A stretch of 64,000 bases of DNA from Xanthomarina maritima (GTDB taxonomy: Bacteria; Bacteroidota; Bacteroidia; Flavobacteriales; Flavobacteriaceae), in contig NZ_VSFC01000012.1 of the NCBI RefSeq assembly GCF_008084905.1, positions 247,912-311,911 of the forward strand, written 5' to 3'. Below the pieces are notes generated by a model. It worked only from the letters and a program-made list of their open reading frames with translations. It ran no database searches and was not told the origin of the DNA. Below, piece after piece: positions 1-64,000 of the stretch; position 1 is the first letter of the stretch, and the number at the start of each line of letters is the position of its first letter. The position numbers and the translations under genes are program-made.

Positions 1-473
1 TAGCCTTAGGTATTGGTATGAAAGTTATTGCTAGCGATAAGTTTGTAGGTAAGGCCAATATTAAAGTCGAGTTTTACAACGGACAGTTTATCAATGTTGA
101 AATAGAAACAGAGCCAATGAAGGACATTCTTAAACATGCCGATTTTATTACTTTACACGTTCCTGCACAAGCAGATTATGTTATAGGTAAAAAGCAACTA
201 GATATGATGAAAGATGGCGCAGGAATCATTAATGCAGCTCGTGGAGGTGTTATAGACGAAGTAGCACTTATAAAAGCTTTAGAAAGTGGTAAAATAGCCT
301 TTGCAGGTTTAGATACCTTTGAAGAAGAACCAACACCAGCCGTTCAAGTATTAATGAATAGCAAAGTGTCTTTAACACCGCATATTGGTGCAGCTACAAA
401 TGAGGCACAAGATAGAATTGGTACCGAGTTAGCTTCGCAAATAATTAGTTTGTTAAAAACAGAGAACGTATAA
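1..473 (+). CDS. serA: D-3-phosphoglycerate dehydrogenase, C-terminal part (5' end outside window)
   Basis: Oxidises 3-phosphoglycerate to 3-phosphohydroxypyruvate, the first step of serine synthesis, in the cytosol. The reading frame is open to the window edge (first full codon at base 3), so the N-terminal part and the start lie upstream. What remains begins inside the nucleotide-binding domain (ALGIGMKVIASD), followed by the typical ITLHVP segment, the NAARGGVIDE motif, GLDTFEEEP, and the TPHIGAATNEAQ segment carrying the catalytic histidine. There is no C-terminal ACT domain, so this is the short form. The D-2-hydroxyacid dehydrogenase family is certain. The 3-phosphoglycerate substrate is inferred from the motif set. 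A terminator follows at 611-641. Confidence 0.85.
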   Translation, partial: ALGIGMKVIASDKFVGKANIKVEFYNGQFINVEIETEPMKDILKHADFITLHVPAQADYVIGKKQLDMMKDGAGIINAARGGVIDEVALIKALESGKIAFAGLDTFEEEPTPAVQVLMNSKVSLTPHIGAATNEAQDRIGTELASQIISLLKTENV

Positions 474-610
474 ACTGCAAACCATTGGCATTGGCTACAA
501 TATAAACGATGCTATTGAATTGGTATTGAGTAACAATAAAAAGATTGGTTGTCTTTTAGGCTTAGATAGAAGCCTATTTGGAAAAAATAAATATTTCCAT
601 AAAAAATAAT

Positions 611-641
611 AAAAAAGTCAAACTCTATGTTTGACTTTTTT
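611..641 (+). terminator. Rho-independent terminator after serA
   Basis: The arms AGTCAAAC and GTTTGACT surround a 5-base loop, flanked by a run of A on the left and six T on the right. It closes the upstream dehydrogenase transcript. The 137 bases between that gene and this hairpin hold no convincing gene. Confidence 0.85.
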
Positions 642-710
642 ATGTTAAAGAGGCTTAAATTAAGTAAAATAATGCATGATTTTTGTATCTTTAAAATAAA
701 ACAAAAAGCC

Positions 711-1148
711 ATGAAATCAATTCTTTACACCCTTATACTTTGTGGGTTATTCTACAGTTGTAAAACCAGTCAACCTAAAGAAATAAGCACACAGAAAGAT
801 CAAATTAGCTTGATTGAGAATGATACAGTTTCTATTTCTAATGATGATTTAGAATACGAGTTAATAATTATTGAACCAGGTTATAATTTATGGTTAGAGA
901 CTAGAGCTAGAGCTAGAGGCTACTATGAACAGGATTTTTTAGAGACCAGAAACAAACAATATGTAGATGCTTGGAATGAACGTGTATTGCAACCATTAAG
1001 ATATCAATCTGGATTGTATGATACACAAATATATTACAATCCGAATACAGACTATGGTTATGAAGTAAATTATAAACTCTATAACTATTTCATCTTCTTT
1101 CAGTTAACCTATAAACAAAAATTAACTAGTTATACTCCTAGAATTTAG
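711..1148 (+). CDS. DUF6146 family lipoprotein
   Basis: A conserved flavobacterial protein of unknown function, about 145 residues when started at the ATG at 711. An in-frame upstream start at 627 would put 28 residues before the signal sequence and lies inside the terminator, so I reject it. The N-terminus is a lipoprotein signal (LCGLFYSC), with the cysteine near residue 17 as lipidation site. The conserved core runs from about residue 50 to the end. It has a YELIIIEPGYNLWLE segment, an RGYYEQDFLETRN segment, and a Tyr-rich tail ending in YNYFIFFQLTYKQKL. The next gene (DUF6787) is 28 bases downstream with its own -7 box, and this pairing recurs in flavobacteria as far as I recall. Confidence 0.75.
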   Translation: MKSILYTLILCGLFYSCKTSQPKEISTQKDQISLIENDTVSISNDDLEYELIIIEPGYNLWLETRARARGYYEQDFLETRNKQYVDAWNERVLQPLRYQSGLYDTQIYYNPNTDYGYEVNYKLYNYFIFFQLTYKQKLTSYTPRI

Positions 1149-1176
1149 AATATCTTTGCACGACTAAAAAGTAGCA

Positions 1177-1671
1177 ATGAAACAATTTAAAACGAACTGG
1201 GAAATTCAAAAAAACTGGCAGCTTATTTTTCCAATTATGGGTATCTTGGGGCTAATCTATAGCTCCTTTAAATTGGCAAATGTCATATTAGGAGGCTATA
1301 ACTTGTATATTACAATTGCTGTTACTGCTACTCTATTTTATGTATTTTTAAAGTTTACACTATTATTATTTAAAAAATTAGAGAATAAATGGATCGTAGA
1401 TTATAAATGGGAAATGATTCGCATTTTTATTGTTTTTGCAATTACAGGTTCATCGTCTTTATTTATTGGAAGACCCATTATAAAACTATTAGGAATTACT
1501 AAAGAAAACTTAAATATTGTGGTCTATTGGGTTTTATATATTATTATTGGGCTTATTTTTTATCAGATCCTTTTAGTTTTTATTGGCTGGCTGTTTGGAC
1601 AGTTTAAATTCTTTTGGGAATTTGAAAAGAAAATGCTGAAGAGATTTGGGTTAAAACGCTTTTTAGATTAG
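1177..1671 (+). CDS. DUF6787 family membrane protein
   Basis: An integral inner-membrane protein of 164 residues with no known function. It starts with a conserved soluble stretch (NWEIQKNWQLIFPIMGI) that leads into the first of about four hydrophobic segments (near residues 15-35, 42-62, 82-105 and 115-140). It ends in a charged tail, WEFEKKMLKRFGLKRF. A TATCTTTG box at 1151-1158, 18 bases before the ATG, matches the Bacteroidota -7 element, so the gene may have its own promoter. Its stop codon overlaps the GTG start of the next gene (TAGTG), which suggests translational coupling. The family name is from memory of flavobacterial proteins; the membrane topology is read directly from the sequence. 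Confidence 0.7.
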   Translation: MKQFKTNWEIQKNWQLIFPIMGILGLIYSSFKLANVILGGYNLYITIAVTATLFYVFLKFTLLLFKKLENKWIVDYKWEMIRIFIVFAITGSSSLFIGRPIIKLLGITKENLNIVVYWVLYIIIGLIFYQILLVFIGWLFGQFKFFWEFEKKMLKRFGLKRFLD

Positions 1672-2003
1672 TGCATAAAATCAAACAACATATGGTATTT
1701 AAATTGTCTACACTTATTTTAGTGTTGGCTTTACTAACACCTTCTGTTGTTAAGTTTACACATATTTTCAGTCATCATAAACACGAAGTTTGCAAAGGAG
1801 AATCTAAAACCCATTTACATACCTTAGATATTGACTGTACGTTTCATAAGTTTAAATTAAACAATCAGTATACATTTACTGTTCAGTCTTATAATCTTTT
1901 TGATATTGATGATAACTACAATCATATCTTCAGTCAGTATCTGTTTTTAAACACATTTCAACCCCTTCATTTTACTCTTAGAGGGCCTCCATTTAATAGT
2001 TAA
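1671..2003 (+). CDS. Small exported His/Cys-containing protein next to TonB receptor
   Basis: I do not recognise a named family. The GTG at 1671 overlaps the previous stop; an ATG at 1692 is an alternative that would shorten it by seven residues. A hydrophobic segment (LSTLILVLALL) looks like a signal sequence or anchor. Behind it lies a stretch rich in His and Cys, SHHKHEVCKGESKTHLHTLD, then CTFHKF. This is the kind of ligand set that binds transition metals outside the cytosol. It ends with LRGPPFNS. The TonB-dependent receptor begins 55 bases downstream on the same strand and itself has a His/Glu-rich loop, so a joint role in metal capture is my inference. Confidence 0.6.
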   Translation: MHKIKQHMVFKLSTLILVLALLTPSVVKFTHIFSHHKHEVCKGESKTHLHTLDIDCTFHKFKLNNQYTFTVQSYNLFDIDDNYNHIFSQYLFLNTFQPLHFTLRGPPFNS

Positions 2004-2058
2004 TCTTTACATACAAGCTAAAGATATTTAGCTAAACATTAACTATTATACATTAAAA

Positions 2059-4269
2059 ATGAAAACATTAATAAACTTACTATTATTTGTAAGTCTTACT
2101 GCTATACAAGCACAAAACACAATAGAAGGAACTCTTTTAGAAAATAACACAAACAATCCCATTGCATTTGCAAACATCTATTTACCACAATTAGAGAAAG
2201 GAACTACTACAGACGAATCTGGACATTTTGTCTTACAAAATTTACCTTCTGGAAATTATAAAATTGTTTTTTCGTTTATTGGGTTTGAATCTCATTCTAA
2301 AACCATACAAATTCCAATATCCAAACCTTTAGAAATAGCATTAAATCCTTCTGCCATAGAAATGGATGCTGTAATACTATCAACTCCATTTCATAAGCTA
2401 CAACGTGAAAATGTTATGAAAGTAGAATATGAGAAAGTTTCAGATTTAAAGGCTATTGGTGCAATAACATTATCTGATGGTATTGATAATATTGCAGGAG
2501 TAGAAAGCATCACTACTGGACTAAGTATTGGAAAACCTGTAATACGTGGTTTAAGCTCTAATCGTGTTCTTGTCTATGCGCAAGGCGTTAGACTTGAAAA
2601 CCAACAATTTGGAGCAGAACATGGCTTAGGACTTAATGATGCTGGCATAGAAAGTATTGAAGTTATTAAAGGACCTGCCTCCTTACTTTATGGAAGTGAT
2701 GCACTTGGTGGTGTTCTTTACTTAAATCCTGAAAAGTTTGCTCCAATTAATGAAAGTGCAGCAGATGTTACTGGTAACTACTATTCAAATACATTAGGTT
2801 ACAGTACCAATGCTGGATATAAAGCCTCTGGAGACAAGTTTAAGTATCTATTTCGAGGATCAATTACTGGTCATTCAGATTACGAGACTCCTAATTATAG
2901 AGTCACCAACACACGATTTAAAGAGCAAGATTTTAAAGCAGGTTTAGGATATCAATCCACTCAATTTAAAACGGAATTTCGTTATAATGTGAATCATTCA
3001 AAATTAGGCATTCCTGAGGAGGTTACAGACCAATCTACAGATAAGAATCCTTTATTACCTTATCAAGATATTACAAATCATATTTTTAGTTCTAAATCTA
3101 CTATGTTTTTTGATAAATCTAGTTTGGAAATAAATTTAGGTTATACTTATAATAACAGAAAAGAATTTGAAGACGAACATGACCATGATGATTATGAAGA
3201 ACACGAAGAACATGAGGAGCATGAAGAAGCTGCATTAAATATGAAATTAAAAACCTTTAATTATGATATGAAATATCATTTACCTGTTTACGGGAAGTTT
3301 GAAACCATATTTGGGGTTCAAGGTATGAATCAGGTTAATGGAAATTATGGTGAAGAGATATTAATACCAAATGCTGTTACTAATGATTTTGGAGTGTTAG
3401 GAACGTCTCATATACATTTTGAATCTATTGATGTTCAATTAGGTTTTAGATATGATTATCGACATATTTCAATTGAAAATGAATTCTCAAAAAACTACAA
3501 TAGTTTTAATGGTGCAGCAGGAATTAAAGCAGACGTTTTTAAATATATTACTACAAGGTTTAATGTTTCTACAGGGTTTAGAGCACCAAACCTTTCTGAA
3601 TTAGCATCTGATGGTGTTCATCATGGAACTAATAGATATGAAATAGGTAATCCTGATTTAGTTAACGAACAAAACATACAATTAGATTTAGCTCTTGAAC
3701 ATAATAGCGATCATTTTGAGTTTTTTATTAATGGCTTCTATAACTATGTATTCGATTATATTTATCTAGCTCCAAATGGACAAATTATTGATACTGCACC
3801 AGTGTATAATTACCTACAAGATAATGCAAGGTTGTATGGAGGTGAAATAGGCTTTCATTTACATCCTCATCCTCTAGATTGGCTTCATTTTGAAAGTAGT
3901 TTTGAAACGGTTACAGGGAAGCAAGATAATGGAGACTATTTACCCTTAATTCCTGCAAATTCATTATTAAATACTGTTCGTGTAGAATATGAAAATAAGT
4001 GGTTAAATTCTGGTTTTGGTTTTATTACCCTTAGATCTACATTTAAGCAAGGCCATGTAAGTTATTTTGAGACATCTACACCATCTTATAATTTATTAAG
4101 TGCAGGAATTGGTGGAACTGTAAGTGTCTTTAATAACGATTTAATCTTGTCTATCTCAGGAACTAATTTAACTAATAAAAATTATATAAATCATCTTTCT
4201 AGACTAAAACAAGATGGTATTTATAATATGGGAAGAAATATAAGTGTTGGTGTTACTTATCAACTATAA
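2059..4269 (+). CDS. TonB-dependent outer-membrane receptor, probable metal importer
   Basis: An energy-coupled outer-membrane transporter of 736 residues. A signal peptide (ending near AIQAQ) is followed by a carboxypeptidase-like regulatory domain (about residues 22-100, with GTTTDESGHFVL). A TonB plug comes next (about 125-220, with GKPVIRGLSSNRVLVYAQGV and IEVIKGPASLLYGSDALGGV), then a beta-barrel ending in an aromatic/hydrophobic C-terminus (VGVTYQL). Residues about 372-391 form an acidic histidine-rich stretch with repeated EHEE units in what should be a surface loop. Such loops occur in zinc-uptake receptors of the ZnuD type. Zinc or another divalent metal is therefore the best guess, not proven. 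A strong terminator follows directly. Confidence 0.85.
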   Translation: MKTLINLLLFVSLTAIQAQNTIEGTLLENNTNNPIAFANIYLPQLEKGTTTDESGHFVLQNLPSGNYKIVFSFIGFESHSKTIQIPISKPLEIALNPSAIEMDAVILSTPFHKLQRENVMKVEYEKVSDLKAIGAITLSDGIDNIAGVESITTGLSIGKPVIRGLSSNRVLVYAQGVRLENQQFGAEHGLGLNDAGIESIEVIKGPASLLYGSDALGGVLYLNPEKFAPINESAADVTGNYYSNTLGYSTNAGYKASGDKFKYLFRGSITGHSDYETPNYRVTNTRFKEQDFKAGLGYQSTQFKTEFRYNVNHSKLGIPEEVTDQSTDKNPLLPYQDITNHIFSSKSTMFFDKSSLEINLGYTYNNRKEFEDEHDHDDYEEHEEHEEHEEAALNMKLKTFNYDMKYHLPVYGKFETIFGVQGMNQVNGNYGEEILIPNAVTNDFGVLGTSHIHFESIDVQLGFRYDYRHISIENEFSKNYNSFNGAAGIKADVFKYITTRFNVSTGFRAPNLSELASDGVHHGTNRYEIGNPDLVNEQNIQLDLALEHNSDHFEFFINGFYNYVFDYIYLAPNGQIIDTAPVYNYLQDNARLYGGEIGFHLHPHPLDWLHFESSFETVTGKQDNGDYLPLIPANSLLNTVRVEYENKWLNSGFGFITLRSTFKQGHVSYFETSTPSYNLLSAGIGGTVSVFNNDLILSISGTNLTNKNYINHLSRLKQDGIYNMGRNISVGVTYQL

Positions 4270-4278
4270 GACTTCATT

Positions 4279-4315
4279 AGCCTTCTGATTTAATCTATTT
4301 CAGAAGGCTTTTTTT
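4279..4315 (+). terminator. Terminator after TonB receptor
   Basis: Arms AGCCTTCTGA (4279-4288) and TCAGAAGGCT (4300-4309) with an 11-base loop, followed by seven T. It lies over the stop codon of the opposing small membrane protein gene (stop at 4290-4292), so the two genes share this sequence. Confidence 0.85.
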
Positions 4316-4604
4316 CTTCTATTTCTACTACTGGTTTTAATTTTTTGCTAGTAAACACAAAGGTATATATCCACATAAGTGTAAAAGAAGGTATAAAATC
4401 TACCATAGGTAATGCTTCTTCAATAAAAGTACCTACAGCAGCAAACTTACCAGATTTACCAGCATATAATTTTGTCATTAAATAAGCAGATAATGGCGCC
4501 CAAACAAAATCGAATGGAGGGAATATGTAAGATACATAGCCTAATAAATCGAATATAATTCCTAATATTAGTTTTTTAGTTTTAGTACTCTTGTCTAAAT
4601 TCAT
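4290..4604 (-). CDS. Conserved small membrane protein, unknown function
   Basis: A 104-residue protein with a charged N-terminus (NLDKSTKTKK), three hydrophobic stretches (about residues 12-35, 40-65 and 68-90) and a charged tail rich in Lys and Glu. Pro/Phe-rich IFPPFDFVWAPLSAY and the segment FIEEALPMVDFIPSF look like conserved re-entrant or helix-break regions. I do not recognise a named domain. It is a stand-alone gene, convergent with the TonB receptor, and its last codons sit in that gene's terminator hairpin. The 247 bases between this gene and the next (4605-4851) are AT-rich and hold only a promoter candidate. Confidence 0.6.
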   Translation of the reverse strand: MNLDKSTKTKKLILGIIFDLLGYVSYIFPPFDFVWAPLSAYLMTKLYAGKSGKFAAVGTFIEEALPMVDFIPSFTLMWIYTFVFTSKKLKPVVEIEEKKPSEID

Positions 4605-4783
4605 ATTATAAATTTTTAACTACTATACTAATAGCAAATAGTATTCCACAAATTAATACATAATATTTTCAACAACTATGAATCAATGTCACATTAAACT
4701 TCATATCTATATCATAAAAATTAACACTCTCATAAGGGCTTTTAACGTTTAGTTAGCATATTATAATTATTTTCAAATTTAGA

Positions 4784-4812
4784 TTTGCTTTTTTTAAATG
4801 TAACTATGTTTC
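4784..4812 (+). promoter_or_regulatory. Bacteroidota-type promoter for the DUF5916 gene
   Basis: TTTG at 4784-4787, a 17-base spacer, and TATGTTTC at 4805-4812 match the Bacteroidota sigma factor consensus (TTTG, 17-19 bases, TAnnTTTG) except for the last base. The start codon of the next gene is 40 bases downstream. Confidence 0.5.
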
Positions 4813-4851
4813 ATTTATGCTTTTATTATTACATCAATCTACCAATTAAAA

Positions 4852-7284
4852 ATGAAACATATTGTATTTCTTCTTTCACTATGCTTATTTACGTCTGTAA
4901 GTTTAAGTCAAGAAAAAAAATCTATTACCATTAATAGAGCTGCAATAGCACCCAAAATAGATGGTATGTTAAATGATGTTGCTTGGGAAGATGCTGAATT
5001 GGCTGAAAACTTTACTCAATTTAAGCCAGATGTTGGTATTTTGGAAAAAGACTACCAAAGAACAATTGTACGTGTAACTTATGATGACGATGCCATATAT
5101 TTTGGAGCTTACTTATATGACAATCCAAATGAAATAATGAAACAGTTTCAAAGTCGTGATAACTTTGGAATTAATGACTTTTTTGAGGTTGTAATTAATC
5201 CTAATAACGATTCCCAAAACGATACCGAATTCTTTGTATTCCCAACAAACAATCAGGCAGACGCTATTTCTTCACCCAATATTGGTCAAGATTTTGGTTG
5301 GAATGCTGTTTGGGAAAGTGCTGTAAAAATAGTAGAAGACGGTTGGGTTGTTGAAATGAGAATACCTTATTCTGCATTGCGTTTCTCAAACAAAAAAGAA
5401 CCTGTTTGGGGTTTACAGTTTCATAGACAGTTTAGAACAGATAGGTCTCAATATAGTTGGAACCCAATAGACCCTTCAGTTGGTAGAACAAGTCTATATC
5501 ATGGAGAATTATTAGGTTTAAAAAACATTCAACCACCTGTTAGATTAATGCTTTATCCATATGCTTCTACAATCATTCGCAAAAAAGGAGATGATGATAT
5601 TACAGATGAATATAATATAGGATTAGACTTAAAATATGGGATTACTGAAAATTTCACATTAGACGCTACCTTAATTCCAGACTTTAGTCAAGTTGGTTTT
5701 GATGATGTGGTACTTAACCTTGGACCATTTGAACAAGAGTTTTCTGAGCAAAGACAGTTTTTTACAGAAGGTGTCGATTTATTTACCAAAGGGAATCTGT
5801 TTTATTCCAGACGTGTTGGAAATGCACCAATTGGAGAACCTAATTTAGATCAAGAAGAAGTTGTTATAGACTATCCTGATATAGTTAAAACTATTAATGC
5901 CTTTAAAATATCTGGGAGAACTGAAAAAGGTCTTGGCATAGGAGTATTTAATGCCATTACAGAAAAAACATTTGCAACTATAAAAGATACAATAACCAAT
6001 CTATCAAGCAAACAGGTTGTTGAACCCTTAGCAAACTATAATATATTTGTAATAGACCAACAGTTTAACGGGAATTCATCTGTTACTTTAATAAATACCA
6101 ATGTAACTAGAGATGGACATTTTAGAGATGCAAATATTACTGCAGCTTTATTAGATTATGCCAACAAGAAAAACACTATTGGAATTGATGCTGCTATCAA
6201 ACATAGCTTTTTAAATTTAGAAGAAGGCAATGAAAATGGTTTTAATACAGAATTTGAAATTGGAAAAATTAGTGGAAACTATCAATACAGTTTTAGACAT
6301 CAATTAGCAGATGAAGATTATGATATTAATGACCTAGGAATAAATTTCAGGAATAATTACAGTAATTTTAATATAGATTTTTCTTATAGAATATTTGAAC
6401 CCATAGGAAACTTTATAAATTTCGATTATAATTTTTGGTTTAATTACAACATGCTGTATAACCCTAGTAAATATACTGGTAAAAATACTGGTGGTCGTGT
6501 TACATTTCAAAACAAAAACATATTGAGTTATGGTGCTAGATTTAATTATGAAATAGGTAAACAATACGATTATTTTGAAGCCAGAACAGAAGGTAGATAT
6601 TTTATTTATGAAAATTGGTTAAGCTCTAGTGCTTGGGTGTCTTCCAATTACAATAATACCTTTGCTTACGATGTAAATATGGGTTTTGGAACTCTGTTTG
6701 AAGATGATAGAGATATGTTTAATTTTGATTTTAGTTTAAGCCCAAGAGTACGTTTTAATGATAGGTTTACTTTAATTTATAAAGTAGATTTTAACAACTC
6801 GAATGGTAATAGAGGTTATATTCAGAATATAGGAAACGATATAGTTTTTGGCCAACGAGATAGAACTACTTTAATAAATAGCTTAACTACAAACTATAAT
6901 TTTAATGTGTTACATGCCTTATCTTTAACGTTTAGAAATTATTGGAGTGTTGTTGATTATGATAAACAATTGTATACACTAGAAGACAATGGAAGGTTGA
7001 GTACAGAAGATGGCTATAGTACAGATGATATTGATAATCCAAATACAAATTATAATACTTGGAATTTAGATTTTGGATACTCCTGGCAATTTGCTCCTGG
7101 AAGTACCATAACTGCCTTATATAGAAATAGTTTATTCGATTTATCGAATGCTTCTAGAGATACATATTTTGATAGTGTAAATAATCTATTTGAACAACCA
7201 ATCGATCATAACTTCTCTTTAAGATTAGTCTATTTTATTGATTATAATCATGTTAAAAACATTTTTAATAAGAATAATAGCTGA
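4852..7284 (+). CDS. DUF5916 family outer-membrane protein with CBM9-like domain
   Basis: An exported protein of 810 residues. A signal peptide (cleavage near SLSQ) is followed by a carbohydrate-binding-family-9-like domain (about residues 25-225) with the typical opening IDGMLNDVAWEDAE, then RVTYDDDAIYFGAYLYD and the RIPYSALRF segment. The rest (about 230-810) is the DUF5916 region, rich in alternating aromatic strands such as NIDFSYRIFEPIG, consistent with an outer-membrane beta-barrel. The family is common in Bacteroidota. Its substrate is not known, and binding of a sugar or polysaccharide is only inferred from the CBM9-like fold. It has its own promoter candidate just upstream. Confidence 0.8.
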   Translation: MKHIVFLLSLCLFTSVSLSQEKKSITINRAAIAPKIDGMLNDVAWEDAELAENFTQFKPDVGILEKDYQRTIVRVTYDDDAIYFGAYLYDNPNEIMKQFQSRDNFGINDFFEVVINPNNDSQNDTEFFVFPTNNQADAISSPNIGQDFGWNAVWESAVKIVEDGWVVEMRIPYSALRFSNKKEPVWGLQFHRQFRTDRSQYSWNPIDPSVGRTSLYHGELLGLKNIQPPVRLMLYPYASTIIRKKGDDDITDEYNIGLDLKYGITENFTLDATLIPDFSQVGFDDVVLNLGPFEQEFSEQRQFFTEGVDLFTKGNLFYSRRVGNAPIGEPNLDQEEVVIDYPDIVKTINAFKISGRTEKGLGIGVFNAITEKTFATIKDTITNLSSKQVVEPLANYNIFVIDQQFNGNSSVTLINTNVTRDGHFRDANITAALLDYANKKNTIGIDAAIKHSFLNLEEGNENGFNTEFEIGKISGNYQYSFRHQLADEDYDINDLGINFRNNYSNFNIDFSYRIFEPIGNFINFDYNFWFNYNMLYNPSKYTGKNTGGRVTFQNKNILSYGARFNYEIGKQYDYFEARTEGRYFIYENWLSSSAWVSSNYNNTFAYDVNMGFGTLFEDDRDMFNFDFSLSPRVRFNDRFTLIYKVDFNNSNGNRGYIQNIGNDIVFGQRDRTTLINSLTTNYNFNVLHALSLTFRNYWSVVDYDKQLYTLEDNGRLSTEDGYSTDDIDNPNTNYNTWNLDFGYSWQFAPGSTITALYRNSLFDLSNASRDTYFDSVNNLFEQPIDHNFSLRLVYFIDYNHVKNIFNKNNS

Positions 7285-7337
7285 TTATTGTATAGGACTT
7301 CTTATTGTAGTAAATTCACCACAGCATAACGTTTTAT

Positions 7338-8000
7338 ATGATTCAAGCAAATAACATCCATAAATACTTTGGTGATTTACACGTTTTAAAAGGTGTTGAT
7401 TTAGATATAAAAAAAGGAGAAATAGTTTCTGTTGTGGGAGCATCAGGAGCAGGAAAAACAACCTTACTACAAATCTTAGGAACGTTGGACAAGCCGGAAT
7501 TGAAAGAATCCTATGAATTTGTAATCAATAACACAAACATCAGTTCCTTAAACGATAAATCTTTAGCCAAGTTTAGGAATGAGCATATTGGTTTTATTTT
7601 TCAGTTTCATCAATTATTACCTGAATTCACAGCCTTAGAGAATGTATGTATTCCTGCATATATTAAAAAAACTAAAAAGCAAGAGGCAGAAAAACGTGCC
7701 AAAGAGCTTTTAGATTTTTTAGGATTGAAAGATAGATACCATCACAAACCAAATGAGCTTTCTGGTGGCGAACAACAACGTGTGGCAGTAGCCAGAGCTT
7801 TAATTAATAATCCTGAGCTTATTTTTGCCGATGAACCTTCAGGAAATTTAGATAGCGAATCGGCTGAAAACCTACATCAATTGTTTTTTAAACTTCGTGA
7901 TGAGTTTGGCCAAACCTTTGTGATTGTGACTCATAATCAGGAATTAGCAGATATGGCAGATAGGAAACTGACCATGGTTGACGGAAAAATCATATATTAG
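7338..8000 (+). CDS. ABC transporter ATP-binding protein, LolD/MacB type
   Basis: A cytosolic ATPase of 220 residues that powers a membrane partner, most likely for lipoprotein release (LolD type) or a MacB/FtsE-like mechanotransmission system. It shows Walker [10 protein letters not shown] (about residues 35-43), the Q-loop region [18 protein letters not shown], the ABC signature [15 protein letters not shown], Walker [13 protein letters not shown], and the H-loop [14 protein letters not shown] and the SGNLD ending are typical of the LolD/MacB subfamily. No permease gene is adjacent: the next gene is a polytopic protein without ABC permease features. Orphan lolD-like genes are usual in this phylum. 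Confidence 0.85.
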
Positions 8001-8044
8001 AGGTTGGAAATCTAAACATTAGCCAAACCAACCCATAAAACTGC

Positions 8045-9712
8045 ATGCTATTCATTCTTCTATCTTGGATTTATATTTTAGCAATTACCTTAGTGGCTGG
8101 AGTTAGTGTTAATCGTTTACTAAAACTTCAGGATGTCAATCCTATTTTAGTGCTATTTCATGGATTTTTTGGTATTACTTTAGTAGCAGGCTTTTGGGCT
8201 ATATTCTCAGCAATTAGCTGGCAGTTTCATATTTTTATCTTATTAATTGGTTTTATTTTACTTTTTGTAAACTATTCATTAATAATTAATTACATATCAT
8301 TATTTAAACAAGATTTTAACAAATTATCTAAATTTTTTAAACTATTATTAGTTGTTATCTGTATTCTTGTTTTAGCACAATCTGCTTCTCCTCCATTTAT
8401 TTTAGATAACGAATCTTATTACATTCAAACCATTGCTTGGTTAAACGAGTTTGGCTTTGTTAAAGGACTCATTAATATACATTTATTTTTAGGTCAGACA
8501 AGTGGATGGCATATTTTACAAAGCGTTTTTAGTTTTAATTTTTTATACGACAATTTTAACGACTTAAACGGTCTATGTCTCTTACTTGTAAATTATTACG
8601 CTTTAATAAAACTGAATGACTTTTTCAAAATCAATAACAATCCATTGAATTTAGTAATTGGGCTCTTCCCTATTTTTAATGTGTTTTTATTTCAATTTGT
8701 TAGTTCTCCTTCCCCAGATTTAGCAGTGTATGTTATTTCTTTATTCATTTTTTATGGTTTGCTAATGAATTATCATGCCTGTAGCAAAAATGGCTTAGTG
8801 TCTTTAGTCATGCTCACATCGTTTTTAATTCTAATTAAAGCTACGACTATCGTTTTTGTATTATTTCCAGTTTTAATTTATATAAAACATTATAAGCATG
8901 TCAAGCAATACACGTTCATAGTTTGGGTTGTTAGCATTATAACCTTAAGTTTAATTGTTATTAAAAACGTATTGATTACTGGAAATCCTATGTATCCATT
9001 AACTGGAATTGAACCTTTAAAAATGCCTTGGAGTTTGCCTACAAATATCGAAGCCTATTTTTACAATTACGCAAAAGCCTATGGCTATGCAGTTACTCCT
9101 GAAGTTTACAGTAGTAGCAGCTATTTAAGTTTAATTAAAGGATGGATTTTTCAATCTGGAATGGATGGTATTTTTAATAAAGCTATTCTTTTAATACTAG
9201 TTCTCTTTTTATTTTTTATAAAGAAATTCAAGACCAATAAAGCCATTTTGTTTATTTATGGAGCAGCTTTGTTACAACTGTTTATTTTGTTTGCTACTTC
9301 TCCACAATTCAGGTTTTATATACCATTTGTAATTATTTTATCTCTATTTCTTCTTTCTGAAATAATAAAGTCTGAAAAAATAACTAAAGGTATTTTAGTT
9401 CTAAGTACAATTGTTATTATAGTTCCTTTGTTTTTTACTATTCCGAATATTCAAACGAGTACCTTTTCAACTAACTATGTCATTGAACCACATGAAAACA
9501 GTCAGTATAAAACGGAGTACAAAGTTCTAGAATTAGGAAATACCAAGTTTAATACACCAACTAATATTTATTTTTTCTGGGGAACTGGAAACACGAAGTT
9601 ACCAGCTTTAAACGAGCAACAATTGAACTATTTTAAAACCCACTTTAAAGTAATTCCTCAACAACGAACAGAAAATCTAGAAGATGGTTTTTATTTCAAG
9701 AAATTAGATTAA
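8045..9712 (+). CDS. Polytopic membrane protein, GT-C glycosyltransferase-like
   Basis: A 555-residue inner-membrane protein with about 12 hydrophobic segments and a soluble C-terminal tail of some 80 residues. An acidic motif in the first long outside loop (PPFILDNESYYIQTIAWL, about residues 117-134) resembles the Asp/Glu pair that GT-C glycosyltransferases carry in this position, and membrane proteins of the LIC_10190 type look similar. It would then transfer sugar from a lipid carrier on the outer face of the membrane; this is inference. Its stop codon overlaps the stop of the opposing gene within a shared TTAA at 9709-9712, and no terminator separates the two. Confidence 0.6.
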   Translation: MLFILLSWIYILAITLVAGVSVNRLLKLQDVNPILVLFHGFFGITLVAGFWAIFSAISWQFHIFILLIGFILLFVNYSLIINYISLFKQDFNKLSKFFKLLLVVICILVLAQSASPPFILDNESYYIQTIAWLNEFGFVKGLINIHLFLGQTSGWHILQSVFSFNFLYDNFNDLNGLCLLLVNYYALIKLNDFFKINNNPLNLVIGLFPIFNVFLFQFVSSPSPDLAVYVISLFIFYGLLMNYHACSKNGLVSLVMLTSFLILIKATTIVFVLFPVLIYIKHYKHVKQYTFIVWVVSIITLSLIVIKNVLITGNPMYPLTGIEPLKMPWSLPTNIEAYFYNYAKAYGYAVTPEVYSSSSYLSLIKGWIFQSGMDGIFNKAILLILVLFLFFIKKFKTNKAILFIYGAALLQLFILFATSPQFRFYIPFVIILSLFLLSEIIKSEKITKGILVLSTIVIIVPLFFTIPNIQTSTFSTNYVIEPHENSQYKTEYKVLELGNTKFNTPTNIYFFWGTGNTKLPALNEQQLNYFKTHFKVIPQQRTENLEDGFYFKKLD

Positions 9713-12700
9713 TACTTCATAAAATCCTCTTTAAAAATTTGCTTTAATCTAGATAACAATTCATCTGCGTTCTCAACCAAAAAAACCAATGGAGGCTTTA
9801 TTTTTAAAGCATTAAGGTCTTTCCCATCTGTACTCATTAAAACACCAAAATCTTTCATTCTGTTCGCTAAATACGACGCTTTTTCAGCTAAGGGATGCTT
9901 AACTTCGTCAGTCAACTCAAAACCTAAAAACAAGCCTTGTCCTCTAACATCACCTATTATTGGAAATTCTTTTTGAAGGTTTATTAATTCATTCTTTAAA
10001 TAAGTACCAACTTTTAAAGCATTTTCTTGAAGATTTTCATCTTTAATAACCTGTAACACTTCTTTTCCAATAGCACAAGAAACTGGGTTTCCTCCAAACG
10101 TATTAAAATATTCCATGCCATTTGCAAACGCATTAGCAACTTCTTGGGTACAAACCACAGCAGCTAAGGGATGACCATTTCCAATAGGTTTTCCAATGGT
10201 TACGATATCTGGAATGACATCATGTAGCTGAAATCCCCAAAATGTATGTCCTACTCTACCACAACCTGTTTGAACTTCGTCTGCAATACAAAGCCCACCA
10301 GCTTTCCGAACAGCTTGATAAGCTAGCTTTAAATAGTTTTTTGGTAGTTCTATTTGTCCACCACAACTAATGATGCTTTCACAAATAAAACCAGCTACTT
10401 TCCTGTCTTTTTTATGAATGTTATTTATTTGTTCATCTACATGCTTAACATAATCTTCAGCTGTATTATCTCCTTGATACAAACCTCTAAACCTATCAGG
10501 TAGTGGAACTATATGCGTGTGTTCTGGAGCTCCTTGACCACCTTTGCCATCAAATTTATAAGAACTAATATCAATACACGCATTGGTGTTTCCATGATAA
10601 CCGATTTCTACAGCAATCATATCTTGAGCTTTGGTATATGCTTTTGTCATACGCAGAGCTAATTCGTTGGCTTCACTTCCAGAATTCACAACATGGACTA
10701 CAGATAATTCTTTTGGAAAGGTATTTAGTAACTCTTTTGCAAAATCTTTAATAGTATCATGTAGATAACGAGAATTGGTGTTTAAAACAGCCATTTGGTC
10801 TTGTCCAGCTTTTACGACTTTAGGATGTTCATGACCAACATGAGCCACGTTATTTACTGTGTCTAAGTATTTTCGTCCTGTATCATCAATTAAATAGACA
10901 CCAGAACCTCTTTCCATTTTTAAAGGGGTTTTATAAGATAAACTTAAACTTTTGCCTAAATGGTTTTTTCTGAAATCAATCAGGTTTGTATTGTCTTTTT
11001 TAATATGTTCATTTAATCCTTCAAATTTGAACAATAGATTTGGGTTTGGACAAATACTCTTCCAAACAGTGATATTATTTGGGAAAGCAACACCTGGAAA
11101 ATCGTGTTTGTTGTCTAACATATTTAACATGACTTGGAAATGCAAATGTGGCGACCAATCGCCATTTTCAAAATCATCACCAACATAAGCAATCAGATCG
11201 TTTTTGTTTATTTTCTGACCTTTTACAACAACATCTAGACTGCTTTCAGTCAAATGTCCATACAAGGTATAAAACGGAATGCCAGAATCTGTCTCATGTT
11301 TTAAAATTAAAGTTGGTCCATAATCTTTATTGTTTCCATTGTTATAAATACTAAACACTTGTCCATCAAAAGGTGCATGAATAGGCGTGTTTTCTTTTAC
11401 CCAAAAATCAACTCCTAAATGTGTGGTTCTGTATTCTGGTCCAGAATTCCCTTCTTTTTGATAGGCTTTGGTACTATAAAAAGGCCTAATTTCTACATAA
11501 CCTCCTGCAAATAAAGCTTTCGGTTTTTCAGCTTGAAGTCTATTAATTTTAAAAGTAGTAAGTTCTAAATCATTATATTCTCTTTCACTACCAAGCCAAG
11601 TACTACCAATACTCATATCGATTGTGTGAATATGATTAAAATCAAGCGTTGGAAAAAAGTCATTTAAAGAGACATCTTGTTTTTGTGTCCACAATTTAAA
11701 TTCATTTTCATTTGGATGGGCTGTAAATCCACAAGCAGACCGGAAACTATAATATGCTAAATTTTCATCAACATCTTTCCATCTTTTTAAAACATCCCAA
11801 GCAGGTTTTTCGCTAATAAGCAAATACGTATTATCTGGTTCTTTTTGTTTATTCAAGGCAGATTTTGTGACACTAATTATCAAACGTATGGCTACTAAAT
11901 TATAGAGATATTTAAGTTCTTCTTCTAGTAAAGTATATTGATTATGATAGCCTGAAACTATAGGCAAAGTTGCTGATAACAAATCCGGATTCCCCATAAT
12001 GGCATAAGCTATAGCTACTGCTAAATCGTTTATGGTTTGTGTATAAATAGCATCTCCATAATCAATAATAGCAATGACTTCTGGATTAATTAGATCTGAT
12101 GACACAAGAATGTTATTATCGTTGGCGTCATTATGAACAACTGATTTTCGAAGGTTATTATATTCCTTTTGAAACGCTTCAAATTGCTTTTGAAAGTAAG
12201 AAACAATGGTTTTTTGTTCTTCAGAAAACAACCCTAAATACTTAAATGTCCATTCGGCATGAGCAATATCCCAATCAATTTGTCTTTCTGCTTTTGAATG
12301 CTCGAAACCTGTTAAAGCTTTCGTAATTTTCCCAGCTTCATTTCCTAAACTAAATAGCAAATCATTTTTAATAGGATTTACTGAAGACCACAATCTGCCA
12401 TCAATCCAAGATAACAGCCTTACAAACCGAGTATTTCCATGATCGTCCTTTATAGAACTAATGCTATTGCCATGAATATCTGAAAATACTTTAGGTGAAT
12501 TCGGTTCCCTTTTTAAAACAAGCAAAAGCATCTCCTGTTGAAATTCTAAATAACTTAAATCTTCATCTGGCCTACTAATTTTAAGAATGTAGCTTTCGGA
12601 ATTTGTTTCAACTAGAAAATTAAAGTCTAATTCTCCAGGTAAGACTTTAACATTTCCTTCAATATTATAGAGATTTTTAGCTATTTCTTTAGCTTGTTGT

Positions 12701-12735
12701 GAGTGTATTTTAAGGTTTGAATAAGCAACAGACAT
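9709..12735 (-). CDS. Fusion: aminoglycoside-phosphotransferase-like kinase, LytM/M23 domain, class III aminotransferase
   Basis: A single 1008-residue open frame with three enzyme domains. Residues 1-330 are an APH/choline-kinase-like domain with the Brenner motif HNDANDNN (H201, D203) and IIDYGD (D225). Residues about 410-550 are a LytM/M23 metallopeptidase-like domain in which all zinc ligands are present: H439 and D443 in HLGVD, H532 in HLHF, plus catalytic-type H494 and H530. Residues about 590-1005 are a class III PLP aminotransferase (GSEAN at 686, DEVQTG at 819, PLP lysine K849). The outer domains resemble hydroxylysine kinase and ethanolamine-phosphate phospho-lyase, which act in sequence, so phosphorylation followed by elimination of an amino alcohol is plausible. 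No signal peptide is visible, so the role of the LytM domain in the cytosol is unclear. Confidence 0.88.
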   Translation of the reverse strand: MSVAYSNLKIHSQQAKEIAKNLYNIEGNVKVLPGELDFNFLVETNSESYILKISRPDEDLSYLEFQQEMLLLVLKREPNSPKVFSDIHGNSISSIKDDHGNTRFVRLLSWIDGRLWSSVNPIKNDLLFSLGNEAGKITKALTGFEHSKAERQIDWDIAHAEWTFKYLGLFSEEQKTIVSYFQKQFEAFQKEYNNLRKSVVHNDANDNNILVSSDLINPEVIAIIDYGDAIYTQTINDLAVAIAYAIMGNPDLLSATLPIVSGYHNQYTLLEEELKYLYNLVAIRLIISVTKSALNKQKEPDNTYLLISEKPAWDVLKRWKDVDENLAYYSFRSACGFTAHPNENEFKLWTQKQDVSLNDFFPTLDFNHIHTIDMSIGSTWLGSEREYNDLELTTFKINRLQAEKPKALFAGGYVEIRPFYSTKAYQKEGNSGPEYRTTHLGVDFWVKENTPIHAPFDGQVFSIYNNGNNKDYGPTLILKHETDSGIPFYTLYGHLTESSLDVVVKGQKINKNDLIAYVGDDFENGDWSPHLHFQVMLNMLDNKHDFPGVAFPNNITVWKSICPNPNLLFKFEGLNEHIKKDNTNLIDFRKNHLGKSLSLSYKTPLKMERGSGVYLIDDTGRKYLDTVNNVAHVGHEHPKVVKAGQDQMAVLNTNSRYLHDTIKDFAKELLNTFPKELSVVHVVNSGSEANELALRMTKAYTKAQDMIAVEIGYHGNTNACIDISSYKFDGKGGQGAPEHTHIVPLPDRFRGLYQGDNTAEDYVKHVDEQINNIHKKDRKVAGFICESIISCGGQIELPKNYLKLAYQAVRKAGGLCIADEVQTGCGRVGHTFWGFQLHDVIPDIVTIGKPIGNGHPLAAVVCTQEVANAFANGMEYFNTFGGNPVSCAIGKEVLQVIKDENLQENALKVGTYLKNELINLQKEFPIIGDVRGQGLFLGFELTDEVKHPLAEKASYLANRMKDFGVLMSTDGKDLNALKIKPPLVFLVENADELLSRLKQIFKEDFMKY

Positions 12736-12846
12736 ATCTATTTTGAATATAAAATAAGTAAAAACGAAGTTACTTTATTTTAAATAAATAATTAGAAAGT
12801 GATTCTTTCTATTTTTTATATTTTTAAAGAAAAAATAAGGTTACCA

Positions 12847-13611
12847 TTGAACAAAACAGAATTAAAAGAATTTCTTGATTCCAAAGTGAAGCAATACAAT
12901 CATCCTGATTTTATTGAAACAGATCCCATTCAAATTCCACATCTATTTAACAAAAAGGAAGATATTGAAATTTCAGGTTTTTTAACTGCAACAATAGCTT
13001 GGGGAAATAGAAAAAGCATTATTAATAATGCCAATAGAATGATGCAGTTATTAGAACATTCGCCATACGATTTTGTAAAAAATCATCAGGAAAAAGACTT
13101 AGAAGCCTTATTGCCTTTTGTGCATAGAACATTTAATGGAACAGATTTTATTACGTTTATAAAGGCTTTACAACATATTTGCAACAACCATCAAGGTTTA
13201 GAATCTGTGTTTGTAGATGGATTAAAAGATGGTTCGCTACAGAATTCTATACATCATTTTAAAAAAGTGTTTTTTGAAATAGAACATTTACCAAGAACAC
13301 AGAAACACGTGAGTGATCCGTTAAAAAATTCAGCAGCAAAAAGGCTTAATATGATGCTTAGATGGTTTGTAAGGAATGATAACACTGGAGTTGATTTTGG
13401 GATTTGGAAAAACATATCTCCTTCCCAATTATCATGTCCATTAGATGTACACTCTGGGAATGTAGCCAGAAAATTGGGTTTACTAAAACGCAAACAAAAC
13501 GATGCTAAAGCATTACAAGAATTAGATAATAGCTTAAGAAAACTGGATTCTGAAGATCCTGTAAAATATGATTTTGCTTTGTTTGGTTTAGGAGTTTTTG
13601 AAGGATTTTAA
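12847..13611 (+). CDS. TIGR02757 (DUF2400) family protein
   Basis: A conserved bacterial protein of unknown function, 254 residues when started at the TTG at 12847 (reads MNKTELKEF). A GTG at 12799 would add 16 hydrophobic and basic residues (MILSIFYIFKEKIRLP) that do not look like part of the family, so I prefer the TTG. Recognisable parts are the GFLTATIAWGNRKSIINNANRMM segment in the first third, the FVHRTFNGTDF segment, SAAKRLNMMLRWFVR, and the C-terminal SQLSCPLDVHSGNVARKLGLL followed by DPVKYDFALFGLGV. The last part resembles helix-hairpin-helix DNA glycosylase folds, so a nucleic-acid role has been guessed for the family. It is divergent from the fusion gene. Confidence 0.8.
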   Translation: MNKTELKEFLDSKVKQYNHPDFIETDPIQIPHLFNKKEDIEISGFLTATIAWGNRKSIINNANRMMQLLEHSPYDFVKNHQEKDLEALLPFVHRTFNGTDFITFIKALQHICNNHQGLESVFVDGLKDGSLQNSIHHFKKVFFEIEHLPRTQKHVSDPLKNSAAKRLNMMLRWFVRNDNTGVDFGIWKNISPSQLSCPLDVHSGNVARKLGLLKRKQNDAKALQELDNSLRKLDSEDPVKYDFALFGLGVFEGF

Positions 13612-13670
13612 CATATTTTGAAAACAGCTTCCAATAAAACATTTTATCTTTAAAACTTAAATGATAACCT

Positions 13671-15149
13671 ATGAAGAATATCTTTTTATTATTAGCCACA
13701 ATTTCTACAAGTTTGCTTTTTTCGCAAGTAAAAAAAATCCCTTTGGACACGATGGTTGTTACCAATCATAATGTTGTAATAAAAGGACAAAGTCTTTCTT
13801 ATCAAGCAACAGCAGGAACACAACCAGTTTGGAACAGCAAAGGAGAACCTATTGCTACGCTATTTTACACCTATTATAAAAAGAGTAATAGCGACAAGGA
13901 AAAACGACCTATTATCTTTTCGTTTAATGGTGGACCAGGTTCTGCATCTGTTTGGATGCACATTGCTTATACTGGACCTATAGTTTTGAATATTGATGAT
14001 GAAGGTTATCCAGTTCAACCTTATGGCGTTAAAGACAATCCAAACTCTATTTTAGATGTTGCAGATATTGTTTTTATTGATCCTGTAAATACAGGTTATT
14101 CCAGAATGATTGAAGATAAAGATGGAAAACTTCCTGATAGAAAAACATTCTTCGGGATAAATGCTGACATTTCCTATTTAGCCGAATGGATGAATACTTT
14201 TGTAACTAGAAATAACCGTTGGGAATCGCCAAAATATTTAATTGGAGAAAGTTATGGAGGACCAAGAGTTATGGGCTTATCTAACGAATTACAAAACAAT
14301 CAATGGATGTATTTAAATGGTGTGATTTTAGTATCTCCAGCCGATTATAAAATATATTCTACCGATCAGCCTATTTACTCAGCTTTAAATTTACCGTATT
14401 TTACAGCAGCAGCTTGGCATCAAAAAGCATTGCCTGCTTCTTTACAACAAAAAGATTTATTAGAAATCTTACCTGAAGTAGAAACTTATACTATAAATAA
14501 TTTAATGCCAGCTTTAGCAAAAGGAGGGTTTATTTCTTCTGAAGAAAGAGAACAAGTAGCAGAAAAAATGAGCTTGTATTCTGGCTTAGACAAAAAAGCT
14601 ATTTTAGACCACAATTTAAATGTGCCAACTAGCTTTTTCTGGAAAGAATTATTACGTGATGAAGGTTATACCATTGGTAGATTAGACTCACGTTATTTAG
14701 GAATTGATAAAATGACAGCTGGAAATTCCCCTGATTATAATTCAGAATTAACATCATGGCTACACTCTTTTACGCCTGCAATAAATTATTATTTAAGAGA
14801 AGAGCTTAACTTTAAAACAGATATTAAATATAATATGTTTGGAGATGTTCATCCATGGGACAGACAAAACGATTACACTAGAGATGGTTTACGTCAAGCA
14901 ATGGCTCAAAACCCTTATTTAAAAGTCTTGGTGCAATCTGGGTATTACGATGGAGCTACTACTTATTTTGCAGCAAAATACACCGTTGGACAAATGGATC
15001 CAAGTGGTAAAATGAAAGATCGAATTTATTTTAAAGCTTATAGAAGTGGCCACATGATGTATTTAAGAGATGAAGATTTAAAAACTTCCACAGACGACAT
15101 CAGGCAGTTTATAAAAGATTCAGCTGCTAAAGGAGCTGCTAAGTACTAA
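13671..15149 (+). CDS. Exported S10 family serine carboxypeptidase
   Basis: Cleaves residues from the C-terminus of peptides, probably in the periplasm or outside the cell. A signal peptide (LLLATISTSLLFS) precedes the mature 470-residue protein. The alpha/beta-hydrolase fold shows the oxyanion segment SFNGGPGSASVW (about residues 84-95), the DPVNTGYSR segment, the nucleophile elbow GESYGGPR with S194, and a C-terminal YRSGHMMYLRDE with the catalytic histidine near residue 470. The active site is complete. The gene stands alone, 60 bases after the TIGR02757 gene, and ends at a bidirectional terminator shared with the opposing M61 peptidase, making a small peptidase pair. Confidence 0.88.
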   Translation: MKNIFLLLATISTSLLFSQVKKIPLDTMVVTNHNVVIKGQSLSYQATAGTQPVWNSKGEPIATLFYTYYKKSNSDKEKRPIIFSFNGGPGSASVWMHIAYTGPIVLNIDDEGYPVQPYGVKDNPNSILDVADIVFIDPVNTGYSRMIEDKDGKLPDRKTFFGINADISYLAEWMNTFVTRNNRWESPKYLIGESYGGPRVMGLSNELQNNQWMYLNGVILVSPADYKIYSTDQPIYSALNLPYFTAAAWHQKALPASLQQKDLLEILPEVETYTINNLMPALAKGGFISSEEREQVAEKMSLYSGLDKKAILDHNLNVPTSFFWKELLRDEGYTIGRLDSRYLGIDKMTAGNSPDYNSELTSWLHSFTPAINYYLREELNFKTDIKYNMFGDVHPWDRQNDYTRDGLRQAMAQNPYLKVLVQSGYYDGATTYFAAKYTVGQMDPSGKMKDRIYFKAYRSGHMMYLRDEDLKTSTDDIRQFIKDSAAKGAAKY

Positions 15150-15153
15150 ACAA

Positions 15154-15188
15154 AAAAAAGCCTGATGAAAAAATCATCAGGCTTTTTT
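15154..15188. terminator. Bidirectional terminator between S10 and M61 peptidase genes
   Basis: AAAAAGCCTGATGA and TCATCAGGCTTTTTT form a perfect stem with an A-rich loop. The left A run and right T run let it work for both converging transcripts. Confidence 0.88.
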
Positions 15189-15223
15189 ATTTCTTAAATC
15201 AACAATCTACAATCTTATTTTTT

Positions 15224-17113
15224 CTATCCTTTTAACCAAGCATTACGAACAGCTATTTGAGCTTCTGTAGCGTTTGGATTAGCAACTAAGGTTTTGCCTA
15301 TGGTATAAGATTTTTCAACTGTTGTATTTATTACGTATTCTTCTCCATTTCTATCCAAAACAACAGTTATATTTTTTCCTGGTTGCCACATAAATACTTT
15401 TTGAAAAACATTATTAGCTGTCATTAAAGTAACTTCTTCTCCATCTACAGATTTAATAACATCATTTGGCATTGCGCCATTGTCATGCCAAAAACTATTT
15501 TGAGCAACTAACCCATTAAAGAAAATAGTTCCTTTTTCCTGATTTGCTCCAAAAATTAACGCACCATCATTTTGCACATAGTTAGTTTCCACTCTGCTTT
15601 CACCCATTTCAAGACCAACTTTCGCAAAAAATTTGTTGTAATTTATTGGTAAATCTCCAACAACATGAGTATTTAAGAAATCACCAACTGATGGATAAGT
15701 CATTTCAGTTATTTCTGCAATTAAATTATCGTCTTCAAATGGTTTGTTTTTACCATATTTCATTGATAATTCCTTCATTAATGAAAGAATACCTCTAGTT
15801 CCATTACTTTCTTCACGCATTAAAATATCAATGCACATACCAATTAATGCACCTTTTTGATATACATTATAATATTGACTTGCATATGGTTCCTTTAACA
15901 CGTTTTCACTCATAATTGTAAAGCTCATCGTGTCGTTCATACCAGAAGCAGATTGAATTTTACCCATTATTTTGGTATAAAACTCTTCATCTGTAACTAA
16001 ACCTTGATCTACTTGAAATAATGTAGCAAAATATTCAGTAACACCTTCGTACATCCATAAATGTTTAGAGAATGTAGGATTAGCATAATCAAAATAATGC
16101 ACATCCTCAGAATGTACACTTAAAGGGGTAACAATATGAAAGAACTCATGAGATACTACATCAACCATACTTTCTGCTAGTGTAGCATCTGGAATGGCTT
16201 CTGGCATAACCACGACAGTAGATGTATGATGTTCTAAAGCACCAAATCCTTTTGGAGATTCTGCATCTCCTTTAGATAAATATAAATAGATATCGTATCT
16301 AGGTGTGCTATTTATATCTCCTAAATATGCTTTTTGAGCTTGCATCATAGTTCTCATTGTTTCACCAATTTGCTTAGCTGTATGTGTTTGATTTGGAGAA
16401 TAAACACTTAATACTACCTTAATACCTCCAACCTCAAATTCTTCAACATCAAGATTCCCATACATCATTGGGTTGTCTGTTATATCAAAATATCTTGGAG
16501 CAAAGTATGAAGTTGTTACTGAAGAACCATCTTCACTAGCCTTCTCAGCTACATTTTGTAATGCAGATGTACGAACAAAATCTGCAGGAGCAGTTACATC
16601 TAACTTATATTGATTATTTTTTAAAGAATCGAAATAACCAATAAAACCATGTAAGTTTAATACATAATTATCTGTTTCAATATTCGTTCCTGCTGGTGAA
16701 AAGGGTGTTTCTCCTCCAATTCCACCTGACACTTCAACATCAAACGTATCATTAACAAAATAGGTAATATAATCTAAATTAGTAGCTCCACCAATTGTCC
16801 AAGTATTCGTATCTACTTTATTTACTGATAATTCACTTCCGTTATAATCGTAAGCTTTTAAATCGTCTACATATTTTCCAAAATCGCTTACAGAATAGGT
16901 TCCTTGTACAACTTTAGGTAATCTGTAAGTTACAGTTTCAACAGTAAACCTTCCTGGATTTATAATAACTGGAACTTGGTCGTTGGTTACTTTGGTTAAA
17001 TCTAATGAAGATTCAATTGGATTATTTACTGCAAGATCTGCAGAGGTTTTTGTGGAAGAACCACAAGCAACAAGAATCATACTGATTCCAAAAATGGCTA
17101 TTAGTTTTTTCAT
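15224..17113 (-). CDS. M61 family metallopeptidase lipoprotein (glycyl aminopeptidase type)
   Basis: An exported zinc peptidase of 629 residues. The lipobox ILVAC places the lipidated cysteine at residue 17, so it is membrane-anchored. An N-terminal beta domain (about residues 45-235, with MYGNLDVEEF) precedes the catalytic domain. That domain has the zinc motif HEFFH at 322-326 and the downstream glutamate in WMYEGVTEYF (E356), both intact. A PDZ-like domain follows near 510-600 (NDVIKSVDGEEVTLMTANNV). M61 enzymes remove N-terminal residues such as glycine from peptides; the exact substrate here is unknown. It converges on the S10 carboxypeptidase and is divergent from the next glycosyltransferase gene. 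Confidence 0.88.
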   Translation of the reverse strand: MKKLIAIFGISMILVACGSSTKTSADLAVNNPIESSLDLTKVTNDQVPVIINPGRFTVETVTYRLPKVVQGTYSVSDFGKYVDDLKAYDYNGSELSVNKVDTNTWTIGGATNLDYITYFVNDTFDVEVSGGIGGETPFSPAGTNIETDNYVLNLHGFIGYFDSLKNNQYKLDVTAPADFVRTSALQNVAEKASEDGSSVTTSYFAPRYFDITDNPMMYGNLDVEEFEVGGIKVVLSVYSPNQTHTAKQIGETMRTMMQAQKAYLGDINSTPRYDIYLYLSKGDAESPKGFGALEHHTSTVVVMPEAIPDATLAESMVDVVSHEFFHIVTPLSVHSEDVHYFDYANPTFSKHLWMYEGVTEYFATLFQVDQGLVTDEEFYTKIMGKIQSASGMNDTMSFTIMSENVLKEPYASQYYNVYQKGALIGMCIDILMREESNGTRGILSLMKELSMKYGKNKPFEDDNLIAEITEMTYPSVGDFLNTHVVGDLPINYNKFFAKVGLEMGESRVETNYVQNDGALIFGANQEKGTIFFNGLVAQNSFWHDNGAMPNDVIKSVDGEEVTLMTANNVFQKVFMWQPGKNITVVLDRNGEEYVINTTVEKSYTIGKTLVANPNATEAQIAVRNAWLKG

Positions 17114-17180
17114 TATAAATTATTTTGTATACATGTTTTGACGTTCAAAAATACAATGTGTTACAGATTTAAACCTTAAC

Positions 17181-17211
17181 TTTTTGTTAAAAAGAGTTAT
17201 TGTTATCTTCG
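17181..17211 (+). promoter_or_regulatory. Bacteroidota-type promoter for the GT2 gene
   Basis: TTTTTG at 17181-17186, a 17-base spacer and TATCTTCG at 17204-17211 match TTTG-N17-TAnnTTTG with one mismatch. The ATG follows only four bases later, so the transcript would be leaderless or nearly so. Confidence 0.5.
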
Positions 17212-17215
17212 CTTT

Positions 17216-18223
17216 ATGCAAAAACCATTAATAAGTATTTTAATTCCTTTTAAAAATACAGCTAAGTATCTTCCAGAATGTTTAGAATCTATATTAAAAC
17301 AAACCTATACAAACTGGGAATTACTTATTGTAGATGACCATTCAACTGATGAAAGTTCTATATTGGTAAAAACCTATTCTAAGAAAGATAAAAGAATTAA
17401 ACTCGTTAAGAATAATGGTGAAGGCATTATTGATGCTTTACGATTAGGACTAGATAAAAGCAATGGAACTTATATTACAAGAATGGATAGCGATGATATT
17501 ATGCCTCCAAATAAACTAGAAATTTTATTAAATAATTTATTTCACCATGGCAAACATCATCTAGCTACTGGGTTGGTGAGTTATTTTAGTGAAGATGGTA
17601 TTAATGATGGTTATAAAAGTTACGAAAAATGGTTAAACAATTTAACTATAAAAGGAAATAATTATACTGAAATCTATAAAGAATGTGTTATTCCATCACC
17701 ATGTTGGATGATCCATAAAGCCGATTTAATAGCTTGTGATGCTTTTAATCCGAATGATTATCCTGAAGATTACGATTTAACTTTCCGTTTTTATAAACAT
17801 CAAATAAAAGTAATTCCATGCAATCAATTATTGCATTACTGGAGAGATTATTCTACCAGAACATCCAGAACTCATAAGCATTATGAACAAAACTATTTTC
17901 TAGATATAAAATTGAAATATTTTCTAGAATTAGAATATGATTCTTCTAGACCCCTTGTACTTTGGGGAGCTGGTTTTAAAGGAAAAACAATTGCCAAATT
18001 ATTAATAGAAAAGCAAGTTGAATTTTCGTGGATTTGCAACAATCCGAAAAAAATAGGAAAACATATATATGGAAAAGAATTATTTCAACCTCAATATTTA
18101 AATGAAATTGAGCATGCCAAAAGTATTATAACCGTTGCAAACAAACAATCACAAAAAACAATTAGAACTTTTTTTGGAAAAACTAATAAACAAGCTATGA
18201 ATGATTATTTTTTCTTCTGTTAA
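17216..18223 (+). CDS. Family 2 glycosyltransferase with C-terminal Rossmann-like domain
   Basis: Transfers a sugar from a nucleotide donor in the cytosol, probably for a surface polysaccharide. The GT-A fold fills residues 1-230: ISILIPFKN at the start, the nucleotide-binding LLIVDDHS, the DxD-like RMDSDD near residue 92, and an acceptor-side PEDYDLTFRF. Residues about 240-335 form a second domain opening with RPLVLWGAGFKGKTIAKLL, which reads like a dinucleotide-binding fold and is not usual for this family. The gene stands alone between divergent M61 and the BatA operon. Donor and acceptor cannot be read from the sequence. Confidence 0.85.
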   Translation: MQKPLISILIPFKNTAKYLPECLESILKQTYTNWELLIVDDHSTDESSILVKTYSKKDKRIKLVKNNGEGIIDALRLGLDKSNGTYITRMDSDDIMPPNKLEILLNNLFHHGKHHLATGLVSYFSEDGINDGYKSYEKWLNNLTIKGNNYTEIYKECVIPSPCWMIHKADLIACDAFNPNDYPEDYDLTFRFYKHQIKVIPCNQLLHYWRDYSTRTSRTHKHYEQNYFLDIKLKYFLELEYDSSRPLVLWGAGFKGKTIAKLLIEKQVEFSWICNNPKKIGKHIYGKELFQPQYLNEIEHAKSIITVANKQSQKTIRTFFGKTNKQAMNDYFFFC

Positions 18224-18293
18224 ATAATTAATTTGTTGTTAAAAGGTTTCCTATGTCATTGTAAACACTATTTTTGTAAATAAACTAACAGGA

Positions 18294-20216
18294 ATGCAGT
18301 TTAAACATCCCGAAATTCTTTACGCATTATTTGCACTGTTAATCCCTATTATTATTCATTTATTTCAGCTTAGAAAATTTAAAAAGCAGACATTTACAAA
18401 TGTGGCATTTTTAAAAAAAGTAACCTCACAAACTCGAAAAAGTTCACAATTAAAAAAATGGCTTATTTTATGTACAAGAATGTTGCTGTTAGCTGCTTTA
18501 ATTATAGCCTTTGCTCAACCCTATACTTCTAAAACCAACTCTTTTGGTACTAAGAAACAAACTATTATCTATTTAGATAATTCATTTAGCATGCAAGCTA
18601 AAGGTGAACATGGTGAGCTTTTTAAAAGAGCTATTCAAGATTTAATTGAAAATATTGATGAAACTGAGAACATTACACTTTTTACAAATAATACCACTTA
18701 TGGTAATACAACCATTGAAGCTATTAAAAACGAATTATTGCAATTAAAATATGCTTCAAATCAATTATCTTATGATGCAGTTTTATTGAAATGTAAAAAT
18801 TTAATGAGAAATACATCTGGAGCTTTAAATGAATTAATTCTTATTTCAGATTTTCAAATAAAACAATCTATATTTAATCCAAATTTAGATTCTTTAATTA
18901 ATATAAATACGATTCAATTAAAGCCTGTGTCTACTAATAATTTGCAGATAGATAGTTTGTATATTTCTAACCAAACAGCCACAAACATTGAATTATCTGC
19001 TAGAATAATAAACCAAGGTAATGCCATTAAAAATGTTCCTATCTCCTTGTTTAGTGAAGGTAATCTGATTACTAAAACAACTATATCTATTGAAGATAAT
19101 GCTTTAGCAAATTTTACCCTAAATAGAGACCAAAAAATTGTTGGAGAAATAGTTATAGATGATACCAACTTACAATTTGATAACACTTTATTTTTTAATA
19201 TAAACAAGCCAACTAAAGCAAATGTGCTTTCTATTTCTGAAACAAATGATGACTTTTTGAAGCGAATTTATCAAGAAGGAGAATTTCATTTTAACTCAAC
19301 GAGCTTAAGCGAGTTAAATTATAGTAGTCTAGAGAATCAAAACTTAATAATTTTAAACGAGATTGAAAACATTCCAAACTCTTTAATAACAGGATTAAGA
19401 TCTTTTACAAATAATGGAGGAAATGTGTTAATTATCCCTTCAACAGAAAGTTTCATTCAAACTTATAACGATTTATTGTTGCCTTTTAATATTCAAATTA
19501 ATTCTATAAATAAATCTGAAAAGAAAGTTACTAATATTAATTATTCTCATCCACTGTATAACGATGTTTTTAATAAAAGAGTTTCAAATTTTCAATATCC
19601 AAAAGTATCTAGTTTTTATCAAATTAATTCAAACAAAGCTACTTCGCCTTTACAATTTGAAGACGGTAGTACATTTTTAGCTAAATCAAATAAAGTGTAT
19701 GTTTTTGCATCAGCTTTAAATTCTGACAATTCAAATTTTAAAAATTCACCATTAATTGTTCCAACACTTTATAATATTGGAAAACAAAGTTTAAAAACGT
19801 CTAATTTATATTACACAATAGGAGAAGAAAATTCTTTTGATATTCCTGTAACTTTACAGCAGGATGATATTCTTACCTTATCATTAAACGAAGAAAACAT
19901 TATTCCACAACAACAGTATTTTAATAATAAGGTGTCTATAATTACAACTGAAACTCCACAAATAGCTGGAACTTATAATGTAAATAACAAAAAAGATTTT
20001 ATTGAAAATGTAAGCTATAACTACAATCGAGATGAAAGTAAGTTACAATATCAAGATTTATCTTCTATAAATAATATAAATCTATCAGATTCTGTTTCAA
20101 AATTATTGGATACTTTAAAAAGTGACTCAAAAATTAACGAGCTATGGAAATGGTTTGTTATTTTTGCATTAGTCTTTTTAGCCATTGAAATGCTCATCTT
20201 AAAATATTTTAAATGA
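18294..20216 (+). CDS. BatA/aerotolerance-type membrane protein with VWA domain
   Basis: A 640-residue inner-membrane protein. The first 85 residues are the BatA N-terminal double-transmembrane region (HPEILYALFALLIPIIIHLF, then LLLAALIIAFAQP). A von Willebrand A domain follows with the MIDAS motif DNSFS near residue 95, then beta-rich repeats (adhesion-like, ARIINQGNAIKNVPISLF) and a glutamine-amidotransferase-like stretch. One transmembrane helix lies at the very end (FVIFALVFLAIEMLIL). The family is conserved across Bacteroidota. Its role is unknown, although bat genes have been linked to stress tolerance. It heads an operon: the next gene starts within its last four bases (ATGA overlap). 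A TATTTTTG box lies at 18269-18276. Confidence 0.8.
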   Translation: MQFKHPEILYALFALLIPIIIHLFQLRKFKKQTFTNVAFLKKVTSQTRKSSQLKKWLILCTRMLLLAALIIAFAQPYTSKTNSFGTKKQTIIYLDNSFSMQAKGEHGELFKRAIQDLIENIDETENITLFTNNTTYGNTTIEAIKNELLQLKYASNQLSYDAVLLKCKNLMRNTSGALNELILISDFQIKQSIFNPNLDSLININTIQLKPVSTNNLQIDSLYISNQTATNIELSARIINQGNAIKNVPISLFSEGNLITKTTISIEDNALANFTLNRDQKIVGEIVIDDTNLQFDNTLFFNINKPTKANVLSISETNDDFLKRIYQEGEFHFNSTSLSELNYSSLENQNLIILNEIENIPNSLITGLRSFTNNGGNVLIIPSTESFIQTYNDLLLPFNIQINSINKSEKKVTNINYSHPLYNDVFNKRVSNFQYPKVSSFYQINSNKATSPLQFEDGSTFLAKSNKVYVFASALNSDNSNFKNSPLIVPTLYNIGKQSLKTSNLYYTIGEENSFDIPVTLQQDDILTLSLNEENIIPQQQYFNNKVSIITTETPQIAGTYNVNNKKDFIENVSYNYNRDESKLQYQDLSSINNINLSDSVSKLLDTLKSDSKINELWKWFVIFALVFLAIEMLILKYFK

Positions 20217-21466
20217 ACGTACTCTTAAAATCAGCCACTATTATTGACTCTAAAAGCGATTTTCATAATCAAACAGTTGATATTTTAATTGAAAATGGAG
20301 TGATTTCACAAATTTCAAAACGCATTAAAAATTCCAATAAGGTAAAAGAAATAGATTTAAATAATCTACATGTCTCTCAAGGTTGGTTTGATAGTAGTGT
20401 TAGTTTTGGTGAACCTGGTTTTGAAGAAAGAGAAACTATTGAAAATGGATTAAAAACTGCAGCAATTTCAGGTTTTACATCTGTTGCATTAAACCCTAAT
20501 ACGAATCCTGTTATAGATTGCAATGCAGATGTAACTTTTATTAAATCTAAAGCAGAAAAACATGCTGTTAACCTCTATCCTATTGGAGCTTTAACTAAAG
20601 AAAGCAAAGGTGTAGACTTAGCAGAGCTATTTGATATGAAAAATGCTGGAGCTGTAGCTTTTGGCGATTATCAAAAACCTATAGAAAATCCGAATCTCTT
20701 AAAAATTGCTTTACAATATGCTAGTAATTTTGACGGTTTAGTTTTATCATTTCCTCAAGAAAACAAAATTTCTGGAAACGGAGTCATGAATGAAGAAATT
20801 ACAAGTACATCTTTAGGTTTAAAAGGTATGCCAAATATGGCTGAAGAACTTCAGATTGCTAGAGATTTATTTCTTTTAGAATATACCGAAGGTAAACTTC
20901 ATATTCCTACTATTTCTACTGCAATATCTGTAGAATTAATTCGAGAAGCAAAAAAGAAAAAACTAAATGTTACTTGTTGTGTGGCTATTCATAATCTAAT
21001 TTTTACAGATGAAGATTTAACAAGCTTTAATACTAACTTTAAAGTACTGCCTCCATTAAGAACTCAAAAAGATAAAAATGCTTTAATTGAAGGCCTAAAA
21101 GATGGTACGATAGACATGGTAACTAGCGACCATAACCCAATAGATATTGAGCATAAAAAAATAGAATTTGATTTTGCTAAGTTTGGAACTTTAGGTCTAG
21201 AATCAGCTTATGGTGCTTTAAATACGATTTTTAGTACGAAAAAAACAATTGATATTTTAACTAAAGGCAAAGACAGATTTGGAGTTGACATAAGACCAAT
21301 TTCTATTGGTAGTAAAGCTGATTTAAGTCTTTTTAACCCTAATGGGAATCATACTTTTGAGTTAAAGAACATTAAATCAACTTCAAAAAACAGCATTTTT
21401 TTAAATAAAACTATAAAAGGGCATGTTTATGGAATTATTGCAAATAATAAAATGATATTAAATTGA
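20213..21466 (+). CDS. Dihydroorotase-like protein, probably not catalytic
   Basis: Full-length (417 residues) and clearly of the class I dihydroorotase family (NPNTNPVID, GVMNEE, LGLKGMPNMAEELQIARDL, STAISVELIREA). Active dihydroorotases close carbamoyl-aspartate to dihydroorotate in pyrimidine synthesis and bind zinc through an HxH motif and further histidines. Here the HxH position reads S62-V-S64, the next two histidine positions read SFPQE and IPTIST (threonine near 233), and only the terminal aspartate (D306 in TSDHNP) is kept. Catalysis is therefore unlikely. A structural role, as known for inactive dihydroorotase subunits that scaffold aspartate transcarbamoylase in other bacteria, is my inference. 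Overlaps both neighbours. Confidence 0.82.
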   Translation: MNVLLKSATIIDSKSDFHNQTVDILIENGVISQISKRIKNSNKVKEIDLNNLHVSQGWFDSSVSFGEPGFEERETIENGLKTAAISGFTSVALNPNTNPVIDCNADVTFIKSKAEKHAVNLYPIGALTKESKGVDLAELFDMKNAGAVAFGDYQKPIENPNLLKIALQYASNFDGLVLSFPQENKISGNGVMNEEITSTSLGLKGMPNMAEELQIARDLFLLEYTEGKLHIPTISTAISVELIREAKKKKLNVTCCVAIHNLIFTDEDLTSFNTNFKVLPPLRTQKDKNALIEGLKDGTIDMVTSDHNPIDIEHKKIEFDFAKFGTLGLESAYGALNTIFSTKKTIDILTKGKDRFGVDIRPISIGSKADLSLFNPNGNHTFELKNIKSTSKNSIFLNKTIKGHVYGIIANNKMILN

Positions 21467-21792
21467 TGACAGAACAAACCATTCAAGAAGGAAAAACACT
21501 TGCCATAGTTAGTTATTTAACTTTTGTTGGATTAATTATAGCTATAATTATGAATCTTGAAAAAAAGAATCCTTTTACATTTTTCCATGTCAGACAAATG
21601 TTAGGTTTAATTATCATGCTTATTTTTTCCAATATAGTAGAAGCTTATGTAAACAGCTGGTTAGGCACAAGTTTTTGGATCATTACTTTTGTATGCTGGC
21701 TTTTCGGGCTTTTTTATGCTGCTAAAGGGGAAGCTAGACCAATTCCTGTTATTGGTGAAAAATTTCAAGAATGGTTCAAAAACATTAATTAA
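21466..21792 (+). CDS. Small membrane protein, DUF4870/Tic20-like
   Basis: A 108-residue integral membrane protein. The ATG at 21466 overlaps the stop of the previous gene (TGATG); a TTG one codon earlier is less likely. It has three hydrophobic segments: residues about 12-28 (IVSYLTFVGLIIAIIMN), 42-62 (LGLIIMLIFSNIVEAYV) and 65-85 (TSFWIITFVCWLFGLFYA). The conserved pattern NPFTFFHVRQM between the first two, and the ending AAKGEARPIPVIGEKFQEWF, match the small DUF4870-like family whose function is not known. It lies third in the BatA-domain operon. Role in the operon unknown. Confidence 0.65.
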   Translation: MTEQTIQEGKTLAIVSYLTFVGLIIAIIMNLEKKNPFTFFHVRQMLGLIIMLIFSNIVEAYVNSWLGTSFWIITFVCWLFGLFYAAKGEARPIPVIGEKFQEWFKNIN

Positions 21793-21803
21793 AAAATAAT
21801 AAT

Positions 21804-22445
21804 TTGAGTTTATCATACATTACAAGACCTTCTACTTTAAAAGAAAATGCGCCTTTATTAATCATGTGCCATGGTTACGGAAGTGATGAAAATGATTTAT
21901 TTTCATTTGCATCAGAATTACCTGAAGAACTTTTTATAATTTCACTAAAAGCACCTTACCCAATGCATCCTTATGGAAATGCTTGGTATGCTATTAATTT
22001 TGATGCTGAACAAAATAAATGGAGTGATGATGAGCAAGCGAAATCTTCAAGAGATTTAATTGCTAATTTTATAGATGAAGCATGTAATAAATATCCAGTT
22101 AATAAAGATAATGTTACATTATTAGGCTTTAGTCAAGGTACTATTTTATGTTATGCAGTAGCGCTTACTTATCCTGAAAAAGTAAATCGTGTTATAGCCT
22201 TAAGTGGTTATATCAATCATAATATTATTCCTGATAATATATCTGAAAAAGATTATTCAAATGTAAGTTTTTACTGCTCACATGGTAGTGTAGATCAAGT
22301 TTTACCAGTTGAATGGGCTAGAAAAGCACCTAAGTTTTTAGAAGCATTAAACATAGAGCATAAGTATTCTGAATTTCCTGTTGGACATGGTGTTGCACCT
22401 CAAAATTTCTATGAATTCAGAACCTGGTTAATTGATAAAATTTAA
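21804..22445 (+). CDS. Alpha/beta hydrolase, carboxylesterase/phospholipase type
   Basis: A soluble serine hydrolase of 213 residues that should cleave short-chain esters (family of bacterial carboxylesterases related to acyl-protein thioesterases). The oxyanion segment is LLIMCHGYGSDENDLFS, the nucleophile elbow is GFSQGT (serine near residue 112), the acid is in HGSVDQVLPVEWAR, and the histidine is in FPVGHGVAP. All triad residues are present. The start is a TTG (MSLSYITRPS); no ATG fits. It is the last gene of the operon begun by the BatA-domain protein, 11 bases after the small membrane protein. Its stop is two bases from the stop of the opposing gene, with no hairpin between them. Confidence 0.82.
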   Translation: MSLSYITRPSTLKENAPLLIMCHGYGSDENDLFSFASELPEELFIISLKAPYPMHPYGNAWYAINFDAEQNKWSDDEQAKSSRDLIANFIDEACNKYPVNKDNVTLLGFSQGTILCYAVALTYPEKVNRVIALSGYINHNIIPDNISEKDYSNVSFYCSHGSVDQVLPVEWARKAPKFLEALNIEHKYSEFPVGHGVAPQNFYEFRTWLIDKI

Positions 22446-22447
22446 TT

Positions 22448-22951
22448 TTATTGTGTTGGGTATAAAAACGATTCGATAACTTTAAACTTTAATTCTTCGT
22501 CTTCTGTAACTTCATAAGTCATAAACAATTCTCCCCAATATCTACCATCTGAAAAATTTGCAATTATCCATTTATGATTTAATAGTCTAATAGAATTAAT
22601 TAGCATTTTCCCACCAGTCATTGAGGCATAAGGAATTAATGGATGCTCTTCTCCTCCTATTAGGTTTAATTCATAAATTTCATCTTTTATAAATGGAATT
22701 AAATCAGATACGTCAAATCCTCTATCTTCAAAATAGGTTAAAGCTGCTTCAGTTTGATCTAGTTTAAATTCAGATAAGCTTAAGACTTGATCTCTTAAAT
22801 TTGAAATAGTATCCTCATAAACAAGGTGTTTTTCTTGGCTTCTTTCATATTTATCATCATAAGATTCAATAATATTTTTCGAATTAACATATTGGAAAAC
22901 AACAAGTAAAATCGTGAAAATAAAAAGATACATAAATATTCTATTCTTCAT
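22448..22951 (-). CDS. Conserved protein with N-terminal membrane anchor, unknown function
   Basis: A 167-residue protein I cannot assign to a named family. One hydrophobic helix at residues 4-22 (RIFMYLFIFTILLVVFQYV) is followed by a charged, probably coiled region (residues 28-70) and a compact domain with GGEEHPLIPYASMTGGKM, LLNHKWIIANFSDGRYWGE and a C-terminal FKVIESFLYPTQ. The order suggests a periplasmic domain held by a signal anchor. Its start codon overlaps the stop of the metallo-beta-lactamase gene upstream by one base (TAATG), so both are probably co-translated. Some databases label relatives 'hydrolase', but I see no catalytic motif. Confidence 0.6.
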   Translation of the reverse strand: MKNRIFMYLFIFTILLVVFQYVNSKNIIESYDDKYERSQEKHLVYEDTISNLRDQVLSLSEFKLDQTEAALTYFEDRGFDVSDLIPFIKDEIYELNLIGGEEHPLIPYASMTGGKMLINSIRLLNHKWIIANFSDGRYWGELFMTYEVTEDEELKFKVIESFLYPTQ

Positions 22952-23712
22952 TATAAAGTAATTTGTAAGTTATCGTAAGCCAAGAAAACGTTTTTTGGCA
23001 ATTTTTGTTGTACTTCGTCGTGAAAGCCTAATAAATGGCTAATATGTGTTAAATACGCTTTTTTAGGATTTACCTTTTTTATAAATTCTAAAGCTTCTTC
23101 TAAATTAAAATGCGAAACATGAGGCGTCTCTCTAAGTGCGTTAACAACTAAAACATCTAAATCTTTAAGCTTTTCAAGTTCTTTATCATTAATAGTTTTC
23201 ATATCTGTTAAATAGGCGAATTTGTTAAACCTAAAGCCAAAAACTTGAAGGTTATAGTGCAAGCCATCAATAGAAATCACTTCTAAATTTGAAAGCTTAA
23301 AAGGCTTATTTTGTATTTCATTAATTGAAACTCCTGGAGCTCCTGGATACTTATTTTCAATTTCAAAAATATAATCAAACCTCCTCTTAAGCTCATTTAT
23401 TACTCTCCTATGCGCATAAATAGGTATGTCTCCTTGTCTAAAAAAATATGGTCTTATGTCGTCTAAACCTGCCGTATGATCTGCATGTTCATGTGTAAAA
23501 AGAATACCATCAAGTTTTGTGCAGTTTGCTCTTAACATCTGTTGTCTAAAATCAGGACCACAATCAATCACGTATTTATAATCATCCCATTCAATTAAAA
23601 CAGAAACTCTTAATCTTTTATCTTTACTATTATTACTTAGACAAACCGGATGCGTACTACCAATAACTGGTATACCTTGAGATGTTCCTGTTCCTAAAAA
23701 TGTAATTTTCAA
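22951..23712 (-). CDS. PhnP-like metallo-beta-lactamase-fold hydrolase
   Basis: A 253-residue metal-dependent hydrolase. I start it at the TTG at 23712 (reads MKITFLGTGTSQG), because the family begins with this strand. The longer frame to 23874 would run into the opposing gene and adds an unrelated tail. Metal-binding motifs are complete: THEHADHTAGLDD (near residues 80-92), a second histidine region, DMK for the bridging aspartate, and a C-terminal THISH. The GLDDIRPY segment is typical of PhnP, the phosphoribosyl cyclic phosphodiesterase, but also of several uncharacterised relatives, so the substrate is open. Transcribed together with the anchored protein downstream. Confidence 0.8.
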   Translation of the reverse strand: MKITFLGTGTSQGIPVIGSTHPVCLSNNSKDKRLRVSVLIEWDDYKYVIDCGPDFRQQMLRANCTKLDGILFTHEHADHTAGLDDIRPYFFRQGDIPIYAHRRVINELKRRFDYIFEIENKYPGAPGVSINEIQNKPFKLSNLEVISIDGLHYNLQVFGFRFNKFAYLTDMKTINDKELEKLKDLDVLVVNALRETPHVSHFNLEEALEFIKKVNPKKAYLTHISHLLGFHDEVQQKLPKNVFLAYDNLQITL

Positions 23713-23747
23713 TTGGATTAATTTTAAAACAAAAATAGGGTTATTTT

Positions 23748-23777
23748 TTTGTTTAACATGGTAATTTAATACCTTTG
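23748..23777 (+). promoter_or_regulatory. Bacteroidota-type promoter for the 483-residue conserved gene
   Basis: TTTG at 23748-23751, an 18-base spacer and TACCTTTG at 23770-23777 match the TTTG-N18-TAnnTTTG consensus without mismatch. The start codon is 26 bases downstream. Confidence 0.65.
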
Positions 23778-23803
23778 TATCTAAGATATAATCCAAATTT
23801 ACA

Positions 23804-25255
23804 ATGGAAATCAGCTTAAAAGGCGATAAGGAGTTTGAAGAGATACCTTCATTAAAAACTAAGGCACTTCGCATAAATTTAAACGAAAATATTTACGGAA
23901 CATTTGCTGAAATTGGAGCAGGACAAGAAACTGTAAGACAGTTTTTTAGAGCTGGTGGTGCTTCTGGTACTATTGCAAAGGCAATGTCTGCTTATGATAA
24001 AGATTTTAGTGATGCTATTTATGGGATTGAAGATGACGGCCGATATGTAACAGAAGCTCGATTACGTAAAATGTTAGATCACGAAATTAGTCTTATAGAA
24101 AAAAGATTAACTAGAGATAAACATCCAAATAAATTGTTCTTTTCATTTGCAAATACTGTAACAACTATTGATTTTGCTAAAAAATACAAAGGTCATGGAT
24201 GGGTTGGTATTAGATATCAAATTGAAGCAGACGAACCTTATAATGAAATTATCTTACATCTTCGATTTAAAGAAAACGATGCTAGGTTACAACAAGAAAC
24301 ATTAGGAGTTCTAGGAACCAATTTAATGTATGGTGCTTTTTATAAGTATAATGAGCCAAAAAAATTGCTTCGTTATTTATACGACCACTTAGACAAAGAC
24401 CAATTAGAAATTGATACTATTAACTTTGCAGGTCCTGTTTTTGAAGATGTTGATAACCGTTTAATGAGTTTACAATTAGTAAAAAATGGCATGACAGATG
24501 CCGTAATGTTTGCTCCAGATGGTAATAATGTATTACCTGCAAGAGTTTTATATAAGAAAAATATTTTAGCACTTAGAGGAAGTTTTAGACCTGTAACTAA
24601 AGTAAATATGGACATGTTTCAAAAATCTTACGACATGTTTATTAAAGAGAATAAGGTCGATATAGAAAAAACTCAAGTGGTTTTTGAAATTACATTGTCA
24701 AATTTACGTGCTGAAGGAGAAATAGATGAGCAAGACTTTATGGACAGAGCAAGATTACTTTGCTCTTTAGGTCAAACCGTATTAATTTCAAACTTCCAAG
24801 AATATTATAAGTTAGTAGAATATTTCTCTCAATATACTAAAAGTCGTATGGGACTTGCCATGGGAGTTAATAATTTAGTTGATATTTTCGATGAGAAATA
24901 TTACCGTCATTTAAGTGGTGGTATTTTAGAAGCATTCGGTAAACTATTCTTTAAAGATTTACGTGTGTATTTATATCCAATGCAAAATGAGGATGGATCT
25001 ATTACAAATAGCGAAAATTTAAAAGTGCATCCAAGAATGAAAGAATTATATAAATTCTTTAAATACAATGGAAAAGTAATAGATATTGCTGATTATGATA
25101 CAAGTATTCTAACGGTATTCTCTAGAACCGTATTAAAAATGATTGCAGATGGAGAAGAAGGCTGGGAATCTATGTTACCTGAAGGTGTTTCTAAATTAAT
25201 CAAAGAAAAAAGCTTATTTGGTTGCGAAACTGAAGAAGTCTTTAGAGATGAATAA
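23804..25255 (+). CDS. Conserved 483-residue cytosolic protein of unknown function
   Basis: Highly conserved-looking soluble protein without signal peptide or membrane segments. Notable stretches are IPSLKTKALRINLNENIYGT and FAEIGAGQETVRQFFRAGGA at the N-terminus, then SGTIAKAMSAYDKDFSDAIYG, DHLDKDQLEIDTINFAGP, and a central ALRGSFRPVTKVNMDM. Further on are EITLSNLRAEGEIDEQDFMD and LSGGILEAFGKLFF. From memory, relatives are annotated in databases as TonB-dependent receptor or as a nucleotidyltransferase. The first is not supported here (no export signal, plug or barrel), and I see no nucleotidyltransferase motif for the second. It has a perfect promoter upstream, its own terminator downstream, and no operon partner. 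Confidence 0.75.
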   Translation: MEISLKGDKEFEEIPSLKTKALRINLNENIYGTFAEIGAGQETVRQFFRAGGASGTIAKAMSAYDKDFSDAIYGIEDDGRYVTEARLRKMLDHEISLIEKRLTRDKHPNKLFFSFANTVTTIDFAKKYKGHGWVGIRYQIEADEPYNEIILHLRFKENDARLQQETLGVLGTNLMYGAFYKYNEPKKLLRYLYDHLDKDQLEIDTINFAGPVFEDVDNRLMSLQLVKNGMTDAVMFAPDGNNVLPARVLYKKNILALRGSFRPVTKVNMDMFQKSYDMFIKENKVDIEKTQVVFEITLSNLRAEGEIDEQDFMDRARLLCSLGQTVLISNFQEYYKLVEYFSQYTKSRMGLAMGVNNLVDIFDEKYYRHLSGGILEAFGKLFFKDLRVYLYPMQNEDGSITNSENLKVHPRMKELYKFFKYNGKVIDIADYDTSILTVFSRTVLKMIADGEEGWESMLPEGVSKLIKEKSLFGCETEEVFRDE

Positions 25256-25260
25256 AATAA

Positions 25261-25290
25261 AAAAAAGCGACCAATTGGTCGCTTTTTTTT
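25261..25290. terminator. Bidirectional terminator between conserved gene and bcp
   Basis: A perfect 16-base palindrome GCGACCAATTGGTCGC at 25267-25282 with six A on the left and eight T on the right. The stop codon of the opposing bcp gene begins in the T run. Confidence 0.88.
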
Positions 25291-25741
25291 ATTTCAATAT
25301 TTGGTCTGAATGTTCTTTCGTTTTTACTTTTAAAATAACATCCTCAATTATACCTTTTTCGTCTATAACAAATGTTGTTCTGTGAATGCCATTATATTCT
25401 CTTCCCATAAATTTCTTAGGTCCCCAAACTCCGTAAGCTTCAATCACTTTTTTATCTTCGTCTGCTAATAAAGGGTAAGGTAATTTATATTTGTTTCTAA
25501 AATTAGTCTGTCTTTTTTCACTATCTGCACTTACTCCAAGAATTTCATAACCAGATTTTTGAAACCTTGAATAATTATCACTTAAATTACAAGCTTCTAC
25601 AGTACAACCTGGTGTACTAGCTTTAGGATAAAAGAATAAAACTAGTTTTTTTCCTAAATATTCATTTAAAGAAATGCTATTACCATCTTGGTCTTTGGCT
25701 GTAAATTCTGGTGCTTTATCTCCTGCTTTTAAATTTGTCAT
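25289..25741 (-). CDS. bcp: Thiol peroxidase, bacterioferritin comigratory protein (BCP/PrxQ)
   Basis: Reduces hydrogen peroxide and organic hydroperoxides with electrons from thioredoxin, in the cytosol. At 150 residues it has the usual BCP length. The thioredoxin fold shows KAPEFTAKDQDG, LVLFFYPKASTPGCT with the peroxidatic cysteine C46, and the resolving cysteine C51 in VEACNL. This C-x4-C spacing is typical of PrxQ. GVSADSEKRQ and HRTTFVIDEKG complete the conserved set. It is divergently transcribed from the endonuclease III gene with only 41 bases between start codons, so the two promoters must overlap or sit back to back. Confidence 0.92.
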   Translation of the reverse strand: MTNLKAGDKAPEFTAKDQDGNSISLNEYLGKKLVLFFYPKASTPGCTVEACNLSDNYSRFQKSGYEILGVSADSEKRQTNFRNKYKLPYPLLADEDKKVIEAYGVWGPKKFMGREYNGIHRTTFVIDEKGIIEDVILKVKTKEHSDQILK

Positions 25742-25782
25742 AGTATATTTGTTTTAATTCAATTTTTGTAAAAATACAACTT

Positions 25783-26442
25783 ATGACTAAACAAGAAAAG
25801 GTAGACTTTGTTATAAATACACTAAACAAGTTATATCCAACAATTCCTATTCCTTTAGACCATAAGGATTCTTATACCTTACTTATTGCTGTTTTAATGT
25901 CTGCACAAAGTACAGATGTTCGTGTTAATCAAATAACACCTCTATTATTTGCAAAAGCAGATAATCCGTATGATATGGTAAAGCTTTCTATTGAAGAAAT
26001 TAGAGAGATTATAAAACCTGTTGGTTTATCTCCAATGAAAAGTAAAGGCATTTTCGGTCTATCTAAAATACTTATTGAAAAGCATAATGGCCAAGTTCCA
26101 AAAACTTATGAAGATTTAGAAGAATTACCAGCAGTTGGACATAAAACAGCAGCTGTTGTTTTATCTCAAGCGTTTGGTATTCCAGCTTTTCCTGTCGATA
26201 CGCATATACATAGATTGATGTATCGTTGGGGATTTACAAATGGCAAGAATGTAGTTCAAACTGAAAAAGACGCGAAAAGATTATTTCCTGAAAAACTTTG
26301 GAATGATTTACACCTTCAAATTATTTGGTATGGACGTGAATATTCACCTGCTAGAGGTTGGGATTTAGAAAAAGACATTATCACTAAAACAATTGGTAGA
26401 AAATCTGTTTTGAGTAATTATTATAAAACAAAAAAGTCCTAA
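25783..26442 (+). CDS. nth: Endonuclease III-like DNA glycosylase/AP lyase lacking the iron-sulfur cluster
   Basis: Removes oxidised pyrimidines from DNA and cuts the abasic site (base excision repair). The helix-hairpin-helix LPAVGHKTA is at residues 115-123, the catalytic lysine is K121, and the catalytic aspartate D139 lies in PVDTHIHR, all as in Escherichia coli endonuclease III. The C-terminal 4Fe-4S cluster loop, which normally has four cysteines, reads IIWYGREYSPARGWDLEKDI. The whole 219-residue protein contains no cysteine. It is otherwise full-length, so the cluster has been lost rather than the gene truncated. A terminator overlaps its stop codon. Confidence 0.9.
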   Translation: MTKQEKVDFVINTLNKLYPTIPIPLDHKDSYTLLIAVLMSAQSTDVRVNQITPLLFAKADNPYDMVKLSIEEIREIIKPVGLSPMKSKGIFGLSKILIEKHNGQVPKTYEDLEELPAVGHKTAAVVLSQAFGIPAFPVDTHIHRLMYRWGFTNGKNVVQTEKDAKRLFPEKLWNDLHLQIIWYGREYSPARGWDLEKDIITKTIGRKSVLSNYYKTKKS

Positions 26443-26462
26443 CGACTAATTAGGACTTTTTC
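26431..26462. terminator. Bidirectional terminator after nth
   Basis: Arms AGTCCTAA (26435-26442) and TTAGGACT (26450-26457), a 7-base loop, A run on the left and T run on the right. The nth stop codon forms part of the left arm, and the small opposing gene ends six bases further on. Confidence 0.85.
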
Positions 26463-26467
26463 AAAGT

Positions 26468-26614
26468 TTAGTTGAGAAGTGCTTCAAACTTCATCTTATT
26501 ACAATTTATAACACTTAAAGCCTTAGAATAATCAAGAAGAAATTTAATAGTTTCCTCTTTCGGGTTCAATTTAATTTGCTTTTGGGGATTTTTTTGAGAG
26601 TAAAGTTTTGCCAT
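26468..26614 (-). CDS. 48-residue conserved small protein downstream of sigma factor
   Basis: A very short gene (ATG at 26614, TAA at 26468) reading MAKLYSQKNPQKQIKLNPKE, then ETIKFLLDYSKALSVINCNK, then MKFEALLN. The pattern LNPKEETIKFLLDYSKAL followed by KMKFEALLN is one I associate with small flavobacterial proteins, and the composition (basic N-terminus, amphipathic helix) is that of a real protein. It lies 56 bases downstream of the ECF sigma factor on the same strand and ends at a terminator, so it is probably co-transcribed with it. No function is known; a regulatory partner of the sigma factor is one possibility. Confidence 0.65.
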   Translation of the reverse strand: MAKLYSQKNPQKQIKLNPKEETIKFLLDYSKALSVINCNKMKFEALLN

Positions 26615-26670
26615 TAAATATTAATTATGGGTTATTTACCTTACTAACGTAACAAATTATATTTTATTGT

Positions 26671-27261
26671 TTAATTGGTTAAAATAATATTATGTTTATC
26701 AATAATTTTTCTCATATTAATTAAAGCATACCTCATTCTTCCTAGTGCTGTATTGATACTTACACCTGTTTTATCTGAGATTTCTTTAAAACTCATGTCG
26801 TTATACATACGCATCATTAATACTTCTTTTTGGTCGTCTGGTAACTCTTCAATTACTTTCCTTATATCAGATTCCACCTGATCTTTAATAATACTTCTTT
26901 CTGCATCTAACGAGTTGTCACTCAAAACAGAAAAGATATTAAAATCTCCAGCATTACTAAATTTAGGCATGCGACTATTTTTTCTAAAATGATCTATTAC
27001 AAGATTATGAGAAATACGCATCACCCAAGGTAAAAATTTACCTTCTTCATTATATTTTCCCTTTTTAAGAGTTCTAATAACTTTAATAAATGTATCTTGA
27101 AAAATATCTTCAGCAATATCTTTATCAAATACTTTCGAATAAATAAAACTGTAAATGCGTTGTTTATGTCTAGTGATAAGAATTTCTAAAGCAGATTCAT
27201 CACCATTAATATAGTTTCTAACTAAAGCAGCGTCTGTGATAAGTTCGTTTTGCATAATCAT
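26671..27261 (-). CDS. ECF-type RNA polymerase sigma factor
   Basis: Directs RNA polymerase to a set of promoters, probably in response to stress. At 196 residues it contains sigma region 2 (about residues 28-95: LEILITRHKQRIYSFIYSKV, DIAEDIFQDTFIKVI, and the DNA-melting segment FLPWVMRISHNLVIDHFRK). It also contains sigma region 4 (about 135-190: IEELPDDQKEVLMMRMYNDM, then SFKEISDKTGVSINTALGRM). A start at the second ATG (27255) is equally possible. No anti-sigma gene with a recognisable domain is adjacent; the 48-residue protein downstream is the only candidate partner. The 232 bases upstream up to uvrA are AT-rich and carry divergent promoters. Confidence 0.88.
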   Translation of the reverse strand: MIMQNELITDAALVRNYINGDESALEILITRHKQRIYSFIYSKVFDKDIAEDIFQDTFIKVIRTLKKGKYNEEGKFLPWVMRISHNLVIDHFRKNSRMPKFSNAGDFNIFSVLSDNSLDAERSIIKDQVESDIRKVIEELPDDQKEVLMMRMYNDMSFKEISDKTGVSINTALGRMRYALINMRKIIDKHNIILTN

Positions 27262-27462
27262 TACTTTTTAACATAAAGATTCCTTTATGCTTGGGGTTTA
27301 AAAAATTTTAAAAAGTAATTTTGTGCAATAGGCTATATTAGTGATTTTTAGAATTATAAGTTTCAAATATAACAACATTCTCTTATTAATAACAAAAAAA
27401 TATTAAAATATTTCAAAAAAATATTCAATAACAATCTATTTTTTAGGCTGATATACTTATAG

Positions 27463-27470
27463 TATCTTTG
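27463..27470 (+). promoter_or_regulatory. -7 element of the uvrA promoter
   Basis: TATCTTTG matches TAnnTTTG exactly, 23 bases before the uvrA ATG. A TTTA at 27442-27445, 17 bases upstream, stands where the TTTG element is expected. Confidence 0.45.
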
Positions 27471-27493
27471 CAAAATTATTGCTGTAACAACTT

Positions 27494-30277
27494 ATGATAA
27501 CTAACATTTCTAAAGTAAATCCGAAAGAAAATATTATAATAAAAGGTGCTAGTTTGCACAATTTAAAACAAATAGATGTTGTAATTCCAAGATACAAATT
27601 AGTTGTTATAACAGGATTATCTGGTTCTGGGAAATCTAGTTTAGCTTTCGATACACTTTATGCTGAAGGTCAACGTAGATATGTTGAGAGTTTATCTAGT
27701 TATGCAAGACAGTTCCTAGGCAGACTTAATAAACCAAAAGTTGAATATATTAAAGGCATTGCTCCAGCTATTGCAATTGAACAAAAAGTTAATTCAACCA
27801 ATCCTCGCTCAACTGTTGGTACTTCTACAGAAATTTACGATTATCTAAAACTATTATTTGCTCGAATTGGAAAAACATATTCTCCAGTATCTGGTGATGA
27901 AGTTAAAAAAGATACAGTAGCAGATGTTTTAAAATACATTAAAACGTTTAATGAAGGTGAAAAATTACTACTCCTATCTCCTATTCATTTAGAAAAAGAT
28001 CGTTCCATGAACGATAAACTAAAAGTCTTGCAACAACAAGGTTATGCTAGAGTTAAAGTAGATAATAATGTTTTAAGAATTGAAGAAGCTACAGATATTT
28101 CTAAAAATAAAACTGTTTTTTTAGTTGTAGATAGAATCATCACAAAAAATGAAGAAGACTTTTATAATCGTTTAGCTGATGCCATACAAACAGCTTTTTT
28201 TGAAGGAAAAGGCGAATGTTATATTGAACTTTTAAAAGATAATAAGCAACAATTTTTTAGTAATAAATTTGAACTTGATGGCATCGATTTTCTGGAACCT
28301 AATGTCCATCTGTTTAGTTTTAATAATCCATATGGAGCCTGTCCAAAATGTGAAGGTTATGGAGATATTATTGGTATTGATGAGGATTTAGTTATTCCAA
28401 ACACTGCCTTATCAGTCTTTGAAAATGCTATTTTTGCTTGGCGTGGAGAAAGCATGAGTTGGTATCGCGATCAATTAGTTAACAATTCGCATAAATTCGA
28501 TTTCCCAATTCATAAACCTTATTTTCAATTAAGTGATGAGCAAAAACAACTTATTTGGGATGGGAATGACTATTTTGAAGGTTTGAATACTTTTTTTGCT
28601 GAACTAGAATCAAAAGCTTATAAAATTCAAAATCGTGTGATACTTTCTCGTTACAGAGGAAAAACAAAATGTAAATCGTGTAAAGGAAAACGCTTAAGAC
28701 AAGAAGCTGATTTTATAAAAATAGGAGGAGCAACCATAACCGATTTAGTTGACAAACCTTTAAATAAACTCACAAATTTCTTCAAAGAGTTAGAGTTAAA
28801 CGATTACGATTCAAAAATTGCTGAACGTTTACTTAAAGAAATAAATAACCGTTTGTTATTTCTAGAAAATGTAGGCTTAAACTACTTAACATTAAATCGA
28901 AAATCGAATACGCTTTCTGGTGGTGAAAGTCAGCGAATCAATTTAGCAACTTCACTTGGAAGCAGCTTGGTTGGCTCCATGTATATACTGGACGAACCTA
29001 GTATTGGTCTGCATCCTAAAGATACCGAAAGTTTGATTGGTGTATTAAAATCTCTTCGTGATTTAGGAAATACAGTCATTGTTGTAGAACATGATGAAGA
29101 CATCATGAAAGAAGCAGATGAAATTATTGACATAGGTCCAGAAGCTGGTACTTTTGGTGGTGAAGTTGTTGCAACTGGAACGTTTAAAGATATTTTAACT
29201 TCTACATCTTTAACTGCTCAATATTTAAACGGTACAATAGAAATAGAAGCTCCTCAAAAGCGAAGAACGTCCAAATATCATGTGGATATTCTTGGAGCCA
29301 GAGAAAACAATTTAAAAAATATAGACGTCACCATACCTCTTGGTATATTAACTGTTATTACTGGTGTTTCTGGTAGTGGAAAAAGTACTTTGGTAAAGAA
29401 AATATTATATCCAGCTCTTCAAAAGAAACTAACAGATTTTGGTGATAAACCTGGACAATTTTCAGAAATGACTGGTAATTTCAGTAATATCAAACAAATT
29501 GAGTTTGTAGATCAAAATCCAATTGGACGTTCGTCTCGTTCTAATCCTGTGACATATATTAAGGCTTACGATGATATTCGTGCATTATTTGCCAATCAGA
29601 AATTAAGTAAGATCAGAAATTATCAAGCTAAACATTTCTCATTTAATGTTGATGGTGGACGTTGTGAAACCTGTAAAGGTGAAGGTGAAGTTACTATTGA
29701 AATGCAATTTATGGCAGATGTGCATTTAACTTGCGAAACTTGTAATGGCAAACGTTTTAAAAAGGAAGTATTAGAAGTTGTTTATAAAGAAAAATCTATA
29801 GATGACATTTTAAATTTAACCATTGATGATGCCATTGCCTTTTTTGAAATGCATAATCAAACAAAAATTCAAAGTAAGCTTCAACCTTTACAAGATGTAG
29901 GTTTAGGTTATGTATCTCTAGGACAAAGCTCTTCTACGCTTTCTGGTGGTGAAGCTCAACGAATAAAATTAGCATCCTTTTTAGGAAAAGGAAGTAAAAG
30001 TGATCATGCTTTATTCATTTTTGATGAACCAACAACCGGACTACACTTTCATGACATTCAAAAACTTTTAAAATCTTTTAATGCATTGATCGAAAAAGGT
30101 CATTCCATTTTAGTTGTAGAACATAATCTGGAGTTAATAAAATGTGCTGATTATATAATTGATTTAGGCCCAGAAGGTGGAGAAAATGGTGGGCAATTAG
30201 TAGCTTCTGGTACTCCCGAAGAAATTATAGCAAACAAAGATTCAATTACCGGAAAATACTTAAAGCAAAAACTTTAA
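27494..30277 (+). CDS. uvrA: Excinuclease ABC subunit A
   Basis: ATPase that recognises DNA damage and loads UvrB in nucleotide excision repair. At 927 residues it is close to the usual 940. It has two ABC units: Walker A GLSGSGKSS (about residue 41) and GVSGSGKST (about 624), signatures LSGGESQR and LSGGEAQR, and Walker B segments YILDEPSIGLHP and FIFDEPTTGLHF. The C-terminal zinc module is intact (CETC at the start, CETC again 19 residues later). The first zinc module is half missing: the second pair CPKC is present after FSFNNPYGA, but the CPxC pair expected about 25 residues earlier is replaced by FELDGI. Conserved segments elsewhere support function. Confidence 0.92.
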   Translation: MITNISKVNPKENIIIKGASLHNLKQIDVVIPRYKLVVITGLSGSGKSSLAFDTLYAEGQRRYVESLSSYARQFLGRLNKPKVEYIKGIAPAIAIEQKVNSTNPRSTVGTSTEIYDYLKLLFARIGKTYSPVSGDEVKKDTVADVLKYIKTFNEGEKLLLLSPIHLEKDRSMNDKLKVLQQQGYARVKVDNNVLRIEEATDISKNKTVFLVVDRIITKNEEDFYNRLADAIQTAFFEGKGECYIELLKDNKQQFFSNKFELDGIDFLEPNVHLFSFNNPYGACPKCEGYGDIIGIDEDLVIPNTALSVFENAIFAWRGESMSWYRDQLVNNSHKFDFPIHKPYFQLSDEQKQLIWDGNDYFEGLNTFFAELESKAYKIQNRVILSRYRGKTKCKSCKGKRLRQEADFIKIGGATITDLVDKPLNKLTNFFKELELNDYDSKIAERLLKEINNRLLFLENVGLNYLTLNRKSNTLSGGESQRINLATSLGSSLVGSMYILDEPSIGLHPKDTESLIGVLKSLRDLGNTVIVVEHDEDIMKEADEIIDIGPEAGTFGGEVVATGTFKDILTSTSLTAQYLNGTIEIEAPQKRRTSKYHVDILGARENNLKNIDVTIPLGILTVITGVSGSGKSTLVKKILYPALQKKLTDFGDKPGQFSEMTGNFSNIKQIEFVDQNPIGRSSRSNPVTYIKAYDDIRALFANQKLSKIRNYQAKHFSFNVDGGRCETCKGEGEVTIEMQFMADVHLTCETCNGKRFKKEVLEVVYKEKSIDDILNLTIDDAIAFFEMHNQTKIQSKLQPLQDVGLGYVSLGQSSSTLSGGEAQRIKLASFLGKGSKSDHALFIFDEPTTGLHFHDIQKLLKSFNALIEKGHSILVVEHNLELIKCADYIIDLGPEGGENGGQLVASGTPEEIIANKDSITGKYLKQKL

Positions 30278-30290
30278 TGTTTTCTAGATA

Positions 30291-31358
30291 CTAATAAAAC
30301 ATAAATGTTGCAAAGCCTACAATTATAGCTGCAAAAGGTAAAACCATTAGCAAAAAAGTAAAAGAAACCACACTACATTTAATAAAACTAACAAACCAAC
30401 CTTGTTGGTAAAATCTTTTAAGAGCTAAGTATAAATAGAAAAACGAAGACCAAATAATCAACCAATCTATCCAATCTGGAATGTCCCAAATAAAATTAAT
30501 TGCTATAATAATGCTAAATAGCATAAATAGATAAGAGAAAAAATAAAAAGCAAATACTAAATGGTGAGCAAACGTGCCTCGTTTCCAATAAAATATCTTT
30601 AATAATAAAGCAAAAATTGGTAACAAAATAAACATGGCTAATGGAATACTATCATAAAAAGCCTTTAGCAAACTTCCACCATCCCTTTTTTTGTAAAACT
30701 TCAACATTTGTGCATATAAACGACGAGTAAATTTACTATCGTCTTTTTCTAAACCCATAGCCTCATAAATTTCTTGATCTGTAGCTTCTATTTTTATTAA
30801 AGAGTCTACTTTTTTTTGATCAAAATCAAAATTTATATTATTTGAAGATTTATTAACATCATTTTTAATAACAGAATCGAGAGCTTTTAACTCAGCATCG
30901 TTCATTCCAATTACTTTTTGATTGTCCTTAAGTGGTTTTAGTAGATTTTCAACATCAAGAGTATCCATATTTGATTTCTTAATAATTGAATCATTAATCA
31001 ATGGTTTATCAAGGGTTTTCTTAAATTGTTTGTCGAACTTCTCTGTTTGAGGCCTTACAAGAATGGTAAATAAAAAGAAAAAGATGACTGAAATAAACAA
31101 ATACATTTGAGCCGGATGAAGATATAATAAACGCTTACCTTCAATAAATTTACTTGCTAAATAACCAGGTTTAGTCAATAAAGGAATAAAACTCTTAAAA
31201 AAACGCGCATCAAAAGAAAAGTAATTACTAATGGTATTATAGAATAAAACACCAATAGTCAATTCGTCTTTAGACTTTTGTCCACAATGTGGGCAAAAAT
31301 CATATTCGCTTTCAAAAGGAGTTTCGCAATTTTTACAAGTAGTTTGGTTAGTTGACAT
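30291..31358 (-). CDS. DUF3667 family membrane protein with zinc ribbon
   Basis: A 355-residue integral membrane protein. It opens with a zinc ribbon of two CxxC pairs (CKNC at residues 8-11, CPHC about 22-25), then the conserved DUF3667 segment with FDARFFKSFIPLLTKPGYLA and FIEGKRLLYLHPAQMYLF, leading into the first transmembrane helix. A long polar insert (about residues 110-215, rich in Asp, Lys and Asn) separates it from four further helices. The function of the family is unknown. The gene is convergent with uvrA (13 bases between stops, no hairpin) and is followed upstream by the deformylase/phosphatase pair on the same strand. Confidence 0.8.
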   Translation of the reverse strand: MSTNQTTCKNCETPFESEYDFCPHCGQKSKDELTIGVLFYNTISNYFSFDARFFKSFIPLLTKPGYLASKFIEGKRLLYLHPAQMYLFISVIFFFLFTILVRPQTEKFDKQFKKTLDKPLINDSIIKKSNMDTLDVENLLKPLKDNQKVIGMNDAELKALDSVIKNDVNKSSNNINFDFDQKKVDSLIKIEATDQEIYEAMGLEKDDSKFTRRLYAQMLKFYKKRDGGSLLKAFYDSIPLAMFILLPIFALLLKIFYWKRGTFAHHLVFAFYFFSYLFMLFSIIIAINFIWDIPDWIDWLIIWSSFFYLYLALKRFYQQGWFVSFIKCSVVSFTFLLMVLPFAAIIVGFATFMFY

Positions 31359-31412
31359 TACTATATTATTGGTTTTTATAAATGTATAAAAAAGAATTTA
31401 TATGAATAAATA

Positions 31413-32045
31413 CTATTCCGAATCTATTACATCTTTCTCCAAATGATCTAAATATAAAATACCATAAAGATGATCTATTTCATGCTGAAAAATAACAGAA
31501 GTAAACCCTTCAATTGATTCTGTTTTATGTGTATTTTCCATCGTGTCATATTCTATTACAATTTCATAAGATCTATTGTTTAATGTTTCCGATCGATTAG
31601 GAATAGACAAACAACCTTCTGTATAGGTTTGTTTTTGTGTTGAATATTGAGTGATTTTAGGATTTAAATACACTTCAAAAGGAAATTCTTCTTTATCAAA
31701 CCTTTGAACCCAAATAATATTTTTTAAAACACCTACCTGAGGAGCAGCAATACCAATACCTAAGGACATACTATCTCTTACAGTTCTATATAATCTATTT
31801 ACAAAATGTTGAAGTATCGGGTCGTTTGGATTTGCTTTAACATTAGAACTTATTGTTCTTAATAACAAGGAATCTGATTTGTTATTTATTTTAAAAACAC
31901 GCATTGGAATGGTACTATCTCCTAGCATGATTAAATTAATTTCTGATTGAGTAAAACTGATATTATTTTTATGTCTAGTACTAGAACAAGCAAGCACTAA
32001 AAAATTAACACTTAAAAATAACAATGAGTTAAATAGAAACTTCAT
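31413..32045 (-). CDS. Peptide deformylase carrying a lipoprotein signal
   Basis: Removes the formyl group from N-terminal formyl-methionine. I start it at the ATG at 32045 (210 residues): from there the N-terminus is a clean lipoprotein signal with lipobox VLAC and the cysteine at residue 20. A longer frame to 32123 would overlap the upstream gene. The catalytic core is complete: GIGIAAPQ at 96-103, EGCLS with C145, and HEIDH with H188, E189 and H192. Ordinary deformylases are cytosolic and lack any signal, so this is an exported form in addition to whatever housekeeping copy exists elsewhere. One base separates it from the exported PPP phosphatase upstream. Confidence 0.85.
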   Translation of the reverse strand: MKFLFNSLLFLSVNFLVLACSSTRHKNNISFTQSEINLIMLGDSTIPMRVFKINNKSDSLLLRTISSNVKANPNDPILQHFVNRLYRTVRDSMSLGIGIAAPQVGVLKNIIWVQRFDKEEFPFEVYLNPKITQYSTQKQTYTEGCLSIPNRSETLNNRSYEIVIEYDTMENTHKTESIEGFTSVIFQHEIDHLYGILYLDHLEKDVIDSE

Positions 32046-32046
32046 T

Positions 32047-33132
32047 TTAATCTGAACTAACAGTTTCTTTTTTAAAAGACTCCTCTTTACCTTCCATAGT
32101 ACCTCGAATATATTTTTTGCCATTTATTAACAATACCTCACCATAAACACCATTTTTAATACTTGAATCAACTCCAAATATTTTTTCATTATAAAGCTGA
32201 ACAACCTCTTCGTTAGAACAATGACCAACAATAATATGTTTTGAATTTATTTCTTTTAATATTTCTTTAATTTCACTTTCAGGCAAGTTATCGTTAAAAT
32301 AACCTCTATACCAAATTGGTCCTGAAGACCCATAGTAATTAATGTAAAATGGAGTTTCTTTTAATTGGTCTTTAGGTACATCTATAGACTCTCTCATTAA
32401 TTTATTGACGCTATCTATATTATAACCCAAATCAAGAAACGCTTTTGATAAACCTCCATGTACATAGGTGTCTTTATTAATTTTTAAAACAGTTGGTTTC
32501 GATCTTAACCAACGTCCTAAAACCGTTTGATTATTAAATAAATCTGTATAATTGGTTTTTAATAAATATGAAGTCACTCTATATTTACTGTTTAAATATC
32601 TTAAATCTTTACGCAGAATCATGTATTCATGATTCCCTAAAGTAAAGTGAACTTTGCCTCCGCTCTTTAAAGCTTGTTGTTCTAAATGATAAACAAACCA
32701 AAGCGTTTCTGTTACTTTTGGTCCACGATCGAAAATATCACCAACTATCACTAGATGTCCACTTCCTAAAGTCCAATTTAAGTTGCTATCAATAACCTTA
32801 TTGTTTTTCAGAATCTCAATGGCTAAATCAAATTGGCCATGTATATCGCTTAATACCACTATGTTGTCAACATCTTCAAATATTGCTTCTTCAGGATGGA
32901 ATTCTGTTTTATAAGCATCAATAGGCAATTCTTTAGTAATAACTTCTCCATCAATAATGCTTTTTTCAATTAACACGTCTTTTTTAATAAACACATAAGG
33001 ACCATCATTTATTTTAATACTATCTGCCTTAATTCTATTATCTATAGAATCATTCTCATTTAATACTTGTGAGTACGAATTAAAAGATATAAAAAACAGG
33101 ATAAGGAAAATGATATTTAATTTTCTAAACAT
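32047..33132 (-). CDS. Exported PPP-family metallophosphatase, Shewanella-like type
   Basis: A phosphoprotein phosphatase-type metalloenzyme of 361 residues, started at the ATG at 33132 because a signal peptide follows at once (IIFLILFFISFNSYSQ). The longer frame to 33228 adds an unconserved tail. The PPP signature motifs are all there in order: SDIHGQFD, GDIFDRGP, GNHEYMIL, then YVHGGLS and IIVGHCS. The set resembles the bacterial Shewanella-like PPP group, whose members act on phosphotyrosine or phosphoserine in peptides. Export to the periplasm is predicted from the signal. It is translated into the deformylase gene with one base between stop and start, which implies a joint function. Confidence 0.82.
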   Translation of the reverse strand: MFRKLNIIFLILFFISFNSYSQVLNENDSIDNRIKADSIKINDGPYVFIKKDVLIEKSIIDGEVITKELPIDAYKTEFHPEEAIFEDVDNIVVLSDIHGQFDLAIEILKNNKVIDSNLNWTLGSGHLVIVGDIFDRGPKVTETLWFVYHLEQQALKSGGKVHFTLGNHEYMILRKDLRYLNSKYRVTSYLLKTNYTDLFNNQTVLGRWLRSKPTVLKINKDTYVHGGLSKAFLDLGYNIDSVNKLMRESIDVPKDQLKETPFYINYYGSSGPIWYRGYFNDNLPESEIKEILKEINSKHIIVGHCSNEEVVQLYNEKIFGVDSSIKNGVYGEVLLINGKKYIRGTMEGKEESFKKETVSSD

Positions 33133-33350
33133 GATAATTGATTGTGAGAATACTAAATCAAAAATTATTCCAACTAATTTAAGAATTATTTTTTTGATGA
33201 CGTTTAAATTTATTAACAGACTATTCATTTCATTTTATATAACAGTTAACTATTTTATATTCAGTTATTTATAAATCTATCAAATTAATAAGATAATTTT
33301 TGGCATGCTGTTTGTTTTAAATATAGCAAGTTCAATTAAATACAACAATT

Positions 33351-34388
33351 ATGAAAAAATTTATGTTTTTTATTACAGCTCTAGTCCTGGGTGGATTAAC
33401 TGTTAGTGCGTCAACTACCAACCAACCAAAACAATTTGATAATACAACAACATGGAGTGGTTATGGTAATTCTTTCATATTTGTTGAAAATGGCATTGAG
33501 TTTTCAATTTTCCCAGATGGACAATTTGATTTTTACATGCCTTCATACATATCTAATGTTAATGTGTATGTTCCAGGAATAAGTATTAGCTTTAATTCAG
33601 GTTATGACTATAATCCATATTTACAATATGATGAATTTGGAGCAGTAATTCAAATAGAACGTGTACCAATCTATTATGATTATTATGGACGAGTTTCAAA
33701 AATTGGAAATGTTTTTATAAACTATAACAGTTTTGGTTATGTAACTCAAGTTGGAGGCCTTTTTATTCATTATAATAGGTTTTATAAATATTCTCATTAC
33801 ACAGGATATATAAATGCTTATAACAGATATTATGTTTACAGACCTTGGCATGCTTATTATAGAATTCCAGCTTATAATCATTGTGTGGTTTATCATACTC
33901 CTTACAGACAGAATTATGCTCCTAAAAGATATGCATACTCAAAACCTTATGCTAATAATTACAGACGAACAACTGCTGTTGCAAGTAGACGAGGAAACAC
34001 CATTACTAGACAAAGTGAATTAGCAACAAGACCTAGTTATACAAATAATTCTCCTAGACGAAATATTGAGAATAAACAACCTAGTAGATCAAATAATGTG
34101 TCTCAAACCAGAGATCGTTCTCAAGTAAAATCTACTAGATCTAATAATCAATTAGAATCTAAGTCAAGAAAGGTATCAAATGATTCTAAATCACGTAATG
34201 TTTCTAATAAAAATTCGACTAGAACTAATAATCAGATAGCTTTTCAAACTAGAAAGCAATCTAATAATGTTAAAACTACTAGGTCTAATGTTAAAAATAA
34301 TGATATTAAAAAACCAAATAGTAATGAATATCGTAAATATAATAAAGGAAACAAAGAAATAGCTTCAAACACTAGAAGCAAAAGATAA
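33351..34388 (+). CDS. Exported Tyr-rich repeat protein with basic low-complexity tail
   Basis: A 345-residue protein of unknown function. A signal peptide (cleavage near VSAS) is followed by a folded-looking region to residue 92. Four to five tandem 16-residue repeats then run from Y93 to about 156, of the form Y[D/N]xFGxVxxIGxVxIx. A Tyr-rich stretch follows (AYNRYYVYRPWHAYYRIPAY). From about 200 to the end there is a basic, Ser/Asn/Arg-rich disordered tail with recurring TRSNN and SRxVSN units. The tail suggests binding to an acidic polymer or the cell surface; this is inference. There is no T9SS sorting domain. It stands alone, divergent from the phosphatase operon. Confidence 0.65.
   Translation: MKKFMFFITALVLGGLTVSASTTNQPKQFDNTTTWSGYGNSFIFVENGIEFSIFPDGQFDFYMPSYISNVNVYVPGISISFNSGYDYNPYLQYDEFGAVIQIERVPIYYDYYGRVSKIGNVFINYNSFGYVTQVGGLFIHYNRFYKYSHYTGYINAYNRYYVYRPWHAYYRIPAYNHCVVYHTPYRQNYAPKRYAYSKPYANNYRRTTAVASRRGNTITRQSELATRPSYTNNSPRRNIENKQPSRSNNVSQTRDRSQVKSTRSNNQLESKSRKVSNDSKSRNVSNKNSTRTNNQIAFQTRKQSNNVKTTRSNVKNNDIKKPNSNEYRKYNKGNKEIASNTRSKR
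33627..33818 (+). repeat. Four tandem 48-base (16-residue) coding repeats
   Basis: Translated copies are YDEFGAVIQIERVPIY, YDYYGRVSKIGNVFIN, YNSFGYVTQVGGLFIH and YNRFYKYSHYTGYINA, with a fifth, weaker copy behind. The protein period is exact while the DNA copies have diverged, so this is an old repeat kept by selection on the protein. Confidence 0.75.
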
Positions 34389-34410
34389 TTAAATTTTGGT
34401 TGGTTAGTTG

Positions 34411-34456
34411 GAAAGTCCTACGAGTAGTTTGCCTCAAAGCAACATCGTGGGATTTT
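34411..34456. terminator. Imperfect long hairpin, possible terminator
   Basis: GAAAGTCCTACGA (from 34411) pairs with TCGTGGGATTTTC (to 34456) across two G-T wobbles, enclosing a 20-base loop that itself contains a short TTGC/GCAA stem. It lies between two converging genes, but the flanking T run is short, so this could also be the end of a small RNA. Confidence 0.4.
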
Positions 34457-34472
34457 CTCATTTTATAAGGTT

Positions 34473-35933
34473 CTATTTTTTTCTAGACAAAATTTTATTC
34501 AGCAAATTAGATATATCTTCTGATAGATGAAAAGTATAAATAACTAAACCAAAACTTACCGTTATAAGCATAGATTTTAAAGCAATATTAATAACTGGAT
34601 GAAACGAAAAATCCCAGAAATAAAACACACCTATACATATTAATATTAACAATACTACTTTTATTGTATTAATTGTAAATGGCAGTATTTTAAATTTAAT
34701 ATATACAAATCCTATTTTTGCAAAATTGTATAAAGTTATAGCTATAAACGTGGCAAAAGCAGCTCCATTTATACCATACAATGGAATAAAAATAATATTT
34801 AATACAATAGTTAAAACAGCAAGTAAAACACCTAAAATTAATACCATTCTGTAATAATCACTATTAAAGAGAATGGCATTATTATTACCAAGAACACTAT
34901 CAAATAGTTTGGTTAAACTAATAACAAATACTACAACTAATCCGTCGATATAACTTTCATTTATTAATTTATAAAGCTCATTAATATTTAAAATAATTAA
35001 AAGAAAAATGAACCCACTTACTATAAAAAGTGTTAATGAGCTTTTTTGATAGAGTATTTTTAAATCTGTTTTATTTTTTTCATTTAAAAGCTTAGCTGTC
35101 AACGGATTTACTATTTGAAACATAGAACGATATGGAACACCAATAACTGTAGCAATATATATTGCTACTCCATAATAAGCCACATTCTCAATAGCTACAT
35201 ATCTATTAATCATAAACTTATCAATTTCCAAAATGATATTTGCTACAGACCCTGCAATTATTATTAACGTAGTATATTTTAAAATTCCGACAAGATTTGG
35301 AATTCTATCAAATTTAAATTTTGGAAAACGAAGGCTAAATGCATAGAGTTTCATAAGTATCATTCGTATCAGGTAAACTCCAACTACACTATATATAAAC
35401 TGATTAACTGTTAGGTGCCCAGCGTTTAACATAAGTAACAAAATTGTAGTAGCTAGTCTATGAAACACTTCTTTCATAAAGTTTCCAAATACTGTTTGCA
35501 TTTGTACTTTAGACCAAGCATAGAAAATCTCGAAATATGCGAATGTTATAGCTGCTATATAAATCAACCACACATAGTCGACAATAATAATATTATCTCC
35601 AGCCAACCAAGTGCTAATAAAATTAAATGCGAAATGACCTATTAATCCAAAAGGAATAATCACCAATAAAGGCAAGAATAACATTAAGGTTAAAAAGCTA
35701 TTTTGAGACTGTTTTGTTTTAAATGACGAGTAAAATTTAACGATGGTGTTATGCACACCAAACGCCATTAAAGGCATCATGATGTTTGCTGTAGAAAGTA
35801 AATAACTTACCAATCCAAAATACTCATCACTTAAAAAAGAAGTATATAAAAACAAGACGTTAATTGCTCCAACACCAAAACCTATATACGTTACAACCGT
35901 ATTTTTTATGGACTGATTAACAACTACTCCCAT
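34473..35933 (-). CDS. Polysaccharide flippase (Wzx/MOP-type)
   Basis: A 486-residue inner-membrane protein with 12-14 hydrophobic segments, as expected for lipid-linked oligosaccharide flippases of the MOP superfamily. It starts with SIKNTVVTYIGFGVGAINVL and keeps the pattern AFGVHNTIVKFYSSF and YGINGAAFATFIAITLYNF, which fit the Wzx/RfbX family. It would move a lipid-linked glycan from the inner to the outer face of the membrane. Its start overlaps the end of the upstream glycosyltransferase gene by ten bases, so both are translated together. It is the last gene of the glycan cassette and converges on the Tyr-rich repeat gene. Confidence 0.82.
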   Translation of the reverse strand: MGVVVNQSIKNTVVTYIGFGVGAINVLFLYTSFLSDEYFGLVSYLLSTANIMMPLMAFGVHNTIVKFYSSFKTKQSQNSFLTLMLFLPLLVIIPFGLIGHFAFNFISTWLAGDNIIIVDYVWLIYIAAITFAYFEIFYAWSKVQMQTVFGNFMKEVFHRLATTILLLMLNAGHLTVNQFIYSVVGVYLIRMILMKLYAFSLRFPKFKFDRIPNLVGILKYTTLIIIAGSVANIILEIDKFMINRYVAIENVAYYGVAIYIATVIGVPYRSMFQIVNPLTAKLLNEKNKTDLKILYQKSSLTLFIVSGFIFLLIILNINELYKLINESYIDGLVVVFVISLTKLFDSVLGNNNAILFNSDYYRMVLILGVLLAVLTIVLNIIFIPLYGINGAAFATFIAITLYNFAKIGFVYIKFKILPFTINTIKVVLLILICIGVFYFWDFSFHPVINIALKSMLITVSFGLVIYTFHLSEDISNLLNKILSRKK

Positions 35934-37213
35934 TGTAGTAATTTAGATAATTTTTCGGTTAGTGCTTTCCTACTATATTTTTGTAATCCAATGGCATTTG
36001 ATTTTAAATCACCATTTACAAAAGATTTATAATGATTTAAAATAACATTTTTCAAAGCATCATGATTGTGGTAATTTAAATAGTTTCCTGTATTGGTTTC
36101 TTTTATAAGAGATTCTACATCTGAATCTTTTGGGCCAATTGCAATAATAGGCCTATTTGAAACCATATATTCAAATAATTTTCCAGGAATAATACATTTA
36201 GTTTCTTCTGAATCTATTTCGATCAACAATAATATTTGAGATTTTTTTTGAAATTTAATCGCTTCATTATGTGTTACATAACTATGATTATATGTATAAT
36301 TACTTAAGCCATAAGATTTAATCGATTTTAGAACATCTTCACTTATAGATCCAACAAAATGAAGCTCTAAATCTTGAGCAAAATTTTCATTCTCATCAAC
36401 CAATTCTTTTAAAACTTGCCATAGAATTTCTGGATTTCTTCTTGAAAGTAAAGATCCAATATGAGCCAATGTAAATTTTCTATCTAACTCAGGGATCTTA
36501 TCTGAGGAAACATCGTAACCATTTGTTATAACTTCAATTGGCTTATTTGTAATTTTAGAAAACTCATTTTTAGTTACTTCACTTGTAACAATAATTATAT
36601 CTGAAGCTTGCAATACTTTCTTTTCTAATACTTTGTGTTTATTCTTAGCTAATAAAGTTAATTTTAATTGTTTATGATATCCTATGGTTGTCCAAGGATC
36701 TCTAAAATCTGAAATCCACTTAACACTAGTACTTTTTTGTAAAGCTAAACCTATTAAATGTAAACTATGAGGTGGTCCAGTAGTAATAACAGTCTTAATA
36801 TCGTAATCCTGTATATATGTATCCAAATATTGAACCGATGGTTTGATCCATTTTTTTCTGGCATCTGGAATAAAAAAATTGCCTCTTACAAATAGCATCA
36901 ATTTTTCTACAATAGTCTGTTTCTTTTTTTCAGAAATAATACCTTTACTTATAGTTTTCGATTTCTTTTTAGATAAAAAACCTGCAAATTTATAAGGCTC
37001 TTTAATTGGTTGTTTTAAAATGGTAAGATCTTCTGAAATATCTTGAATTAAACTTTCGTCTACAATTGGATAATTTGGGTTTGAAGGAATATAAACAATT
37101 GGTTCAATATCGAACTCAGGCAGATATTTTACAAATTTTAACCAACGCTGCACACCTGGACCTCCAGCTGGTGGCCAATAATAAGTGATGATAAGAACCT
37201 TAGTTTTAGACAT
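35924..37213 (-). CDS. Family 4-like glycosyltransferase
   Basis: A 429-residue cytosolic or membrane-associated GT-B enzyme. The N-terminal half has LIITYYWPPAGGPGVQRWLKF and WISDFRDPW. The C-terminal half has the donor-binding part, with the linker FTLAHIGSLLSRRNPEIL, then IPGKLFEYMVSNRPIIAIGP, where the glutamate of the EYM segment is the usual EX7E-type base position. It should add a sugar to a lipid-linked intermediate; donor and acceptor cannot be told. It is the middle gene of a minus-strand cassette with a YfhO-like protein upstream (26 bases) and a flippase downstream (10-base overlap). Confidence 0.85.
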   Translation of the reverse strand: MSKTKVLIITYYWPPAGGPGVQRWLKFVKYLPEFDIEPIVYIPSNPNYPIVDESLIQDISEDLTILKQPIKEPYKFAGFLSKKKSKTISKGIISEKKKQTIVEKLMLFVRGNFFIPDARKKWIKPSVQYLDTYIQDYDIKTVITTGPPHSLHLIGLALQKSTSVKWISDFRDPWTTIGYHKQLKLTLLAKNKHKVLEKKVLQASDIIIVTSEVTKNEFSKITNKPIEVITNGYDVSSDKIPELDRKFTLAHIGSLLSRRNPEILWQVLKELVDENENFAQDLELHFVGSISEDVLKSIKSYGLSNYTYNHSYVTHNEAIKFQKKSQILLLIEIDSEETKCIIPGKLFEYMVSNRPIIAIGPKDSDVESLIKETNTGNYLNYHNHDALKNVILNHYKSFVNGDLKSNAIGLQKYSRKALTEKLSKLLQWE

Positions 37214-37239
37214 TATTTATATAAAAGAGATAGTATTTA

Positions 37240-39669
37240 CTATTCTTTTTTCTTAAAATTATAGAATAATCCTCCTAAAAGTAACAAGATAAATAAAAAT
37301 GAACTTGCTAATACAATCGTACTACCTGTTTTAATTACTTGGGGTTCAAATTTAAATTCTACAACATGTTGCCCAGCTGGAATATTCATACCTCGTAAAA
37401 CATAATTTACTCTGGTATGAGGAGTTAATTGTCCATCTATGTAAGCATTCCAGCCACTTTCATAATAAATTTCTGAAAACACAACAAAACCATCAACTGC
37501 ATTTGAAGACTTATATTTTATATAATTTGGCTGATATGTTTCAACAGTTATGGTTGCAGAAGAATCAATCATAATGTCTTCTTTTAAATAAGAAGCATAC
37601 TTGTTATTAGATATCATAACAGCAATTCGCTTTGTATCTAAGCTATCTAAAGCAAGTATTTCTTCGTTTGAAGAATTTACATACTTTATATCTTCAATAT
37701 ACCATGCATTTCCATTAGCTTCTGTGTTTTGATAAGGATAAGGATTTCCTTCTTCATCATCTGCTATAATATATTTTGTGTTTAACATGTTCAACACATT
37801 GATGTTGTTTTTAGATATATGAAAATCATATAATTCATCAAATCTTTTCAACTTAGCTGCATGATATCCACTTAAAGAATTATGAAAATAAGAGGCTTTT
37901 GCAGGAGTTCTGGAAAATAAATCGAATACTCTAAAATATTCAGGATCTTCCATTATAGCTTTATCAACTTCTGTTGCCTGATATGGCTTATTCATTTTAA
38001 TTGAAGGAACAAAATCATCATTATTAACATATCTTCTATCCACACCAATTAAATCGAACAGGATTAAAACTGTAAATGCTATTATAACTTTTGTTTCAGA
38101 AAGTTTCTTTTTAATAAACATATAAATAATTCCTGAAGAAAGTAATACTAACACAAGTGTTCTTAAGGTATCTTCAGTGAAAAAAGTTTTCCTGTCTGAA
38201 ATAAGAGCATCCATAAATTGTTGACCATAATTCTGACGATAAAAACCATCATTACCACCAATAAAATTAAACAATGAAGATTTAAATAATAGAAAAACAA
38301 CTGCCAAACCAGCAGTAATACAAACTGTATATTTTAAAGCTTTAAACTTTTCTTCGTCTTTTATAAAATTGTTGAACAACCTTACAAGACCAAAAACTGC
38401 TAAAACAGGAATACACAATTCTAATATAACTTGAATTGAGCTAACTGCTCTAAACTTATTATATAATGGTACATAATCTATAAAAAAGTCTGTGATAAAT
38501 TTAAAAGGTTGACTGTCTCCATAAGATAAGATTAAAGACATCAAAGAGCCACCAACTAGCCACCATTTTAAACGACCCTTTACAAGGAATAAAGCAAAAA
38601 CAAATAAGAATATAACAACGGCTCCAACATAAGCTGGTGCTTCTACAATAGTCTGTTCTCCCCAATATGTAGGTGTTTGTTTAGCATATTCTTTTGCTTC
38701 TAAAGGAGGAACACCTTGTTTTAAAAAGAATTGATACGATTCTGATTTTTTACCAACATCTTCATGACTTCCTCCTCCTAGAAATCTTGGTATATATAAA
38801 TTAAATGTTTCTAGAATGCCATAACTATATTCTGTTATATAATCTCTATCTAATCCGGAAGATATTTCTTTAAGAGAACCATCTGGGTTAACAGTTAACT
38901 CACTTGGTCCACGATTACTTTCTTTTGCATATTCTTGAGTTGCTAGTATATTGGTAGCATTAAGTCCGATAGCCAATATAACAGCTAAAATTAAAACTCC
39001 AACTGCTTTAAAATAATGTCTTAATTCCTTCTTTTTATAAGCATCATATAAATATGCAAAACCTAAAACAAGAACTAAAAAGAATAAATAATAGGTCATT
39101 TGAAAGTGGTTAGCCACTAATTCTAATGCCATTGCAATTGTTGTAAGCAAAAACCCAAAAATATATCGCTTTTGAAAAGCTATTAAGATTCCACTTAAAA
39201 CCAATGGCATATAAGCAATTGCATGTGCTTTAGCATTGTGTCCTACTCCAAGAATAATAATGAGATAGGTTGAAAACCCAAAGGCAAGCGCTCCTAGAGC
39301 TGCTAATTTAAAATCTACTTTTAAAACAAGTAATAAAATGTAAAATCCTAAAAAATATAAAAAAAGATAATCGGCTGGTCTAGGTAAGAACCTTAAGGTT
39401 AAATCTAATTTTTTAATATAGTTATTTGGATAATGCGCACCTAGTTGATAAGTAGGCATCCCTCCAAAAGCACTATTTGTCCAATAGGTTTCTTCTCCAG
39501 TTTCTTGTTTAAAGTCTGTTTGCTGCTTAGACATACCAATATAGTGAACAATATCACTTTGATAAATGGCTTTACCTTTTAAAACGGGACTAAAATAAGC
39601 TAATGATATAATTATAAATCCTACTAAAACTAGGATATGAGGAAGGAATTTTTTAATTGAAAATAACAT
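37240..39669 (-). CDS. YfhO-like polytopic membrane protein
   Basis: An 809-residue inner-membrane protein with about 12 hydrophobic segments in the first 540 residues. A large exported domain follows (about 545-775, with EYFRVFDLFSRTPAKASYFH and VVFSEIYYESGWNAYIDGQL), and a last helix near the C-terminus (VLASSFLFILLLLGGLFY). This is the layout of YfhO, which is needed for adding sugars to cell-wall polymers in Firmicutes and belongs to the GT-C type. A first-loop segment with YQSDIVHYIGMSKQ fits the usual acidic site. In Bacteroidota the substrate is unknown. It is the first gene of the glycan cassette, with a DUF4834 gene 29 bases upstream. Confidence 0.82.
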   Translation of the reverse strand: MLFSIKKFLPHILVLVGFIIISLAYFSPVLKGKAIYQSDIVHYIGMSKQQTDFKQETGEETYWTNSAFGGMPTYQLGAHYPNNYIKKLDLTLRFLPRPADYLFLYFLGFYILLLVLKVDFKLAALGALAFGFSTYLIIILGVGHNAKAHAIAYMPLVLSGILIAFQKRYIFGFLLTTIAMALELVANHFQMTYYLFFLVLVLGFAYLYDAYKKKELRHYFKAVGVLILAVILAIGLNATNILATQEYAKESNRGPSELTVNPDGSLKEISSGLDRDYITEYSYGILETFNLYIPRFLGGGSHEDVGKKSESYQFFLKQGVPPLEAKEYAKQTPTYWGEQTIVEAPAYVGAVVIFLFVFALFLVKGRLKWWLVGGSLMSLILSYGDSQPFKFITDFFIDYVPLYNKFRAVSSIQVILELCIPVLAVFGLVRLFNNFIKDEEKFKALKYTVCITAGLAVVFLLFKSSLFNFIGGNDGFYRQNYGQQFMDALISDRKTFFTEDTLRTLVLVLLSSGIIYMFIKKKLSETKVIIAFTVLILFDLIGVDRRYVNNDDFVPSIKMNKPYQATEVDKAIMEDPEYFRVFDLFSRTPAKASYFHNSLSGYHAAKLKRFDELYDFHISKNNINVLNMLNTKYIIADDEEGNPYPYQNTEANGNAWYIEDIKYVNSSNEEILALDSLDTKRIAVMISNNKYASYLKEDIMIDSSATITVETYQPNYIKYKSSNAVDGFVVFSEIYYESGWNAYIDGQLTPHTRVNYVLRGMNIPAGQHVVEFKFEPQVIKTGSTIVLASSFLFILLLLGGLFYNFKKKE

Positions 39670-39698
39670 GAAATTGTATTAAACTTTGAAAGCGAAAA

Positions 39699-39977
39699 TT
39701 AATCAATTTCTTCGTAATCTACATATTCACCAACCTTTTTATTTGAAGATCTTGTTTTTGGAGCCTTATCAATTGTCACTTCACCTTCTTTAGTTTGTTC
39801 TTGTTTAGGACTTTGATATTGCCCAAATTGGCTTCCAAAACGTTCTTCAGCTTTTTTAGCAACATATTTCATTAAATATGGAGCAAAAATTCTAGAAAGT
39901 ATTTTTATGCCATAATATATTAATAGAATGATTAAAATAACTCTTAAAACTCCTGTTATAGATGCATACTGTAGCAT
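39699..39977 (-). CDS. DUF4834 family small membrane protein
   Basis: A 92-residue protein when started at the ATG at 39977 (MLQYASITGVLRVILIILLI); an upstream ATG at 40010 would add 11 residues not typical of the family. One transmembrane helix at the N-terminus is followed by YYGIKILSRIFAPYLMKYVA, the family core, and a charged tail rich in Lys, Glu and Gln ending in VGEYVDYEEID. Function is unknown. It probably shares a transcript with the YfhO-like gene downstream. Confidence 0.75.
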   Translation of the reverse strand: MLQYASITGVLRVILIILLIYYGIKILSRIFAPYLMKYVAKKAEERFGSQFGQYQSPKQEQTKEGEVTIDKAPKTRSSNKKVGEYVDYEEID

Positions 39978-40170
39978 AAATGTAATTTTAAACAAAAATA
40001 CAAATCTCATTTTTTAAAATCTGTAATAAATACTTAAAAAAAATATAAAATCAATATATTTGATTCGAACAAAATAGCAATCAAAGAGTACGATTCATTT
40101 TTTTAATATAGTATTTATTTATTAAGACTTTTGGATAAATGTGCTTCAAATCAAAAAAAACATTTTACAT

Positions 40171-41157
40171 ATGAAATCATTAAAAACTTATGTATTATTA
40201 ATTGCTTTAACCTTTTCATATCAAGGATATTCACAATACACCGAAGTAATTAACTCTAATAGGCCTGGAGTTTCACAAAGTGCTTTTTCTGTTGGAACAA
40301 ATGTTATTCAATTTGAAGGTGGTCCATACATGTTAAACGAAAATCATAATTTATTGGATAGAGAAGATAAAAGTTATGGGATTGATTTTACTGTAAGATA
40401 TGGTTTATTGTGGCCTCAATTAGAGCTTAATTTACAAACTACGTTTCAATCAACTAATAGAACTTATACGAATACCGTTCCAAATGAAGATTCTTTTAGT
40501 AATTTCAAAACATTAACCCTTGGAGCTAAATATTTAGTTTACGATCCTTTTAAAAATGCTGAAGAAGAAAAACCAAATTTATATAGCTGGAAAGCTAACC
40601 ACAGTTTTAAATGGAAATATTTAATTCCAGCAGTAGCAGTATATGCTGGAGCAAACTACGATACAACAGATAACCCATTTACAGCTTCTGGTGTTGAAGG
40701 AATTAGTCCGAAAATAGCTATTGCAACACAAAACAACTTTTCTGGTGGTTGGGTTTTTGTAATGAATTTTATAAAAGATCGAATTGGAACAGATCAATCT
40801 GACTTTACTTTTATATTAACACTAACAAAATCTATTACAGATCAATGGGCAGTTTTTGCTGAATCTCAAAATATAAGTAGCGACTTTTATGCTGATAATT
40901 TAATTCGTTTTGGTGGTGCTTATTTATGGAGCAAGAATTTACAATTAGACACTGCTTTCACATTCAATACAAAAGATACTCCATCTGTTTTTGCTGTTAC
41001 TTTAGGAGCATCTTATCGATTAGATTTCCATAAAGACAAAGAAGAAAAGGATGGTACTTCTGCAGAAGAAGAACTTGAAAGACAAGAGAATAAAGCTAGA
41101 GGAGAGAAAAAAAACAAACGTAAAAAAGAAGACGTAGACTTTGATTCTGATAATTAA
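40171..41157 (+). CDS. Outer-membrane beta-barrel protein of the phenol-pathway transporter type
   Basis: A 328-residue protein started at the ATG at 40171, directly before a signal peptide (KTYVLLIALTFSYQGYSQ); a GTG ten codons earlier is less likely. The mature part opens with NSNRPGVSQSAFSVGTNVIQ, typical of the family named after the MetA phenol-degradation channel. It shows alternating strands throughout, for instance LNLQTTFQSTNRTYTN and SDFTFILTLTKSITDQWAVF, and a last strand FAVTLGASYRLDF. A highly charged tail (about residues 290-328, EELERQENKARGEKKNKRKK) follows the barrel and is unusual. Substrate unknown; 'transporter' is a family label, not a demonstrated function. Confidence 0.7.
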   Translation: MKSLKTYVLLIALTFSYQGYSQYTEVINSNRPGVSQSAFSVGTNVIQFEGGPYMLNENHNLLDREDKSYGIDFTVRYGLLWPQLELNLQTTFQSTNRTYTNTVPNEDSFSNFKTLTLGAKYLVYDPFKNAEEEKPNLYSWKANHSFKWKYLIPAVAVYAGANYDTTDNPFTASGVEGISPKIAIATQNNFSGGWVFVMNFIKDRIGTDQSDFTFILTLTKSITDQWAVFAESQNISSDFYADNLIRFGGAYLWSKNLQLDTAFTFNTKDTPSVFAVTLGASYRLDFHKDKEEKDGTSAEEELERQENKARGEKKNKRKKEDVDFDSDN

Positions 41158-41175
41158 ATTGATGTTTTTTAACCT

Positions 41176-42297
41176 ATGATTACACTTAAAGAAGTAACAA
41201 ATAAGAAAGAATTAAAAACGTTTGTAACATTTCCATTTCAATTATATAAAAACTCAAAATATTGGGTACCTCCTATTATTTCAGATGAGATGGCTACACT
41301 TAGCAAAGATAAAAATCCAGCGTTTCTTCATGCAGATGCGCATTTTTTCTTAGCTTATAAAGATGAAACTATTGTTGGACGAGTAGCAGCCATAATAAAT
41401 TGGACGGAAATTAATAAACAACATGTCAAGAAAATGCGTTTTGGTTTTTTTGACACTATTGATGACATTGAAGTTTCTAAAACTTTACTAGATAAAATTA
41501 CTGAAATAGGCAAAAAACATGACTTAGAATTTGTTGAAGGCCCTGTTGGGTTTTCAAATTTAGATAAAAATGGGGCTTTAACCTTTGGTTTCGATCACAT
41601 TGGTACCATGGCAACTTGGTACAACTATCCTTATTATATTACTCATTTTGAAGAATTAGGATTTTTACCAGAAAAAGAATATGTAGAAAATAAATTTTTA
41701 TTTAAAACAATTCCATTAGAACGATTTACAAGAGTTAATGCAATAATAACTAAGCGTTTTAAGTTAAGAGCAAGTAAATTCACGAAAACAAAAGAAATTA
41801 TTCCACATATAGATAGTATGTTCGATTTGTTCAATAAATCGTATTCAAAATTATCAACTTTTGTACCTGTTTCTGATGCCCAAAGAGATTATTTTAAACA
41901 AAAATTTATCAATTTTATTAATCCAGAATACATTAAATTTGTATTTGATGAAAATGACAAGATGGTGGCATTTGCTATAGTTTTACCATCATTTTCAGAA
42001 GCATTACAAGAAGTAAAAGGTAAATTATTCCCTTTTGGTTTTTTAAAATTGCTTAAAGCTAAGAAAAATAGCAAAACAGTTTTATTCTATTTAATTGGTG
42101 TAGAACCACAATATCAGAACAAAGGTGTTACTGCTATTATTTTTAATGAGTTTTATGAAACGTTTAAAAAACAAGACATCGAAACTTGTATTCGACTACC
42201 TGAATTAGCTAATAATTTAGCTTCACAACAAATCTGGAAAGATTTTGATTGTGAAACCATAAAACGAAGAAAAACATTTAGAAAAGAATTAAACTAA
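41176..42297 (+). CDS. GNAT-fold acetyltransferase-like protein
   Basis: A cytosolic protein of 373 residues. The N-terminal third has FPFQLYKNSKYWVPPIISDE and a strand pattern VGRVAAIINW. The middle has FVEGPVGFSNLDKNGALTFG. The C-terminal part has YLIGVEPQYQNKGVTAIIFN, which resembles the acetyl-CoA-binding motif A of GNAT enzymes (Q/RxxGxG/A). Some databases call relatives 'GTP cyclohydrolase', for which I see no support. The substrate is unknown. It follows the barrel gene after 18 bases and ends at a strong terminator. Confidence 0.65.
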   Translation: MITLKEVTNKKELKTFVTFPFQLYKNSKYWVPPIISDEMATLSKDKNPAFLHADAHFFLAYKDETIVGRVAAIINWTEINKQHVKKMRFGFFDTIDDIEVSKTLLDKITEIGKKHDLEFVEGPVGFSNLDKNGALTFGFDHIGTMATWYNYPYYITHFEELGFLPEKEYVENKFLFKTIPLERFTRVNAIITKRFKLRASKFTKTKEIIPHIDSMFDLFNKSYSKLSTFVPVSDAQRDYFKQKFINFINPEYIKFVFDENDKMVAFAIVLPSFSEALQEVKGKLFPFGFLKLLKAKKNSKTVLFYLIGVEPQYQNKGVTAIIFNEFYETFKKQDIETCIRLPELANNLASQQIWKDFDCETIKRRKTFRKELN

Positions 42298-42332
42298 AAA
42301 AGCCGATTGAATATTTTCAATCGGTTTTTTTT
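42297..42332. terminator. Bidirectional terminator between GNAT-like and acyltransferase genes
   Basis: CCGATTGA (from 42303) and TCAATCGG (to 42324) form the stem, with A run on the left and eight T on the right. Both converging genes end here. Confidence 0.87.
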
Positions 42333-42354
42333 AAAAATTTCATATATACTTTTT

Positions 42355-43614
42355 TTATTTATCCATTGCTGCAGTTACAGCAGCTGATAATCTTTTATAA
42401 GTTCCATTAACCAATCTTTCTCTAATAGCATCAAAAGCATCCAGAGTTTCGGTAACATCTTCTAAAGTATGTGTAGCTGTAGGTATTAAACGCAATAAAA
42501 TTAATCCTTTTGGAATAACAGGATATACCACTATAGAACAGAAAATACCATAATTTTCTCTTAAGTCTCTTACTAAAGCCATAGCTTCTGGAATACTTCC
42601 TTCAAGATAAACTGGTGTAACACAACTTTGTGTGGTTCCAATATCAAAACCTCTAGCTTTTAATCCAGATTGTAAAGCGTTGGTATTTTCCCAAAGTTTG
42701 TTTTTTAACTCTGGCATGGTTTTTAACATGTCTAAACGCTTTAAAGCACCAACAACCAATTGCATTTGCAAAGATTTTGCAAACATCTGTGAACGTAAGT
42801 TATACTTTAAGTAATCTATAATTTCTTTATCAGCAGCAATAAATGCTCCTGTACTTGCTAAAGATTTTGCAAACGTTGCAAAATATACATCTATACCATC
42901 TTGAACGCCTTGTTCCTCTCCTGCTCCTGCTCCTGTTTCACCAAGAGTTCCAAAACCATGAGCATCATCAACAAAAAATCGGAAATTAAATTTTTCTTTA
43001 AGTTTCACAATTTCTTTTAATCGACCTTGTTCACCTCTCATACCAAAAACACCTTCAGAAATAACTAAAATACCTCCTCCAGTTTGTTCTGCCATTTTAG
43101 TAGCTCTTTCTAGATTCTTTTCTAAGCTATCAATGTCGTTGTGCTTGTAAGTAAAACGTTTACCCATGTGTAGACGAACACCATCAATAATACAAGCATG
43201 TGCATCTACATCATATACAATAATATCATCTTTTGCTACTAAGGCATCTATGGTAGAAACCATACCTTGGTACCCAAAGTTAAGTAAATAGGCAGCTTCT
43301 TTGTTAACAAATGCTGCTAATTCGTTTTGAAGTTTTTCATGTAAATCTGTGTGACCAGACATCATACGTGCTCCCATTGGATATGCAGAACCGTAATCTG
43401 CTCCAGCTTGAGCATCAACTTTTCTAACTTCTGGGTGATTTGCTAAACCTAAATAATCATTAATACTCCAAGTTATGACATCTTTCCCTTGGAATTTCAT
43501 TCTGTTAGATATTTCACCTTCTAATTTAGGAAACACAAAATAACCTTCAGCTTGAGAAGCCCATTTCCCAAGTGGTCCTTTATCTCTATAAATTTTATCG
43601 AATAAGTCTTTCAT
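42355..43614 (-). CDS. Serine palmitoyltransferase-like enzyme, probable cysteate fatty acyltransferase
   Basis: A PLP enzyme of the alpha-oxoamine synthase family (419 residues), which joins an acyl thioester to an amino acid with loss of carbon dioxide. PLP sites are clear: H139 in DVDAHACI, D217 in DDAHGFG, and the Schiff-base lysine K250 in TFAKSLASTGAF. In Bacteroidota this enzyme type makes either 3-ketosphinganine from serine or 3-ketocapnine from cysteate. The neighbour on the same strand is a cysteine-synthase-like enzyme, as expected for cysteate supply, so I favour the sulfonolipid role. Sulfonolipids are linked to gliding in flavobacteria. It has its own promoter candidate at 43643-43669, and a hairpin separates it from the neighbour. 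Confidence 0.82.
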   Translation of the reverse strand: MKDLFDKIYRDKGPLGKWASQAEGYFVFPKLEGEISNRMKFQGKDVITWSINDYLGLANHPEVRKVDAQAGADYGSAYPMGARMMSGHTDLHEKLQNELAAFVNKEAAYLLNFGYQGMVSTIDALVAKDDIIVYDVDAHACIIDGVRLHMGKRFTYKHNDIDSLEKNLERATKMAEQTGGGILVISEGVFGMRGEQGRLKEIVKLKEKFNFRFFVDDAHGFGTLGETGAGAGEEQGVQDGIDVYFATFAKSLASTGAFIAADKEIIDYLKYNLRSQMFAKSLQMQLVVGALKRLDMLKTMPELKNKLWENTNALQSGLKARGFDIGTTQSCVTPVYLEGSIPEAMALVRDLRENYGIFCSIVVYPVIPKGLILLRLIPTATHTLEDVTETLDAFDAIRERLVNGTYKRLSAAVTAAMDK

Positions 43615-43642
43615 ATAAGCTATTAATCGTAGTTGATTCGTG

Positions 43643-43669
43643 CAAAATTAGATATTTATATGTTTACAA
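43643..43669 (-). promoter_or_regulatory. Promoter candidate for the acyltransferase gene
   Basis: On the minus strand TTG (43669-43667), a 16-base spacer and TAATTTTG (43650-43643) resemble the Bacteroidota consensus, 28 bases before the ATG. It lies downstream of the hairpin that closes the cysteine-synthase-like gene. Confidence 0.4.
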
Positions 43670-43690
43670 CATAATCTTTTTATGCACTAT

Positions 43691-43728
43691 TATTAAAAAA
43701 TTAGGAAATTGAAAGAAATTACCTAATT
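43691..43728 (-). terminator. Minus-strand terminator after cysteine-synthase-like gene
   Basis: Arms AATTAGGAAATT (43699-43710) and AATTACCTAATT (43717-43728) pair over 12 positions with one mismatch and a 6-base loop. On the minus strand the stem is followed by six T, so it should stop or reduce transcription into the acyltransferase gene. Confidence 0.65.
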
Positions 43729-43741
43729 AATTGTGATGAAT

Positions 43742-44782
43742 TTATTTTATAATTTGAATACTTTCTGAAGCTTCTTCATAAATACTGTCGAAGAAACCTT
43801 GATCATTCATCCATTTGTCGCTATAAATTTTACTCATATAACGAGAACCATGATCAGGAAATACGACAACTACGTTAGAATCTTTAGTAAAAGTTTCTTC
43901 TTCATTTAATTGCTTTAAGGCTTGCATAGCAGCTCCAGAAGTATAACCAACAAAAAGTCCTTCTTTATTAGCTATTTCTCTAGCAGTATGAGCACTTTCT
44001 TCATCTGTAACTTTTACAAATTCATCTATAACTTCAAAATTTGTTGCTGTAGGAATTAGATTTTTACCTAAGCCTTCAATTCTATATGGATAAATTTCTT
44101 TTTCATCAAACTCTCGAGTTTCATGATATTTCTTAATCACAGAACCATAAGCATCAACACCTATGACTTTAATGTCTGGATTTTGTTCTTTTAAGTATTT
44201 ACCAATACCAGAAATAGTTCCACCTGTACCACTACATGCTACTAAATGAGTAATTTTTCCATCCGTTTGATTCCAAATTTCTGGACCTGTAGAATGGTAA
44301 TGTGCATCAATATTCAATTCGTTAAAATATTGATTGATATATACAGAACCTTCCGTTTCTTCATGAAGTCTTTTTGCTACTTCATAATAAGATCTTGGAT
44401 CGTCTGCAGAAACATGTGCTGGGCAAACATAAACCTGTGCTCCCATGGTTTTAAGCATGTCTATTTTATCTGCTGATGATTTAGAACTTACAGCAAGAAT
44501 ACATTTGTAACCTTTAATGATACTAACCATTGCAATACTGAAACCAGTGTTACCAGAAGTCGTTTCAACAATAGTGTCGCCAGGTTTTAAAATACCTTTT
44601 TTTTCTGCTTGCTCAATAATATATAAAGCAATTCGATCTTTAGAAGAATGTCCTGGATTAAAGGCCTCTACTTTTGCAAAGTAGTTACCTTTAAAAGAAG
44701 AAGTTATTTTATTAAGCTTAATTAGAGGTGTGTTACCTACTAACTCTAAAACATTATTAAAAACTTTTTTATTATTTTCCAT
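43742..44782 (-). CDS. Cysteine-synthase-family PLP enzyme, probable cysteate synthase
   Basis: A 346-residue fold-type II PLP enzyme. The PLP lysine is K48 in [11 protein letters not shown], the substrate loop is TTSGNTG, and the phosphate-binding [10 protein letters not shown] is complete. Cysteine synthases use O-acetylserine and sulfide; the related cysteate synthases use O-phosphoserine (or a similar donor) and sulfite. The SSKDR variant, the extended C-terminus (about residues 300-346, [16 protein letters not shown]) and the acyltransferase gene next door make the cysteate role likely, but the substrate cannot be read from sequence alone. A TATTTTTG box at 44842-44835 on the minus strand, about 50 bases upstream, may drive it. 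Confidence 0.8.
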
Positions 44783-44856
44783 ACATGTTATTTAAAAGCT
44801 ACTACAATATAATTTATAGTTTCTTAAAACCTTGCAAAAATACATAAATTATTTTA

Positions 44857-46917
44857 TTAATAGGTAATTCCTTCTAAATCCAATATAAAAGCATATTCTA
44901 AAGCAACTTCTTTTAAACTTTCAAATCTTCCGGAAGCACCTCCATGACCAGAATCCATGTCTGTATGAAGCAATAAAATATTATTATCTGTTTTATATTC
45001 TCGTAGTTTTGCCACCCATTTTGCTGGTTCCCAGTATTGTACTTGAGAATCGTGCAATCCTGTAGTTACTAGAATATTTGGGTAGTTTTGTTTAGATACG
45101 TTATCATATGGTGAATAAGATTTCATATAATCATAATATTCTTTTTCGTTTGGATTTCCCCATTCGTCATATTCACCAGTTGTTAATGGAATGGTGTCAT
45201 CAAGCATGGTAGTTACAACATCTACAAATGGAACTACCGCTAAAATACCATGATATAATTCTGGATTAAGATTAATAACAACTCCCATTAAAAGTCCTCC
45301 AGCTGAACCTCCATAGGCATACAAATGTTTTTCTGAGGTATATTTTTTTTCAATTAAATGTTTAGAACAATCTATAAAATCGAAATACGTATTCATTTTT
45401 GATAATAGCTTTCCGTTTTCGTACCAATCTCGTCCTAAATATTCTCCTCCTCTAATATGTGCAATTGCATAAATAAAACCTCTATCTAATAAACTTAATC
45501 TGACACTTGAAAAATAAGGATCGATAGTAGATCCATAAGAGCCATAAGCGTAAAGTAATAACGGGTTTCCTGAATCTTTCTTTAAATCTTTTCTATAAAC
45601 TAGAGAAACTGGCACTTTAACACCATCACGAGCTCCAACCCATATTCTTTCTGAAGCATAGTTCTCTTTATTAAAATTTTTATCTAAAACTTCCTGTTCT
45701 TTTTTAATTTCATGAGCTTTAGTCTTAAAATTATAATCGATAACAGAACTTGGAGTAGTTAATGAATTAAAAGAATAACGCAAAGAATCACTATTAAAAT
45801 CAGGATTATTTCCTGTATAAGCTGTGTAAGTTTCACTATTAAATGGTAAATAATAATCTTCTTTACCATCCCAACTCATAATTCGGAGTTTATTCAAACC
45901 TTGTTCTCTTTCACTTACAACTAAATAATCTTTAAATATTTCAATATCTTCTAACAAAACATCTTTTCTGTGTGGCAATAAATCTTGCCAATATCTACTT
46001 TCTGTTTTTGTTTCACTTGATTTTTGAAGTTTAAAATTATATGCATCCTCTTTATTTGTAAGAATATAAAAACTATCACTATAATGTGCAATAGCATACT
46101 CTTCTCCTCTTTTTCTTTTGCTGAATAATTTAAATTCTTCATTTGGCGTATTTGCATCTAAAATACGGTATTCTGAAGTTAATGTACTCGAAGAGCCTAT
46201 TACTATATACTTTCTTGACTTTGTTTTATAAACAAACGTATTAAATGTTTCGTCTGTTTCATGAAAAACTTCAGTATCTTTTTCTACTTTATCATGTAGT
46301 TTATGTTTGAAAATTTTATGCGATCGAAGCGTTAATTCATCTTTACGAGAATAAAAAATAGTTTCATTATCGTTTGCCCAAGTGACACTTCCAGTAGTGT
46401 TTAGTATTTCTTCAGGATATATTTCACCTGTAACTAAATTCTTAATCTGAATTATATATTGTCTTCTACTAACAGTATCTGTAGAAAATGCAGCAAGTTT
46501 ATTATCTGGACTTATTGAAATACTTCCTAAATTAAAATAGGAATGCTCTTTTGCCATAACATTACAATCAAAAAGTAATTCTTCGGAAGCTTCTATAGTG
46601 TCTTTTTTTCTTGCATAAATAGGATAATCTTTACCTTTTTCGAAACGTGTTATATACCAATAACCATTTAATTTATAAGGAACAGATTGATCGTCTTCTT
46701 TTATTCTAGCTTTCATTTCTTCAAACAATTCTTTCTGAAACCCTTCTGTATGTTTCATCATTTGTTTGGTATAGTTATTTTCGGCATTCAAATAATCTAA
46801 AACTTCCTGATCTTCTCTATTATTTAACCAATAGTAATTATCAATACGTACATCGTTATGTGCAACAAGTTCTTTTTGTACTTTTTTTGCCTTAGGAGGG
46901 AAAATTTTGTTTTTCAA
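44857..46917 (-). CDS. ptrB: Oligopeptidase B, S9A family
   Basis: Cleaves small peptides after basic residues, usually in the cytosol. At 686 residues it has the family length. A seven-bladed beta-propeller domain fills about residues 70-400. The alpha/beta-hydrolase domain has the nucleophile in YGGSAGG (S538), the acid in GLHDSQV (D623) and the histidine in DSGHGG (H658), with the 85 and 35 residue spacing of known oligopeptidases B. No signal peptide is visible. The start is a TTG at 46917 (MKNKIFPPKAKKV), since the next ATG is far inside the domain. It is divergent from ybaB, with under 90 bases between starts. Confidence 0.9.
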   Translation of the reverse strand: MKNKIFPPKAKKVQKELVAHNDVRIDNYYWLNNREDQEVLDYLNAENNYTKQMMKHTEGFQKELFEEMKARIKEDDQSVPYKLNGYWYITRFEKGKDYPIYARKKDTIEASEELLFDCNVMAKEHSYFNLGSISISPDNKLAAFSTDTVSRRQYIIQIKNLVTGEIYPEEILNTTGSVTWANDNETIFYSRKDELTLRSHKIFKHKLHDKVEKDTEVFHETDETFNTFVYKTKSRKYIVIGSSSTLTSEYRILDANTPNEEFKLFSKRKRGEEYAIAHYSDSFYILTNKEDAYNFKLQKSSETKTESRYWQDLLPHRKDVLLEDIEIFKDYLVVSEREQGLNKLRIMSWDGKEDYYLPFNSETYTAYTGNNPDFNSDSLRYSFNSLTTPSSVIDYNFKTKAHEIKKEQEVLDKNFNKENYASERIWVGARDGVKVPVSLVYRKDLKKDSGNPLLLYAYGSYGSTIDPYFSSVRLSLLDRGFIYAIAHIRGGEYLGRDWYENGKLLSKMNTYFDFIDCSKHLIEKKYTSEKHLYAYGGSAGGLLMGVVINLNPELYHGILAVVPFVDVVTTMLDDTIPLTTGEYDEWGNPNEKEYYDYMKSYSPYDNVSKQNYPNILVTTGLHDSQVQYWEPAKWVAKLREYKTDNNILLLHTDMDSGHGGASGRFESLKEVALEYAFILDLEGITY

Positions 46918-47004
46918 AAGAGAAAAATTTTTTTAACTGAATTATTAACGTCAAAAATATGAAAATTAAATAGCTTTGTACTGTAATTGAAAAATATAAA
47001 AATT

Positions 47005-47328
47005 ATGTTCGGAGATCTTATGGGAATGATGGGAAAACTTAAAGAAACCCAAAAAAAAGTTGAAGAAACTAAAAAACGATTGGATACTGTTTTAATTGAC
47101 GAAAATAGCAGTGATAATAAATTAAAAATAACCCTAACTGCTAATCGAACCATTAAATCTATTTCTGTTGATGAAAGTCTTTTACAAGACAAAGAAGAAT
47201 TAGAAGACTACCTAATTTTAACACTTAACAAAGCTATTGAACGTGCTACTCAAATAAATGAAGCTGAATTGGCTGCTGTGGCAAAAGATGGCATGCCAAA
47301 TATTCCAGGAATGGATTTGTTTAAATAA
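47005..47328 (+). CDS. YbaB/EbfC family nucleoid-associated protein
   Basis: A small DNA-binding protein of 107 residues that forms dimers and coats the nucleoid. The ATG at 47005 ([14 protein letters not shown]) is chosen over a TTG six codons earlier, which is not typical. The sequence has the helical N-terminus [20 protein letters not shown], a central beta part [20 protein letters not shown], and the C-terminal helix [29 protein letters not shown] box at 46971-46978 matches the -7 consensus. Convergent with threonine aldolase, with 15 bases between stops. Confidence 0.88.
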
Positions 47329-47343
47329 AATAATGTAATGTAA

Positions 47344-48369
47344 CTATAATTTTATAGCTTTCAATACACTTAAAAAAGAATCATGCATCAAATCTGTATA
47401 ATCCAAATGTGTTACTATTCTTAATTTTCCTTGTCCCATCCCACTTAAACGAATATTTTTTTCTTGTAGTTTATTTAAGAATTTAGGTTCATCTGTTTTA
47501 TTCTGCAATTCGAAAATAATAATGTTAGTCTCAACTGGCTCAACTTTTTTAATAAAAGGTAATTCATTTAAAACCTGACCTATTTCTTTTGCTTTTTTAT
47601 GATCTTCAGCCAATCTCTCAACATGATTATCTAAAGCATATATTCCAGCAGCAGCTAAATATCCAACCTGTCTCATGCCACCACCAAGAATTTTCCTGAT
47701 TCTAATAGCATGTTGCATGATAGTTTCATCTCCAATTAGCACAGATCCTATTGGACAACCCAAACCTTTACTCAAACACACAGAAATCGTATCGAATAAA
47801 TTACCATAGTCTTTTGCAGTTTCCTTTTTTGCAACTAAAGCATTCCAAATTCTTGCTCCATCTAAATGATAGCCTAAATTATGAGTATTACAAACCGATT
47901 TTATCTTTTTCATCTCCTCAAAATCCCAACAAGAACCTCCTCCTCTGTTTGCCGTATTTTCAACTTCAACCAATGCAGTTAAAGGACTGTGGTAAAAGTC
48001 TGGTGGATTTATGGCTTCAACAACCTGTTCTGCCGTAAACATGCCTCTATGTCCTTGAAGAAGCTTGCAGGAAACACCACTATTAAAAGAAGCTCCACCA
48101 CCTTCATAATTATAAATATGAGCATCTTTATCACAAATTACCTGATCTCCTGGATTTGTATGCAGTTTTATGGCTGTTTGGTTAGCCATGGTTCCTGTAG
48201 GAAAAAACAAGGCTTTTGGTTTACCAAACATCTTGGCAAGTCGTTCTTCAAGTACATTAACTGTTGGGTCTTCTTTATATACATCGTCACCAACTTTAGC
48301 TTGAATCATAGCTTCCAACATACCTTTTGTAGGCTTAGTAACTGTATCGCTTCTTAAATCTATTATCAT
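47344..48369 (-). CDS. ltaE: Low-specificity L-threonine aldolase (GntG-type PLP enzyme)
   Basis: Splits L-threonine and allo-threonine into glycine and acetaldehyde with pyridoxal phosphate, in the cytosol. At 341 residues it is full-length. It has the characteristic opening DLRSDTVTKPTKGM, then GDDVYKEDPTVNVLEE, FFPTGTMANQTAIK, a central HLDGARIWNA with the PLP aspartate, and the lysine segment CLSKGLGCPIGSVL. The family also includes beta-hydroxyaspartate aldolases, so the exact substrate range is open. It is divergent from prfB, with 94 bases between starts. Confidence 0.88.
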   Translation of the reverse strand: MIIDLRSDTVTKPTKGMLEAMIQAKVGDDVYKEDPTVNVLEERLAKMFGKPKALFFPTGTMANQTAIKLHTNPGDQVICDKDAHIYNYEGGGASFNSGVSCKLLQGHRGMFTAEQVVEAINPPDFYHSPLTALVEVENTANRGGGSCWDFEEMKKIKSVCNTHNLGYHLDGARIWNALVAKKETAKDYGNLFDTISVCLSKGLGCPIGSVLIGDETIMQHAIRIRKILGGGMRQVGYLAAAGIYALDNHVERLAEDHKKAKEIGQVLNELPFIKKVEPVETNIIIFELQNKTDEPKFLNKLQEKNIRLSGMGQGKLRIVTHLDYTDLMHDSFLSVLKAIKL

Positions 48370-48463
48370 TAAAATTATTTTAAAGTATAAAACTATAAAA
48401 TTAAATCAAGTTAAATTTTATCTGCCAATTATAAATTTTACTTTTGTGAAAAATAATTGAATT

Positions 48464-49571
48464 ATGATTACTTCAGATCAAATTAAAGATCTTAATAAAC
48501 GTCTAAGTGCGCTTAGACAATATCTTTGACATAGATGCCAAACTCATTGAAATTCAAAACGAAGAAGAACAAACCTTTTCTCCTACGTTTTGGGACGATT
48601 CTACTGCAGCAGAAATTGTCATGAAATCCCTTCGAACCAAAAAGAAATGGGTTGAAGATTTCCAAAAAGCAAAATCACTTGTAGAAGAACTAGAAATTAT
48701 TTACGAATTTTTTAAAGAAGGCGAATCCACACAGGAAGATTTAGAAAACAGTTTTGATAAAGCTACCGAATTAATAGAAGATTTAGAGTTTAAAAACATG
48801 CTTTCTGAAGAAGGAGACAGTTTAAGTGCTGTGTTACAAATTACTGCTGGTGCAGGTGGAACCGAAAGTTGCGATTGGGCAAACATGCTTATGCGCATGT
48901 ACTTGATGTTTGCAGAAAAAAGTGGTTTTAAAGTTAAAGAACTTAATTACCAAGAAGGTGATGTAGCTGGTATAAAAACAGTGACTTTAGAAATTGAAGG
49001 CGATTATGCCTTTGGTTGGCTGAAAGGTGAAAATGGCGTACATAGATTGGTACGTATTTCTCCTTTTGATAGCAATGCCAAACGTCATACTAGTTTTGCT
49101 TCAGTGTATGTATATCCATTGGTTGATGATACCATAGAAATTGACATTAATCCTACAGACATAGAAATTACAACAGCTCGTTCTAGTGGAGCAGGTGGAC
49201 AAAATGTCAATAAAGTAGAAACAAAAGTTCAGTTAACCCATAAACCAACTGGCATTCAAATTTCGTGTTCAGAGACACGTTCGCAACATGACAACAGAGC
49301 ACGTGCTTTACAAATGTTAAAATCTCAATTATATGAAATTGAATTGAGTAAACAATTAGCACAACGAGAAGATATTGAAGCTGAGAAAATGAAGATTGAA
49401 TGGGGAAGTCAGATTAGAAATTATGTGATGCATCCTTATAAACTAGTTAAAGATGTTCGATCTGGACACGAAACCGGAAATGTAGATGCAGTTATGGATG
49501 GATATATTGAACCTTTCTTAAAAGCTTATTTAATGATGATGGGACAAAAAACAGAAGAAAAAACCTTATAA
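48464..49571 (+). CDS. prfB: Peptide chain release factor 2, made by programmed +1 frameshift
   Basis: Ends translation at UGA and UAA. The gene is read as 21 codons from the ATG at 48464 ([21 protein letters not shown]), then a +1 shift at CTT TGA C (48524-48530), then continues [10 protein letters not shown] to the stop at 49571, giving about 368 residues. The codon-reading motif SPF lies near 199-201 and the peptidyl-hydrolysis motif GGQ near 244-246. The shift works as self-regulation: low RF2 lets the ribosome pause at UGA and slip. The Shine-Dalgarno-like stimulator found three bases upstream of this site in many bacteria is absent. A TACTTTTG box lies at 48439-48446. Confidence 0.95.
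48524..48530 (+). other. Programmed +1 ribosomal frameshift site in prfB
   Basis: CTTTGAC: leucine codon CTT followed by an in-frame TGA and C. Slippage of one base gives CTT then GAC (Asp) and the long frame. The 12 bases before it are CTTAGACAATAT, without the AGGGGG-like stretch known from other phyla. Confidence 0.95.
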
Positions 49572-49574
49572 ACT

Positions 49575-49916
49575 ATGATTAAAATTTATCACAATCCTAG
49601 ATGTAGTAAATCTAGAAATGGATTAGAAATAATTAAAGAATCTGGAAAAAACTTTGAAATTGTATCTTATTTAGAAAATACACCTTCCAAAGAAGAGTTA
49701 AAACAACTTTTAAATCTCTTAAACATAAATGCCGAAAGTTTAATAAGAAAAAACGAAGCTGTCTGGAAAGAAAATTTTAAAGGAAAGGATTTAACCGAAG
49801 AGCAACTTATAGAGGCTATGGTAAAATTTCCAAAGTTAATTGAAAGGCCTATAGTAACTAATGGAAAAAAAGCAGTTATTGGCAGACCTCCTGAAAAAAT
49901 TTCAGAAATAATATAA
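49575..49916 (+). CDS. ArsC-family protein (arsenate reductase-like)
   Basis: A thioredoxin-fold protein of 113 residues, related to the glutaredoxin-dependent arsenate reductase ArsC and to Spx. The catalytic cysteine is C10 in HNPRCSKSRN. The arginines that hold arsenate appear in the ERPIVTNGKKAVIGRPPE segment near the C-terminus. It begins three bases after prfB, so it is probably co-transcribed. No other ars gene is present, so a real arsenate role is doubtful; such stand-alone members often have unknown reductase functions. Confidence 0.82.
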   Translation: MIKIYHNPRCSKSRNGLEIIKESGKNFEIVSYLENTPSKEELKQLLNLLNINAESLIRKNEAVWKENFKGKDLTEEQLIEAMVKFPKLIERPIVTNGKKAVIGRPPEKISEII

Positions 49917-50033
49917 AGTCTTTAAAGCTTCAAATACCTAGGTTTTTTAAGCTTTTTTTATTTAACAAACTTTTAACCAAACACCACTAAACCAAATTCT
50001 ATTTTTGCAGTCATACATTGCAAAAATACAATC

Positions 50034-52487
50034 ATGAACAAAATTTTATTATCCTTTCTTTTTACAATTATTACTATTGTTACAATTCAAGCGCAAAAAG
50101 ATGTCACTATTACTGGTAAAGTTATAGATAAAACTACTGGACAACCATTAGAATATGCAACTGTTGCTTTTTTCAGTAAAGTTGAAAATAGAATAGTAAC
50201 AGGTGGAATTACAGACATGACTGGTAATTTTAGCATTCCAGTTCCAAGTGGTACTTATGATGTTTCTGTAGAGTTTATTTCATTTAAAAAACAAATCATT
50301 CCAGATCAAACTCTAACAGCTAGTAAAAATATTGGTAACTTTTATTTAGAAGCAGATACGCAAGCATTAGACGAAATTGAAATTATTGCTGAAAAAACGA
50401 CTGTTGAAATCAAGCTTGATAAAAAAATATACAATGTTGGTAAAGACTTAACCGTTCGTGGTGGTACTGTTAGTGATGTTTTAGACAATGTTCCTTCAGT
50501 TTCTGTAGATGTTGAAGGTAATGTAGCATTAAGGGGAAATGAAAATGTTAGAATATTAATAAACGGTAAACCTTCAGGATTAGTAGGTATCAATTCTACT
50601 GATGCATTAAGACAATTACCTGCAGAATCAATTGAAAGAGTTGAAGTTATTACATCACCATCAGCAAGATATGATGCAGAAGGAACTGCTGGTATTATTA
50701 ATATCATTCTTAGAAGAAGTAAATTGCAAGGTTTAAATGGTGCAGTAACTGGAAGTATTGGCTACCCCAAATCTGCTGGAATTTCTGGAAACATAAACTT
50801 TAGAACTGGAGATTTAAATATTTTTAATACTACAAGTTACAATTATAGAGAAGTGCCTGGAAATTCATCATCATTTACAAGATATTTTAATCAAGAATTT
50901 GATGATAATGGCAACTTGATAATAGATAACCCTGACACCTATTTAGATGAAACAAACGATTATGACAGACTTAGAAAAGGTATCAGTACAAATTTTGGTC
51001 TGGAATGGTATATTACAGATTCGGCTTCATTAACAGGCTCCATTTCCTATAGAAATGGAGATAATGAAAGTAATACAACCAACACTTTAATTCAGCTAGA
51101 CGAAAACCAAGATTTTGTATCTCAAAATAATCGTTTTGACCCTGAAGAGGAATCCGATAAAGTAATCCAATATTCAGTAAATTTCACAAAAGATTTTAAT
51201 ACAAGTGGTGAAAAACTAACCATGGACTTTCAATATGAAGATAATACAGAAGATGAATATTCAAAAGTCTTACTTGAAGGAATAAATACTGAGAAAGTTG
51301 CTACTTTAGAAGACCAAAGTCGTATCTTATTACAAGCAGATTATGTGCTACCTATTGGAGAAAAAAGTCAATTTGAAGTAGGTTATCGAGGTAATTTTAA
51401 TGATCAAGATACAGATTATACTATCGAGTTTCTAGATGAAAACACTGGTCAATTTGTTGTTAATGACTCATTATCTAATTTTTTAAATTATAGAGAATAT
51501 GTAAATGCAGCATACACACAATTTGGCAGTAAAATTGGAAGTAAGTTTTCATATTTATTAGGTCTACGTTTAGAAAGTACTAGTATTACAGTAGATCAAC
51601 CTACAAGTGGAGATTATAGTAAAAATGATTATACAGGATTATTTCCTACTGTAAATTTAAGTTATGAATTAAGTGAAAAAGAAAATATTACATTAGGATA
51701 TAGTAGACGTATTCAAAGACCACGTTCTTATTTCATTAATCCTTTCCCATCAAGATCTAGTATAACTAGTATATTTAGAGGGAATCCAGAATTAGCTCCG
51801 AGTTATTCAGGAGTATTTGACCTTGGTTATTATAAAAAATTCGGTAAAGTATCTTTAAATACTTCAGCATATTACCAACATGCTACAGATGTATTTAGTT
51901 TTATAAGTTTTGATACAGGAATACCAGTTATAGTAAATGGTCAAGAATTTACTATTATAGAAAGAACACCTATAAACCTAGCAGAAGAAGATAGATATGG
52001 TTTTGAATTTACTGTTACATACAATCAATCTCGTAAATGGAATATAAATGCAAATTTTAATATTTTCAAACAATCTACAACTGGAACAGCACCTAATGGT
52101 CTTTCTCTAGATAATGATAACACAAGCTGGTTTGCAAGATTAAATAATAAATACACTTTACCAGGTCAAATAGAATGGCAAACAAGTTTAAATTATTTTG
52201 GCCCTTCAGAAGATGCTCAAAACAAAAGAGAAGGTATTTTTTCTGCAAATATGGCTTTTAGTAAAGATGTTTTCAATGAAAATGCTTCTATAGCACTAAA
52301 CGTAAGTGATTTACTAAATAGTAGAAAACGTAAAACATATACAACTACTCCAACATTTACTGGTTCATCTGAATTTCAATGGAGAGAACGTAGCATTAAC
52401 TTATCTTTTACTTATAGATTCAATCAACAAAAGAAACGTCAACAACGTAATGGTTATGGTGGAGACGATATGGATTTTGAAGGTTAA
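50034..52487 (+). CDS. Outer-membrane beta-barrel family protein, TonB-dependent type
   Basis: An 817-residue outer-membrane protein. A signal peptide (cleavage near TIQA) is followed by a carboxypeptidase-like regulatory domain (about residues 24-110, TGKVIDKTTGQPLEYATVAF). A plug-like region comes next (about 125-230, VPSVSVDVEGNVALRGNENV, then RILINGKPSG and SIERVEVITSPSARYDAEGT), then a long barrel ending in INLSFTYRF. A short basic tail (NQQKKRQQRNGYGG) follows, with GGDDMDFEG at the very end. It belongs to the outer-membrane beta-barrel family that resembles TonB receptors. The ligand is unknown and no SusD partner is next to it. A TATTTTTG box lies at 50000-50007. Confidence 0.85.
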   Translation: MNKILLSFLFTIITIVTIQAQKDVTITGKVIDKTTGQPLEYATVAFFSKVENRIVTGGITDMTGNFSIPVPSGTYDVSVEFISFKKQIIPDQTLTASKNIGNFYLEADTQALDEIEIIAEKTTVEIKLDKKIYNVGKDLTVRGGTVSDVLDNVPSVSVDVEGNVALRGNENVRILINGKPSGLVGINSTDALRQLPAESIERVEVITSPSARYDAEGTAGIINIILRRSKLQGLNGAVTGSIGYPKSAGISGNINFRTGDLNIFNTTSYNYREVPGNSSSFTRYFNQEFDDNGNLIIDNPDTYLDETNDYDRLRKGISTNFGLEWYITDSASLTGSISYRNGDNESNTTNTLIQLDENQDFVSQNNRFDPEEESDKVIQYSVNFTKDFNTSGEKLTMDFQYEDNTEDEYSKVLLEGINTEKVATLEDQSRILLQADYVLPIGEKSQFEVGYRGNFNDQDTDYTIEFLDENTGQFVVNDSLSNFLNYREYVNAAYTQFGSKIGSKFSYLLGLRLESTSITVDQPTSGDYSKNDYTGLFPTVNLSYELSEKENITLGYSRRIQRPRSYFINPFPSRSSITSIFRGNPELAPSYSGVFDLGYYKKFGKVSLNTSAYYQHATDVFSFISFDTGIPVIVNGQEFTIIERTPINLAEEDRYGFEFTVTYNQSRKWNINANFNIFKQSTTGTAPNGLSLDNDNTSWFARLNNKYTLPGQIEWQTSLNYFGPSEDAQNKREGIFSANMAFSKDVFNENASIALNVSDLLNSRKRKTYTTTPTFTGSSEFQWRERSINLSFTYRFNQQKKRQQRNGYGGDDMDFEG

Positions 52488-52509
52488 TTCATAAAAACAT
52501 AACTCATAA

Positions 52510-52536
52510 AAAAAGGAAGCCATAGGCTTCCTTTTT
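52510..52536. terminator. Bidirectional terminator after barrel gene
   Basis: Perfect 12-base arms AAAAAGGAAGCC and GGCTTCCTTTTT around a 3-base loop. It serves the barrel gene and the small membrane gene that converges on it. Confidence 0.9.
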
Positions 52537-52558
52537 ATTTATAACTATTTAAACGTGA

Positions 52559-52735
52559 TTAGTTTGAAGCACGTTTTGCTTTTCTCTCTTCTTTAATTTC
52601 TTTCATACGCTCAATAAAAGCTCCACCAATCCAATAAGGAATAACAAAAGTCAATAAAAATATCATTAACCAAAAACCAATTGTTAATATGGTTAAAAAT
52701 GCTAAAAATCCTAAATATTGGTCAAATTCGAACAT
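52559..52735 (-). CDS. 58-residue small membrane protein
   Basis: A short gene (ATG at 52735, TAA at 52559) reading MFEFDQYLGFLAFLTILTIG, a hydrophobic helix continuing FWLMIFLLTFVIPYWIGGAF, and a basic tail IERMKEIKEERKAKRASN. One or two transmembrane helices with a positively charged cytosolic end. The coding frame is clean, it ends 23 bases past a strong bidirectional terminator, and the charge pattern obeys the positive-inside rule, so it is likely real. No function is known. Confidence 0.6.
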   Translation of the reverse strand: MFEFDQYLGFLAFLTILTIGFWLMIFLLTFVIPYWIGGAFIERMKEIKEERKAKRASN

Positions 52736-52981
52736 AATGTAATTTTCTTAATTTTAAATCTATGGCAAATATAAGTGAAAAGGTTTTTTTAAACAATATT
52801 AAATTTAAGATTTATTAACAGAGCTATGTTTATACTTTTTAGAAACTAATTCTAGTTTCTTATTTAAGTTTTATAAAATCTTTAAAAATGTTAAAAAAAA
52901 CATATAAACTTAAACGAGATTCTTCTTACAATAACTTATAAAACATTAAATTTGTAACAGTAAAATTACATTTAAATTCTC

Positions 52982-54379
52982 ATGAAATACAGAATAGAAA
53001 AAGATACTATGGGCAAAGTTCAAGTGCCTGCAGATAAACTTTGGGGAGCACAAACAGAACGTTCAAGAAATAATTTCAAAATTGGAGCACCTGCTTCCAT
53101 GCCCTTAGAAATTGTTTACGGTTTTGCTTATTTAAAAAAAGCAGCTGCATACACAAATAATGAACTAGGTGTCTTATCAACAGATAAACGTGATTTAATT
53201 GCTCAAGTTTGCGATGAAATATTAGATGGAAAACATGATGACCAGTTTCCATTAGTCATCTGGCAAACTGGCTCTGGTACTCAAAGTAACATGAATGTGA
53301 ATGAAGTAATTGCCAATAGAGCTCATCAAATTGCAGGAAAAACTATAGGTGAAGGAGAAAAAACCATTCAACCAAATGACGATGTCAATAAATCGCAATC
53401 ATCCAATGATACTTTTCCAACTGGAATGCATATTGCTGCTTACAAGAAAATTGTAGAAAACACGATGCATGGTGTTATTGAACTAAGAAATACACTTCAT
53501 AATAAGTCAATAGAATTTAAAAATGTAGTTAAAATAGGTAGAACCCATTTAATGGATGCTACTCCTCTGACACTTGGTCAGGAATTTTCTGGTTATGTAT
53601 CTCAATTAGATCATGGTTTAAAAGCTTTAGAGAACACCTTGCCTCATTTAGCTGAACTAGCTCTAGGTGGAACAGCTGTTGGAACAGGTTTAAATACTCC
53701 TGAAGGCTATGCAGAGTTAGTTGCAGAGTATATTGCTAAGTTTACAAACTTACCATTTGTTTCTGCAGATAATAAATTTGAAGCTTTAGCTGCTCATGAT
53801 GCTTTAGTTGAAACTCATGGAGCATTGAAACAACTTGCAGTATCCTTAAATAAAATTGCTAACGATATAAGAATGATGGCTTCTGGACCTCGTTCAGGAA
53901 TTGGTGAGATTATTATTCCTGCAAACGAACCTGGTAGTTCTATTATGCCTGGAAAAGTAAACCCAACACAATGCGAAGCCTTAACCATGGTTTGTGCACA
54001 AGTTATGGGTAACGATGTGGCTGTAACTGTTGGAGGAACACAAGGACATTATGAATTAAATGTTTTTAAACCTATGATGGCTGCTAATGTTCTGCAATCA
54101 GCTCAGTTATTAGGAGATGCATGTAGAAGTTTTAACGAACATTGTGCTGTAGGAATTGAACCCAACCACGAAGTTATTAAACAACTATTAAATAACTCTT
54201 TAATGTTAGTGACAGCTCTAAATACCAAAATAGGCTATTATAAAGCTGCTGAAATTGCCAATACAGCTCATAAAAACGGTACAACTTTAAAAGAAGAAGC
54301 TATTAATTTAGGTTATGTTACTGCTGAAGATTATGATGCATGGGTAAAACCTGAAGATATGATTGGCAATATTAAATAA
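52982..54379 (+). CDS. fumC: Class II fumarate hydratase
   Basis: Interconverts fumarate and malate in the tricarboxylic acid cycle, iron-independent form. At 465 residues it is full-length. The conserved opening is [19 protein letters not shown]; the active-site loops include [39 protein letters not shown] and the family signature [11 protein letters not shown]. These are those of fumarase C; aspartase and argininosuccinate lyase, its relatives, differ in the first loops. The 246 bases upstream are AT-rich and hold no gene. The T9SS cargo gene follows after 46 bases. Confidence 0.93.
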
Positions 54380-54425
54380 TTATATAATAAAATCTATATA
54401 TTAGTTCTAATTTAAAAACACAATT

Positions 54426-55835
54426 ATGAAAAAAACTTTACTTTCTTTTACTACACTCTTATCATTATCAGTTATTTCTTTTGCTCAAACCGATTGGTCT
54501 TCTATAAAGACAATAGATAGTGATCCAGGTGAAAACCCATATACAATTGCATCAGGAATGATTAATGCTGATGCTTATCCTGACTTAGTAGTTGGCACCT
54601 ATTTTGGAGACAAAGTATTATTATATCTAAATAATGGAGATGGTACATTTGCTTCTGCAGTTGAAATTGCTACAATAAATGAACCTAATTATATTGCAAT
54701 TGCTGATGTAGATGGTGTTAATGGAAACGATATTATAGTTACATCTTACACTGGTGGGAAAATTGTTTGGTATGCAAACAATGGTTCTGGGAGCTTTAGT
54801 TCAACTGAAAATGTTATTTCCTCTAGTGTTGCAGGTGCAGGATCGATTTATGCAGGATTAATAGATGGTGATAGTTTTATAGATATTGCAGTTTCTGCCT
54901 ATTCAGGTAATAAAGTAGTTTGGTTTTCTAATAATGGCACTGGTACTTTTGGAAGTGAACAAACTATTAATGGAAGTATTACTGAACCTGGTGATTTTGA
55001 CATGAAAGATTTTGATGGTGATGGCGATTTAGACGCTGTGCTTTCAACTTCTGAATGGGCTGCAGGTGTTGTTGATGTTTACTATAATGATTTAATTCCA
55101 GGTGGTACTGTATCTTTTACAGTTGATGCTAATAATGTTTCAGATACTGGTAATACTTATCTTTACGATGTTGATTTTGTAGATGTTGATAATGATGGAG
55201 CCTTAGATATATTAGTTTCTGATAGTTATGGAGATTTTGCATGGTATAAAAAAGAAATGGCTGGAACATACACTAAAACAGTTATTACTTCTACAATTCC
55301 AAATCCAGGAATCTCAGAAGTTGCAGATATGGACAATGATGGTTTAAATGATATCATATTATCTAATGGAGCAACAGCTGGAGATGATATTGTTTGGATG
55401 AAAAGTCTTGGCACGCCTCCTACAACATTAGATGTACAAACCACAATTGATGGTTCTGGAATACAAAAACAAGTTTACGCTATGACTATTGCAGACTTTG
55501 ATAATGATGGAGATTTAGATATTGCTTCACTTTCTTACCAAGTTCCTAGCGATGGAGTTTATTGGTTTGAAAATTTATTGGAAACATTAGAAGTTCCTGA
55601 AAATGTATTATCTAATGAAGTAAATATTTATCCTAACCCAACTTCTAATTATATCAGTTTTAAAGGAATTACTTCTGAATCTATTAACGTAACTGTTTAT
55701 GACATCTTAGGTAAGCAAATTATTAATCAAACTTTAAATGTAAACGATACATTAGATGTTTCTAAACTTCAAAATGGCATTTATATTTTAAAATTAGAAA
55801 ATTCAGACGTGAGCTATCGATTTGTAAAAGAATAA
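54426..55835 (+). CDS. FG-GAP/VCBS repeat protein with T9SS type A sorting domain
   Basis: A secreted protein of 469 residues. Signal peptide (cleavage near SFAQ), then seven-blade-like FG-GAP repeats over about residues 30-390. Calcium-binding loops of the type DxDxDGxxD recur: DFDGDGDLDAV, DVDNDGALDIL, DMDNDGLNDII, DFDNDGDLDIA. The last 75 residues are a type A sorting domain for the type IX secretion system (IYPNPTSNYISFKG, then VYDILGKQI, GIYILKLEN). It is carried through the outer membrane by T9SS and should end on the surface or outside. The integrin-like propeller suggests adhesion. A strong terminator follows. Confidence 0.88.
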   Translation: MKKTLLSFTTLLSLSVISFAQTDWSSIKTIDSDPGENPYTIASGMINADAYPDLVVGTYFGDKVLLYLNNGDGTFASAVEIATINEPNYIAIADVDGVNGNDIIVTSYTGGKIVWYANNGSGSFSSTENVISSSVAGAGSIYAGLIDGDSFIDIAVSAYSGNKVVWFSNNGTGTFGSEQTINGSITEPGDFDMKDFDGDGDLDAVLSTSEWAAGVVDVYYNDLIPGGTVSFTVDANNVSDTGNTYLYDVDFVDVDNDGALDILVSDSYGDFAWYKKEMAGTYTKTVITSTIPNPGISEVADMDNDGLNDIILSNGATAGDDIVWMKSLGTPPTTLDVQTTIDGSGIQKQVYAMTIADFDNDGDLDIASLSYQVPSDGVYWFENLLETLEVPENVLSNEVNIYPNPTSNYISFKGITSESINVTVYDILGKQIINQTLNVNDTLDVSKLQNGIYILKLENSDVSYRFVKE

Positions 55836-55857
55836 TTTTTTCTTTTACATATACTTA

Positions 55858-55891
55858 TAAAACGCTAACATCTTTTGTTAGCGTTTTTTTA
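55858..55891 (+). terminator. Terminator after T9SS cargo gene
   Basis: Arms AAAACGCTAACA (55859-55870) and TGTTAGCGTTTT (55876-55887) with a 5-base loop and a T run. It sits only 40 bases before hutI, so hutI must have its own promoter in this short gap. Confidence 0.87.
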
Positions 55892-55931
55892 TTCCCAAAA
55901 AAATAAGCAACTTTGAAAAAAATACAATATT

Positions 55932-57167
55932 TTGTCTATTCTAATAAAAAACATTAAAGAACTACTTCAGGTTAGAGAAACTCATATCCCAATTGTTAAA
56001 GGAAAAGAAATGAACATCTTGCCTACTATTAAAAATGCGTATCTTTTAATTGACCATGATACTATTGTAGAATATGGTTCTATGGAAGATATTCAAGGAT
56101 TAGATGCCGATGAAATAATTGATGCCACTGGTAAAATAGTATTACCTACTTGGTGTGATTCGCATACACATATTGTTTATGCAGGAAACAGAGAACAAGA
56201 ATTTGTTGATAGAATCAACGGATTGAGTTATGAAGATATTGCAAATCGTGGAGGTGGTATTTTAAATTCTGCAGAAAAACTTCAAAATACAAGTGAAGAA
56301 GACTTGTACCTTCAATCTTCTATTAGATTGAAAGATGTTATTAAGCTTGGTACTGGAGCCATTGAAATAAAGTCTGGTTATGGTTTAACAATAGAAGCCG
56401 AATTAAAAATGCTTCGTGTAATTAAAAAATTAAAAAGAGATTTTCCTATTAAAGTTAGAGCCACTTTATTAGCAGCTCATGCCATTCCTAAAGAATATAA
56501 AGGAAATAAATCTGCTTTTGTAGATTTAGTAATCGATAAAATGATTCCTGAAGTAGCTAATGAACAATTAGCTACTTATATAGATGTGTTTTGTGAAAAA
56601 GGCTATTTTGATTTAGAAGATACAGAACGCATATTAATTGCAGGAAAAAAGCATGGACTTGTTCCAAAAATTCATGTCAATCAATTTAATGCCTTTGGAG
56701 GTGTTCCTCTAGGTGTTGAATATCAAGCTCTTTCTGTAGACCATTTAGAAGAACTAAATTCTCAAGACATAGAAGCATTAAAAAATAGCAACACCATTCC
56801 TGTTGCTTTACCTTCATGTTCATATTTTTTAAGTATTCCTTATACTCCTGCAAGACAAATTATTGATTCAGGATTACCACTAGCATTAGCAACAGATTAT
56901 AATCCAGGTTCTACACCAAGCGGAAATATGAATTTTGTTGTTAGTACTGCCTGTATTAAAATGAAAATGACTCCTGAAGAAGCCATTAATGCTGCCACAA
57001 TTAATGGAGCCTATGCTATGGGAATTGGTAATATGTATGGTAGTATTACAAAAGGTAAAAAAGCAAATCTTATTATTACAAAAAAAGTTCCTAGTTATGC
57101 ATATTTACCATATTCTTTTGGTGAAAACAACATAGATCAAGTAATTATAAATGGTTTAGTTTATTAA
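55932..57167 (+). CDS. hutI: Imidazolonepropionase, histidine degradation
   Basis: Hydrolyses imidazolone propionate to N-formiminoglutamate, the third step of histidine breakdown. At 411 residues it is full-length. The metal motif is SHTHIV (H78 and H80); further parts are NREQEFVDRINGLSYEDIA, EIKSGYGL, HVNQFNAFGGV, and LATDYNPGSTPSGNM with the last metal aspartate. The start is a TTG (MSILIKNIKELL), since no ATG fits. hutH and hutU are not in the window, but formimidoylglutamase lies 1.1 kb downstream on the same strand. Confidence 0.92.
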   Translation: MSILIKNIKELLQVRETHIPIVKGKEMNILPTIKNAYLLIDHDTIVEYGSMEDIQGLDADEIIDATGKIVLPTWCDSHTHIVYAGNREQEFVDRINGLSYEDIANRGGGILNSAEKLQNTSEEDLYLQSSIRLKDVIKLGTGAIEIKSGYGLTIEAELKMLRVIKKLKRDFPIKVRATLLAAHAIPKEYKGNKSAFVDLVIDKMIPEVANEQLATYIDVFCEKGYFDLEDTERILIAGKKHGLVPKIHVNQFNAFGGVPLGVEYQALSVDHLEELNSQDIEALKNSNTIPVALPSCSYFLSIPYTPARQIIDSGLPLALATDYNPGSTPSGNMNFVVSTACIKMKMTPEEAINAATINGAYAMGIGNMYGSITKGKKANLIITKKVPSYAYLPYSFGENNIDQVIINGLVY

Positions 57168-57190
57168 ATAAACCTAAACATTTTATAAAT

Positions 57191-57225
57191 AAAAAACCCG
57201 AAAGTAAAACTTTCGGGTTTTTGTT
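57191..57225. terminator. Bidirectional terminator after hutI
   Basis: AAAAAACCCGAAAG and CTTTCGGGTTTTT form a perfect stem with a TAAAA loop; it serves hutI and the converging coiled-coil gene. Confidence 0.88.
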
Positions 57226-57265
57226 ATTATTAGTTCTATGGATATTAACTAATTACAACAAATAT

Positions 57266-58150
57266 TTATTGAAGAGTAAATTCAGTGGTTGAAACTAAAT
57301 CTTTTTCATTAAATACATTTACTGTGTATCTTCCTTTTTCAAAACCATCACCATTTGGAGTAACAAACTCACAAATATTCAAGTTAGCATTTTCATAATT
57401 AAACTTACTTACCAAACTATAGTTTAGTGTTTGTTCTCCAAACTGAACTTGCTCATTTACTCCTAGAGTATTGTTTTTAGGATCTATAACTTGAACATAT
57501 AATTCCTGTTCTCCTGCATTTACTAATTTATTTTTGGCAACGGTAAAGCAAACTCTAATTTTATCTGAACGTCCAGCTCTTTCAGTTGGAACTAATTTAC
57601 CAGAAGATCTCTCAATAACACCAAATCCTTTTAAACCTACTGTATTTAATACTGCAGCATTTTCAACAACATCAGCTAGTGCAGTGTTTTGAACTAGTAA
57701 TGAATCTGTAAACATAGTACGCTCTTCTAATCTAACTCTTGTACTATCTAAAGACGTAGCTAATAAAGAATTTTCAATTTTTAACTTATCGTTTTCAGTT
57801 AATAAAATATCCATTTCTTTTTGAAGAGATAAGTATTTTGATTTGTAACCCCAAAGACTTTTTACATTAGTTTCAGAAATTCTTAAAGAATCCATTAAAC
57901 CTTGTATTCTCTCTCTAGCTTCAACTAAATTTTGATTTGCAATTTCATTATCTCCAATTACAATATCATATTGTTTAGCCATATTACTTAAATCATTCAT
58001 AACTAATTGCTTCTCTTCAATTAATTGAGCTTCAGTTTCTTTTTTATTCTTTAAAAGATCGAAAGAATAAAATGCTGTTCCAATAAAAAGTACTAAGGCT
58101 ATACCTAAAGCTACTTTTAATCCAATGTTATTACTTTTGTTATTTTCCAT
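57266..58150 (-). CDS. Membrane-anchored coiled-coil protein, unknown function
   Basis: A 294-residue protein with one transmembrane helix near the N-terminus (VALGIALVLFIGTAFYSFDL, about residues 13-32). A long coiled coil follows (about 36-165, heptad-like with many Glu, Lys, Leu), then a compact beta-rich domain (about 185-294, with RSDKIRVCFTVAKNKLVNAG and the ending YTVNVFNEKDLVSTTEFTLQ). The order suggests an anchor in the inner membrane and a periplasmic sensor or spacer. Some relatives are labelled ParA-like in databases, but I see no Walker motif. It sits between the two hut genes on the opposite strand. Confidence 0.65.
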   Translation of the reverse strand: MENNKSNNIGLKVALGIALVLFIGTAFYSFDLLKNKKETEAQLIEEKQLVMNDLSNMAKQYDIVIGDNEIANQNLVEARERIQGLMDSLRISETNVKSLWGYKSKYLSLQKEMDILLTENDKLKIENSLLATSLDSTRVRLEERTMFTDSLLVQNTALADVVENAAVLNTVGLKGFGVIERSSGKLVPTERAGRSDKIRVCFTVAKNKLVNAGEQELYVQVIDPKNNTLGVNEQVQFGEQTLNYSLVSKFNYENANLNICEFVTPNGDGFEKGRYTVNVFNEKDLVSTTEFTLQ

Positions 58151-58247
58151 TGTTGTTTGTGTTTTTAGTTTAAAAATTATTTTTTTGTTTTTGTTTTAAT
58201 TGTTTAAATAAAATGTAATTTTAACTACTTTAATATTCTTTTCAAAT

Positions 58248-59285
58248 ATGGAGGACAAACTTGTTATATTTAATCAAACTACTTTAAAAAAGCTACTTAA
58301 CAAACGTCCAGCTGAATCCAAATTTGGTGAACATATTAAAATGATTACCAACATTTCCAATATATACGAACAACTTAAATCTTTGGATGTCGAGTATGTT
58401 ATAATTGGCTTACCTGAGGATGTAGGAGTTTTCGCAAACTACGGAAAATCAGGAACTTCAACTGCTTGGGATGCAACAATTAAAATTTTGTTAAATATTC
58501 AAAGTAATCATTTTACTCATGCTAATAAAGTAATGATTTTAGGACATCTAAATTTTGAAACGGAATTAAAAAAACTATCAACTCTCTCTCAAAATAAAAT
58601 AAAAGACGTTGCAAAAGCTAGGAAAATTGTCTCCAAAATTGATAAAGAAGTCTCTGACATTATTTATAAAATAGTTAGTTCTGGAAAAAAACCAATCATA
58701 ATTGGTGGAGGACATAACAACGCTTATGGTAATATTAAAGGTGCATCTCTAGCATTAAACAAGAGAATTAACGTTATTAATTTTGATGCACATACAGACT
58801 TAAGAAAAGAAGAAGGCAGACATAGCGGTAATGGATTTAGTTATGCTTTTTCAGAAGGGTTTCTAAGAAATTACTTCATTTTTGGGCTACATGAAAATTA
58901 TACCTCAGAGCTAATTTTTAAAATAATAGATAAAAACAAAAACATTGCATATAATACATATGAAGAAATAGCAATAAGAAAAGAATTGAAGTTTAAAAAT
59001 GAAATGGAACATGGCTTGTTTCATGTGTCTAAAGATTCTTTTGGGATAGAAATTGATTGCGATGCTATTCAAAATATACCAAGTAGCGCTATAACTCCAA
59101 GTGGTTTTTCTGTAGATCAAACTAGAGAATTTATTAATTACTTTGGAAAACATAAAAATGCTACTTATCTACATATTTGTGAAGCAGCACCTACAGCTGA
59201 AACAGAAACTCAAGTTGGTAAGCTAATTACTTATTTTATAACAGATTTTATAAAAGCCAATGCAAGTAAAAATAGTTCCATTTAA
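58248..59285 (+). CDS. hutG: Formimidoylglutamase, arginase family
   Basis: Hydrolyses N-formimidoylglutamate to glutamate and formamide, the last step of one histidine pathway. A 345-residue ureohydrolase-fold protein. The two-manganese site is visible as GGGHNN (near residue 160), NFDAHTDLR, and IDCDAI with the two late aspartates. The longer N-terminal part (about 1-90) is usual for the Bacteroidota form. Arginase and agmatinase are the alternatives; closeness to hutI makes formimidoylglutamase the better reading. Its last 26 bases overlap the start of the next gene. Confidence 0.82.
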   Translation: MEDKLVIFNQTTLKKLLNKRPAESKFGEHIKMITNISNIYEQLKSLDVEYVIIGLPEDVGVFANYGKSGTSTAWDATIKILLNIQSNHFTHANKVMILGHLNFETELKKLSTLSQNKIKDVAKARKIVSKIDKEVSDIIYKIVSSGKKPIIIGGGHNNAYGNIKGASLALNKRINVINFDAHTDLRKEEGRHSGNGFSYAFSEGFLRNYFIFGLHENYTSELIFKIIDKNKNIAYNTYEEIAIRKELKFKNEMEHGLFHVSKDSFGIEIDCDAIQNIPSSAITPSGFSVDQTREFINYFGKHKNATYLHICEAAPTAETETQVGKLITYFITDFIKANASKNSSI

Positions 59286-59724
59286 ATTAGAATTTGCGAA
59301 GGATTTCTACGAATTAAATATTGAATGGCTTCAAAATTATTTCTATGTGGAACCTTTTGATGAGGAAGTGTTAAGTAAACCTCAACATTATATAATTGAT
59401 AAAGGAGGTTATATCTTCTTTGCATTGATAAATAATAAAATTGTAGGTACAGTTGCATTAATGCCAACTACAAACAAATTTGTTTTTGAATTAACAAAAA
59501 TGGCAGTATCACCAAATTTAAGAGATTTAAAAATAGGACAGAAACTTATGCATCATTGTATTAATTTTTCAAAAAAACAAGAATTTGAAGGGCTTATGCT
59601 CTACTCCAATACAAAACTTGAAAACGCTATTTATATATACAAAAAATTTGGTTTTATAGAAATTCCTGTTGAATTACATAGTCCTTACAAACGCAGTAAT
59701 ATTAAAATGGTTTTACTGTTTTAA
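59260..59724 (+). CDS. GNAT family N-acetyltransferase
   Basis: A 154-residue cytosolic enzyme that should transfer an acetyl group from acetyl-CoA to a small molecule or peptide amine. The GNAT core shows strand beta 4 (FELTKMAVSPNLRDLKIGQKL) with the acetyl-CoA-binding loop LRDLKIGQKLM (R/QxxGxG/A type), then ENAIYIYKKFGFIEIPVE. It opens MQVKIVPFKLEFAKDFYELN. The start overlaps the end of hutG by 26 bases in another frame, so translation is probably coupled. A link to histidine metabolism is suggested by position only. Confidence 0.82.
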   Translation: MQVKIVPFKLEFAKDFYELNIEWLQNYFYVEPFDEEVLSKPQHYIIDKGGYIFFALINNKIVGTVALMPTTNKFVFELTKMAVSPNLRDLKIGQKLMHHCINFSKKQEFEGLMLYSNTKLENAIYIYKKFGFIEIPVELHSPYKRSNIKMVLLF

Positions 59725-59800
59725 AAAACGAATGTTATTAAAATAGATTTAATTAATAACAAATTTATTCATAATTTTATTCCTTTAAAATATAATTCAA

Positions 59801-60607
59801 GTGAGAAAATCCATATTAATAATACTTCTTTTAACTATTTATTCTACAGGTTGTAAAACGGATAAGAAAGAAACAGACTCTTCAAATACGGATAAAAACA
59901 TAATAGATTCTACAAAAATTGCTGTAAAAAACCATCTTTCAGAAATTAAAATTAAACCAATCAATCATGCAAGTTTTATCTTGGAATATGAAGATATAGT
60001 TGTGTATGTTGATCCAGTGGGTGGCGCCGAAATATATGAAAATGAAAAAGAGCCAAACGTGATATTAATTACAGATATACATGGAGACCATTTTGATTTA
60101 GAGACTTTTGAAGGAATTATGACAGATACTGCCCAACCTATTGTTCCTACAGATGTTGCCATAAAAATACCTGATCAATTTCATTATAATATGTTTGTTG
60201 TTAGAAATGGTGCAACTGTAGATTATACTAAAGCTGGTTTAGATGTGGTAGTGCATTCTATTCCTATGTATAATTTAAGAGAAGATGCTTTACAATATCA
60301 TCCAAAAGGCCGAGGTAATGGTTATGTACTTGAATTAGGAGGTAAAAGAATTTATATTTCAGGTGATACTGAAGATATTCCAGAAATGAGGAATTTAAAA
60401 GATATAGACATAGCTTTTGTTTGTATGAATTTACCTTATACAATGACTGTTGAAAGTGCTGCAAGCGCAGTTCTAGATTTTAAACCAAAACAAGTTTATC
60501 CATATCATTATAGAGGCACAGAAGGTTTTAGCGATGTTAACAAATTTAAATCGTTAGTAAACCAAGACAATAAAGACATTGAAGTCATTCAATTAGATTG
60601 GTATTAA
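59801..60607 (+). CDS. Lipoprotein with metallo-beta-lactamase fold, UlaG-like
   Basis: A metal-dependent hydrolase of 268 residues. The N-terminus is a lipoprotein signal with lipobox STGC (cysteine near residue 18), so it acts outside the inner membrane. The GTG start directly precedes the signal; no ATG fits. The MBL fold has VYVDPVGG, the zinc motif DIHGDHFD (near residue 93), ISGDTEDIPEM for the bridging aspartate and PYHYRG for the last histidine. The nearest known type is the UlaG/L-ascorbate-6-phosphate lactonase-like branch, but exported members have no known substrate. Confidence 0.78.
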   Translation: MRKSILIILLLTIYSTGCKTDKKETDSSNTDKNIIDSTKIAVKNHLSEIKIKPINHASFILEYEDIVVYVDPVGGAEIYENEKEPNVILITDIHGDHFDLETFEGIMTDTAQPIVPTDVAIKIPDQFHYNMFVVRNGATVDYTKAGLDVVVHSIPMYNLREDALQYHPKGRGNGYVLELGGKRIYISGDTEDIPEMRNLKDIDIAFVCMNLPYTMTVESAASAVLDFKPKQVYPYHYRGTEGFSDVNKFKSLVNQDNKDIEVIQLDWY

Positions 60608-60689
60608 AACTCTTACTTCTATAAGTATTAGTTGTTTAGTAAAAAAAAAATATTATATTTGATTAGCTATTAACCAAATCGATACCTAC

Positions 60690-60932
60690 ATGATTCAGCT
60701 AATGTCACTTAATAAATGTCAGTATATTTTACTGATAGAACAAAAGAGTATTGTAACTGCCCTTTCTATTTCTGTTGTATTTTTCTTGATTCTATTAATT
60801 TTAGGGTTAAGAAAATCTTATAAACTCAGGCAAGAAAATGAAGAATTAAGTAAAGCTGGTTCTTTAGATGTTGATGAAGAAAAGAAAGCTTATAGAGACT
60901 TTACTGAAAGTCATATGTATGATAATAATTAA
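60690..60932 (+). CDS. Small single-pass membrane protein
   Basis: An 80-residue protein with one hydrophobic helix (VTALSISVVFFLILLILGLR, about residues 22-41) and a charged tail LRQENEELSKAGSLDVDEEK, then KAYRDFTESHMYDNN. The tail ending FTESHMYDNN seems conserved in flavobacteria as far as I recall. It could start at the first ATG or four codons later. No function is known. It is followed by a strong bidirectional terminator. Confidence 0.55.
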   Translation: MIQLMSLNKCQYILLIEQKSIVTALSISVVFFLILLILGLRKSYKLRQENEELSKAGSLDVDEEKKAYRDFTESHMYDNN

Positions 60933-60947
60933 ACTATATATAACAAT

Positions 60948-60976
60948 AAAAAAGCCTGCAATTGCAGGCTTTTTTA
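60948..60976. terminator. Bidirectional terminator between small membrane gene and ettA
   Basis: A perfect palindrome GCCTGCAATTGCAGGC at 60954-60969 with A run left and T run right. Confidence 0.9.
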
Positions 60977-60998
60977 TTATAAATATACATTTCTAAAA

Positions 60999-62690
60999 TT
61001 ATCTTACTAATTTTCTATACTTAATACGCTTTGGCATTAAGTCTCCACCTAGTCTTTGTTTTTTATTCTCCTCATAATCACTAAAACCTCCTTCAAAAAA
61101 ATACACTTCAGAATTGCCTTCAAAAGCTAAAATATGCGTACAAATTCTATCTAAAAACCATCTGTCGTGACTAATAACTACAGCACAACCTGCAAAATTT
61201 TCAAGACCTTCTTCTAAAGCTCTTAAAGTATTTACATCAAGATCATTCGTAGGTTCATCTAAAAGCAGAACGTTTCCTTCTTCTTTAAGAGTCATCGCTA
61301 AGTGTAATCTGTTTCTTTCTCCACCTGATAACAAACTTACTTTTTTGTTTTGTTCACTACCACTAAAATTAAAACGACTTAAATAAGCACGAGAATTAAC
61401 TTGCTTTCCTCCCATCATAATCAATTCTTGCTCATCACTAAAATTTTGCCAAATAGTTTTTTCAGGATTTATATTGGAGTGTGCTTGGTCTACATAAGCT
61501 ATTTTAGCCGTCTCACCTACTTTAAATTCACCTTTATCAGGAGTTTCCTCTCCCATAATCATTCTGAAAATAGTAGTCTTTCCTGCACCATTTGGGCCAA
61601 TAACACCAACTATTCCTGCTTGAGGCAAATTAAAGTTCAAATTATCGTATAATAATTTATCGTCATAACCTTTACTAACTCCAATGGCTTCAATTACATT
61701 AGTTCCTAATCGTGGCCCATTTGGAATATATATTTCTAGTTTTTCGTCTAGTTGTTTTTGGTCCTGACTTAATAATTTATCGTAATTCTTTAAACGTGCT
61801 TTTTGTTTTGTTTGTCTTCCTTTTGCTCCTTGTCTTACCCAATCTAACTCTCTTTCTAATGTTTTTTGACGTTTAGAAGCTGCTTTTCCTTCTTGAGCCA
61901 TACGTTTAGATTTCTGGTCTAACCAAGAAGAATAATTTCCTTTCCAAGGTATTCCTTCTCCTCTATCTAATTCTAAAATCCAACCTGCCACATTATCAAG
62001 AAAATACCTATCGTGAGTAACAGCAATAACAGTTCCTTTATATTGAGCTAAATGATGTTCTAACCAATGTACAGATTCTGCGTCTAAGTGGTTAGTAGGC
62101 TCATCTAATAATAATACGTCTGGTTCTTGTAATAATAATCTACATAATGCTACACGACGACGTTCTCCTCCTGAAAGCACACTTATTTTCTTATCACCAT
62201 CTGGAGTACGCAAAGCGTCCATGGCAATTTCTAATTTGGTATCTAATTCCCAAGCATCAGAAGCATCTATTTGGTCTTGTAAGACTGCTTGTCTATTCAT
62301 TAGCTTTTCCATTTTATCTGGATCACTATAAACTTCTTCTAGCCCAAACATATCGTTAATCTTATTGTATTCATCAAGAATTGCAACGGTTTCGGCTGCA
62401 CCTTCTTTTACAATTTCCATAACGGTTTTGTTTTCGTCTAATTTTGGTTCTTGCTCTAAATAACCAACAGTGTAACCTGGTGAGAACACGACATCTCCTT
62501 GATAATTTTTATCTACTCCTGCAATAATTTTAAGCAAGGTAGATTTACCTGAACCATTTAATCCTAATATTCCAATTTTAGCTCCATAAAAAAAGCTCAA
62601 GTAAATATTTTTTAAAACTGGTGTATTGGCACTTTGATAGGTCTTAGTAAGACCAGACATAGAGAAAATTACTTTTTTATCGTCACTCAT
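60999..62690 (-). CDS. ettA: Energy-dependent translational throttle protein EttA (ABC-F)
   Basis: A soluble ABC-F ATPase of 563 residues that binds the ribosomal E site and holds back the first elongation step when ATP is low. It has two ABC units without membrane part: Walker A GLNGSGKST and GPNGAGKTT, signatures LSGGERRR and LSGGERNR, Walker B LLLDEPTNHLD and LLLDEPTNDLD. The arm and linker insert (about residues 240-310, with WLDQKSKRMAQEGKAASKRQ and RQGAKGRQTKQKARLKNYD) identify the EttA subfamily. The start codon overlaps the stop of the upstream small membrane gene (TAATG), so the two are coupled. Confidence 0.93.
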   Translation of the reverse strand: MSDDKKVIFSMSGLTKTYQSANTPVLKNIYLSFFYGAKIGILGLNGSGKSTLLKIIAGVDKNYQGDVVFSPGYTVGYLEQEPKLDENKTVMEIVKEGAAETVAILDEYNKINDMFGLEEVYSDPDKMEKLMNRQAVLQDQIDASDAWELDTKLEIAMDALRTPDGDKKISVLSGGERRRVALCRLLLQEPDVLLLDEPTNHLDAESVHWLEHHLAQYKGTVIAVTHDRYFLDNVAGWILELDRGEGIPWKGNYSSWLDQKSKRMAQEGKAASKRQKTLERELDWVRQGAKGRQTKQKARLKNYDKLLSQDQKQLDEKLEIYIPNGPRLGTNVIEAIGVSKGYDDKLLYDNLNFNLPQAGIVGVIGPNGAGKTTIFRMIMGEETPDKGEFKVGETAKIAYVDQAHSNINPEKTIWQNFSDEQELIMMGGKQVNSRAYLSRFNFSGSEQNKKVSLLSGGERNRLHLAMTLKEEGNVLLLDEPTNDLDVNTLRALEEGLENFAGCAVVISHDRWFLDRICTHILAFEGNSEVYFFEGGFSDYEENKKQRLGGDLMPKRIKYRKLVR

Positions 62691-62872
62691 TACATTCTTC
62701 CTTTTAAAGCATTAAACACCCAAGCAATTGAAAAAAAGCCAATTCCCACAGCAGCAAAACCCCATCCAGCAACATCGTCATATCTAAATGCTCCTAATGC
62801 AATTAATGCTAATCCAACAAAAACCATAATCCATGTAGCCCAAGCTAAAACCGTATTTTTATTCATTGCCAT
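62690..62872 (-). CDS. CAL67264 family small membrane protein
   Basis: A 60-residue protein when started at the ATG at 62872 (MAMNKNTVLAWATWIMVFVG); an ATG two codons later is equally possible. The longer frame to 62935 runs through the pirin terminator and is rejected. It has two transmembrane helices around the conserved ALGAFRYDDVAGWGFAAVGI, ending AWVFNALKGRM. This family is nearly always found with flavobacteria. It is translationally coupled to ettA, overlapping its start by one base. Confidence 0.8.
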   Translation of the reverse strand: MAMNKNTVLAWATWIMVFVGLALIALGAFRYDDVAGWGFAAVGIGFFSIAWVFNALKGRM

Positions 62873-62922
62873 AATATATATTTTGTTTTGATAGTTAGTA
62901 ACTACAAATATCGTTATTTTAA

Positions 62923-62957
62923 TAAAAAAAAGCATCCTTATTAGAATGCTTTTTTAT
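62923..62957 (-). terminator. Minus-strand terminator after pirin gene
   Basis: On the minus strand AAAAAAGCAT pairs with ATGCTTTTTT around a 10-base loop, ahead of a T run. It separates the MarR/pirin transcript from the CAL67264/ettA transcript. Confidence 0.78.
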
Positions 62958-62974
62958 AAGTAATAATGTTATAT

Positions 62975-63694
62975 TTAAATCATTGGAACTTCTATTAAAA
63001 GTAATCCAGAATCGTCTTCGGCCAGTATGGAAAAATTTTCTATATCCGAAATACCAATAGCATCTCTAGTTGAAATTATTTCGTTATGAATTTTAATTTT
63101 ACCAAAGATATTCATAATATAAACTCCATGATGTTTACTCTTTAATTTATACTCTAGTGTTTTATCTTTATCTAAATCTATTCTAGATATTATGGTATCC
63201 TGATGAATTTTCAAACTTCCTTTATGGTTTTCTTCTATTGATGTTACCAATGTTTGAATTTTGTTTTTTCTATCTTCAGAAGAATATGATTTTTGGTCAT
63301 AACGTGGCTTCACGTTTTGTTTATTAGGAATTACCCAAATTTGAAACAAACTTAAATGCTCATCTGCAGAACCGTTTATTTCAGAATGTTGAATACCTGT
63401 TCCAGCACTCATAACTTGAACTTCACCAGGAAGTATTTGTTGCCAATCTTGATGCATATTATCTCTGTGTTTCAATACACCACTTAATGGAATGGTAATA
63501 ATTTCCATATTTTGATGTGGATGTGTTCCAAAACCCATCTTTGGTGCAATAATGTCATCATTTAATACTCGTAAGGCTCCAAATTGAATTTTATCTTTAT
63601 CAAAATAATTTGCAAAACTAAATGAATGATTGGCTTGCAACCAACCATGATTTGCAAATCCTCTATTTGCTGCTTTGTGTATCATTACTTTCAT
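62975..63694 (-). CDS. Pirin family protein (YhhW-like)
   Basis: A cupin-fold iron-binding protein of 239 residues. The metal ligands are in HPHQNMEI (two histidines near residues 58 and 60) and in GTGIQHSEING (histidine and glutamate near 102 and 104). The opening ANHGWLQANHSFSFANYFD and GALRVLNDDIIAP are typical of pirins. Some relatives oxidise flavonoids such as quercetin, others regulate transcription; the role here is unknown. It lies six bases downstream of a MarR gene on the same strand, so it is probably controlled by that regulator. Confidence 0.88.
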   Translation of the reverse strand: MKVMIHKAANRGFANHGWLQANHSFSFANYFDKDKIQFGALRVLNDDIIAPKMGFGTHPHQNMEIITIPLSGVLKHRDNMHQDWQQILPGEVQVMSAGTGIQHSEINGSADEHLSLFQIWVIPNKQNVKPRYDQKSYSSEDRKNKIQTLVTSIEENHKGSLKIHQDTIISRIDLDKDKTLEYKLKSKHHGVYIMNIFGKIKIHNEIISTRDAIGISDIENFSILAEDDSGLLLIEVPMI

Positions 63695-63700
63695 TCTATT

Positions 63701-64000
63701 TTATCTTATTTTATCTAATAAGTTACTAAGTTTTAAAGCCTCTTCTTCTGTTAAATTTTTTAATAAATCGTCGTTAAAATTTTTTGAAATTTCTTCAAGT
63801 AGTATCATACCTTTCTTAGTAATTTCAATATGTACAACACGTCTATCATCTGGACAAGATATTCTTTCTATTAACTCTTTTGCACATAATTTATCCATTA
63901 ACCTAGTGGCATTTGGTGCTCTTTCTACCATTCGTTCTTTTATGGTTTGAACTTTAATTGCTTTTCCTGCTCCTTTCAATATTCTTAAAATATTATACTG
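63701..64000 (-). CDS. MarR family transcriptional regulator, N-terminus outside window
   Basis: The C-terminal 99 codons of a winged-helix repressor. The frame is open to the window edge (QYNILRILKGAG), so the start lies beyond base 64000. The recognition helix ERAPNATRLMDKLCAKELIE and the wing CPDDRRVVHIEITKKGMILL are the MarR signature, with DxRR intact. The tail LTEEEALKLSNLLDKI is the dimerisation helix. It precedes pirin by six bases; such MarR/pirin pairs usually respond to small aromatic or oxidative signals, but the ligand cannot be told. Confidence 0.88.
   Translation of the reverse strand, partial: QYNILRILKGAGKAIKVQTIKERMVERAPNATRLMDKLCAKELIERISCPDDRRVVHIEITKKGMILLEEISKNFNDDLLKNLTEEEALKLSNLLDKIR

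Follow-up and report, generated by a model that had tools for sequence, protein, structure and literature searches.

A peptide deformylase predicted to be an exported lipoprotein in Xanthomarina maritima and other Bacteroidota

Textbooks describe peptide deformylase (PDF), which is also a drug target, as acting in the cytosol at the first step of N-terminal processing; the cytosolic location is a feature of the known enzymes that lies outside the enzymatic definition of PDF. No exported or secreted PDF was found in the papers searched, which exclude most subscription journals, and the enzyme described here is, by its location and its clade, a variant without a description in those papers. Regarding possible substrates, binding of the SRP prevents signal sequences from being deformylated, and a retained formyl group has been proposed for N-out membrane proteins (PMC5454389), so that endogenous substrates exist for a deformylase located outside the cytoplasm.

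The window analyzed here, a stretch of 64,000 nucleotides from Xanthomarina maritima, encodes on its minus strand a protein of 210 residues (P0001, 31413..32045) which is, by motifs, profile matches and fold, a peptide deformylase. The three motifs, searched as GxGxAAPQ, EGCxS and QHExDH, are complete in sequence and alignment: GIGIAAPQ at residues 96-103 (31737..31760, minus strand), EGCLS at residues 143-147 with the metal-ligand Cys145 (31605..31619, minus strand) and QHEIDH at residues 187-192 with the two metal-ligand histidines and the catalytic Glu189 (31470..31487, minus strand). In profile searches, the protein matched the Pfam family PF01327 (2.3e-34, 118.7 bits against a cut-off of 22.8) and scored above the cut-off of the peptide deformylase equivalog TIGR00079 (109.2 against 103.95). 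Its AlphaFold2 model (mean pLDDT 87.6) assigns approximately residues 45-209 to the PDF domain and superimposes on the actinonin-bound Acinetobacter PDF 6jf3 with a Z score of 21.0 (1.3 Å over 143 residues). The N-terminus, MKFLFNSLLFLSVNFLVLA followed by CSS, reads by inspection as a lipoprotein signal peptide (31986..32045, minus strand) whose lipobox cysteine, Cys20 (VLA-C), comes after a hydrophobic segment, while residues 21-44 form a tether in the model, i.e., a linker of roughly 25 residues. From this signal the protein is predicted to be exported. The complete active site and clean lipobox read in the initial annotation are thus confirmed by the motifs, both profiles and an invariant lipid cysteine. 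A longer upstream start (to 32123) was rejected because it overlaps the neighboring gene and homologs give it no support, as was a phage or plasmid origin, the best phage matches being cyanophage and Vibrio phage PDFs at ~33% identity and the plasmid matches lying below 40%, with no close relative in either.

Upstream of this gene, with a single base (32046) between its stop codon and the PDF start as had been noted initially, lies the gene of a predicted exported PPP phosphatase (P0002, 361 aa, 32047..33132, minus strand). The protein matches PF00149, aligns with the Shewanella PPP phosphatase 2z72 at 273 bits, contains the motifs GDIFDRG and GNHE and begins with what is by inspection a signal peptide, MFRKLNIIFLILFFISFNSYS. 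The low dN/dS values of the phosphatase (0.15) and of the exported PDF (~0.12-0.16, window against two relatives) indicate that both are under purifying selection. Beside the phosphatase, 33351-34388 of the plus strand encodes an exported Tyr/Asn-rich protein of 345 aa with no Pfam match, and L034 and L053 have a similar gene in the corresponding position.

The same genome contains, on another contig (G000:C20, L001:1408-1998), a canonical and signal-free PDF. The initial annotation had advised looking for such a copy and had named the lack of any other deformylase as the main finding that would speak against its reading; with the second copy present, this objection falls away. Canonical PDFs were moreover found in 100/100 Flavobacteriaceae genomes (a set holding nearly one genome per genus), including all 16 that have an exported PDF. 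The possibility that the window gene is the genome's only or housekeeping PDF, its start having been called wrongly, was hence rejected, a canonical PDF being present and the N-termini aligning as lipoproteins in 15 sequences. Predicted export, a second copy and a complete active site call together for a substrate other than nascent chains, in support of what had been argued from the sequence initially. As a side observation on this Flavobacteriaceae genome (G000), no SusD_RagB protein was found in it.

Within the Flavobacteriaceae set, a lipoprotein PDF occurs in the window genome and in 15 of the 99 others, with 60-73% identity and one broken copy (G049). This patchy distribution, about 15% of the genera, implies that the exported PDF is not essential. 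An alignment search brought the family to some 80 named loci in Bacteroidota, with two Ignavibacteria MAGs besides; they include Flavobacteriaceae (such as Algibacter, Tamlana, Flavivirga and Leeuwenhoekiella), Saprospiraceae, Cyclobacteriaceae, Reichenbachiella, Cryomorpha and Lewinella (names being those of the records, many of which are MAGs). The lipobox pattern was matched in 90 of the 95 loci with flanks; of the five others, L047 is broken, L080 and L118 have visible lipoboxes that the pattern missed, and L109 and L113 have uncertain starts. The cytosolic, ribosome-associated location expected of a PDF is therefore not what this family presents, a lipoprotein signal being found in at least 90 of 95 loci. 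The lipid Cys20 is invariant (15/15 aligned exported PDFs), the motif residues vary little or not at all among 47 diverse members, and the metal-ligand Cys145 is found in 47/47 aligned rows. In a quick tree, a strongly supported branch (SH-aLRT 97) separates the exported PDFs from the cytosolic PDFs of Bacteroidota. By these sequence comparisons, the exported PDF is genuine and conserved. A basal member with no visible signal peptide (L164:1441-2031, minus strand) branches close to the root of the clade in the quick tree. The gene is broken in two genomes, by a frame break in G049 (L047:7989-8617, minus strand) and, in Lewinella sp. JB7 (L109 near 7019), by an in-frame stop close to the beginning of the gene, reflecting either gene loss or sequencing error.

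Regarding the side of the membrane on which the anchor resides, surface lipoproteins of Bacteroidetes carry an export signal (LES) made of acidic residues at positions +2 to +6 (PMC5080379). At least two acidic residues at these positions were found in 0/90 lipobox-bearing exported PDFs, and the absence of the LES from all 90 predicts an anchor facing the periplasm. Of the two locations envisaged initially, the periplasmic one is thus retained as a prediction, while surface exposure is unlikely and was set aside.

A PDF related to the exported clade is present in about 35 genomes of a second family of the same order, probably Weeksellaceae. The members read begin with an ordinary Sec-type signal peptide where the exported clade has its lipobox. 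Their second motif is EGDLS throughout, an aspartate replacing the metal-ligand cysteine of EGCLS, while HEIDH is kept; cysteine is entirely absent from 31 of 32. This change of ligand (L136-L142, L165-L189) is kept across at least three genera. Since an iron PDF is inactivated by oxidation of its cysteine ligand together with the iron (PMC10751367), a cysteine-free, Asp-ligated form would suit an oxidizing compartment, and both changes may fit an oxidizing periplasm. If so, this clade would represent a natural experiment in which an oxidation-sensitive metal enzyme has been moved into the periplasm. Signal-peptide PDFs that are non-lipoproteins are also found in other Bacteroidota families.

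A candidate partner is provided by one genome (G1013), in which, on an 8.2-Mb contig, a single ORF of 830 aa (L203:5723-8215, plus strand) combines a signal peptide, a PDF (51-197) and an M1 peptidase with the site HEAIHx18E. By the classical fusion argument, and with the weight of one genome, this fusion argues for a functional link of an exported deformylase with an exported peptidase. Stand-alone exported orthologs of the M1 half, with 53-55% identity to it and beginning at the corresponding point, occur in G736 and G995 (both with separate lipoprotein PDFs), G061, G038 and the window genome; in the latter, the gene (G000:C27, L215:1402-3228) encodes the signal peptide MKKIFLFFFSLSFLLTTAYS and is not adjacent to the PDF. 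A search with the M1 half of the fusion found no M1 gene of that subfamily near other exported PDFs, and a close ortholog is absent from G808, G456 and G360, all of which have an exported PDF. The motif GGMEY, which replaces the classical GxMEN, makes exopeptidase activity less than certain. The exported M1 peptidase is, on this comparative evidence, a better candidate partner of the PDF than the PPP phosphatase, and the fusion suggests that capped peptides may also be processed outside the cytoplasm. In another genome, a signal peptide, a DUF1684 domain and a PDF are fused (L135:1423-2655, minus strand), a hint that DUF1684 might work with the exported deformylase.

The explanation that we favor, with slightly better than even confidence as a whole, is that of a periplasm-facing, catalytically competent PDF uncapping formyl-Met peptides for exported aminopeptidases. 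It builds on an export signal, PDF motifs, a predicted PDF fold, a cytosolic second PDF, conservation and one PDF-M1 fusion, all read from sequence and comparison, and from these we infer periplasmic orientation, activity, substrate and a role in peptide salvage. The change of metal ligand in the cysteine-free sister family also speaks for this explanation. Held by its lipid anchor and linker, most likely at the periplasmic face of the outer membrane, the enzyme would remove the formyl group from N-formyl-Met peptides, or from the N-termini of proteins, that the cytosolic PDF had missed. Cleaved signal peptides, N-out membrane protein ends or imported formyl peptides are candidate substrates; formyl peptides imported from lysed cells are possible and, here, indistinguishable from endogenous ones. 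Once the formyl cap is removed, exported aminopeptidases, foremost the M1-family peptidase, would degrade the peptides. If this is true, the conserved exported PDF means that some bacteria handle formyl groups outside the cytoplasm, and it offers a gene with which to test it.

Counting against a role in peptide salvage, the most recurrent neighbors of the exported PDF are rod-elongation genes and not peptidases. Of 90 distinct loci, 44 have the PDF behind mreC-mreD-pbp2-rodA in the same orientation, and in 42 of these the gap is at most 72 nt (MreC, PBP2, RodA and GldB/GldC being identified by Pfam). The rodA side of the PDF is the tighter one, since gldC, found downstream in 28 loci, lies more than 250 nt away in 10/28. 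Such an arrangement speaks for the main rival explanation, in which the exported PDF would act in cell-wall growth, either as a hydrolase associated with the envelope or by regulating the Rod (elongasome) complex, and formyl peptides would not be its substrate. We consider it improbable, however, as these loci probably all belong to one Flavobacteriaceae clade whose gldC-gldB-nadE surroundings are often syntenic anyway, the mre operon of the window genome itself (L158) contains no PDF and is followed by a DUF4136 gene instead, and the exported PDF retains every residue that a PDF uses for formyl binding and catalysis. Other lineages place the PDF elsewhere, and outside the rod-operon clade no neighbor shared across lineages was found; gamma-glutamyltranspeptidase, penicillin amidase, sulfatase and beta-lactamase-family hydrolases each occur as single cases. 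For GldB itself (L036:5725-6705, plus strand), a weak match to DUF2268, a family of predicted Zn-proteases, was seen (0.00012), which falls below the cut-off. Gene order speaks even less for the peptide-processing unit proposed in the initial annotation, whereby the PDF and the PPP phosphatase would jointly process exported phospho- or formyl-peptides. The one-base spacing in the window has its counterpart in LYZ1037 (L053), where the two genes directly abut, but this is the only such case among 95 ortholog loci. None of 15 other genomes has the phosphatase gene at 8 kb or less from the exported PDF; a relative exists in 19/100 Flavobacteriaceae genomes and is beside the exported PDF in the window genome only, the two being far apart in G034, G070 and G060, while G038, of the same genus, has the exported PDF and lacks the phosphatase. 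As the pair is not conserved across flavobacteria, we rejected it as a functional unit and see very little chance that the two proteins act together.

The two further rivals concern the chemistry of the enzyme. A hydrolase that now acts on a different N-acyl or amide substrate, keeping the PDF fold while losing the deformylase role, would agree with an export for which the papers searched hold no described precedent, with the changed metal site of the Asp-ligand clade and with the fusion of one member to a domain of unknown function (DUF1684). The clade of the window protein nevertheless keeps the residues that define motifs 1-3, and the protein itself passes the TIGR00079 equivalog cut-off, which makes such a shift about as unlikely as the role in cell-wall growth. 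Far less plausible is a periplasmic decoy that would bind actinonin-like PDF inhibitors and shield the cytosolic enzyme: the model resembles actinonin-bound PDFs and a sponge could well take the form of an additional exported copy, but nothing in the neighborhoods inspected suggests antibiotic resistance, the catalytic Glu189, which a decoy would not need, is strictly conserved, and the peptidase fusion would be left unexplained.

The uncapping of formyl-Met peptides in the periplasm may tentatively be extended to a Bacteroidota system of extracytoplasmic N-terminal processing, although we regard this broader proposal as rather doubtful. An exported PDF, either a Cys-ligated lipoprotein or an Asp-ligated, Cys-free protein suited to the oxidizing periplasm, would clear with an exported M1 aminopeptidase the formylated signal peptides and the N-out ends of membrane proteins, and would in one lineage be co-expressed with the wall-elongation operon.

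Finally, compared with the known class I PDFs (PF01327, TIGR00079), such as the Acinetobacter type b enzyme 6jf3 and the Leptospira enzyme 1sv2, the window PDF has the same fold, three motifs and Cys-His-His metal site, and differs by its N-terminal lipoprotein signal and tether and by its predicted exported compartment. Unlike the cytosolic PDFs of Bacteroidota, it belongs to a separate clade and is not the housekeeping copy. The neighboring phosphatase, by its 273-bit match, PPP motifs and signal peptide, is an ordinary member of the Shewanella-like PPP phosphatases (2z72, 1v73, 2zbm), its coupling to a PDF being local to this species and LYZ1037. As to the exported M1 aminopeptidases (PF01433; closest solved relative 3cia), the candidate partner shares with them the HExxHx18E site and the signal peptide, and in one case such a peptidase is fused with an exported PDF, whereas the M1 protein of the window genome is encoded away from the PDF and has GGMEY instead of GxMEN.
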